From a virus, in the IMG/VR virus record IMGVR_UViG_3300037189_009513, positions 1 through 34,912 of that record: a stretch of DNA of 34,912 nucleotides; one strand, given 5' to 3'. Made by a program: the position numbers and the translations under genes. This document shows positions 1 to 34,912 of this stretch, piece by piece; the first letter of the stretch is position 1; the number at the start of each line of letters is the position of its first letter. Below the pieces are notes generated by a model that worked only from the letters and a program-made list of their open reading frames with translations, had not been told where the DNA came from and made no database searches.

Positions 1-2
1 AT

Positions 3-443
3 AGATTTAACACTTTTAATCAAATTGTAACACCACCAACACCTCCTGAACCAAACCCACCAATATTTTTGGTCGAACCAAAGTACACTGTTAGTTCCCC
101 ACCTCTATTGGAATCATATACTATTAAATTAAATCCTGCAGCGGATAAGAGAAAGATATTTAATGCGGAGATGTATTTGTTACAAACATCAAACGCACCT
201 TGTGTTGACACTAACGGATTAGTTGATGTATCGGATAAAATTATAAACGCGGATACATTTACTATGGATTTACAAGAAATATTAGATGAATTTGGATGTA
301 CTACGGGACAACCATCACAAAATTATAAAGGAACTTATAATGCTAAGTTTACAATGTATTCGGCACCAATATTACCAAATGGTGAACGTGATAATACTAG
401 AGAAGATTATTATAGAACATTTCTATTAACCTTTTCTTTTTAA
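3..443 (+). CDS. C-terminal part of an unidentified protein, probably virion structural (5' end outside the window)
   Basis: The frame is open from the first complete codon to the TAA at 441-443, giving 147 residues, so the gene begins upstream of the window. A TTG at 69 could be read as a start, but the open frame before it (R-F-N-T-F-N-Q-I-V-T, then a Pro-rich stretch) makes an internal fragment more likely. The visible part has a short proline-rich linker (about residues 11-21), then a soluble, probably beta-rich domain with two cysteines. It ends in an aromatic tail (TFLLTFSF). No family is recognised. The virion role is inferred only from the neighbouring tail genes and could be wrong. 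Confidence 0.6.
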   Translation, partial: RFNTFNQIVTPPTPPEPNPPIFLVEPKYTVSSPPLLESYTIKLNPAADKRKIFNAEMYLLQTSNAPCVDTNGLVDVSDKIINADTFTMDLQEILDEFGCTTGQPSQNYKGTYNAKFTMYSAPILPNGERDNTREDYYRTFLLTFSF

Positions 444-452
444 GAAGGTAAG

Positions 453-461
453 ATATTTATA
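453..461 (+). promoter_or_regulatory. ATATTTATA motif before the 74-aa gene; overlaps TATAAATA at 458-465
   Basis: ATATTTATA lies 12 nt before the ATG at 474. The overlapping TATAAATA at 458-465 is identical to the T4 late-promoter core recognised by gp55. The same 9-mer precedes the genes starting at 10061, 31491 (minus) and 34045. A late promoter is the favoured reading but is not proven. Confidence 0.45.
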
Positions 462-473
462 AATAAAAGTATT

Positions 474-698
474 ATGAACACAAAAATGATATTAGATAGT
501 TATTTGGGTAAAAATACCAAAACTACAGAAAAAGATATGGGTGACGGGACTAAACAAGTTTGTGACCTTGAGACTGGAGATTGTTATACTGTAAGAATGA
601 AAGACGGTCTTATAGAACGATTTGATAATACGGTTAAAACAAATAAAAAAATCCAAGTTGAAACAACAACAGGAGTTAAACAATTATTAAACGGATAA
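474..698 (+). CDS. Small protein of unknown function (74 aa)
   Basis: An ATG start gives a 74-residue, lysine- and threonine-rich soluble protein with no signal peptide or membrane segment. Its middle reads D-L-E-T-G-D-C-Y-T-V-R, and the two cysteines lie close together (C-D-L-E-T-G-D-C). No family is recognised. It is preceded by a late-promoter-like AT-rich motif and followed after 4 nt by the polyproline protein gene, so the two are probably co-transcribed. Codon use and AT content match the neighbours, which supports a real gene. A virion or assembly role is a guess from position only. Confidence 0.75.
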   Translation: MNTKMILDSYLGKNTKTTEKDMGDGTKQVCDLETGDCYTVRMKDGLIERFDNTVKTNKKIQVETTTGVKQLLNG

Positions 699-702
699 TA
701 CA

Positions 703-1413
703 ATGGGTAGAGTTGATAGTAGAATTTTAAATGAAATTAAAAGATATAGAGAAATAAATGGATATATCTTTGAACAAGACGCGGCGTTACCGCCACCCCC
801 ACCACCTGCAGACCCTGCGGCGGGAGGAGCTTTACCTCCACCTCCAGGTATGGACCCTATGGCGGGAGGACCACCACCACCTCCTGGGGGAGACCCTATG
901 GCAGGTGCAGGAGCACCTCCACCACCACCTGCGGCACCTGTTGATGTTGCTAATGACCCTGACGTTGAGAAACTTGACGATAAAAAAGGTGGTGATAAAA
1001 AAGGTAAAGAACTTGAAATAACTGATTTGGTTAAATCACAAAAAAATGTTGAAACCAAACAAGAAGAATATTTCGATAATTTATTTAAACACCTAACAGA
1101 CTTAGAGTCAAAACTTTCAGACATGGACAACATTATGAATAAGTTAAATGACTTAGAGACGAAAATTGAAAAAATGAGACCTAAAACTCCTGAAGAAAAA
1201 CTTGAATTAAGAAGTTTAGATTCAGGACCATACAATCAAAAACTTAGCGATTTCTTTGACGATAAGATGGATGATATGGAAAAATCGGGTAAGAATGAAT
1301 ATGTATTAACTCAAGATGATGTAGAAAATTATTCATCAGGGGATATTAAAAAAAGTTTTAGAGACTTTGGTTCAGATATACCCGAACCAGACGCTTTCAA
1401 ACAAGTAAGATAA
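703..1413 (+). CDS. Polyproline / coiled-coil protein, probably virion-associated (236 aa)
   Basis: Three parts are visible. Residues 1-27 are a short, possibly helical head. Residues about 28-85 form a low-complexity Pro/Gly/Ala/Met segment with several runs of 4-6 prolines separated by MAGG- and DPMA-type spacers. Residues about 95-236 are highly charged and helical, with a probable coiled coil around 125-165 (L-T-D-L-E-S-K-L-S-D-M-D-N-I-M-N-K-L). The C-terminal third is acidic. No known domain is recognised. The proline tracts could be an extended spacer or a docking arm on a structural or scaffold protein. The gene ends just before a hairpin terminator, so it closes the first operon. A long minus-strand frame over the Pro tract is a compositional shadow. 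Confidence 0.75.
   Translation: MGRVDSRILNEIKRYREINGYIFEQDAALPPPPPPADPAAGGALPPPPGMDPMAGGPPPPPGGDPMAGAGAPPPPPAAPVDVANDPDVEKLDDKKGGDKKGKELEITDLVKSQKNVETKQEEYFDNLFKHLTDLESKLSDMDNIMNKLNDLETKIEKMRPKTPEEKLELRSLDSGPYNQKLSDFFDDKMDDMEKSGKNEYVLTQDDVENYSSGDIKKSFRDFGSDIPEPDAFKQVR
790..960 (+). repeat. Low-complexity polyproline-coding tract
   Basis: CCA/CCT/CCC runs encode repeated PPPP-PPPPPP blocks with short Gly/Ala/Met/Asp spacers. DPMAGG-like units recur (near 853 and 892). The tract is GC-richer than the surrounding DNA and creates long spurious open frames on the other strand. Confidence 0.85.
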
Positions 1414-1414
1414 G

Positions 1415-1449
1415 TTTAAGGTCGATTAATTCGACCTTAAATTTTATTT
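1415..1449 (+). terminator. Rho-independent-type terminator after the polyproline gene
   Basis: A perfect 11-bp stem (1415-1425 TTTAAGGTCGA with 1431-1441 TCGACCTTAAA) has a 5-nt loop and is followed by ATTTTATTT. It starts directly after the stop codon at 1411-1413 and precedes the promoter at 1448, so it separates two transcription units. Confidence 0.85.
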
Positions 1450-1478
1450 GACAAAACCACGGCTGACACTTATACTTG
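1447..1478 (+). promoter_or_regulatory. Host-type promoter for the ssDNA-binding protein gene
   Basis: TTGACA (1448-1453), 17 nt, then TATACT (1471-1476) is a near-perfect sigma70-type pair. The same bases also read TTTG (1447-1450), 20 nt, then TATACTTG (1471-1478), one mismatch from the Bacteroidota -33/-7 consensus TTTG / TAnnTTTG. It lies between a terminator and the SSB start codon at 1507, where an early promoter is expected. Confidence 0.7.
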
Positions 1479-1506
1479 TAATAAACAATAAATAAATATA
1501 TAACTT

Positions 1507-2364
1507 ATGGCGACAAACAGCTTAGACGCAGTACTTGCACAGTACGAAAAATCACAACAAGGTGGTCAATCCTCTACCTCAAAAATGTCTCAAGACGAAA
1601 GGATGAAAAAATACTTTGCGGCAATCCTCAAAGACAATGAAAAACAAGGTCAAAAACGACTTAGAATCTTACCAACAAGCGACGGTACATCACCATTTAA
1701 AGAAGTTTGGTTTCACGAAATCCAAGTAGATGGTAAATGGCAAAAATTCTATGACCCATTAAAGAACGATAATGAACGTTCACCACTTACTGAGGTTTAT
1801 GAAGAATTGATTGCGACTGGTAAAGAAAGTGATAAGAAGTTAGCAACAACCTACAAACCTCGTAAATTTTATATTGTTAAAGTTATCGATAGAGATAACG
1901 AACAAGATGGTGTTAAGTTTTGGAGATTTAAACACAATTATAAAAACGAAGGTATCCTTGATAAAATCATTCCTATTTGGAGAGCTAAAGGTGATATCAC
2001 AGACGCTGAAAAAGGGAGAGATATTATCCTTGAATTGACAAAGGCAAAAACACCAACAGGTGCGGTTTATACAGTAATCCAAACGGTAATGTATGATGAC
2101 CCAACACCAATCCATGAGGTTAAAGAAACTGCGGATTCTTGGGTTAATGATGAATTAACTTGGGAGGATGTATACTCTAAAAAACCTGTGGAATACCTTG
2201 AAGCTATCGCTCGTGGAGAAACTCCAAAATGGGATAGTGATAAAGGTGGATATGTTTACAGTAATTCAGAACAAAGTGAGACTAGTATCGGTGGTACATC
2301 AGAAACACCTAAATACGTAGACCCACAAGTAAATTCTGAAGTAGACGAAGAGTTACCATTCTAA
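1507..2364 (+). CDS. 32: gp32-like single-stranded DNA-binding protein (285 aa)
   Basis: This is probably the replication ssDNA-binding protein of T4 gp32 type, coating single strands for the helicase, polymerase and UvsX. The N-terminus (about 1-30) is basic and Gln/Ser-rich, like a cooperativity arm. A central OB-like core (about 40-205) is rich in aromatics and Lys, e.g. W-F-H-E-I-Q, K-W-Q-K-F-Y-D-P-L-K and K-F-Y-I-V-K-V-I-D-R-D. The C-terminal region (about 240-285) is flexible and acidic and ends D-E-E-L-P-F, like the partner-binding tip of many SSBs. The protein has no cysteine, so the zinc site of T4 gp32 is missing. The gene is monocistronic: it has its own promoter upstream and a strong terminator downstream, fitting high early expression. 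Assignment rests on size, architecture, tail and its UvsX/helicase neighbours. Confidence 0.85.
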   Translation: MATNSLDAVLAQYEKSQQGGQSSTSKMSQDERMKKYFAAILKDNEKQGQKRLRILPTSDGTSPFKEVWFHEIQVDGKWQKFYDPLKNDNERSPLTEVYEELIATGKESDKKLATTYKPRKFYIVKVIDRDNEQDGVKFWRFKHNYKNEGILDKIIPIWRAKGDITDAEKGRDIILELTKAKTPTGAVYTVIQTVMYDDPTPIHEVKETADSWVNDELTWEDVYSKKPVEYLEAIARGETPKWDSDKGGYVYSNSEQSETSIGGTSETPKYVDPQVNSEVDEELPF

Positions 2365-2374
2365 ATTTTTTATA

Positions 2375-2421
2375 AAAGCTTGGACACAAACATAGACATC
2401 GTGTCCAAGCTTTCTTATTTT
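2375..2421 (+). terminator. Strong hairpin terminator after the ssDNA-binding protein gene
   Basis: A perfect 13-bp stem, AAAGCTTGGACAC (2375-2387) with GTGTCCAAGCTTT (2401-2413), has a 13-nt loop and is followed by a T-rich run (CTTATTTTTATT). It sits 10 nt after the SSB stop codon and probably isolates SSB from the genes downstream. Confidence 0.9.
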
Positions 2422-2441
2422 TATTAAAAAAACATTAGAAC

Positions 2442-2666
2442 ATGGACAAAGAAAAAAAAATCACACAAAAAATGTATGACGCTTTATGTAAAAAATATGA
2501 AGCGGAAATGGCGGAATCTGAAACATCATTACTTGTTTATTTCACATCACCTGTTGGTATTGGGGAACACCCACAACATATTGAAGAGATGGATAAATTA
2601 GTTGAAAAAATTGCTAACGCTAAAGACAAACTTGAAACAATTAAAGAATTTTATAAATACAATTAA
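2442..2666 (+). CDS. Small helical protein of unknown function (74 aa)
   Basis: An ATG start gives 74 residues. The N-terminus is charged and helical (K-M-Y-D-A-L-C-K-K-Y-E-A-E-M). A less charged middle follows (S-P-V-G-I-G-E-H-P-Q-H), then a second helix (M-D-K-L-V-E-K-I-A-N-A-K-D-K-L). There is no signal peptide or membrane segment. It lies 2 nt before uvsX, so it is very likely co-transcribed and possibly translationally coupled with the recombinase. The helical-hairpin look and position would fit a small replication or recombination accessory, but no family is recognised. Confidence 0.8.
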   Translation: MDKEKKITQKMYDALCKKYEAEMAESETSLLVYFTSPVGIGEHPQHIEEMDKLVEKIANAKDKLETIKEFYKYN

Positions 2667-2668
2667 TT

Positions 2669-3667
2669 ATGGCAATTAAGAAAACTAAATTCTCCATTGA
2701 CGATATCAAATCTAAGTTTTCCACAAAAACAAAATATAAACCTGAAAGTTATTATAATTGTGGTGAAGCTTTTATGGAGGCGTGTGGATTACCAGGTCCT
2801 ATTAAAGGACATATCAATATGTTTTTAGGTCACTCAAACTCATCTAAAACAACCGCAATGATTTTAGCGGCGGTTGACGCACAAAAACAAGGAGACTTAC
2901 CCGTTTTCATTATTACCGAAAGAAAATGGAATTGGGAACACGCGGTTGAATTAGGTTTGGAGGCCACCCAAAACGAGCTTGGAGAGTGGGACGGTATGTT
3001 CATCTTCAATGACAGTTTTGACTACATCGAACAAGCAACTGACTTTATTAATGATATCTTAGACGCGCAAGAAAAAGGTGAGATACCTTATAATGTACAA
3101 TTCCTATGGGATTCAGTAGGTTCGATACCATGTAAAATGACATACGATGGGAAAGGTGGTAAACAACACAACGCAGCAACATTTGCGGATAAAATTGGTA
3201 TGGGTATTTCTGCGAGAATCTCAAAAACTAAAAAAGAAGATGTTCCATTTTATGCTACTATGATTGTAATTAATCAACCTTGGGTTGAATTACCTGATAA
3301 CCCATTTGGACAACCTGAGATTAAAGCAAAAGGTGGTGAAGCGTTATGGTTAGCATCGGCTTTAGTCTTCCTGTTTGGAAATCAGAAAAAGGCGGGTATC
3401 AATCATATTACCGCAACTAAAAATGGTAGAACAGTTGTTTACGCAACAAGAACTAAAATATCGATTCTAAAAAACCACGTTAATGGTTTATCTTATAAGG
3501 ATGGTAAAATTTTAGCGGTACCACAAGGTTATATTAAAGACGATAAAACCGCGATTGAAAAATACAAAAAAGAATATTCTGACTATTGGAATAAAAAATT
3601 AGGTGGTGAGGGAGAGTTCAAACTTAGTGAGTCTTTCATACCAGTTGAAGAGGAAGAAGAATATTGA
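2669..3667 (+). CDS. uvsX: UvsX-type RecA-like recombinase (332 aa)
   Basis: This is a RecA/UvsX-family strand-exchange ATPase for recombination-dependent replication and repair. The phosphate-binding loop G-H-S-N-S-S-K-T (54-61) follows a beta strand (N-M-F-L). It lacks the second Gly of the standard Walker A, as T4 UvsX also does (GPSKSFKS). The segment F-L-W-D-S-V-G-S (about 145-152) matches the Walker B strand of T4 UvsX (VVFIDSLGN). The segment M-I-V-I-N-Q-P-W (about 199-206) matches the ADP/DNA-sensing strand that ends in N-Q or N-H in the family. K-A-K-G-G-E-A-L-W (about 218-226) fits the region before the loop-2 strand. The C-terminus is acidic (V-E-E-E-E-E-Y), as in T4 UvsX. The gene overlaps the nuclease frame downstream by 4 nt. 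No UvsY mediator is visible in this window. Confidence 0.9.
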   Translation: MAIKKTKFSIDDIKSKFSTKTKYKPESYYNCGEAFMEACGLPGPIKGHINMFLGHSNSSKTTAMILAAVDAQKQGDLPVFIITERKWNWEHAVELGLEATQNELGEWDGMFIFNDSFDYIEQATDFINDILDAQEKGEIPYNVQFLWDSVGSIPCKMTYDGKGGKQHNAATFADKIGMGISARISKTKKEDVPFYATMIVINQPWVELPDNPFGQPEIKAKGGEALWLASALVFLFGNQKKAGINHITATKNGRTVVYATRTKISILKNHVNGLSYKDGKILAVPQGYIKDDKTAIEKYKKEYSDYWNKKLGGEGEFKLSESFIPVEEEEEY

Positions 3668-4701
3668 TTGTCGAACCATTTAATGGTAAAAAAGTGATAA
3701 AAACATTATTAGTAGATGGGAATAACCTCCTAAAAATAGGATTCTATGGGGTAAAAGATTTTTACCACGAAGGTAAACATGTTGGAGGGATATGGCATTT
3801 CTTAAATACTGTTAGACGTTTTATTGAAGAACAAAATTTTGACAAAGTTGTAGTATTTTGGGATGGAGAAGAAAACTCAGTAAGTAGAAAGATTCTCTAT
3901 CCAAAGTACAAAGAAAATCGTACTGTTGAAGTTAATGAACAAAAAGTAACCTCGTTCCAAGAACAAAAGGAGCGAGTTAAACAATATTTGGAAGAGATGT
4001 TTGTAAGACAAATCAACATCACTAACAATGAGGCGGATGATTTAATTGCTTACTATTGTCAAATTTCGGAAAATGAAATTAAAACTATTTTTTCATCAGA
4101 TAAAGACCTCACACAACTTATCTCGGATAAAGTAAGTATCTACTCACCATCCGCTAAACAATCTTATAAGTTAGGAGATAATATCAAACTACATGATATT
4201 GAAGTACCACACTCAAATGTGAGAACTTGTAAAATATTTATGGGTGATAAATCAGATAACATCGATGGAATTTATTACTTAGGTGAAAAGACTTTTGTGA
4301 AGTTATTTCCTGAGGTACTTGACAAGACCATATCTGTTACCGATATTTTAACAAAGGCTGAAATCTTATTAAAAGAAGATAAAGATAACACAGTCCTTAA
4401 GAATCTTTTAACGGGTAAAACAAAAACAGGAATTTACGGTAACGAATTTTTTGAAATTAATGAAAAAATTGTCGATTTATCAAACCCACTTATTACCGAT
4501 GAAGGTAAAGAAATCGTTGAATTGTATTATACTGAAACACTAGACCCTGATGGTAGAGGTCATAGGAATGTTATACGAATGATGATGGAAGATGGGTTCT
4601 TTAAATACCTACCAAAAGGAGATAATAATTGGGTAAATTTCTTAACCCCTTTTTTAAAATTAACAAGAAAAGAAAAGAAAAAATTTAAAACAAACAAATA
4701 A
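3664..4701 (+). CDS. 5'-3' exonuclease / flap endonuclease, T4 RNase H type (345 aa)
   Basis: This is a FEN/PIN-like metal-dependent nuclease that would remove RNA primers and 5' flaps. The acidic cluster is intact: D18 (V-D-G-N-N), the D of F-W-D-G-E-E (about 67), E-A-D-D (about 123-126), S-S-D-K-D-L (D near 147 and 149) and G-D-K-S-D-N (D195, D198), followed by a helix-hairpin-helix-like segment. The TTG start at 3664 overlaps the uvsX stop as TTGA and is preceded by a purine-rich stretch (AGGAAGAAGA), which suggests translational coupling. A GTG at 3694 (V-I-K-T-L-L-V-D-G) is a credible alternative start. The C-terminus is very basic (R-K-E-K-K-K-F-K-T-N-K), suiting DNA or protein contact. 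Confidence 0.87.
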   Translation: MIVEPFNGKKVIKTLLVDGNNLLKIGFYGVKDFYHEGKHVGGIWHFLNTVRRFIEEQNFDKVVVFWDGEENSVSRKILYPKYKENRTVEVNEQKVTSFQEQKERVKQYLEEMFVRQINITNNEADDLIAYYCQISENEIKTIFSSDKDLTQLISDKVSIYSPSAKQSYKLGDNIKLHDIEVPHSNVRTCKIFMGDKSDNIDGIYYLGEKTFVKLFPEVLDKTISVTDILTKAEILLKEDKDNTVLKNLLTGKTKTGIYGNEFFEINEKIVDLSNPLITDEGKEIVELYYTETLDPDGRGHRNVIRMMMEDGFFKYLPKGDNNWVNFLTPFLKLTRKEKKKFKTNK

Positions 4702-4708
4702 AGTGAAT

Positions 4709-5161
4709 ATGAAAGACCAAGAAACAACAAAGCTTGAATTTTTGATGATGGTAAATGATAACATCATTGTACAAAGGTTTTTTAATGTTAGAGATTTTAA
4801 CCCTAACGCTAAAAATTCTTTTAATCTTTATGAATACCTTTCTGATTTTAAGGATGGGTTAGAAAGAGAATTAAAGATGAAAACCGTTACATATATGTTG
4901 GACAACACATACGAGATTATGAGTAACCCTAATGTACTTGAAACATCAAATACTGAGGGTCCTGAGAATTTTAACATTTTTATTAGGTCTGGAGATACGA
5001 CAATTTGTCATAGACAATTTGATGCTAAAGTATACCCGCCTAAAATAAGATATACCGTAGACATACGTCCGCACATAAAAAGTGTACTTTCCACTTTGAC
5101 TGACATTTTTTCATCAAGAAAATTAACTTATGACTATGTTGGAGTTAGTCTAAAGGGGTAA
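4709..5161 (+). CDS. Unknown protein between nuclease and helicase (150-152 aa)
   Basis: The frame can start at GTG 4703, 1 nt after the nuclease stop, or at ATG 4709. ATG is chosen because it is the usual start here. The protein is soluble and mixed alpha/beta. It has a Phe/Asn-rich N-terminal half (V-Q-R-F-F-N-V-R-D-F-N-P-N-A), a central acidic part and a C-terminal half with K-V-Y-P-P-K-I-R-Y-T-V-D-I-R-P. No catalytic motif or known domain is recognised. Its place inside the replication operon suggests a replication-linked accessory, but nothing in the sequence proves it. Confidence 0.8.
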   Translation: MKDQETTKLEFLMMVNDNIIVQRFFNVRDFNPNAKNSFNLYEYLSDFKDGLERELKMKTVTYMLDNTYEIMSNPNVLETSNTEGPENFNIFIRSGDTTICHRQFDAKVYPPKIRYTVDIRPHIKSVLSTLTDIFSSRKLTYDYVGVSLKG

Positions 5162-5189
5162 TATTTATTTAAAACAAAGAAGAAAAAAT

Positions 5190-6569
5190 ATGGCGTCGAA
5201 CAAAAATTTTGATTATTTAGGTAGTACATTTCAGATTCAATTATTAAACCAAATCGTTATTGATAAGGAGTTCGCAAGAACAATAATTGACGTAATTGAA
5301 CCAAATTATTTTGAAAATAAGTACTTTAAATTAATCATCCAAATGATTATGGAGTATTATTTAAAATACGAACATGTCCCTACGTTTGACACTTTAGAAC
5401 AAATTACAAAATCAGAATTCCAACAAGAAATGGCATCTAAAATTATTTTAGATACTTTAACAAAAGTTAAAGAAGCTCCTCTTGAGGGTAGTGATTTTGT
5501 ACAGGAAAAAGCTTTAAAATTCTGTAAACAACAAGAGTTACAAAAGGCGATTACTAAAGCACAAAAAGTAATTGACGGTGGTGAATTTGAAAACTACGAC
5601 AAGTTAGAAACTTTAGTTAGAGAAGCCTTGCAAGTTGGTGAAAGAGAAGATGGTATGGCTGACGTGTTCTTTAATTTAGAAGATGTTCTAAATGAAGATT
5701 ATAGACACCCAATCCCAATGGGAATACCAGGAATCGATAGACTTTTAAAGGGTGGTTTGGCTAAAGGTGAAATTGGGGTTGTATTAGCACCAACAGGTGT
5801 AGGTAAATCAACGTTACTGACAAAAATTGCAAACCACGCATTTAATTTAGGTTATAATGTTTTACAAATATTTTTTGAGGACAACCCAAAAATTATCCAA
5901 AGAAAACATTTTACACTATGGACAAAAATCCACCCTGACGAACTTTCGGATAAGAAAGAAACTGTTATGACAAAAGTTAAAGAAATCAAAGAAACTATGT
6001 CAAACAGATTAATTTTAAAAAAGTTACCGTCAGACACTATGACTATGTTACAAATCAAAAATCAAGTTAGAAAGATGGCGGCTGATGGTATCAAAATAGA
6101 CATGGTATTATTAGATTATATTGATTGTGTTGTTCCTGATAAAAACTTAGGTGACGAATGGAAATCTGAAGGTTCGGTTATGAGAGCATTTGAAGCGATG
6201 TGTCATGAAATGGATATTGTAGGATGGACGGCGACTCAAGGTAATAGAAGTTCTATATCCTCTGAAGTTGTTACTACAGACCAAATGGGAGGGTCTATAA
6301 AGAAAGCTCAAGTAGGTCACGTTATCATTTCAGTGGCTAAAAGTTTACAACAAAAAGAAATGAAATTGGCAACTATTGCTATCACAAAGTCTAGAATTGG
6401 TGATGACGGTGTCGTATTTGAAAATTGTAAATTCGATAACGGTATGTTAGAAATTGATACAGAATCATCCGTTACTTTCTTAGGACTTGAAGAACAAAAA
6501 GAAGAGAATAACAGGCAGAGAATTAAAGACCTGTTAGACAAAAGAAAACAAAGAGAAGACAAAAATTAA
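5190..6569 (+). CDS. 41: Replicative DNA helicase, gp41/DnaB family (459 aa)
   Basis: This is a hexameric 5'-3' replicative helicase of the DnaB/gp41 superfamily 4. Residues about 1-150 form the N-terminal helical domain. The RecA-like motor starts near 175 with G-I-P-G-I-D-R-L-L-K-G-G-L. Walker A is A-P-T-G-V-G-K-S-T (200-208, K206). The H1a-type acidic strand is Q-I-F-F-E-D-N. Walker B is M-V-L-L-D-Y-I-D (about 304-311). The motif with the sensor Gln is W-T-A-T-Q-G-N-R (about 345-352), and a candidate arginine finger lies in T-K-S-R-I-G-D-D-G. The C-terminus is a charged tail. All key residues are present, so it should be active. No primase gene is seen in the window. The start follows a purine-rich leader without a clear Shine-Dalgarno site. 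Confidence 0.94.
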   Translation: MASNKNFDYLGSTFQIQLLNQIVIDKEFARTIIDVIEPNYFENKYFKLIIQMIMEYYLKYEHVPTFDTLEQITKSEFQQEMASKIILDTLTKVKEAPLEGSDFVQEKALKFCKQQELQKAITKAQKVIDGGEFENYDKLETLVREALQVGEREDGMADVFFNLEDVLNEDYRHPIPMGIPGIDRLLKGGLAKGEIGVVLAPTGVGKSTLLTKIANHAFNLGYNVLQIFFEDNPKIIQRKHFTLWTKIHPDELSDKKETVMTKVKEIKETMSNRLILKKLPSDTMTMLQIKNQVRKMAADGIKIDMVLLDYIDCVVPDKNLGDEWKSEGSVMRAFEAMCHEMDIVGWTATQGNRSSISSEVVTTDQMGGSIKKAQVGHVIISVAKSLQQKEMKLATIAITKSRIGDDGVVFENCKFDNGMLEIDTESSVTFLGLEEQKEENNRQRIKDLLDKRKQREDKN

Positions 6570-6578
6570 AAAAAAATT

Positions 6579-7529
6579 ATGAACGAGAACATATTAAAGG
6601 AGAACCCTAATAGGTTTGTTATCTTCCCAATCGAACACAACGATATATGGGAATATTACAAAATGCACCAAGCAGCGTTTTGGACGGCTGAAGAAGTTGA
6701 TTTAACCAATGACATTAGGGATTGGGAAAATTTATCAGATAATGAGAAGTATTTTGTTAAGAATGTATTGTCTTTCTTTGCAGCTTCTGACGGAATTGTT
6801 AATGAAAATTTAGCGGAAAATTTCTACAAAGAAGTACAATACCCTGAAGCAAAATTTTTCTACGGGTTTCAGTTAATGATGGAGAACATACATTCGTTAA
6901 TGTATTCGTTATTAATTGATACCTACATCTCAAACCCAAACGAGAAAGACGAGTGTTTTAACGCTATCGATAGATTACCCGCAGTTCAGAAAAAGGCGAA
7001 GTGGGCTCTTGAATGGATAGAAAATTCATCTTTCCAAGAAAGGTTGGTCGCATTTGCTGCGGTTGAAGGTATTTTCTTTTCAGGTTCATTCTGTTCTATA
7101 TTTTGGATGAAATCACGAGGTATCATGCAAGGATTGTGTAATGCTAACTCATTAATCTTTAAAGATGAAAACCTACACTGTGATTTTGCAATTCATTTGT
7201 TAAATAATCATTGTGAGAATAAACCATCAGAAAAAAGAATTAAAGAAATTCTACTTTCAGCGTTAGAAATTGAAAAAGAATTTATTACTGAATCATTACC
7301 CGTTTCTTTAATTGGGATGAATTCAAATTTGATGAAACAATATCTTGAATTTGTTGTGGATGGTTTATTAATTAAATTAGGTTGTAAAAAACACTTCAAT
7401 GTTGAACAACCATTCAAATTTATGGAGCAAATTGCCGTAGAAACTAAAGGTAATTTCTTCGAGTCTAGAACGGTTGAGTATCAAAAAGCTAAGCTTAATG
7501 AAACTATCTCCTTTACAGATGATTTTTAA
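6579..7529 (+). CDS. nrdB: Ribonucleotide reductase class I, small (beta) subunit (316 aa)
   Basis: This is the diiron-tyrosyl radical subunit that generates the radical used by NrdA to make dNTPs. All ligands are visible: D71 (S-D-G-I-V), E102 and H105 (M-E-N-I-H-S), E163 (V-E-G-I-F-F) and E197/H200 (D-E-N-L-H-C), with the radical Y109 (L-M-Y-S-L-L). The segment M-E-N-I-H-S[10 protein letters not shown] is the version found in eukaryotic R2 and related bacterial and viral proteins, not the E. coli or T4 one. The C-terminal S-F-T-D-D-F resembles the short tail that docks on the large subunit in R2 proteins of the eukaryotic type. The gene lies 9 nt after the helicase and 19 nt before nrdA, in one transcription unit. 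Length is normal, with no sign of truncation or intron. Confidence 0.97.
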
Positions 7530-7548
7530 TTATTTATTTTAATAGAAT

Positions 7549-9975
7549 ATGATGTCACTTAGAATTAAAAAAAGAAGTGGGGATGACGCGTCGTTTAACC
7601 CACAAAAAATCTATAATAGAATTAAACGAGCTTCAAAAGGGTTAAACGTTAATTCGGATGAGATTTTTATAAAAGTAATTACTTCAGTACCTACTGAAGG
7701 TTTAATTACCACTAAAGAATTAGATAAACTTATCTATGAAATTGCAGCGGCGTTTACGGGTAGTCACCACGACTACTCAAGATTAGCATCATCTGTTGCG
7801 ATTTCTTCATACCATAAAGAAACTAACCCAAGTTTTGCTGAAACAATGAAGCAATTACATGAGGATGGTATTCTTAATAATGAATATATGAATACAATTG
7901 ATTCATATGGTTATGATAAAATTGATGAGGTGATTAACCATGACAACGATTATAATTTCGATTATTTTGCTTGGAGGTCATTACAGGAAATGTATTTGTT
8001 AAAATTATCAAGTGGACGTGTAATTGAAAGACCCCAGCACATGTATATGAGAGTTGCAATTTGGGTAACAAAATCTTTTGAACAAGCGGTTGAATATTAT
8101 AAATCATTATCAAACCAATTGATATCACCTGCAACACCAATCATGATTAATTCAGGAACTAGAGTACCTCAATTAGCGTCTTGCGTGTTACATTATAATA
8201 ATTCAGATTCTCGTAACGGGTTATTAAATACATTAAACGATATCTCAACCTACTCATCTGACGCCGCGGGAATTGGTTTATCCATGTCAAACATTCGAAG
8301 TAAAGAAAGTAGAATTTCTTCTTCAGGAGGATTTGCGGGTGGTTTATTAAAGTATTTGAAAATTGTAAACGAGTCACTTCGTTTCTTTAACCAACAAGGA
8401 CGTAGACCAGGTAGTGCTGCGATTTATCTTGAACCTTGGCACAAAGACATCTTTGATTTATTGGAAATTAAAAAGAATACAGGTGCTGAAGAATTAAGAG
8501 CGAGAGATTTATTTACCGCTCTTTGGATTCCTGACAACTTTATGAGAGCCGTTAAAAATAATGGTGATTGGTATTTGTTCTGTCCTAATGATATACTTAA
8601 AAGTGGTATCAAACCATTACAAGAATGTTATGGAGATGAATATGAGGAAAATTATCAGAAGGCGGTATCTATGGGTCTTGGTAAAAAAGTTAAGGCACAA
8701 GATGTATGGAATAAGATTATTGAGTCCCAAGTCGAATCAGGTGTACCATACCTTTGTTCTAAAGACAACGCGAATAAAAAAACTAATCATCAAAACATAG
8801 GTGTGATTAAACAATCAAACTTATGTAACGAGATTTACCAATATACTGATGAGAATACAACTGCTATTTGTACACTTTCATCTATGGTCCTAAAGAATTT
8901 TATAATTGACGGTAAGTTTGACTTCCAATTACTTTATACTGAAGTTAGAAAAGTTGTTAGAGCGTTAAACAAAGTTGTTGATATTAATAGTTACTCAACC
9001 GAGAAAGGACGTAAAGGGGGTCTTGACCAAAGAGCAATCGCGATTGGAACCCAAGGATTGGCAGATGTTTTCTATTTAATGGATTATATTTTTACATCTG
9101 AAGAGGCTCGTATATTAAACAAAAATATTTTTGAAACAATTTATTTCGCGGCCATCACTGAAAGTATGGAATTATGTAAATCAGGACTGTACAAACCTTA
9201 TTCTCATTTCGAAGGGTCACCAATGTCTAATGGAATATTCCAATTTGATATGTGGGGAGTAGGTGAAGGTAACTTATTTTGGGATTGGGAAAAATTAAAA
9301 GAAGATGTGAAAGAACATGGAGTTTGTAATTCATTATTCACGGCACAAATGCCTGTTGCGTCATCGGCTAAGATTACTGGTTCATTTGAAATGACAGAAC
9401 CCGCACACTCCGCTTTATTTAATAGACGAGTTGTTGGTGGTGAAATTATGATTGTTAACAAATACCTTATTAGTGATTTTGAAAAGATTGGGGTTTGGAG
9501 TGAAGATTTAAAAAATGAAATAATCATTAATGAAGGGTCAATTCAAAACGTGAACTTTAATCATCACATTGATTTGGAGGATAAACGATATAACTTTAAA
9601 GTTAAACGAGTTGAACATCTAATCCAAAAATACAAAACTATTTGGGAAATTTCACAAAAAGAATTGATTGATATGGCGGCAGATAGAGCACCTTTTATTG
9701 ACCAATCACAATCAATGAATATCTACATGGCTAACCCAACATTATCAAAGATTACCTCGTCACATTTCCACTCATGGGAAAAAGGTTTAAAAACTTTGTG
9801 TTATTATGTAAGAACTAAAGCGATATCCACAGGAGCAAAACACTTGGCGGTTGATATCTCTAAAATGGAGAAATCAAAACCAAAAGTTGAAACACCTAAG
9901 GTTGATTTTAGTTCCATGAATTTACCTGAAAAACCTGAAGATAGTCAATTTGATTGTTTTGGTTGTTCATCTTAA
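7549..9975 (+). CDS. nrdA: Ribonucleotide reductase class I, large (alpha) subunit (808 aa)
   Basis: This is the catalytic subunit reducing ribonucleoside diphosphates. An N-terminal ATP-cone (about 4-95; I-K-K-R-S-G-D-D then F-N-P-Q-K-I) implies dATP control. Active-site residues are C212 (A-S-C-V-L), N424/C426/E428 (N-L-C-N-E) and C441 (A-I-C-T-L-S-S). The radical-transfer pair Y752-Y753 (C-Y-Y-V-R-T) and the C-terminal redox pair C803/C806 (C-F-G-C-S-S) are also present. The 15-residue spacing from the thiyl cysteine to the next active-site cysteine and the C-x-x-C end match the eukaryotic R1 pattern. ATG 7549 is directly followed by a second ATG (7552), either of which could be used. Followed by a terminator, it closes the replication/nucleotide unit. 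Confidence 0.98.
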   Translation: MMSLRIKKRSGDDASFNPQKIYNRIKRASKGLNVNSDEIFIKVITSVPTEGLITTKELDKLIYEIAAAFTGSHHDYSRLASSVAISSYHKETNPSFAETMKQLHEDGILNNEYMNTIDSYGYDKIDEVINHDNDYNFDYFAWRSLQEMYLLKLSSGRVIERPQHMYMRVAIWVTKSFEQAVEYYKSLSNQLISPATPIMINSGTRVPQLASCVLHYNNSDSRNGLLNTLNDISTYSSDAAGIGLSMSNIRSKESRISSSGGFAGGLLKYLKIVNESLRFFNQQGRRPGSAAIYLEPWHKDIFDLLEIKKNTGAEELRARDLFTALWIPDNFMRAVKNNGDWYLFCPNDILKSGIKPLQECYGDEYEENYQKAVSMGLGKKVKAQDVWNKIIESQVESGVPYLCSKDNANKKTNHQNIGVIKQSNLCNEIYQYTDENTTAICTLSSMVLKNFIIDGKFDFQLLYTEVRKVVRALNKVVDINSYSTEKGRKGGLDQRAIAIGTQGLADVFYLMDYIFTSEEARILNKNIFETIYFAAITESMELCKSGLYKPYSHFEGSPMSNGIFQFDMWGVGEGNLFWDWEKLKEDVKEHGVCNSLFTAQMPVASSAKITGSFEMTEPAHSALFNRRVVGGEIMIVNKYLISDFEKIGVWSEDLKNEIIINEGSIQNVNFNHHIDLEDKRYNFKVKRVEHLIQKYKTIWEISQKELIDMAADRAPFIDQSQSMNIYMANPTLSKITSSHFHSWEKGLKTLCYYVRTKAISTGAKHLAVDISKMEKSKPKVETPKVDFSSMNLPEKPEDSQFDCFGCSS

Positions 9976-9985
9976 TCACGAAATT

Positions 9986-10015
9986 AATCCCGACACTATG
10001 TCGGGATTTTTTATT
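9986..10015 (+). terminator. Rho-independent terminator after nrdA
   Basis: AATCCCGACA (9986-9995) pairs with TGTCGGGATT (9999-10008) around a 3-nt loop, followed by TTTTATTTTA. It begins 11 nt after the nrdA stop and separates the nucleotide/replication unit from the tail module. Confidence 0.92.
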
Positions 10016-10047
10016 TTATAACTATTTATTGAAAATATCACGACACT

Positions 10048-10056
10048 ATATTTATA
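10048..10056 (+). promoter_or_regulatory. ATATTTATA motif 4 nt before the gp25-like start codon
   Basis: ATATTTATA is followed by TTAT and the ATG at 10061. The same 9-mer at the same 4-nt spacing occurs before 34045 (plus) and 31491 (minus). It lies just after the nrdA terminator, where a late promoter for the tail operon is expected. It is a candidate phage-specific promoter or start-site element. Confidence 0.5.
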
Positions 10057-10060
10057 TTAT

Positions 10061-10519
10061 ATGGCAGAAGGAAAAACATATGGTATTAATTTCCCATTTA
10101 GAGACTCATCTAAAGGTACTTATTTTTCATTATCAGAAGAAAGTGATGAAGAAATTAGAAGTAGTTTAGTGCATTTATTATTAACAAGAAAAGGAACAAG
10201 ATATTATCTTCCTGATTTTGGAACTAGATTATATGAGTTTATTTTTGAACCTTTGGACGGACCTACCTTTTCAGATATAGAATCTGAAATAAGAGAGGCG
10301 GTTTCCGAATACATACCTAATATTACAATTACCAACATTAGTATCCAAGACGCTTCATTAGAAGATGAAGACAAAGGAACCTTCATTAATAGTAATAATG
10401 AACGGGAATATGTGGTTCCTGGTATTGGAGAAAAGGAACACACTGCTAAAATTAAAATAGACTATACTATCACATCATCGGCGTTTAATCCGAGTGATTT
10501 TGTAATTATTAATATATAA
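10061..10519 (+). CDS. 25: Baseplate wedge protein, T4 gp25 / lysozyme-like family (152 aa)
   Basis: This is a gp25-family (GPW/gp25) baseplate protein, the conserved sheath-initiating component of contractile tails. Visible family features are the N-terminal G-I-N-F-P-F-R-D, the helix S-L-V-H-L-L-L-T-R-K-G-T-R-Y-Y-L-P-D-F-G-T-R-L (about 46-68; the usual gp25 version has R-x-G-E-x-x-x-x-P-x-F-G) and the following F-E-P-L-D. The C-terminal strand ends I-N-I. In this copy Thr-Arg replaces the usual Glu after Gly of the R-x-G-E motif. A gp6 homologue follows after 6 nt, the order seen in many myoviruses. It is the first gene of the tail operon. Confidence 0.92.
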   Translation: MAEGKTYGINFPFRDSSKGTYFSLSEESDEEIRSSLVHLLLTRKGTRYYLPDFGTRLYEFIFEPLDGPTFSDIESEIREAVSEYIPNITITNISIQDASLEDEDKGTFINSNNEREYVVPGIGEKEHTAKIKIDYTITSSAFNPSDFVIINI

Positions 10520-10525
10520 AGTAAC

Positions 10526-12364
10526 ATGGCGAATAAAAAAATATCGTATACAACTAGGGATTTCCAACAGATAAGAACTGAGTTAATAAATTTCACAAGA
10601 CTTTATTATCCTGAACTTATCGACAATTTTAATGATGCTTCAGTATTCTCCGCATTATTAGATTTAAATGCGGCGGTTACCGACAATCTACAATTTAATA
10701 TTGATAGAAGTATCCAAGAAACGGTACTACAATATGCACAACAAAGGTCATCAGTTTTTAATATCGCGAGAACTTATGGACTTAAAATTCCTGGTCAAAG
10801 ACCATCAGTTGCTCTTGTTGATTTTGCAATAACTGTACCCGCTTTTGGGGATAAAGAGGATTTAAGATATTGTGGTATTTTAAGAAGAGGAGCTCAAGTT
10901 AACGGTGCGGGTCAAGTATTTGAAACTGTATATGATATAGATTTTTCATCTGCAATAAATGCTGAGGGATATCCTAATAGACTTAAAATACCTAATTTTG
11001 ATTCGAATAATAAGTTATTAAATTATACTATTGTTAAAAGAGAAACAGTTGTAAACGGTGTTACTAAAGTTTTTAAACGAACAATTACCGCAAATGATAT
11101 TAAACCATTTTTTGAGATGTTCTTACCTGAAAAAAATGTTTTAGGTGTAACTAGCGTTTTATTAAAAGATGGTACACAATATGCTAATGTACCTTCACCA
11201 CAAGAATTTTTAGGTAACGATAATAGATGGTATGAAGTTAAAGCTCTTGTTGAAGATAGAGTTTTTGTGGAGGACCCGACCAAAGTGTCTGACCAACCTG
11301 GTATAAAAGTAGGAAAATATTTAACAACTAACACTAAATTTATAACTGAATACACACCTGAAGGATTTTTAAAAATGACGTTTGGTGGTGGTAGTCAGTC
11401 GGCAGATGAACAACTAAGAGAATTTGCAAGAAATGGTCTTAAACTTGATTTATATAAGTACTCTAACAATTTTGCGTTGGGTAGTGTCTTGAAACCAAAT
11501 AGTACTTTATTTGTACAATACAGAATTGGTGGAGGGTCTGGTAGTAACTTAGGTATTAATGTTATCACACAAGTAGGAACTGTTTCGTTTTATGTTAACG
11601 GACCATCAGCGTCTGTAAATACAACTGTTGTAAACTCACTATCTTGTAATAATGTTACCGCAGCAATTGGAGGAGCTCCCGCTCCAACAACAGAAGAGGT
11701 TAGGAATTTAGTGACTTTTAACTTCTCAGCACAGAACAGAGCGGTTACGGTAAACGACTACGACTCAATAATCAGAATGATGCCTTCTCAGTTTGGAGCT
11801 CCTGCTAAAGTCGCAATTACTGAAGAAAATAATAAAATAAAAATTAAGATGTTATCATACGATGAATCAGGTAATCTAACTGAAATTGTATCGAACACAC
11901 TTAAAAATAATATCGCAAATTATTTGTCTAATTACAGAATGTTAAATGATTATATATCTGTTGAAAGTGCTAACGTGATTGACTTAACTTTGAATATTGA
12001 TGTTGTTTTAGACAATAGTCAAACACAAGGTGCGTTAATTGCTCAAATTGTAAATTTAGTTACTGAATATTTCTCACCGACAAATAGACAGATGGGGGAA
12101 AACGTTTATATTTCTGAGATTAGAAGACAAATACAATCCCAAAACGGAGTTATCTCAGTGTCAGATATCCAAGTGTTTAATAAGGTTGGAGGACAATACT
12201 CGTCATCTCAAACATCTCAAGGATATGTTGATAATGATACTAAACAAATTGGTTTGATTGACGATACTATATTTGCCGAAGCTAGTCAGACATACCAAGT
12301 TAGGTATCCTAGTAAAGATATTAACATCAGAATTAAAAACCTATCTACAGTTAATTTCTCTTGA
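10526..12364 (+). CDS. 6: Baseplate wedge protein, T4 gp6 / J-like family (612 aa)
   Basis: This is a baseplate J/gp6-like wedge protein. The N-terminal segment (Y-T-T-R-D-F-Q-Q-I-R then Y-P-E-L-I-D-N-F) and the helix D-A-S-V-F-S-A-L-L-D-L-N-A-A-V-T-D-N are typical of gp6-like proteins. A beta-rich middle includes R-R-G-A-Q-V-N and V-F-E-T-V-Y-D-I-D-F. The later motif A-V-T-V-N-D-Y-D-S-I-I (about 408-418) corresponds to the 'AVT..DY..l' region conserved in gp6/J proteins. In T4, gp6 dimers form the iris-like ring that links the six wedges. It follows the gp25 homologue by 6 nt. No truncation is seen, though the length is at the larger end for J-like proteins. Confidence 0.88.
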   Translation: MANKKISYTTRDFQQIRTELINFTRLYYPELIDNFNDASVFSALLDLNAAVTDNLQFNIDRSIQETVLQYAQQRSSVFNIARTYGLKIPGQRPSVALVDFAITVPAFGDKEDLRYCGILRRGAQVNGAGQVFETVYDIDFSSAINAEGYPNRLKIPNFDSNNKLLNYTIVKRETVVNGVTKVFKRTITANDIKPFFEMFLPEKNVLGVTSVLLKDGTQYANVPSPQEFLGNDNRWYEVKALVEDRVFVEDPTKVSDQPGIKVGKYLTTNTKFITEYTPEGFLKMTFGGGSQSADEQLREFARNGLKLDLYKYSNNFALGSVLKPNSTLFVQYRIGGGSGSNLGINVITQVGTVSFYVNGPSASVNTTVVNSLSCNNVTAAIGGAPAPTTEEVRNLVTFNFSAQNRAVTVNDYDSIIRMMPSQFGAPAKVAITEENNKIKIKMLSYDESGNLTEIVSNTLKNNIANYLSNYRMLNDYISVESANVIDLTLNIDVVLDNSQTQGALIAQIVNLVTEYFSPTNRQMGENVYISEIRRQIQSQNGVISVSDIQVFNKVGGQYSSSQTSQGYVDNDTKQIGLIDDTIFAEASQTYQVRYPSKDINIRIKNLSTVNFS

Positions 12365-12388
12365 TAATTTATTTTATTAATTTATGGA

Positions 12389-12434
12389 TTATCTTTTTGA
12401 AAATGGTATATAAACTATTTATCAAAAAAGATAA
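12389..12434 (+). promoter_or_regulatory. Hairpin-forming AT-rich leader before the 1691-aa gene
   Basis: TTATCTTTTTGA (12389-12400) and TCAAAAAAGATAA (12422-12434) can pair with one bulged A around a 21-nt loop. The loop contains TATATAAACTATTTA, close to the T4 late consensus. AAGGA abuts the ATG at 12438, too close to be a standard Shine-Dalgarno site. It may be a weak terminator, a late promoter or a translational control element. Confidence 0.35.
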
Positions 12435-12437
12435 GGA

Positions 12438-15400
12438 ATGTCAAATTCATATAGAATAAGAACCGAAGTAGGTGTCGATAAATCATTAAAGGTATTACTT
12501 GAACAAGAATATGAATACCTTGAAATTTTATCACTAAAGGTTTTACAAAGTCAAATTTACACAAGACAATGCTCTGATTATGGAGTAGTTATTGGTAGAG
12601 TAACCGCTAATAACGGTTTCGGTATACCAAACGCTAAGGTATCAATTTTTATTCCTTTATCAGAGGAAGATGTAAATAATCCTGTTATCACAGAACTTTA
12701 TCCATACAAATCCTTAACAGATGTTAATGAGGATGGATACAGATATAATCTTTTACCTTACACACAACAACACAGTGGACATAACCCAACAGGGACCTTT
12801 TTTGATAAGGAAGACGTATTAATAAATCCCGCATTTATTGAAGTTTTTGACAAGTATTACAAATACACCGCAAAAACTAATGATAGTGGTGACTTTATGA
12901 TATTTGGTGTTCCTGTAGGGGAACAAACAATACATGTTGATGTTGATTTATCAGATATTGGAGAATTTTCTCTATCACCACAAGATTTAGTTAGAGTTGG
13001 TGCCGCGACTGAATCTCAAGTAGCGGGTACTACATTTAAAAGTTCCCCTAATTTAAATTCATTACCTCAAATTATTAGTATTAATAGAGTTATTGAAGTT
13101 GAACCACTTTGGGGTCAAGCCGAAATTTGTACATTAGGTATTGTTAGAACAGATTTTGATTTAACTAGCGAAGCTAATGTAGATATTACACCTACCGCAA
13201 TTTTTATGGGGTCAATAATATCAGACGCCGACAAGTACACCCAAAAGAAAAATTGTAAACCAAAGATAGGTAAAGGTAATTTATGCAATTTAGTTGCGGG
13301 GCCTGGGGAAATTTTAGCCATTAGACAAACCATCCAACAGGATGTAAACGGTAGACCCGTACTTGAAGAATTCCAATTAGAGGGAGGAGGTCAAGTAATT
13401 GATGAGAATGGTACATGGTTGATAGATGTCCCGATGAATTTAGATTATTACATCACAAACGAATTTGGAGAAAAGGTATTATCTAATGACCCTAAAAAAG
13501 GAGTCCCGACTAGAGGTAAATACCGATTTAAAGTTAAATGGAGTCAATCACCAAGTCTATCTGAAAATGTTAAAAGAGGGTATTTTTTAGTACCTAATGT
13601 TAAAGAACACGGATGGGAAATAGACGGAGGAGGAGTTAGAATTGACCCATTATTAAATCCATCCGCGTCATCGTCAAATGTTACCGATGCTATTAAATCA
13701 TACTCATTTAGTTTAGATTGGAACGACTACTCAGATATCCAAGCGGCAATTGATTGTGATGATACGTTTTATGATATGCAATATAATAAAGTTTATACGG
13801 TATCTCAATTAATTGACCAATATAGAAATGGTTACTCCGCTAGTAGAATTATAGCAGTAAAACATATTTTAGATGATGTATGTGAAAGTGAAAATGTTAA
13901 ATTCCCAACTAACGATGCGTTTCTTAGATTTGATATAATTTATCTATTGTTTACCATAATGATGTTTATTTTTAAACCTGTTATATATTTGGTATTGGTA
14001 ATATGTCACGTATTAGCGTTTTTATTAAAATTCATACTTGGACCTATTTTAGCAATTTTGGTTGCCGTAGTTTTTACCATTGTTATTATTATTTGTGAAT
14101 TTATAAATGGTATCATATGGGTTATTAACTTATTTGCTAATGTTAATGAATTAGATTGTCCTAATTTTGAGGATATGCAAGAGTTAATTGATAAAATGTT
14201 AACTTTATGGGAATATTTTGTCAAATTAAATTTACCAAATTTAAGTTATGATGATTGTGAGTTATGTTCTTGTGATGACCCACAGTCTCTTGAGTTTAAT
14301 AATCCTGGTACAAGTCCTGTAAGTGTTGATACTGAAGGTATTATCCAAAATTCAGGAGGTAATTCTTTTTTAACTAACTTTACTGATAATACTAAATATA
14401 ATATTAACCCCGCATACACTTACCCATCTGCATTCCAAACGGTAATGGCGGGTGCAGGATTTACAGGTTCAGGACCTAAAACATTTGCACCTCAAATGAC
14501 TAAATATGGTGATGACGGTAGTGGTAATGATAGACACATTTTTACTAGTAGTATTCCTATTACGGAAAGATTAAATTTATTTAATAATAAAGCAAAATAT
14601 TTTGACGATTTTGGAGGAACAAACCCTGGCGGTGGAAGTAATAGAGTTAAAGTTACTTTTGACACAACATTAAACAATCCGAATACAACTTATCACTACG
14701 ACAATGTAATTGCAATACTATGTAAAGAGAGTAAATTAGTTAATTTTACTGCGGGACAAATTGTGTCATTCCAAGACCCAACATTATCTCAAGACGTTAA
14801 CTTAACAGGTTTCACACAACTAAATCAATTTGCAACAAAAAGTATCACAGGAACCTCTATAAATGATGGTCCTGGGTCAACAATCACTGTTAAATACTCA
14901 AACCCATCTTCTTTTGATGGTTTACCATTACAGAGTACCCTTTATTCCATCACTCAAAATCCTGACGATGCAACATATGCAAAATTCCCAATGGACGTTG
15001 AGTATTTCCAAGTTATAACCGCAATGACTTATAATTCATTTGATACTTTATGTACCCCAAACCAATTATCATTAAATGATAGGTACTTAAACAATACAAT
15101 GAAAATTGAATATATTAATTATGATAACTGTTGGAATGGTACATATCCTGAAAATCCTTTAACATCATACGATAACTATGAAAATCAAGTATTGGTGTTT
15201 TTAGTTAGAGGTGTTGACCCTTATTCATCTCGAAAAGAAAACAGTTACGATTTAAGTATATTATTTGGCTATAATACATGGGATGTTCCTGGACTAACAG
15301 TTACGGGAGAATACAAATTAAATCATCCAATAAAAGGTGGGGTTAATTCTGTTAGACATACTATGTTGTCAAATGTCGCAACAACCGACGCTTTAGGTTA

Positions 15401-17513
15401 TAACTTGTATTATGATTCATTCCATTTTGTACCTGAAACAAACCCATCAAATGCAGGATTTACAGGGTTTACATCAACACTTCCTAGTTATTACTCAAGT
15501 TTAGACTTAACTAATTTATCGTTTACCCCAACAGGGTCTTACGCTTTAAATTATGTTTGTGACGGAGGAGTTTATAATGCAGCGTCTGTCAAGTCGTTCA
15601 TTACAGATAAAAATGGATTCCAAGTTGAATGGGACACCGCGTTTTCAGTACCTTGTACCATTAAAGTACCTAACCAAAATATATATCCAACAGATAATAG
15701 AGGATATTTTGATAATGAAATCGTAGAAGGTGGTTCGGCTATGATGCAAATTATATCGCTACCACCACTATCAACAACATCATATGCTAATGGGTATACT
15801 TACGCTCCTAAGTACACCACTTCACCATATTCTTATAATAATATACTGACGAATAGTAATCAAATAATTATGAGGTCAGATAGATTACCGACCTCAACAC
15901 TTACTAAAGAAACATCGAATAATAGTTTCCCATTACATTTAAATCCTGATTTCAGCGTGTATTTATTTTCTGATGACGGAGTTGTAAATTCTGAAAGTAC
16001 GGGAACACAAAACACTGGCTCAATAAATGGTAATCAAGATAATACTACTCCACAAACTAATATCAGTAACCAAGTCTTGGATTCATTTAAATGTGGAGAA
16101 ATGGTTCCCCTTGGTTGTTATACATCAGTACCTGGTAGTCCATGTGGAGGAAGTTCTACTGAAATTGGTATAAAACCTACAGGTGATGGGTGTTATGAGA
16201 ATGGGACCAATGGAGAATTAATTATGAAAAATGGTTGTTATGTCACAATCACCGAAATATTTGTATCTTTACCTAAAGATTTTAAAATATTAACTGAATG
16301 GTCATCTAGATTATTAATCACGTTTGGGGCATGTAGAAATGTGTGGTCACAAATGTTCACTAATAATTGGATAAACGGAACGTTATACGCATTTGCGTTT
16401 AAAAATGACAGATTCTTTACAGGACCTACTGACACCCCACCTAATTCTCCATATAGTAATTATTGTCGAGATACTATAATTTTACACCCAACTACAAATA
16501 ACTTTTATTATAGAAGTAGCCCATGGGATGGTTCTGATTTTATAGGTTCAGACCCCGACAGTGGGTTCTTTGGTTCATTTGGGGGAAATGATAAAAATTT
16601 AAAATTCCCAACAACTCTTTTAGACATGGGACCTAGGACTAATTATATACAAGAGTTAGTTATGTCGGATGATTTTGATGGGTATGTTGCGAATAAAATG
16701 ACATCAACAACTTTTACAGATATTTCAGATATTTTGAATTTATTTATTATCAGTCGTTTAGCAAATACAAGTTTTTTAAGTCAATTATTTGGAACTTCAG
16801 GAGCTAATATTACTTCATATTTTAATGGTAGAACTAAAAGAATGGTTGACGGTGATTATGCTCAAATGGTATCTATTAGTTCAGAATTAGGAGTTGCGGA
16901 ATTTGACTCTGATAGTTATCCACAGATACCTAATGGTCAAGACCCTGTATTTTTTAACGGAGCGAATTCATCTGATGGAGTATTCGGAATTTTCTTTTCA
17001 TCCGATACTCAGGTTAGAGATTTTATAACACCAAAAAGAACAATAATCAATGAGAATACAACACCAACCGATGATTGTGCATTTAACTACTTTAAAGTGT
17101 TTTCACAAACAGTTCCTTTTTATCAATGGAAAATAAATCCTGGAAACGCCGATAGTATTTTTGGTTCTCAAACTAATGAATGGTATACCTCATCACTAAA
17201 CGGTAGCGGATTCCACACTAATAAGTACCAATCAATGGATAGATTATTAGGTTCTTCAAGGTATATGAGAACGAATACAAGTACGTTAATAAAAGACTTT
17301 AAAGGGTATATATATTCATATAATATGACTCCTGCACCTGGGTGTGTCCCAGGGTACAATACGAGTCCAACCTCAACAATTCCTAATAATCCTGGCCCAA
17401 GGATATTTACTGTAGGAGCACCTTTCCATTTTTATTTTGGACTTAAAAAAGGTAAAACCGCTTTTGATAGGTTTACCATAAAATGGATTAAAACAGATGT
17501 AATTACGGATTAA
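12438..17513 (+). CDS. Giant tail/baseplate protein with internal hydrophobic multi-helix block (1691 aa)
   Basis: No single family is recognised. The N-terminal region has an Ig-like/carboxypeptidase-regulatory-like fold: V-I-G-R-V-T-A-N-N-G-F-G-I-P-N-A-K-V-S-I-F-I-P (about 48-70), then T-N-D-S-G-D-F-M-I-F-G-V-P-V-G (about 147-161). Residues about 500-567 are strongly hydrophobic and would make about three membrane-spanning helices (I-Y-L-L-F-T-I-M-M-F-I-F, and L-A-I-L-V-A-V-V-F-T-I-V). An acidic, Cys-rich stretch follows (C-E-L-C-S-C-D-D, about 606-613). Residues about 620-1691 are Asn/Thr/Ser/Tyr-rich and beta-like, as in large virion proteins. Its position after gp25 and gp6 supports a baseplate or tail role. 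The next gene starts 2 nt after its stop. A baseplate hub or membrane-penetration role is inference. Confidence 0.7.
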   Translation: MSNSYRIRTEVGVDKSLKVLLEQEYEYLEILSLKVLQSQIYTRQCSDYGVVIGRVTANNGFGIPNAKVSIFIPLSEEDVNNPVITELYPYKSLTDVNEDGYRYNLLPYTQQHSGHNPTGTFFDKEDVLINPAFIEVFDKYYKYTAKTNDSGDFMIFGVPVGEQTIHVDVDLSDIGEFSLSPQDLVRVGAATESQVAGTTFKSSPNLNSLPQIISINRVIEVEPLWGQAEICTLGIVRTDFDLTSEANVDITPTAIFMGSIISDADKYTQKKNCKPKIGKGNLCNLVAGPGEILAIRQTIQQDVNGRPVLEEFQLEGGGQVIDENGTWLIDVPMNLDYYITNEFGEKVLSNDPKKGVPTRGKYRFKVKWSQSPSLSENVKRGYFLVPNVKEHGWEIDGGGVRIDPLLNPSASSSNVTDAIKSYSFSLDWNDYSDIQAAIDCDDTFYDMQYNKVYTVSQLIDQYRNGYSASRIIAVKHILDDVCESENVKFPTNDAFLRFDIIYLLFTIMMFIFKPVIYLVLVICHVLAFLLKFILGPILAILVAVVFTIVIIICEFINGIIWVINLFANVNELDCPNFEDMQELIDKMLTLWEYFVKLNLPNLSYDDCELCSCDDPQSLEFNNPGTSPVSVDTEGIIQNSGGNSFLTNFTDNTKYNINPAYTYPSAFQTVMAGAGFTGSGPKTFAPQMTKYGDDGSGNDRHIFTSSIPITERLNLFNNKAKYFDDFGGTNPGGGSNRVKVTFDTTLNNPNTTYHYDNVIAILCKESKLVNFTAGQIVSFQDPTLSQDVNLTGFTQLNQFATKSITGTSINDGPGSTITVKYSNPSSFDGLPLQSTLYSITQNPDDATYAKFPMDVEYFQVITAMTYNSFDTLCTPNQLSLNDRYLNNTMKIEYINYDNCWNGTYPENPLTSYDNYENQVLVFLVRGVDPYSSRKENSYDLSILFGYNTWDVPGLTVTGEYKLNHPIKGGVNSVRHTMLSNVATTDALGYNLYYDSFHFVPETNPSNAGFTGFTSTLPSYYSSLDLTNLSFTPTGSYALNYVCDGGVYNAASVKSFITDKNGFQVEWDTAFSVPCTIKVPNQNIYPTDNRGYFDNEIVEGGSAMMQIISLPPLSTTSYANGYTYAPKYTTSPYSYNNILTNSNQIIMRSDRLPTSTLTKETSNNSFPLHLNPDFSVYLFSDDGVVNSESTGTQNTGSINGNQDNTTPQTNISNQVLDSFKCGEMVPLGCYTSVPGSPCGGSSTEIGIKPTGDGCYENGTNGELIMKNGCYVTITEIFVSLPKDFKILTEWSSRLLITFGACRNVWSQMFTNNWINGTLYAFAFKNDRFFTGPTDTPPNSPYSNYCRDTIILHPTTNNFYYRSSPWDGSDFIGSDPDSGFFGSFGGNDKNLKFPTTLLDMGPRTNYIQELVMSDDFDGYVANKMTSTTFTDISDILNLFIISRLANTSFLSQLFGTSGANITSYFNGRTKRMVDGDYAQMVSISSELGVAEFDSDSYPQIPNGQDPVFFNGANSSDGVFGIFFSSDTQVRDFITPKRTIINENTTPTDDCAFNYFKVFSQTVPFYQWKINPGNADSIFGSQTNEWYTSSLNGSGFHTNKYQSMDRLLGSSRYMRTNTSTLIKDFKGYIYSYNMTPAPGCVPGYNTSPTSTIPNNPGPRIFTVGAPFHFYFGLKKGKTAFDRFTIKWIKTDVITD

Positions 17514-17514
17514 T

Positions 17515-19302
17515 ATGGGTAATCGAAATGATTTAAGAGTTGTTTTAGGGTCTTTAAGATACAAGTCAGCACCAAACACTAACTTGTTTTTTCAAGTACC
17601 ATTAAAACAAACATTTAAGGAAAATACTGAATTTGATAGAAGTATTGACGTTGATTTAGAACAAGTTTTTTTAAATGAAAGACAAGAGTCTGATACTTTT
17701 AGACCAACTTGTAAATTTTCATTATTATTTAAAAATTCATATTCAGGATTTACAAACTACCCTCCGTTTGAAAATAACTTATACTATTTAAATGCTCAAG
17801 AAGCCGCGGCAGCTCAATGTTTAGGAGGAAACCCTAACTCGATTAGTTGGACGGGAGTACCCCAATACAATGAATTTGATTTTATAAGAAATGATTATGA
17901 TGTTACAGGATATACACAATCACCTAATGAACATATAATTTTTTCACCTAAAAGTGCAACATCATATAATTGGAACTTTTTTGTGAGTTATGCTTATGAA
18001 AATGATTATACTAAACAAATGCAGGCAATTGATTATAAAACTAACATAACTTTAAATTGGGTTGTTGGTGATGGAATACCATTTATAATTGAAAAGGTTG
18101 ATAGTGGTGGTTTAGGTCAAATTTCTTTTAGGTGTCCTGTTAAACATGGAATGTCGGTTGGGGAATTTGTTAAATTAAGTCTATCGTATAATGGAAGTGA
18201 TATTTTTCAGATAACATCGTTAGGGGCTCAAACTTATGACAGTGATGAATACGTATTTAACATTGTTGATGTTGGTTATACCAGTGTCTTTAACAATAAC
18301 GTAACAGGTACCGCTAAAAGAGTTATCTTACAAGATAATGAATCAGATACTATATCTGAATATTATGTTAGAAGACATAAAATGTTAACAGGTTCTGAAA
18401 ACGCCGTTATGACAAAGGCGGGATTCGAGCAAAATATTTTTGGTGAAATAAAAAAATACGAAAGTAGTGGATTCACACCAAATCAAGTTTCTAGAGTTTC
18501 AGTTAAAGAAGGGTCACAGTCATATACCCTTTCCTTCAATAAAGATATTAAAATTAACCCAATAAGGGATAATCAAAAAAGACCCTTAACTGAATTATTT
18601 TTTAGTGTATTATGGAAAGGGTTCTTTGGTTGGACATTTGGATTACCTAATGGTAGTGGAGGATTTAATGGTATTAAAGAAGGGTGGGAATTTAATTTAC
18701 CACTTAATTCATCAGGTTTACCAAATAGTTGGTGGAGTAATTCTAATTCTGATTCTAACACAAACATTCCTGTTGGTGTATATAATACTGCTCAAGGAGT
18801 ACCACCTTATGTTTCACCATCGTTTAATGGGTTTACATATATCGAATCACTTAATGAGGGGGATGTTATTGACGGTGATATGTGTGAGTGGAATAACTAT
18901 GACCAAAAAGAACGAGTAATTTCTAATTTGTATCATAAATTAAAATTTAACCCTTTTGTCTTCTCAATAGGAGGGAACCCGTCAAATCCTTTAGGTTATT
19001 ATTACCAACCACACCATAGTTTAACTATTAGAGTTTTTTCAGATTACATTGAAGACGGTGACCCGCAAGATACTGTTGGAATACCTGACTACTCGTACTT
19101 CTCAACTACAAAAAATTTATTCATATGGAGAGATTTATATCCTTATGGGTATATTGATAGTTCATTTAACGGAGTTAATTATCCATTTTTAAACGGGGTT
19201 CATTACCCATTTAATAATAACATCTTTAGAATAATACCTGAAGGAACTAATTATAATGAACAGAACATAATAGCGGAACCATTAATTGACGACTGTGAGT
19301 AA
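17515..19302 (+). CDS. Tail/baseplate structural protein, unknown family (595 aa)
   Basis: The ATG lies 1 nt after the previous stop (TAATATG), indicating coupled translation. The protein is beta-rich, with many Asn, Gly, Tyr and Ser and few cysteines. It has no signal peptide or convincing membrane helix. The N-terminus has V-P-L-K-Q-T-F-K-E-N-T-E-F-D-R-S-I-D-V, which looks like a domain start; later parts have L-F-F-S-V-L-W-K-G-F-F-G-W-T-F-G (about 362-377). The composition and the neighbours on both sides make a virion protein very likely. No catalytic motif is seen. Confidence 0.72.
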   Translation: MGNRNDLRVVLGSLRYKSAPNTNLFFQVPLKQTFKENTEFDRSIDVDLEQVFLNERQESDTFRPTCKFSLLFKNSYSGFTNYPPFENNLYYLNAQEAAAAQCLGGNPNSISWTGVPQYNEFDFIRNDYDVTGYTQSPNEHIIFSPKSATSYNWNFFVSYAYENDYTKQMQAIDYKTNITLNWVVGDGIPFIIEKVDSGGLGQISFRCPVKHGMSVGEFVKLSLSYNGSDIFQITSLGAQTYDSDEYVFNIVDVGYTSVFNNNVTGTAKRVILQDNESDTISEYYVRRHKMLTGSENAVMTKAGFEQNIFGEIKKYESSGFTPNQVSRVSVKEGSQSYTLSFNKDIKINPIRDNQKRPLTELFFSVLWKGFFGWTFGLPNGSGGFNGIKEGWEFNLPLNSSGLPNSWWSNSNSDSNTNIPVGVYNTAQGVPPYVSPSFNGFTYIESLNEGDVIDGDMCEWNNYDQKERVISNLYHKLKFNPFVFSIGGNPSNPLGYYYQPHHSLTIRVFSDYIEDGDPQDTVGIPDYSYFSTTKNLFIWRDLYPYGYIDSSFNGVNYPFLNGVHYPFNNNIFRIIPEGTNYNEQNIIAEPLIDDCE

Positions 19303-20101
19303 CAAATTTTTATTTACCATACCTAACGATACCAAAGGAATTCAAATCCCAATAGAAATGAAGTGGGATTTTTATGGTCGAACTGATAGTATTGAACTAT
19401 ATGAGGAAGATGTATTAACCACTATTATAGGTGTTGCAGATGATTTTGAAGTCGTAAGATTTTCACATAATTCTTATGGGAATAACGAAGAAACTAAACT
19501 TGGGTATGAGTTTTATTTTTACGATGGACCACCACCTACAAATCAAACTGTGTTAACCTCAACAGTAACAGATTGGAAAAATAGTTATTTAGCCGAAGGA
19601 TTTAATGGTGATGAAATTTACTATTATTCTAAACCATTTACAAAATCATTTTTTAAGTTGGATTTTTATAATACTAATGACACCATTACACAAACTAATT
19701 ACTTTAGTGTTATTATACCTGTACAACAAGGTGGAACAGAAAATATTAGTATATCACCATTAATACCTAATGTTAATATTAGAAAACCAAAATACTCTTT
19801 AGACTTTGTTGGGGATAAAGAAGGGTTTTTCTTGTATTGGTTGGTAAATACCGAGTTTTTAAATCTTAACACTTTTTATATGTCGGCTAAATTTTTTGAC
19901 GGTAGATTGGGGGTGTTTGTTAAAATGATGAACGAACCACAATCATCATTACCAAACAAATTTGTGTTTGATAATTCTAGATATTTCTTTAACAAAGTAG
20001 TATTAGATTATACTACTAAAACATATGAGGTTTTTGATTATTTAGACAACCGTATAGGTGCGGGAACACCAATAAAATGGTATGAATATATTAACCCATA
20101 A
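19295..20101 (+). CDS. Tail/baseplate structural protein, unknown family (268-271 aa)
   Basis: Two near-cognate starts are possible: TTG 19286 or GTG 19295. Both overlap the end of the previous gene. GTG is chosen because it leaves a short 8-nt overlap (GTGAGTAA). There is no ATG nearby, so a non-ATG coupled start is likely. The protein is rich in Phe, Tyr, Asn and Asp and looks all-beta: I-P-I-E-M-K-W-D-F-Y-G-R near the N-terminus, K-S-F-F-K-L-D-F-Y in the middle and I-K-W-Y-E-Y-I-N-P at the end. The stop overlaps the next ATG (TAATG). No family is recognised; a virion component is inferred from the operon. Confidence 0.72.
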   Translation: MSNKFLFTIPNDTKGIQIPIEMKWDFYGRTDSIELYEEDVLTTIIGVADDFEVVRFSHNSYGNNEETKLGYEFYFYDGPPPTNQTVLTSTVTDWKNSYLAEGFNGDEIYYYSKPFTKSFFKLDFYNTNDTITQTNYFSVIIPVQQGGTENISISPLIPNVNIRKPKYSLDFVGDKEGFFLYWLVNTEFLNLNTFYMSAKFFDGRLGVFVKMMNEPQSSLPNKFVFDNSRYFFNKVVLDYTTKTYEVFDYLDNRIGAGTPIKWYEYINP

Positions 20102-21285
20102 TGGACGAAAGATATTACAGTATTAGAATATCACCCGAAGTTATTAAGAATGATTTGTTTTTACATCCTTATAACGCGGGTGATTCAGAACCAAATATTG
20201 ATGACCCATGTTGTGAAATAGTAACATCAACGACTACACAACAATATACGGGTTATACTTATGCTTATTCATCGATGACCCAAGTGGTTAGTGGGGGTAC
20301 TAATGGTGATTCTTTATTAACAGGGTTAACTGTACCTGTATTTTTAACTGAAACAACTGTAGATATTGGTTATTATTCAGTTTTTGATGGGATGGTTCTA
20401 CAGAAAGATACCATGACTAATTTTTTATTCTCAGCTTCGACATTCTCACCTTATGAGTATTATTTTTATAATACTTCTGATACGGAATTTAAAAAATATT
20501 TGCAATTCGCAACTTATATGGTTGATTGGGGTGACGGAAGTCCCACCGAACTGATTACCTCAACGGCACCTAATTATTATAATCATACTTACGCCCAAGA
20601 CGGTGAGTTCACTATTACTTTTTCGGGGATGAGTCCTTGGGGTACCAATATAGTTGAAAAAACTGTTTATGTACCATTTACAGGAGTAACGGTACCAAAC
20701 CCTAATGGAACCGCATATTTTTTACCTGCGGGAGGTAATTGGTCAGGTACTCCTTTAATGTACGATTATCTATTTACAGGTGATTCTAATTGTGATGTGT
20801 ACGACCAATCAAGTTATAATTACACAACAGTACCATTTTTAATTTCAGGGTATACTAAATCAACAATGGCCGATTTACAACAGTATGGTAGTAAGTATAA
20901 TCCATTAATGTATGGTGGGAAATATAAAATAGGGGTACAAGTTACGGGTACATCAGGTAACATTGGTACTTTTTGGGGACCTTCATCTGATAATATCTAC
21001 ACCGCCTATACAGTAAATGACATTGATTATTATGATTATGATGATGGTACTACTGTATTCATGACTTATTCGTCAGGTATGACACCTGATATGATGGTCT
21101 GTTCCGCAATTACTAAAAATGAAGTATTATTGAATGTAATTGACGAAGCAGAAATACAAAGTAATGTATTTATAGAAAGGGGTAAAAACTCGGCATTAGA
21201 ACGAATCCAAAGGTTAGGAGAAGTTGATAATGTTGGGGACCTTGAAAAATACGGATACAAATTTTTTAATGTAACAAATACTTGA
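20101..21285 (+). CDS. PKD-domain tail/baseplate protein (394 aa)
   Basis: The ATG shares its A with the previous TAA (TAATG). Residues about 138-200 form a PKD-like Ig-fold domain with the hallmark V-D-W-G-D-G-S-P-T-E, then N-H-T-Y-A-Q-D-G-E-F-T-I-T-F. PKD domains are extracellular protein- or glycan-binding beta sandwiches common in Bacteroidota surface proteins. The rest is Tyr/Thr/Ser-rich and beta-like. The C-terminal about 50 residues are charged and helical (N-V-F-I-E-R-G-K-N-S-A-L-E-R-I-Q-R-L) and end Y-G-Y-K-F-F-N-V, which looks like a docking segment for attachment to the baseplate or a neighbouring subunit. A role as a decoration or adsorption component is inferred. Confidence 0.75.
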   Translation: MDERYYSIRISPEVIKNDLFLHPYNAGDSEPNIDDPCCEIVTSTTTQQYTGYTYAYSSMTQVVSGGTNGDSLLTGLTVPVFLTETTVDIGYYSVFDGMVLQKDTMTNFLFSASTFSPYEYYFYNTSDTEFKKYLQFATYMVDWGDGSPTELITSTAPNYYNHTYAQDGEFTITFSGMSPWGTNIVEKTVYVPFTGVTVPNPNGTAYFLPAGGNWSGTPLMYDYLFTGDSNCDVYDQSSYNYTTVPFLISGYTKSTMADLQQYGSKYNPLMYGGKYKIGVQVTGTSGNIGTFWGPSSDNIYTAYTVNDIDYYDYDDGTTVFMTYSSGMTPDMMVCSAITKNEVLLNVIDEAEIQSNVFIERGKNSALERIQRLGEVDNVGDLEKYGYKFFNVTNT

Positions 21286-21289
21286 TAAT

Positions 21290-22195
21290 ATGGCAACAGG
21301 AACTTACGGAACAATAAGACCAGCGGACGTTTCACCTGAAGATGTTGATATAATTTTAAATTATACACCATCAAGGGATGAGACTAATAATTTTGTATTA
21401 ACTAAACTTGATGCAAAAACTTTATTACGACCTTATTTTAATAACACAAACACTGGTGGGTCAACGGTAGAAGTTTTAGGTGGTCTATATAACTTAACGT
21501 TACCTTCAGACCAATTCAATAAATTAGGGATATACACACTATATATTAGACCTGCACAAATAAGAACTACAATATTGGATTGTGGCGTTTTATCCTCATT
21601 ACCCAATGTTAGAGGTTTAGTTATTGATTTAAACTCAGTACCATCTGAATATAGAAATAAATTTATTAATCAAGGATTAGTAGGGTTTAGAATTGAATAT
21701 TTAAATACTGACGGTTCTAAAATCGCTAACTTTTTTAGAATAATAACCTCTTCATTTTTTTGTGAACCCATCGTACAAAATCTAACGAATACTTCACAAA
21801 AGGCAATTAGATATAGATATACTGAAAATAATACAAATTTAATTTTTTGTACATTATCACCATCTTCGGCACCGACTAACAAACCGAATTCAATACCATT
21901 TATTGGGCAACCAAACCAAAATATTGTAATAAGTAATACTTTCTTTAACCCAATCACATTAGATATTGAAGTTGCAGAACATGACTTCTCAACATTAGCA
22001 ATTGCGTTGTTTGGTAATCAGACTAAATCTATTGATGACGGTATCTACACATTATACGATACACAAAATAATATTTATAGACAATACAACCTTTATGAAA
22101 TTAGAGACCAATTTAATGAATTATTATTTGAGGTTAGACAAGATAGAGGTGATAATATTGATTTTAGTAAAAACTTTACAAACATAACACAATAA
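21290..22195 (+). CDS. Tail/baseplate structural protein, unknown family (301 aa)
   Basis: The ATG is 4 nt after the previous stop, and the TAA overlaps the next ATG by one base. The N-terminus (G-T-I-R-P-A-D-V-S-P-E-D-V-D-I-I) is reminiscent of short N-terminal segments that pack onto another wedge protein. The rest is a compact, beta-rich domain with few cysteines, ending Q-D-R-G-D-N-I-D-F-S-K-N-F. No signal peptide, membrane segment or enzymatic motif is seen. A virion role is inferred from its place between two tail proteins. Confidence 0.72.
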   Translation: MATGTYGTIRPADVSPEDVDIILNYTPSRDETNNFVLTKLDAKTLLRPYFNNTNTGGSTVEVLGGLYNLTLPSDQFNKLGIYTLYIRPAQIRTTILDCGVLSSLPNVRGLVIDLNSVPSEYRNKFINQGLVGFRIEYLNTDGSKIANFFRIITSSFFCEPIVQNLTNTSQKAIRYRYTENNTNLIFCTLSPSSAPTNKPNSIPFIGQPNQNIVISNTFFNPITLDIEVAEHDFSTLAIALFGNQTKSIDDGIYTLYDTQNNIYRQYNLYEIRDQFNELLFEVRQDRGDNIDFSKNFTNITQ

Positions 22196-25100
22196 TGGCG
22201 AATAAAAAATATACTTGTCCTCCACAATCTGCAACAGGTGCGGGTACTTTTTCTGACGACTTAGTTGGTTTACAATTAGTTGCTGGAGGAGGTCTAACTC
22301 AGGGTAACTTTGAGTTTGTCACGTCTGCGAATGAAAAAAGTAACAGGAATTTTATAACAGGTGTATTTTCAAACCCAATTAATTTAGATTCTATTGGTAT
22401 CACAAGTATCTTACAATCTAAAGCGATATTAGAAAATAATTTTAAAGTTTATCCTAATTTTGATTTAACTCAGGTAAATAATTTTACTTTGTATGGGTCA
22501 ATGGTTAAAAGGATGTCCGCATCCGTTACCAAAATCATTAGTTTTTTCCCTGCAGCAATTGAGTCGACATTTATGGGTATTAACTATGTGACGGGAGTTA
22601 CTGCTAATAATATCGTTTATAGTGAACAAAATGATTCGACAGTTTTCACATTAGATATTGCAAGACTTAGAAATCCGTTTGACGTTGACTTCACAAACAA
22701 CTCGACTAGAAATTTAGAACTTAAAGAAATTCAAGTATCTCCCTTAAGAGATATGAAAATACAATATGCAAAATACTCACTATTCTTTAAAGATAACGAG
22801 TATAAAGTAATTAATATTGTACCAACAGATAGTTTAACTAATGGTAATTTAGTATTAACTGTAAGTGGTAACCCATTTTCAGGTGAAACAATACTATTTG
22901 ATGATTTGGTTATAAGACCCAATGACCTTGAAGTTAATAGAGTTTTTAAAGAAATTTTTGATGAGGTTGAGCAATTTTTGTTAAATAGAAATGTCGCACC
23001 AAAATACACGTCAACATTCCAAATTCCTAGAGAAGCGGAAGACGGGAGTTATTATACACAAAGTCTAAATGTTACATGGCCATTATACGGTGCTTGGAAT
23101 ATCGACATATTAACTAAAGCCTTCGAAAGTTATATTACATCTTTGAATGATGTGAGTGAGTCTTTCGATGGGTATAAGACAAACTTAATCTCAAGATTTT
23201 TAACTACAGGGGCGTTTAAAGAATTTGACACCATAGGTCAAAAAATGGAGAAAGTATTACAAATCTATGGTAAAAGTTTTGACGACACAAAAAAATACAT
23301 AACCGCAATGTCTTTTATGACATCGGTTAATTATAATGTTGGAAATGATATTCCTTCACAGTTATTAAAAAATTTAGCACAAACTTTAGGTTGGACAACT
23401 AACATGTCACCAATATCAAATGATGAGTTATTATCATCTGTTTTTGGGTCAACTAAACAAAGTAAAAGTGATTTTTCAGGTATTTCAGAAGTACAAACAC
23501 CTGATGAACTTAATTACCAATATTTTAGAAACTTAATTTTAAATTCAGCCTTTTTATTTAAATCTAAAGGTACTCGTAAGTCAATTGAGATATTATTACG
23601 ACTTATAGGAGCTCCTGAAGCGTTAATTGATTTTAACGAGTATGTATATTTGGCCGACCAAAGAATAAATCTATCCCAATTTAATGAACAATTTGTACAG
23701 ATTTCAGGTGGTACTTATGTTGAAGATACTCCAATACTCGACCCTACAGATATATACTCAATATTTGGGGTTAGTTATACAGGGTTTACAACTAGTAACA
23801 CAATAAAAGACGTTAATATAACAATTGATGATTATCCGATGGATGAATTCGGATACCCATCAGCACCACCCGATAGTGAAAGTTACTTCTTCCAAAAAGG
23901 AAGTGGATGGTTTGAACAGACACCACAACATAGAGCTCCCGAGCAAGTTGATATTACTAACAATGTATTCGTAGGTAATAATCCTAACTATCAAACGGTA
24001 TTGGCTCCATATTCATATGGTCAAGAATACTTAAATCGTTTTAGAAAATTCCCATTTATGGATTTGGGTTATCAGTTAACTCCTGTAGTTGATAATAACA
24101 AAAGTTGGGTTGATAATGAAGTTGGTATCAGAACTAATTTAGATGGTAATTTTAACGCTAGATATTTTGTTGAGGACGACAGATTGGTTCTTAACGTTAA
24201 AAATGTTGACCTTTTCTTAAACCCCGCTCAAGGACTATCTTATGATGTTTGGGTAATGTCAAGAGAATATAATTACCCAATACCTAATCAAGGTATGAAT
24301 TATGTTCCACCAACATATTGTGACCCTAAACCATATAGTCCTTATCCTAGTCGAGGAGGTGTTGATTGGACTGAAATTATTCCATTACCTAAGAGAAAAA
24401 CTTTCTTTGAATTCGCCCAAACTTTTTGGGTTAATATGATTAATGTTAGGAATAGACAGTTCGCGACAAATGGTAAAACAGGTGGATATCCTACATTAGA
24501 ATCAATCTATTGGAGATATTTAGAATCACAACAAACAGTTAATATACCTAATGATAATTTTACGTATAAAACAATGATGGACTACGTAAATGGTTTAGGT
24601 GATTATTGGATTAGACTTGTTGAACAAATGGTGCCAGCGACTACTATATGGAACACTGGTATTAGATTAGAGAATTCAATATTCCACAGACAAAAATTTG
24701 TTTGGAGAAGACAAGAGGGATGTCAATTAGTACCAACCCCTTGTAAACCATGTTCATTGATTAGTAACATTTTCACATACGACTGTCCTATAGAGAGTGT
24801 AGAATGTGCAATTTATCCTTGGACTAACAATCCATTGATACAGAGTTTAAATGGGGTGTTAGGGGTTACATTACAATCTTACCTAACCGCAAATGGTTAC
24901 GCGTTAAATGATTGTGATTTTAACGGAATGACAACAGAATGGTTTGTTGACATTAGAGTTGATGATATTGTTGTTGTAAGTTACCCATTCTTTAATGGGG
25001 TTGGTTACAGTAGCCCAACATATAGTTCCCCTACAGTTAGTATGTGGGATATTGCTTTAGAAAATGCTTTAGAGAGTTTAAAAGATTACGGTTATGATTA

Positions 25101-25215
25101 TTATTTAACAGAAGAGAATACTGTTATAATTTATAATCAAGTATGTTCAGTTTCTGAACAAGGTGTTAATTTTAAATTAAATATAGGAATAAACTTTGAA
25201 ATATTATGTAATTAA
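22195..25215 (+). CDS. Large baseplate/tail protein with fibre-connector-like middle (1006 aa)
   Basis: The ATG overlaps the previous stop (TAATG). The N-terminal third is beta-rich. A helical middle, about 300-490, includes T-G-A-F-K-E-F-D-T-I-G and Y-F-R-N-L-I-L-N-S-A-F-L-F-K-S-K-G-T-R-K. It then runs through S-I-E-I-L-L-R-L-I-G-A-P-E-A-L-I, a pattern typical of tail-protein-I/gp7-like baseplate wedge components. After a beta-rich region there is a Cys cluster (C-x6-C-x2-C, then two more Cys, about 843-870), followed by a C-terminal domain with repeated short beta strands. It is probably a large wedge protein supporting the adhesin encoded next. The family assignment is tentative. Confidence 0.72.
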   Translation: MANKKYTCPPQSATGAGTFSDDLVGLQLVAGGGLTQGNFEFVTSANEKSNRNFITGVFSNPINLDSIGITSILQSKAILENNFKVYPNFDLTQVNNFTLYGSMVKRMSASVTKIISFFPAAIESTFMGINYVTGVTANNIVYSEQNDSTVFTLDIARLRNPFDVDFTNNSTRNLELKEIQVSPLRDMKIQYAKYSLFFKDNEYKVINIVPTDSLTNGNLVLTVSGNPFSGETILFDDLVIRPNDLEVNRVFKEIFDEVEQFLLNRNVAPKYTSTFQIPREAEDGSYYTQSLNVTWPLYGAWNIDILTKAFESYITSLNDVSESFDGYKTNLISRFLTTGAFKEFDTIGQKMEKVLQIYGKSFDDTKKYITAMSFMTSVNYNVGNDIPSQLLKNLAQTLGWTTNMSPISNDELLSSVFGSTKQSKSDFSGISEVQTPDELNYQYFRNLILNSAFLFKSKGTRKSIEILLRLIGAPEALIDFNEYVYLADQRINLSQFNEQFVQISGGTYVEDTPILDPTDIYSIFGVSYTGFTTSNTIKDVNITIDDYPMDEFGYPSAPPDSESYFFQKGSGWFEQTPQHRAPEQVDITNNVFVGNNPNYQTVLAPYSYGQEYLNRFRKFPFMDLGYQLTPVVDNNKSWVDNEVGIRTNLDGNFNARYFVEDDRLVLNVKNVDLFLNPAQGLSYDVWVMSREYNYPIPNQGMNYVPPTYCDPKPYSPYPSRGGVDWTEIIPLPKRKTFFEFAQTFWVNMINVRNRQFATNGKTGGYPTLESIYWRYLESQQTVNIPNDNFTYKTMMDYVNGLGDYWIRLVEQMVPATTIWNTGIRLENSIFHRQKFVWRRQEGCQLVPTPCKPCSLISNIFTYDCPIESVECAIYPWTNNPLIQSLNGVLGVTLQSYLTANGYALNDCDFNGMTTEWFVDIRVDDIVVVSYPFFNGVGYSSPTYSSPTVSMWDIALENALESLKDYGYDYYLTEENTVIIYNQVCSVSEQGVNFKLNIGINFEILCN

Positions 25216-28200
25216 TGTCTTGTCAATTAAGTGCAATTATTGGAGGGTTAACAGGGGGTTGTCTTAATACAGACTCAGGAGCCTTTACAGTTGACATATT
25301 AAACGGTGCCCCTGGGTATACCGTTAATTGGATAAATCCACCCTACGGGAGTTTCTCAACTAGTGGAGATTTCACAGTAACTAATTTATCTGCGGGTACT
25401 TATTCATTCTCAATTACCGATTCCTGTATCCCTGTTAATGAATCTGTAATAGTTAATGTCAATATATCCTCAGGGACTTGTGTGAGTTTAACAAGTATTC
25501 AGAACACTACTTGCGGATTAAATAACGGAGGTGTCACTGCAACAACTACAAATTTTTACGGTACGGGTAAGTTTTATTTGTATGAAATGGATAGTGGGTA
25601 CATTACTTCCGCAACCACTTTTAATAATTTCTATGGTTTTGATAATTTATCACCTGGAGTTTATTACGTTATCGCTGATGATGGAGGAGGTTGTACAGGT
25701 AAAACTGAAAGTTGTTTTGTTTTAGAATCCAAGGTTATAGACGTTAATCTATATGTAGTAAACGCCTCGTCTTGTGCCCCAAATACAGGTGCGATTTATG
25801 TAACAGGTGTTACAGGGACCCCACCATTTACTTACTCTTGGAATACAACTCCCGTACAAACAACTTCTTTCATTACAGGACTAACAGTTGGTAATTATAT
25901 TTTAACTGTGACAGATGATACAGGTTGTATTGTAAGTAAAGGAGTAACAATATCTGCCGAATCCCCTTTAGGACTATTTGATATTTCATATACTAATCCT
26001 AGTTGTTTTTCTTCCGATGGAACGGTTACTATAACCGCGTCAGGAGGGACATCACCCTATCAATATGTAGGGTCTAATGGACAAATTGATACAACTTTTA
26101 GTAATACTAATACATTTTATAATTTACCTGCGGGATTTTTTACAGTTGTTGTAAAAGACGCGGGAAACTGTACCTTCACCGCAACCACAAGTTTATTAAC
26201 TGCGGGAGGATTGAGTATTACATCAGTAAACGTAATAAACTCAACATGTAGTGGTAATGGTGGTCAGATTAGTGTAACTATATTTGGAGGCTCGGCACCT
26301 TATGTTTATACATTAACAGATTCATTAGGTAGTAATACGATAGTTAGCGGAGGATTTACTAATTGGACATTCAACGGACTTACATCAGGGTCATACACAT
26401 TAAGTATAACTGATGAAGGTCCTTGTGATTTTAGACAAACTTATGAAGTTGAAAATAATGTTTTGTTTGAATTAGATATTGAAACTACAGGTACTACATG
26501 TAACCAAGAAGACGGTTCTGTGTTACTATCGATAACATCAGGAGGTACCGCACCATTTCATTATGAGATAGACGGGTATTCAGACTTTTCAAACGATTTA
26601 GAGTTTTCATATACTAATTTACCAAGTGGTAATTATGTTGCAACAGTTACAGACGCTAACTATTGTCAACAACAATTACCATTCACGATTGATGGTTCAT
26701 TTAACACGGATTTCTTGTTAATTGGTACTGATTCATTAGATGGTAATAATGGAACAATTAGTGCGTTAATTACAGATGGTGAACCACCATTTACATTAAC
26801 TTGGAGTCCAAATGTCGGAACTCAAACAGGAACTGAGATTATTGGTTTAAGTGCTGGTACATATACCTTAACAGTTGTTGACGACAATGGATGTTCCCAA
26901 ACTAGAACTATTGTTATAAATGGTTTTAACAAATTATCATCATATCAAGTTTACAATTTATGTGAAAGTGATTTTGTTAGTAACGGTGAGACAGGCAGGA
27001 AAGGACCTCAGGAAATGTTAATTGAAGGGTTCCACGATTTAACAAGTGGAGACACTAATTGTATATTGAACCAATCGATTTTTACCGTATCAACAACGGT
27101 AAATGGTGATGTGAAAACACAATCATTTTATACGGGTACGACATTAACAGAATTCCCATCTGACAATGAATTTTATGATGTGGTAGAAGAATTGTTGTTA
27201 AGTTATGGAATCATTGGAGAAGTTGTTATTGACGCGGTTAAGAATACTTTATTCATTAATAGCAGTTGTGATATAACAATGGAAACTTTAGACGCTCAAA
27301 TCAAAGTTGGGTTAGATATTTCTTATGATATTAATTGTGAAATTTGCGACACCGAGTGTAGTGGTTTTACTTTAACCGCGGTTAATTGCAGAGGTTGTAC
27401 CAACCCAACGTTTGAATGGACTAATTGTGATACGGGGTTAGAGGAAACATATACTATCATAGAATCGGAAATAGTTAGAATTTGCTCTATTACAGTACCC
27501 ATAGTACTTAGTGGTGACGGAAATGTTTTAGGAACAGGTATTTGTAGTCCATTACCCACCTCAACGCCAACCCCAACACCAACTCAAACACCTACTCAAA
27601 CACCAACTCAAACACCAACGCCTACACCAACACCAACACAAATACCCGTCGCAAGATTTGGTGGTGGTTTTGGCTCAACAATTAATGCTTTTGGAACAGT
27701 ATCTATCCCATCAGGGGCTATTAGACTTACGGGAGTACCTAACGATACTCTCACTATAGAGGTAACTTGGCCATCCTTAAACTCAATGGCGGGAACAACC
27801 GTCATAAATTCAATAACTTTAACGGAAAATGTAACATCAACATTTACGGTTACTTTAGATTCTTTAGGTTATGGTGAATTAACAGGAACATCTAGTAGAG
27901 TAGGAACAATTGTTTATGGTCAAAAATTAATGAGATTTAAAATAATTTCTTCATCAGGGTCGAACCCAATAAATCTTGGGTCCTCAGCAATTTTTAGAGT
28001 TGTTGCCCAACCAACTGGAGGGGTGACATTACCAGGTAGTATTACTAACTACACAAGTAGTAGTACTTCATGTTCAAGTATCACCGCCCAAACATCTTAT
28101 GTAATGACCACTGCAACACCACCTACTGTTGGTAGTTATCTATATGATAATACTTATCCTGCAACAGGAACCCCTATTAATGGTGGAAATAATTGGATTT

Positions 28201-28301
28201 CAGTGTGGGGATTTGGATGTGCGGATTTCACTAGCCCAACAAATAAATATTCATTACAGGTGAGCCCTACAGGTGAAATATTAGATGTCGTACCTTGTTA
28301 A
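25215..28301 (+). CDS. SprB-repeat adhesin-like tail fibre with Thr-Pro linker (1028 aa)
   Basis: About seven tandem SprB-like repeats of roughly 75-90 residues fill residues 1-575. Each has an N-terminal Cys, a G-G-T-x-P-Y/F-x-Y-x-W core and an end such as L-x-x-G-x-Y-x-x-x-V-x-D-x-x-G-C. Examples are G-T-P-P-F-T-Y-S-W-N with L-T-V-G-N-Y-I-L-T-V-T-D-D, and D-G-E-P-P-F-T-L-T-W-S with L-S-A-G-T-Y-T-L-T-V-V-D-D. A Cys-rich domain follows (about 576-775). A Thr-Pro/Thr-Gln-Pro linker covers about 781-811. The last domain (about 812-1028) is Gly/Ser/Thr-rich and beta-like, and could be the receptor-binding tip. SprB repeats are known from Bacteroidota gliding adhesins. Its start overlaps the previous stop (TAATG), and it is the last gene of the operon, as expected for a fibre. 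Confidence 0.8.
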   Translation: MSCQLSAIIGGLTGGCLNTDSGAFTVDILNGAPGYTVNWINPPYGSFSTSGDFTVTNLSAGTYSFSITDSCIPVNESVIVNVNISSGTCVSLTSIQNTTCGLNNGGVTATTTNFYGTGKFYLYEMDSGYITSATTFNNFYGFDNLSPGVYYVIADDGGGCTGKTESCFVLESKVIDVNLYVVNASSCAPNTGAIYVTGVTGTPPFTYSWNTTPVQTTSFITGLTVGNYILTVTDDTGCIVSKGVTISAESPLGLFDISYTNPSCFSSDGTVTITASGGTSPYQYVGSNGQIDTTFSNTNTFYNLPAGFFTVVVKDAGNCTFTATTSLLTAGGLSITSVNVINSTCSGNGGQISVTIFGGSAPYVYTLTDSLGSNTIVSGGFTNWTFNGLTSGSYTLSITDEGPCDFRQTYEVENNVLFELDIETTGTTCNQEDGSVLLSITSGGTAPFHYEIDGYSDFSNDLEFSYTNLPSGNYVATVTDANYCQQQLPFTIDGSFNTDFLLIGTDSLDGNNGTISALITDGEPPFTLTWSPNVGTQTGTEIIGLSAGTYTLTVVDDNGCSQTRTIVINGFNKLSSYQVYNLCESDFVSNGETGRKGPQEMLIEGFHDLTSGDTNCILNQSIFTVSTTVNGDVKTQSFYTGTTLTEFPSDNEFYDVVEELLLSYGIIGEVVIDAVKNTLFINSSCDITMETLDAQIKVGLDISYDINCEICDTECSGFTLTAVNCRGCTNPTFEWTNCDTGLEETYTIIESEIVRICSITVPIVLSGDGNVLGTGICSPLPTSTPTPTPTQTPTQTPTQTPTPTPTPTQIPVARFGGGFGSTINAFGTVSIPSGAIRLTGVPNDTLTIEVTWPSLNSMAGTTVINSITLTENVTSTFTVTLDSLGYGELTGTSSRVGTIVYGQKLMRFKIISSSGSNPINLGSSAIFRVVAQPTGGVTLPGSITNYTSSSTSCSSITAQTSYVMTTATPPTVGSYLYDNTYPATGTPINGGNNWISVWGFGCADFTSPTNKYSLQVSPTGEILDVVPC
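27555..27648 (+). repeat. Thr-Pro/Thr-Gln-Pro coding tract with 12-nt units
   Basis: ACTCAAACACC occurs at 27582-27592, 27594-27604 and 27606-27616, a 12-nt period (Thr-Gln-Thr-Pro). It is flanked by ACA/CCA-type TP codons. The synonymous codons differ slightly between units (CCT, CCA, ACG). It encodes the linker of the SprB-repeat adhesin. Confidence 0.9.
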
Positions 28302-28306
28302 AAACA

Positions 28307-28334
28307 AAAATATCGTCTAAAAAGACGATATTTT
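28307..28334. terminator. Bidirectional terminator between convergent operons
   Basis: A perfect 12-bp stem, AAAATATCGTCT (28307-28318) with AGACGATATTTT (28323-28334), has an AAAA loop. The A/T-rich arms give a T-run on either strand. It lies between the stop codons of convergent genes (28301 plus, 28359 minus). A second, imperfect hairpin (about 28340-28358) follows it. Confidence 0.92.
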
Positions 28335-28358
28335 CATTTATCGTTGGTTTAACCGATA

Positions 28359-28961
28359 TTAATTCCAAAGATTTTCTTGGTTCATATAACCTAGTACACA
28401 ACAATATGCGTCAGTCATATCAAAGTTTTCTTTCTTTAAGGTATTATTTCTAGTATGAACCCAAGTTATTTGAGGTTCTCTTTTAGCTACTAAATCCCAA
28501 ATAATTTGTTTCTTATCACAATCTTTAGGATAACCACCAAATAACACAAACTTACCTTTATCGTTTTGTTGAACCAAAATAGGAAATGCCGACTTTCTTG
28601 AATTATAAGTTGAGATGTATTCAGGTACTATTCCTAATACATCATATATTTCTTTAGTAATTAATGTATTAAACCTCATTAGAGTTTGTATTGTGTATAC
28701 ATTATTACTATTCATTAAAGGTTCTTCAATAACGACTTTAGTAATACCTAAATTTTTATATTGAATAAGTTTACCTCTAAATATTTCACTCTTTAAAAGT
28801 AACTCCTTTATTTTATTTTCTTGTTTTGGTTTAGGTACAGGTGAAACGTGAGTCAGCTCTAATAACTCTTTAGTTTCAATATCGAATAACGCCCAACCAA
28901 TAGTTTTGGTTGAAACGTCTAACCCCAATACTTTTGGGGATTTTTCCATAGATTTTCTCAT
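28359..28961 (-). CDS. RuvC-like RNase H-fold nuclease, probable Holliday junction resolvase (200 aa)
   Basis: The fold is read from the acidic motifs. These are D15 in L-G-L-D-V-S-T-K-T-I-G-W-A (strand 1 plus a glycine turn), E79/E80 in K-V-V-I-E-E-P-L (strand 4) and the C-terminal D181/D184 in F-D-M-T-D-A-Y-C-C-V-L-G-Y. They match the RuvC/poxvirus-A22-type arrangement. A role in resolving recombination or packaging branches is inferred. An upstream TTG (28973) is possible, but ATG 28961 is preferred because it gives stop TAA, one base, then ATG relative to the fibre gene upstream, i.e. tight coupling. Finding it in a fibre operon is unusual. It could instead be an endonuclease of related fold. 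Confidence 0.82.
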   Translation of the reverse strand: MRKSMEKSPKVLGLDVSTKTIGWALFDIETKELLELTHVSPVPKPKQENKIKELLLKSEIFRGKLIQYKNLGITKVVIEEPLMNSNNVYTIQTLMRFNTLITKEIYDVLGIVPEYISTYNSRKSAFPILVQQNDKGKFVLFGGYPKDCDKKQIIWDLVAKREPQITWVHTRNNTLKKENFDMTDAYCCVLGYMNQENLWN

Positions 28962-28962
28962 G

Positions 28963-31491
28963 TTAGATGTCAAATTTAATCAAAAATTGTTGAATACCCT
29001 GTCTTAATACAGGTGACTGCATTTTTGATATAATCATAAGATTTTTGTTAGAATCGTAAAGACCAATTTCAGTTAGATAAGATGGAGAACCTTGAGTCCA
29101 TGTAGGATTTGAAGTTGCTTTGAATTCCGCCTGACTTAAATTTATCTTATATTTCATTTCATAAATTGTTGCTTGAATATCAGTTTCTAATGAACCATAG
29201 AAATAATATTCGTCACCAAAATTTAAAGATGACCCCGTATAACCAACAGGTGTTAATGGAATATAATTATTTAAGTTATACGTTGACGCATTTTCATATA
29301 AGTCTTCAGTAATAACAAATGTAGTACTTGTTAACGATTCCTCAGTTATATATCCGTTAACCAATAAATTTGAAATTTGGTCTGTGAAATCAATAATCTT
29401 CCACTCCGAAGAATTAGGACGACCATTACCATCAACCTTTTGACATATAATTTCGAATTTATCAGCGTAAAAACCTGAAACCACATCACAACCTATTGGA
29501 CAAGTAGTAGTTGTTGTTATAATTGGGTCAAATGTTGTAGTACTTGTTGTAATTGGGTCAAATGTTGTTGTGGTTGTTGTTGGACTATATTCAGGTCTTA
29601 AACAAGTGAATTCGGCACCGAATCTAACCGCAACATTCTGAGAAGGTTGAGGGTTACAGGTGATGTTAGGACCTTCCATTACCGTGTAATAATTACAATG
29701 TAACGAGTTAGTAAATGTTGCGGTATTACTTAATCTATAAGTAATGTGCATATATTGAGATGAACCTGTTAAAACACCTGTTAATGAATTATTATCATTA
29801 CCACAAGTGTTTGGAGTTACTAAAGAAAGTTTAGGTGCGGGTAACGTCCAATTCCTATTGGATTTATACGACATTGCCGCGATAACTTCCTCGTCATCAA
29901 TAATTATTATTTTAGAGTCAGGGAAAACTTTACCAATTCTATTTGGTAAGTTATTCGAATTTCTATTAGTATCCCACAAATGGTAATATCTAATACCTGG
30001 GGAATTCATATCGATATTCTTAGTTGATTGTATATATTGAACTTGGAATAAATCTAAATCCTCAAACTCAGGTGGGTCAACCCAAAAAGTTTCCCCTAAA
30101 CAACATTCAGGGTTTTTATGCCACATTAACCAAGGAATGTGTAACTTAAAGTTTCTTGCTTGACCTGTAGTATCCGAAGGGTTTGAAACATCAAATGGTT
30201 CGAATGCGAATTTTTCACCATAGAAGAAATCAACCGTTTGATTTGTGTAATGAATTACCGCGATTGCTTTTTGTTCTTCAGGGGTAACAGTTACGATATC
30301 ACCTAAAGAATCATAATGATAAACATAACTACTATCAGTTTGACCACTACTAGAAGCGTAACCAAAATATTCTTTAGTTCCTAAGTATTGTTTCGAACCA
30401 AAATTAGTATAATCTTTATTAATTGATGAGAAAAGACCCGCAGGGTTTTCTGACCACGGAATATTCATGTTCCATACTTTTACATCAAATTCATCAGTAT
30501 AACAAACCGATTCATAGTTAATTACATTATCTCTCCAATGAGGACGAGGTGTAATTGAGTCATACATTGTTTGCATATTTGGAGGGTATACAACCATTCT
30601 CGCATAACAATCAGAAGATAAATTAGAAAAATCAGGTGTTGGTCTATCTAAAGTGATTTCACCTAAACATACTGATGTTATTCTATATGTTAACATTGAA
30701 TAACAACTACTAATAGAGGTTAAACAATCTGGCGGTGGTAATGGAGGACAAGCTCTACTTGGTGTTGGTGTTGGACAAAAAGTTGCCGATAGTGATGGTG
30801 TAGGTGTTGGTGTTTCACAAGTGAATGACTTAGATGGTGTAGGAGTTGGCGTAGGGGTCGATGTATTATTACTTGCAGTTATACTAGGTGTAACTGTCAT
30901 TGTAGGTGTCGGTGACGGTGTTGGTACATTAGAACATGTGTTGTTATATAAACCTTTACCATCATAAAAAATAGTTACGATATCCCCAACTGAAGGTTCT
31001 CTAAAAGAAACACCATTAGACACTAATATTGGGGTGATAACGTTAGTCCCATTTAGGGAGTTCATTTTAACCGAATAATTTGCGTTGATTGCGTACAAAT
31101 CATTAGTTATTGCACTCCAAGACGTTGTTTCGGCGGTTGTATTCCCTGTAAAGAATCCCCTCATCGCGGCTCTATTATAAACAGGGCTAACTATAGAATC
31201 CATAAAAGGAATTCCATAAGTGTTACCCGTAAAACCATCAACATAGTAAGGATATTTTATGTTTTCCTTATTAGATTGAGGAGAACCACTTGAATTTTGA
31301 GCATTAAAGTTTGGCTCAAGTATCACAGTATCAAATTGGTTGTATGATAATGGTAGGGTATTATATGAAACTTCACTATCCCCAATTTGGAAATAAGAAA
31401 TATTAAAATTACCTTGTGATAATTTTTGTCTACCTGCGTCAGTTAATCTTGTATTTATTAACCCAGATGTATTTTTAATAATGTAACCCAT
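28963..31491 (-). CDS. Tail-fibre-like protein with Thr/Pro-rich linkers (842 aa)
   Basis: The N-terminus L-I-N-T-R-L-T-D-A-G-R-Q-K-L-S-Q-G (10-26) followed by F-Q-I-G-D-S-E-V is the pattern seen in phage tail-fibre and baseplate connector proteins. A Thr/Pro/Ser-rich segment (about 189-250) contains several T-P-T-P-T-P runs and Cys residues. A beta-rich middle follows. A second low-complexity stretch (about 640-668) has the unit T-T-T-F-D-P-I twice. The end S-Y-L-T-E-I-G-L-Y-D-S-N-K-N resembles a conserved fibre/baseplate C-terminal domain. The ATG lies 4 nt after ATATTTATA on the coding strand. It is followed, after 1 nt, by the RuvC-like gene. The TP stretches would be extended and are candidate O-glycosylation sites. 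Confidence 0.78.
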   Translation of the reverse strand: MGYIIKNTSGLINTRLTDAGRQKLSQGNFNISYFQIGDSEVSYNTLPLSYNQFDTVILEPNFNAQNSSGSPQSNKENIKYPYYVDGFTGNTYGIPFMDSIVSPVYNRAAMRGFFTGNTTAETTSWSAITNDLYAINANYSVKMNSLNGTNVITPILVSNGVSFREPSVGDIVTIFYDGKGLYNNTCSNVPTPSPTPTMTVTPSITASNNTSTPTPTPTPSKSFTCETPTPTPSLSATFCPTPTPSRACPPLPPPDCLTSISSCYSMLTYRITSVCLGEITLDRPTPDFSNLSSDCYARMVVYPPNMQTMYDSITPRPHWRDNVINYESVCYTDEFDVKVWNMNIPWSENPAGLFSSINKDYTNFGSKQYLGTKEYFGYASSSGQTDSSYVYHYDSLGDIVTVTPEEQKAIAVIHYTNQTVDFFYGEKFAFEPFDVSNPSDTTGQARNFKLHIPWLMWHKNPECCLGETFWVDPPEFEDLDLFQVQYIQSTKNIDMNSPGIRYYHLWDTNRNSNNLPNRIGKVFPDSKIIIIDDEEVIAAMSYKSNRNWTLPAPKLSLVTPNTCGNDNNSLTGVLTGSSQYMHITYRLSNTATFTNSLHCNYYTVMEGPNITCNPQPSQNVAVRFGAEFTCLRPEYSPTTTTTTFDPITTSTTTFDPIITTTTTCPIGCDVVSGFYADKFEIICQKVDGNGRPNSSEWKIIDFTDQISNLLVNGYITEESLTSTTFVITEDLYENASTYNLNNYIPLTPVGYTGSSLNFGDEYYFYGSLETDIQATIYEMKYKINLSQAEFKATSNPTWTQGSPSYLTEIGLYDSNKNLMIISKMQSPVLRQGIQQFLIKFDI
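29521..29568 (-). repeat. 30-nt-period direct repeat encoding TTTFDPI units
   Basis: AATTGGGTCAAATGTTGT occurs at 29521-29538 and 29551-29568, giving a 30-nt period. On the coding strand this is a 10-residue unit ending F-D-P-I, set in Thr-rich low-complexity sequence of the 842-aa fibre protein. Confidence 0.88.
30741..30930 (-). repeat. Thr-Pro-rich coding tracts in the 842-aa fibre gene
   Basis: GGTGTTGGTGTTGG-type sequence (e.g. 30761-30774, 30901-30928) encodes T-P-T-P-type linkers on the minus strand. The tract mirrors the one at 27555-27648 but lies in the opposite orientation. Confidence 0.8.
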
Positions 31492-31495
31492 TGAT

Positions 31496-31504
31496 TATAA
31501 ATAT
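31496..31504 (-). promoter_or_regulatory. ATATTTATA motif 4 nt before the 842-aa fibre gene start
   Basis: On the minus strand the order is ATATTTATA, ATCA, then ATG at 31491. The spacing is identical to that at 10048 and 34032. Confidence 0.5.
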
Positions 31505-31517
31505 TCTTAATTAGTTT

Positions 31518-32948
31518 TTATGATGTTATTACTGTACAACAATTACATCCTGTTATTTTTAAATTAGATAAACTATATGATTCATCACTAGTACCTACAT
31601 AACAATTAATGAATTCATTTCTTGTAACCGTTGTCTCTGTTACAATTTTAAAATTGTTAGTGTTATTAATTGTAATTGAATCCCAAACCTCATTCTTAGA
31701 TGTTAACCAAACATTTTCTGATTGACATCCCGCAACTGTGTTTATAATACTATCATCATTTGATGATGTAGAGGATGGGAAGTATTCTATATCGTCAATA
31801 GTAAGTACAGTCACCGTATTTACAGATGACGACTCCCGATTAGGTGATGATTTAGAAAGATTTAGGTGATTTAATTTAAACGTAAGATACACACCATCAG
31901 GTAACGAAGGGGTTACTGAAATGGTTGTAATATATTGTTTAGTTAATGTTGTTTTATTGGCTTCGACTGTTGAAGGTGACGTAACTAATTTAACATTATA
32001 AGTTATTGGTTGAGAAGGAGAATCTAAGGAAATTGTATTACTAACAATTTTACCTGACCTATCTGAAACAATTACGTTATATGTTCCTGAACATAAGTTG
32101 CTAAACATAGGTATATTTCGATATGTTAATCCACCATTAATCGAATAAGAATATGGTGTATACCCTCCACTCGCCTTAATGGTTAAACCACCATCACAAC
32201 CACAAATTGTTTGGTTTTTAGTAACTAATACTGTTAGAGGTTGAATATCGTCTTCACCATCCCCAAATCTTAAACTATTACCAAAAATTCCGACTTCAGG
32301 AGTACAAGGACCCTCATACACTATAACACTTCCTGTCCCACCCAAAATAAACCAACCACCATAGATTGGTGGATATGTTGGGTTTGAATTGAAGATAGTA
32401 TAGGTTGTTGGAGTTGATGCAGAAACTTTCCATTGAGATAACGATGAATCCCAATAAACTGTTTGACTCGAATCATTTGATATCCAAGAAGGTTTTGAAT
32501 TATACAATCCATTTGGAGAAAAATCTATTTGAGTTTGATTATACACCCCACCTTTAAGTATATTAGTTACCATACATAAATCGTAAGTAATATAGGGTGA
32601 TGTCGGTGTTGGTGTAGGTGTTGGGGAAGGTGTTGGTGTTGACCCTGTTAAAATACATTCGGTATTAGCGGTAAAATCACCATACGAATCAATAACGGTA
32701 GATTTATAAACACCCGCGGTTAAATTGTAAATCACTGGTGATATGTTACCATTATCCCAAGTTATATAATACGGTGGAGTACCACCTGTAATAATTAAAG
32801 ATATAGAACCATCCGAAGATGATGGGGAAGGGTGAGTTAATGAACACTCAACACCCATGGGAAATAAAGTTATAGGTTCGCACTCATTTGTAAACTCAGG
32901 AATTATTGGTTTAGATATAGGAGTTGGTGTTGGAAACGAATACGTCAT
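31518..32948 (-). CDS. SprB-repeat / Thr-Pro-rich adsorption-apparatus protein (476 aa)
   Basis: It starts F-P-T-P-T-P-I-S. The first SprB-like unit (about 34-101) contains S-D-G-S-I-S-L-I-I-T-G-G-T-P-P-Y-Y-I-T-W-D, then L-T-A-G-V-Y. A Thr-Pro linker follows (about 103-116). The next domain (about 117-235) has a Gly-rich end, and a second SprB-like unit (about 240-305) contains D-G-G-L-T-I-K-A-S-G-G-Y-T-P-Y-S-Y-S-I. The C-terminal domain ends with a Cys cluster (G-C-N-C-C). Signal peptide and transmembrane helices are absent, consistent with a virion protein, not a secreted one. The glycosyltransferase gene lies upstream and the tail-fibre gene follows it in the same direction, 26 nt downstream. 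It may be a second fibre or a fibre accessory. Confidence 0.75.
   Translation of the reverse strand: MTYSFPTPTPISKPIIPEFTNECEPITLFPMGVECSLTHPSPSSSDGSISLIITGGTPPYYITWDNGNISPVIYNLTAGVYKSTVIDSYGDFTANTECILTGSTPTPSPTPTPTPTSPYITYDLCMVTNILKGGVYNQTQIDFSPNGLYNSKPSWISNDSSQTVYWDSSLSQWKVSASTPTTYTIFNSNPTYPPIYGGWFILGGTGSVIVYEGPCTPEVGIFGNSLRFGDGEDDIQPLTVLVTKNQTICGCDGGLTIKASGGYTPYSYSINGGLTYRNIPMFSNLCSGTYNVIVSDRSGKIVSNTISLDSPSQPITYNVKLVTSPSTVEANKTTLTKQYITTISVTPSLPDGVYLTFKLNHLNLSKSSPNRESSSVNTVTVLTIDDIEYFPSSTSSNDDSIINTVAGCQSENVWLTSKNEVWDSITINNTNNFKIVTETTVTRNEFINCYVGTSDESYSLSNLKITGCNCCTVITS
32597..32646 (-). repeat. Thr-Pro linker tract in the 476-aa protein
   Basis: GGTGTTGGTGTAGGTGTTGG-type sequence encodes alternating T-P/S-P dipeptides on the minus strand, between the first SprB-like unit and the following domain. 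It is the third TP tract of the region. Confidence 0.85.
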
Positions 32949-32994
32949 GAACTCAAATGTTTTGTTTTAGTTTTTCTTTTAATAAATACCCTTG

Positions 32995-33972
32995 TTACTG
33001 AAAATTTACTACTCTTTTCATAATATCAATGTATTTTCTAGTTGCACTATCTGACTCGATGTATTCAAAAAAATTAATATCTGATTTTAATTTTTCTAAA
33101 GGGTTAACATTAATGAAATCACCCTTAAAAAATTTTTTATCTTTTAAGTCTTGAGTAACTCCTGCCATATGTAATATGGGATGTTTTTCATAAGTATCGA
33201 TTGAATCAGTTGCCCAAGAAAAACTTAAGTCATTAACGACTTTAGTCTCTATCCCGAAATACCAAAGATTCCATAATAATGACCACATTTCTGCAGTCCA
33301 AAATTGTATCTCGCCAGGACTAATTGGGAATCTTTTTTGGTAATCTAACATTTGGTCATACAACGGAGCACAATCGTAGTAGATTTTAAACCATAATTCC
33401 CAAGGAGTATTTTTAATAATATATTGACCCCCACCTGAATTTTTTTGATTATCTTTAACTTCATCGATAGTTAAACCAACTACATCTACCATTTCTTGTA
33501 AAAGTTGAAATTTTTCAGACTCAGGGTGTTTAGATTCATATCTATCACAACAACTTGCAATATAATCATAACCAATATAACCTATAGTATCAGAAAGATA
33601 TGTTACATCGTCATTTAATAATTTATCAAAATCGGGTAACTTTCTAAAAATAATATCAGCATCATGTAAGAAAAAACATTTACCATGTTCAGGATTTTCT
33701 TCTAACCACTTATAAATCAGAAAAGGTTTAATACTTGGGATATAATGTTTTTTTTGTCTATCATCTAAATAATGATGTACATTAATCCCAAGGTCCCCAA
33801 GTTCCAAAGACTCCTTAGTCGGTTCAGTATTACCCTGAACCATCCCAAAAATTACATGAATTTTACTTGGGTCAATACCTAAATCAATAAAATTTTGCGA
33901 ATAAACTCTAACCTGCCAGTGAAAATATGGAACGTCAGGTTGCGCCGTGACAAATACTAAATCTTCTTTCAT
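32995..33972 (-). CDS. GT-A-fold glycosyltransferase, resembling plant Hyp/Ser O-glycosyltransferases (325 aa)
   Basis: This is a putative nucleotide-sugar-dependent glycosyltransferase. It has an N-terminal strand (L-V-F-V-T-A-Q-P-D) and a helix with P-F-L-I-Y-K-W-L. The D-x-D-type metal/donor site is H-D-A-D-I-I-F (103-109). An acceptor region follows: G-G-G-Q-Y-I-I (180-186), W-T-A-E-M-W (225-230) and P-I-L-H-M-A-G (265-271). The order D-A-D, GG-x-Y-I-I, W-x-A-E-M and H resembles the hydroxyproline arabinosyltransferase / peptidyl-serine galactosyltransferase type (HPAT/SERGT), from general knowledge only. No signal peptide or membrane helix is seen, so it probably acts in the cytoplasm. 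Being the first minus-strand gene before the Thr/Pro-rich fibre genes suggests that fibre proteins are the acceptors. Host surface glycans or phage DNA are possible alternatives. Confidence 0.7.
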   Translation of the reverse strand: MKEDLVFVTAQPDVPYFHWQVRVYSQNFIDLGIDPSKIHVIFGMVQGNTEPTKESLELGDLGINVHHYLDDRQKKHYIPSIKPFLIYKWLEENPEHGKCFFLHDADIIFRKLPDFDKLLNDDVTYLSDTIGYIGYDYIASCCDRYESKHPESEKFQLLQEMVDVVGLTIDEVKDNQKNSGGGQYIIKNTPWELWFKIYYDCAPLYDQMLDYQKRFPISPGEIQFWTAEMWSLLWNLWYFGIETKVVNDLSFSWATDSIDTYEKHPILHMAGVTQDLKDKKFFKGDFINVNPLEKLKSDINFFEYIESDSATRKYIDIMKRVVNFQ

Positions 33973-34031
33973 AATACCATTTGAAATTAAATATAGAAAA
34001 CTATTATTTGTAATAAATGGTGTTTTGGGTA

Positions 34032-34040
34032 ATATTTATA
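34032..34040 (+). promoter_or_regulatory. ATATTTATA motif 4 nt before the 58-aa gene
   Basis: ATATTTATA, then GTAT, then ATG at 34045. It lies in the 72-nt region between the divergent glycosyltransferase gene and this small gene. Same spacing as at 10048 and 31496. Confidence 0.5.
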
Positions 34041-34044
34041 GTAT

Positions 34045-34221
34045 ATGAAATTACTTAAAACAATATCAAAATTAGTTACCGAATCACAAAGAGCTTATGA
34101 CGAGGCTTGTGAGAAAGGGGTTAGTGAAAAAGAATTAGATAGACTCGAAAAAAATTTAATGGAGACTAGAAGATTGATGAAACTATACGATAATGTAGGT
34201 AAAACTAATCCTAAAGTTTAA
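34045..34221 (+). CDS. Small helical protein, unknown function (58 aa)
   Basis: An ATG-to-TAA frame of 58 residues is charged and helical throughout (L-L-K-T-I-S-K-L-V-T-E-S, then E-K-E-L-D-R-L-E-K-N-L-M-E-T-R-R-L-M-K). It contains one cysteine and no membrane segment. Support comes from the start-site motif ATATTTATA-N4-ATG, shared with the gp25 and fibre genes, and from neighbour-like codon use. It is a lone plus-strand gene between minus-strand genes. The heptad-like Leu pattern (about 30-48) suggests a short coiled coil. No family is recognised; a regulator or assembly cofactor are options without proof. Confidence 0.7.
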   Translation: MKLLKTISKLVTESQRAYDEACEKGVSEKELDRLEKNLMETRRLMKLYDNVGKTNPKV

Positions 34222-34262
34222 TATATTTTAGTCATTTAAATAATGAAAAAATAAATAAACAT

Positions 34263-34912
34263 TTAAGCTATCTCATAGCTACCGTTAAATTGTAAACTAT
34301 CAAGATTACCCCAAGTAAAAGGAATATTTGCCGTTAACGCTCCTGATGGAGATGCCGTTGTAATAATGGATGATTTATCCACCGCACCTGTATAAGTACC
34401 ATTAACAATTCCTGTGTACCAATTAACCCCATTATCTAATATAGAACAAGGTAATTGTACACCATCTGGAGATGCGGCATTTACGGGTAAACTAAATCTC
34501 CAATCGCCATTACCCCCACTAGTGGTTGTTCCCCAATTTAATTTAACTCTAACAAATGCAGTTTTTCCAATTACTTTATAATATCCCGTTATGGTACCAT
34601 CACCTATAACTGGTTGTGGACTACTTTGTGATGTCCAAGATACACTATATGATGTCCAAGCGGAATCTATTTGTGAACCAGCAAGATTAAATGTTGTTGC
34701 AGATATTGATGACCCTGAAAACGCACCATCAGCACGAACAAATGATGTTGTTGTTCCTGCGGCATTTACACCCTCAAAAACGTTTGTGACGTTATCCGCA
34801 TTTCCTGTTCCATTTTTAACACTTAACGGACCTAATGTAGAATTAGTGGTTATTTCGGGTGTTACCGAATTATTATATGCTTGTTGGAGTGTTGTTGTAG
34901 ATAAACCACATG
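34263..34912 (-). CDS. C-terminal part of a fibre-like virion protein (at least 216 aa, 5' end outside the window)
   Basis: The minus-strand frame is open from the window edge to the TAA at 34265-34263, with no start inside the window. The visible part begins L-S-T-T-T-L-Q-Q-A-Y-N-N-S-V-T-P-E-I, followed by T-L-G-P-L-S-V-K-N-G-T-G and V-N-A-A-G-T-T-T-S-F-V-R-A-D-G. This is the layout of tail-fibre shafts in which the 'LQQAYNNS' start precedes beta-helical or collagen-like parts. Then comes a beta-sandwich-like domain (S-Y-S-V-S-W-T-S-Q; G-Y-Y-K-V-I-G-K-T-A-F-V-R-V-K-L), ending Q-F-N-G-S-Y-E-I-A. This C-terminal domain could be receptor-binding. It lies convergent to the 58-aa gene. Confidence 0.75.
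   Translation of the reverse strand, partial: CGLSTTTLQQAYNNSVTPEITTNSTLGPLSVKNGTGNADNVTNVFEGVNAAGTTTSFVRADGAFSGSSISATTFNLAGSQIDSAWTSYSVSWTSQSSPQPVIGDGTITGYYKVIGKTAFVRVKLNWGTTTSGGNGDWRFSLPVNAASPDGVQLPCSILDNGVNWYTGIVNGTYTGAVDKSSIITTASPSGALTANIPFTWGNLDSLQFNGSYEIA

Follow-up and report, generated by a model that had tools for sequence, protein, structure and literature searches.

It is still a matter of debate how DNA passes through the host membranes once the envelope has been pierced by the tube of a contractile phage. The membrane-active candidates known are mostly tape-measure proteins, long helical proteins that lie inside the tube. Among these, the phiCD508 tape measure (gp59) possesses a three-helix transmembrane domain, and a hydrophobic stretch of T4 gp29 has been proposed to help form a channel (PMC11948020). 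Predicted transmembrane helices are also carried by the Streptomyces davawensis effector Tme, a large contractile injection system protein whose gene adjoins baseplate genes (PMC11126660). In T4 itself, a helical core bundle forms the foundation of the (gp6)2-gp7 wedge (PMC10457771; PMC6300606). Among the large myoviruses of water, the bS21 phages are predicted to infect freshwater Bacteroidetes (PMC9723584). The core genes of the 'moraphages' include those for gp25, gp6, sheath, and tube; a tape-measure gene was not identified by the authors (PMC12619734).

We analysed a large protein encoded at the baseplate locus of an environmental phage, within a window of 34,912 nucleotides (positions 1 to 34,912 of IMG/VR virus record IMGVR_UViG_3300037189_009513). 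It was found that this 1691-aa protein contains a membrane-grade helix that is real and conserved, located at window positions 13935-14129 (residues 500-564). The features of the locus are collected in Table 1.

Table 1. Positions of the features described at the baseplate locus, in window coordinates.
Feature	Position	Strand	Evidence
gp25-like baseplate wedge / sheath initiator	10061..10519	+	PHROG 261, E 4e-18
gp6-like baseplate wedge gene	10526..12364	+	PHROG 219, E 2e-25; Pfam Baseplate_J
1691-aa protein bearing the hydrophobic stretch; family conserved among uncultured large phages	12438..17513	+	
Residues 43-249, beta domain, weakly transthyretin / carboxypeptidase-regulatory Ig-like	12564..13184	+	Pfam CarboxypepD_reg, VIA-align
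N-flank motif [NV]-K-F-P-T-N-D, residues 487-493	13896..13916	+	P490, N492, D493 in 77/77
Residues 500-564, the hydrophobic block, modelled as a single continuous helix	13935..14129	+	hydropathy, AF2, alignment
Conserved block core, residues 500-546, [RKT]-P at 513-514, less hydrophobic stripe every 3.6 residues	13935..14075	+	
His524, sole invariant residue inside the block	14007..14009	+	77/77 homologues
C-flank motif P-x3-Y-x2-C-x2-C-x-C, residues 600-612	14235..14273	+	alignment
Large beta-rich part, residues 640-1691	14355..17510	+	AF2 pTM 0.53
595-aa downstream neighbour, no family assigned	17515..19302	+	
Three conserved neighbours (271, 394, and 301 aa), no family assigned	19286..22195	+	
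1006-aa protein	22195..25215	+	phmmer

We first describe the block itself, in which residues 500-564 read IIYLLFTIMMFIFKPVIYLVLVICHVLAFLLKFILGPILAILVAVVFTIVIIICEFINGIIWVIN. Leucine, isoleucine, valine, phenylalanine, methionine, and alanine make up 74% of these residues, and the only charged or titratable ones are K513, H524, K531, and E554. The best 19-residue Kyte-Doolittle window of the block reached 3.10, compared to 1.18 for the next best elsewhere in the protein, and no such window exceeded 1.77 in the other listed open reading frames of the window. Neither this maximum nor the 65-residue maximum of 2.41 was reached in any of 10,000 residue shuffles, and segments with negative insertion energy were confined to the block. 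On the basis of hydropathy and shuffles, the hydrophobic block that a preliminary description had placed at 13935-14138 (residues 500-567) is real, with coordinates correct to within a few residues.

The conservation of the block was assessed among 77 non-redundant homologues (<95% identity). The preliminary description had proposed looking for the same block in homologues, and it was kept in every one of these proteins, all differing by more than 5%, with no loss among the close ones. The best window of the block was at lowest 2.29 (median 2.90), while elsewhere in the first 900 residues it was at most 1.63. Among 57 distinct homologues, distant members shared only 9-30% identity with the window protein inside the block versus 38-55% outside it. 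Compared to three close relatives, the block had 25-30 synonymous codon differences but only 10-13 amino-acid changes, which were mostly from one hydrophobic residue to another (9/10, 9/13, and 11/13). Because hydrophobicity is constant while the sequence diverges, with changes mostly hydrophobic-to-hydrophobic, selection therefore keeps the property of the block and not its sequence. A base-composition artefact was considered as the cause of the block and was excluded by the shuffles, the synonymous excess, and the presence of the block in all 77 divergent homologues.

Across the family, the membrane-grade stretch measured 35-100 residues, and leucine, isoleucine, phenylalanine, and valine accounted for 67% of the core, compared to 0.3% for aspartate and glutamate. 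Besides the invariant histidine, Pro514 was found in 65 of the 77 homologues. The acidic cysteine cluster reported after the block was likewise confirmed, with P600 in 75, Y604 in 74, C607 in 77, C610 in 76, and C612 in 75 of the 77 proteins.

We then examined the shape of the block, which had been described as enough for about three transmembrane helices. The biological hydrophobicity scale does count three weakly negative-energy segments in the window protein, which are not separated by polar loops; the number in homologues ranges from one to four. The AlphaFold check that had been suggested was run with AF2 on a 35-member alignment; it returned the block as helical but as one helix spanning residues 500-564 and not three (10-residue mean pLDDT 59-84, in an overall model that is poor, pTM 0.40). 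The periodicity agrees over residues 498-545, where the family-mean hydrophobicity peaked at 100-101 degrees per residue, a peak matched in none of 5,000 permutations. Across the core (residues 498-544), the less hydrophobic face changed in phase by at most about 63 degrees, and the stripe comprises positions 502, 506, 509, 513, 517, 524, 527, 532, 535, and 539, His524 among them. By our own estimate, three separate segments would agree in phase by chance perhaps 1 time in 15 to 1 in 30, and seven of the aligned 77, the window protein among them, carry a one-residue insertion at 531 that would shift the phase. Because of these two points the single helix is supported but not proven. Rather than three transmembrane spans, we favor one predicted long helix along which a less hydrophobic stripe runs; as a single helix, the core would extend over about 47-65 residues (70-95 A), exceeding one membrane span without polar loops.

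The remainder of the protein gave fewer leads. No Pfam or PHROG family was matched above the cut-off, and outside the block AF2 predicted mostly beta structure at moderate confidence. For residues 43-249, the CarboxypepD_reg family (PF13620) scored 21.4 bits, below its curated cut-off of 32.3, and VIA-align gave a weak similarity to teneurin (Z 6.5, rmsd 2.0 over 80 residues). A fold search with the C-terminal 1092 residues (pTM 0.53) returned nothing convincing. These searches were weak because the models were only moderate (pLDDT 60 and 67; pTM 0.40 and 0.53). By eye, a signal peptide was not apparent at the N-terminus.

The gene neighbourhood was highly consistent. Counting only loci with room for the gene in question, the gp25 gene was upstream in 120 of 120, and the gp6 gene was directly upstream in 133 of 133, within 100 bp in 114. 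Downstream, the 595-aa neighbour was present in all 91 loci, within 64 bp in 90 and 540 bp away in one, and the 271-, 394-, and 301-aa neighbours were kept in 83/83, 73/73, and 65/65. In the window, genes for an SSB, a UvsX-like recombinase, an exonuclease, a DnaB-like helicase, and a ribonucleotide reductase precede gp25 and gp6. The term 'tail protein' in the preliminary description fits a wedge operon of a contractile-tailed lineage, and gene order is the evidence from which we infer that the 1691-aa protein is a virion component.

The 1006-aa protein was related to large proteins encoded after gp6 in Microcystis phage Mel-JY01 (phmmer E 4.7e-7), phage LR756508 (0.0022), and Flavobacterium phage immuto (0.0028). 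Those proteins were considered as counterparts of the 1691-aa protein and rejected, being without the hydrophobic block and related to the 1006-aa neighbour. It was noted that five genes (12438-22195) stand between gp6 and the 1006-aa protein, whose relatives adjoin gp6 more closely in these three phages.

In 15 of the 133 loci, an open reading frame of about 300 aa lies between gp6 and the gene of the 1691-aa type (L014:3639-4535, L121:6958-7923, L155:5998-6909, L159:7006-7929, and 11 others). Four of these proteins, analysed over their whole length, combine one or two N-terminal hydrophobic segments with an alpha/beta-hydrolase part possessing a GHSxG elbow and conserved Asp and His. These lipase/esterase-like proteins gave weak Pfam matches to DUF900 and lipid-droplet hydrolase, DUF900 being above the cut-off in one, and the gene is scattered within a 35-tip clade of the tree. 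Their sequences suggest that this spot may be concerned with lipids or membranes. Another occupant of the gp6 gap was noted at L111:2409-3602, a 398-aa open reading frame whose start resembles IS605-type TnpB by eye. In three other phages with related gp6 genes, proteins of 98-122 aa with an N-terminal hydrophobic segment are encoded 4-5 kb upstream of gp6 (L080:9535-9828, L081:8940-9305, L082:9255-9581).

Relatives of the 1691-aa protein were found in at least 592 IMG/VR stretches. In contrast to this, no match was found among 50,697 deposited phage records (tblastn, E 1e-5), and N- and C-terminal pieces, searched with the E limit raised to 10, yielded at best weak Mycobacterium phage matches (best E 0.2) or none. 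No relative was found among about 85,000 bacterial and archaeal species represented by one genome apiece, among PDB sequences, or among PHROGs. A 322-kb relative (G001) carries sheath, tube, and hub genes, and the tail is therefore taken to be contractile. The bS21 gene was found in the 322-kb and a 272-kb relative. In G001, the relative in which the strands were compared, bS21 (243337-243495, + strand) is opposite to the portal (244264-246126, - strand) and terminase (249009-250775, - strand). The bS21 phages are large myoviruses of water, and this opposition of bS21 to portal and terminase matches them (PMC9723584). From these sequence features, the carriers look like bS21 or 'mora' phages of Bacteroidota, and the host group of these uncultured large phages is probably Bacteroidota. 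The 1691-aa protein and its block are not described in the consulted parts of the two papers (PMC9723584, PMC12619734). It was also noted that G001 encodes, in its adhesin/fibre region, a 1329-aa protein (184673-188659, - strand; L173:13673-17659) with a separate hydrophobic stretch at residues 425-457 (best window 2.41); no match was found in seven other relatives.

Some tape measures likewise possess a hydrophobic or transmembrane stretch. T4 gp29, used as a control, reached a hydrophobic window of 2.20. Like T4 gp29 and phiCD508 gp59, whose stretches are proposed to act on the host membrane (PMC11948020), the 1691-aa protein is a large protein of the tail locus with a membrane-grade helical stretch. 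Tape measures, however, are helical and lie in the tube, while the 1691-aa protein is rich in beta structure and its gene belongs with those of the wedge. The tube/hub cluster of G001 is separate from the wedge locus and contains its own helix-rich, soluble protein of 559 aa, a candidate tape measure because of its location, its helix content, and a weak match to PHROG 788 (E 0.0074). This probable tape measure and four homologues possess no hydrophobic stretch (best window at most 1.35). The 1691-aa protein differs from a tape measure in being mostly beta outside the block, in AF2 models of moderate confidence, and in not being encoded beside the tube/hub genes. Tme is similar in being large, in its hydrophobic helices, and in being encoded beside baseplate genes, but it is tape-measure-related with a nuclease domain, and no such features were found in the 1691-aa protein.

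Beyond the sequence, the gene order, and the predicted helix, we infer. Our leading reading, held at slightly less than an even chance, is that the block is a membrane-engaging helix of a baseplate protein that acts during infection. The 1691-aa protein would be present in the virion in several copies per baseplate, and before infection the helices would be shielded by each other, via the less hydrophobic stripe, and by partner proteins. Adsorption or contraction would then expose them, and they would enter or disturb whichever membrane comes first, as a rule the outer membrane under the baseplate, so that the baseplate would be anchored or tube passage eased. Elsewhere this job may partly be done by the hydrophobic stretches of tape-measure proteins, and a probable tape measure without one fits a membrane role moved to the 1691-aa protein. 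The extreme block, its conserved hydrophobicity, the wedge synteny, the stretch-less tape measure, and the membrane-anchored hydrolase of 15 loci count for such a helix. Against it count the T4 gp7 precedent, the over-long and loop-less helix, and the wedge position, and the variation from one to four predicted segments among homologues is awkward for a fixed topology.

T4 gp7 is the closest parallel. Its gene (L197 5061-8159) is also directly after gp6, the protein is large, and a transmembrane-grade helix lies at about residues 886-906 (19-residue window 2.07 at residue 886, insertion energy -0.59); its record states that the 'C-terminus is predicted integral membrane domain'. Among the remaining wedge and hub proteins of T4 that were tested, no window exceeded 1.66. 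The preliminary description called membrane segments unusual in baseplate or tail proteins; a transmembrane-grade helix is, however, not unique to the present wedge-locus protein. An incomplete search of the literature found no description of transmembrane helices in wedge proteins. Yet the structure of gp7 as a component of the wedge is known from several PDB entries, and mainly for this reason membrane insertion is not claimed here.

This precedent favors a second reading, which we consider a serious though somewhat less likely alternative, that the helix never meets lipid and is a hydrophobic structural rod in the interior of the baseplate, packed perhaps against the gp6 dimer or its own copies. 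The helical core bundle of the (gp6)2-gp7 wedge (PMC10457771, PMC6300606), the one continuous helix drawn by AF2, and the 100-degree stripe expected of a helix packed on one side all agree with burial. However, the gp7 helix is single, about 20 residues long, and near the C-terminus, whereas the block is in the N-terminal third, three times longer at 65 residues, and far more hydrophobic. Its circumference is mostly I/L/V/F, so nearly every face would need a hydrophobic partner, and the gp6-like protein of the window offers no matching segment (best window 1.25). Nor was a sequence relation to T4 gp7 found by profile comparison (hhalign E 0.38-0.62, both for T4 gp7 itself and for a gp7 profile of 18 members), although very distant homology is possible at these values; the gp7 profile did not match the 1006-aa and 1028-aa neighbours.

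Further readings were weighed. During T4-type contraction, wedge proteins remain on the surface of the cell, and the inner membrane is normally beyond their reach. The DNA-translocation channel in the host inner membrane envisaged in the preliminary description is therefore doubtful, and we regard it as very unlikely. In such a multi-helix pore, the less hydrophobic stripe and a ring of His524 would face the lumen through which the genome passes to the cytoplasm. The stripe with its invariant histidine and the probable tape measure without a hydrophobic stretch would suit a channel, but a wedge protein would remain outside the outer membrane, the helix is longer than one bilayer, and the segment number varies from one to four. 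During translation, the signal-recognition particle should recognise a hydrophobic segment of this kind, and this counts for an assembly anchor, with the protein inserted in the host inner membrane during synthesis and baseplates built on it there. The membrane-anchored hydrolase encoded alongside in 15 loci points the same way. This anchor is nonetheless quite improbable, as long folded domains lie on either side of the block, no signal peptide is apparent by eye, and finished virions would need an extra step for release from the membrane. As an unlikely elaboration of the membrane-engaging helix, long helices with the invariant mid-helix histidine might assemble as a His-lined bundle, a membrane-penetrating element moved from the tape measure to a giant baseplate protein, and this bundle would open or anchor the host membrane when the baseplate fires.

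If the membrane-engaging reading is true, a membrane helix at the baseplate locus would be a second, testable solution for DNA passage in a large environmental lineage, and the single invariant histidine is an obvious target for point mutation. If the helix is instead buried, it would be a warning that transmembrane-grade helices encoded beside gp6, T4 gp7 included, can be soluble.

Follow-up and report, generated by a model that had tools for sequence, protein, structure and literature searches.

Co-occurrence of a putative phage glycosyltransferase family with poly-threonine tracts suggests that some phages glycosylate their own virion proteins

Introduction

Phage glycosyltransferases that modify DNA or polymers of the host surface are well known. 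Both DNA and host serotype targets have been discussed (PMC12619734), and a passage of the same source, citing Freeman et al. 2023, describes the capsid and tail-tube subunits of mycobacteriophages as glycosylated at their C-termini. As that passage describes it, the mycobacteriophage system resembles the one considered here in that a phage-associated glycosylation affects the C-terminal ends of capsid and tail-tube proteins, here predicted from genes. On the same passage, the statement in an earlier sequence-only reading of this DNA that no phage system of this kind had been described was too strong. A search of the open-licence literature found no paper on poly-threonine (poly-Thr) or threonine-rich phage tails with glycosylation.

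The two systems differ in several respects. Proteins gp108–gp110 of mycobacteriophage Che8 match Pfam families of the GT2/GT25 type, unlike the glycosyltransferase (GT) examined here, which belongs to the family phrog_4417, and the profile of the phrog_4417 GT family did not match gp108–gp110. Homology to the mycobacteriophage virion glycosyltransferases was, therefore, rejected. The Che8 glycosyltransferase genes lie far from the structural genes, whereas the phrog_4417 GT genes of several Bacillota phages lie within structural clusters, and neither the capsid nor the tail proteins of Che8 have the poly-Thr tail found in phages with this GT. Hence, the phrog_4417 GT is a separate enzyme family with a proposed acceptor tag of its own and would, by analogy, reach a mycobacteriophage-like end by another route.

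The glycosyltransferase and its family

The stretch of DNA analysed (the window) is an IMG/VR virus record of 34,912 bases. The ORF at 32995..33972 on the minus strand encodes a putative protein O-glycosyltransferase of 325 aa, and its residues 7–321 align with positions 3–291 of the 293-position phrog_4417 profile (PHROGs, E 4.9e-73), making it a full-length member. Neither PHROGs nor the phage annotations examined assign a function to phrog_4417, and the 325 aa protein matched no Pfam or NCBIfam family and, either as a single sequence or as a family profile, no PDB sequence. Profile searches also gave no match to any DNA- or LPS-modifying family, an outcome that would have told against the sequence-only reading. 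GTs of the phrog_4417 type are conserved at 80 loci of IMG/VR, in 74 records of phages and at 36 loci of bacterial genomes, and the family spans lactococcal, lactobacillus, enterococcal, staphylococcal, many bacillus-group and uncultured Bacteroidota-type phages. Relatives in Lactococcus, Lactobacillus and Enterococcus bear the name 'prophage pi2 protein 34'.

Four motifs had been picked out from the sequence, and all four are found in this ORF with their key residues invariant in an alignment of 52 family members that share 35–87 % identity with the window protein. The first, HDAD (residues 103–106; 33655..33666, minus strand), includes the invariant D104 and D106 of a DxD motif as in GT-A enzymes, and we take it to be the probable metal and nucleotide-sugar site by comparison with these enzymes in general. 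It is followed by GGGQYII (residues 180–186; 33415..33435, minus strand; G180, G181 and Q183 invariant), WTAEMW (residues 225–230; 33283..33300, minus strand; all six residues invariant) and a C-terminal H-x-A-G motif (residues 268–271; 33160..33171, minus strand; H268, A270 and G271 invariant).

An AlphaFold2 model of the 325 aa protein (mean pLDDT 96.2, pTM 0.92) has a Rossmann-like alpha/beta fold, and the nearest solved structures found with Foldseek were the catalytic domains of UGGT (GT24), glycogenin (GT8), xyloside xylosyltransferase 1 and ABO-type enzymes (GT6), with E values of ~1e-6 to 1e-5, TM scores of ~0.4–0.6, ~10 % identity and a probability of 1.00 to GT24/GT8/GT6. On its predicted structure the product is, therefore, a GT-A-like glycosyltransferase, which bears out the fold proposed from the motifs. 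Glycogenin, the UGGT catalytic domain and xyloside xylosyltransferase 1 are its closest solved folds; they share the GT-A fold with a DxD motif and several of them act on proteins. However, at these TM scores and this identity, with no sequence-level match to Pfam or PDB entries, GT8 (CAZy) is a structural neighbour only. Enzymes of the GT8, GT24 and GT6 families use UDP-sugars with a retaining mechanism, and these modelled neighbours give only a hint at the donor sugar of the phage GT. The resemblance to plant GT95 enzymes that had been proposed is faint: one distant member of the 52 matched the Pfam HPAT family over residues 59–233 (E 0.0058), with 16.5 bits against a curated cut-off of 23.9.

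Gene neighbourhood in the window

Two genes follow the GT on the same strand. The nearer encodes a 476 aa protein (31518..32948, minus strand) with SprB-type repeats (E 1.6e-9) and a Thr-Pro (TP) run at residues 104–115. The next encodes an 842 aa putative structural protein of the fibre region (28963..31491, minus strand), in which Thr/Ser-Pro linkers occupy residues 191–232 (30796..30921, minus strand) with runs starting at residues 191, 212 and 227. A 1028 aa adhesin encoded convergently (25215..28301, plus strand) includes five stretches of SprB repeats (E 2.3e-19) and TP runs at residues 784 and 800 (linker 784–807). The linkers are, thus, present in all three proteins to which the sequence-only reading had assigned them, and no other window ORF of at least 100 aa contains three or more consecutive (T/S)P units. 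SprB-type repeats are known from Flavobacterium gliding adhesins, and those in the 1028 and 476 aa proteins give a hint, from sequence, that the host of the window phage belongs to the Bacteroidota.

A RuvC-like resolvase (28359..28973, minus strand; phrog_159, E 5.5e-10) marks the end of the conserved gene block, and its position recurs in relatives. An arrangement in which the GT is followed by one or two Thr/Pro proteins, a protein of ~830 aa and then RuvC was found in most of the 80 IMG/VR relatives and is, therefore, not due to chance. The synteny with the GT and a poly-Thr pattern described below make the 842 aa protein the best candidate substrate in the window. As its predicted model gave no PDB fold match, it is solely from its position near baseplate-type genes, such as that for the baseplate wedge (10526-12364, phrog_219), that we infer a virion role. 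Searches of 50,697 phage records gave no relative of either this protein or that encoded at 22195-25215. For the 842 aa family, at least 471 related loci were found in IMG/VR, on contigs of up to 322 kb and, judged from these matches, the family marks a large group of uncultured phages. Upstream of the GT, at 34263-34910 (minus strand), the translation read by eye resembles part of a fibre- or spike-like protein that continues past the end of the window.

A poly-Thr tract of the 842 aa family tracks the glycosyltransferase

The 842 aa protein contains a second type of tract, SPTTTTTTFDPITTSTTTFDPIITTTTTCP (residues 636–665), that had been missed in the sequence-only reading. It encloses the poly-Thr tract TTTTTTFDPITTSTTTFDPIITTTTT (residues 638–663; 29503..29580, minus strand), which is the proposed glycosylation site and is probably unstructured, the predicted model having a pLDDT of <50 here. 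In order to compare the two types of tract, 99 distinct homologues of the protein were sorted by presence of the GT, giving 62 distinct homologues with the GT and a class without it made up of 26 homologues with at least 6 kb of upstream sequence. A run of five or more threonines was present in 58/62 of the former and 0/26 of the latter, in which the longest run was of three or fewer, whereas TP linkers were present in 57/62 and 25/26, respectively. Fisher tests, which treat the loci as independent and ignore their relatedness, gave 1.9e-18 for poly-Thr and p 0.67 for the linkers. Since the linkers occur alike with and without the GT, they are not the tracked substrate, and going by these sequences it is poly-Thr and not Thr-Pro that matters in this protein. 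The tract is an insertion at a single site (window residues ~637–664) that is missing from the GT-less homologues examined. When the entire records of the GT-less class, which may be fragments, were searched, no GT was found.

The single clear exception is L262, which has the GT and no run of five or more threonines anywhere in the locus; perhaps the tract was lost recently or the acceptor is a different one. Three further phages with the GT have such a run in a neighbouring protein rather than in the 842 aa homologue, and isolated TTTTT or TTTTTT runs were seen in other proteins of 7/26 GT-less loci. A relative of the GT is also found in Chryseobacterium phage MA9V-3, in which two proteins encoded upstream contain poly-Thr tracts internally.

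Capsid and tail proteins of other phages

GT homologues that are ~30–38 % identical lie in clusters of structural genes in phages of Enterococcus, Lactobacillus, Lactococcus and Staphylococcus. In these Bacillota phages poly-Thr takes the form of C-terminal tails, e.g. GTTTTTTKPTTTTTTTQA, on the major capsid protein and the major tail protein. When diverse loci were scanned, nearly all had poly-Thr tracts near the GT, and apparent exceptions with low tract scores were mostly explained by short tails or truncated contigs. Among the 36 bacterial genome loci, which were found with the family alignment, all (36/36) include poly-Thr tails on proteins of the structural cluster, mostly on both the major capsid and the major tail protein. 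Among the short tails behind the apparent exceptions, that of the bIL285 tail protein ends in KTTTTTTTTTRHD and that of 1706 in TTTTTTTTTTHHD, and the end of the LP65 protein is Thr-rich. In phiFL2B, the product of the major tail protein gene that adjoins the GT ends in NGTTTTTSTTTTTTSSTTTTTTTQASSK.

In order to retrieve homologues independently of tail or GT, searches were performed with the bodies of four capsid and tail proteins, with the tails excluded. For the L100 capsid, 56 loci include both GT and tail and 13 neither, and two tailed loci are on contigs that end ~100 bases past the query match. The L143 capsid family includes 26 loci with both and 23 with neither, and among its Lacticaseibacillus capsids, which are ~97 % identical, those without the GT end in AKVLIPKP and those with it end in AKVLVPGKTTTTTTSHG. 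For the L437 capsid there were five loci with both and 48 with neither; some of the GT-containing members came from the GT-based genome scan, in which the state of the tail was not a selection criterion. The L099 tail protein family contributed three loci with both and 15 with neither, one of the latter encoding a protein that is 91 % identical. Wherever both GT and tail could be read, none of the loci in the four families was discordant.

Relatedness was allowed for with trees from which the tract columns or tails had been excluded. In the Bacteroidota-type family the GT label changes at least five times on supported branches, and poly-Thr changes with it in ~4/5 independent pairs, with none in the opposite direction. 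The four Bacillota families gave 1, 1, 5 and 2 supported independent concordant changes and no opposite ones. Taken one at a time, no family gives a significant sign test on these changes and, when all families are pooled as independent, the result is ~13/13 (p near 2e-4).

The tag is also shared between unrelated proteins. The sequence GTTTTTTKPTTTTTTTQA terminates two unrelated proteins, an HK97-type capsid protein (L100) and a major tail protein (L099), and tail endings in the same genome were alike in 22/89 pairs compared with a mean of 3.7 and a maximum of 11 in 1,000 shuffles. The threonine codons within the runs are mixed (ACA 162, ACT 122, ACC 63 and ACG 50), indicating that selection acts on the protein and not on a DNA repeat; an origin of poly-Thr as a DNA-repeat artefact was, hence, rejected.

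Interpretation

In a very diverse set of phages the GT occurs almost exclusively beside poly-Thr proteins of the virion region, and this distribution suggests self-glycosylated particles. As the enzyme is placed with putative fibre-region, capsid and tail proteins, virion proteins are its likely target on gene context. We consider it very probable that the phage GT O-glycosylates poly-Thr tracts in virion proteins encoded by the phage itself, a reading that draws on the predicted fold, the conserved putative catalytic residues and the close co-occurrence of the GT gene with this candidate acceptor motif. A soluble phage GT would presumably take a sugar from a nucleotide sugar and transfer it, in a presumptive O-linkage, to the threonine hydroxyls of flexible, low-complexity poly-Thr tracts. 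The transfer would probably occur in the cytosol, on subunits, before or during assembly. The most likely acceptor in the window would be the tract at residues 638–663 of the 842 aa neighbour; in phages of the Bacillota, this role would fall to the C-terminal tails of the major capsid protein and the major tail protein. It is also fairly likely that a single soluble GT reads a portable homopolymeric threonine tag that unrelated virion proteins of Bacillota and Bacteroidota phages have acquired (two capsid architectures, the tail tube, connector-region and fibre-region proteins), so producing a mucin-like glycan coat, with GT and tag gained and lost as a unit.

The sequence-only reading had the phage glycosylating its own fibre linkers. 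Virion proteins as the likely target stand on the comparative evidence, but the Thr-Pro linkers as the substrate do not. An enzyme that acts on alternating Thr-Pro, like the plant hydroxyproline/serine O-glycosyltransferases, would suit the abundance of such linkers beside the GT in the window and in many relatives, as well as the weak HPAT match. However, it is unlikely given that GT-less relatives retain the linkers (25/26) and not poly-Thr (0/26), which led us to reject the linkers as substrate, and that four phages with the GT (L277, L285, L305 and L308) have poly-Thr and no TP run. The candidate acceptors in Bacillota phages are likewise poly-Thr, at times with KP, AP or QP breaks, and not TP repeats. 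A prolyl hydroxylase (PF13640), which the sequence-only reading had proposed to look for, is absent from 6/7 large records with the GT and was rejected as a partner.

A target outside the virion, such as phage DNA, a cell-wall polymer of the host or a receptor, with the place in the structural operon due to chance, would be in keeping with the familiar phage glycosyltransferases noted above. We regard this as very unlikely, as it leaves unexplained both the joint gain and loss of the GT with poly-Thr tails on unrelated structural proteins and the joint difference of the two traits between ~97 % identical capsids, and the GT sequence matched no family that modifies DNA or LPS. Alternatively, tails and GT could be functionally unlinked passengers on one recombining DNA segment. 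In the L143 and L100 types the GT gene is directly 3′ of the gene for the tailed capsid, and where the genes are adjacent one recombination could bring in both. In the L437 type, however, the tailed capsid gene is six genes upstream of the GT and a tailed tail-tube gene is adjacent. The tag is also found on non-homologous Bacillota proteins and internally in a different Bacteroidota-type protein, and the mixed threonine codons point to selection at the protein level, all of which makes a passenger origin very unlikely.

Glycosylation of poly-Thr would provide a testable function for the unannotated phrog_4417 GT family and implies that capsids, tails or fibres are glycosylated in phages that are already in culture, among which phiFL1A, phiFL2B, bIL285, 1706, CHPC836 and MA9V-3 carry the GT. 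The GT together with a poly-Thr tract would be a sequence rule for spotting glycosylated virions from DNA and, if confirmed, the pair would constitute a natural system for protein O-glycosylation in the bacterial cytosol. If poly-Thr is indeed the acceptor, transfer is expected to a poly-Thr peptide such as TTTTTTKPTTTTTTT and not to TPTPTPTPTP.

Further observations

In phiFL2B (GenBank accession number GQ478085.1), gp49 (L003:6001-6909) is labelled 'major tail protein' and is the GT homologue. The label appears to be shifted by one gene, as, from its sequence, gp48 looks like the poly-Thr-tailed tail protein. In the herelleviruses Bacchae (L004), SAC12B (L093) and LP65 (L094), the GT lies beside genes for small proteins with a Thr-rich C-terminus and not beside capsid genes, and in two of the three the sequence is of a looser Thr-rich type (TTVKPTTVAP, TETQTQTQAK). 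The LP65 protein with the Thr-rich C-terminus, encoded two genes from the GT, is annotated 'structural protein 2-D,MS'. One large phage with the GT (the record of L019) encodes a 2OG-Fe(II) oxygenase at G040:C1:6467-6772 (PF13640, E 3e-17). The C-terminus of the L173 capsid protein includes a duplicated unit, TTTTTTKPTTTTTTTTTTKPTTTTTTTQA, and this sequence suggests that poly-Thr tails grow by duplication.
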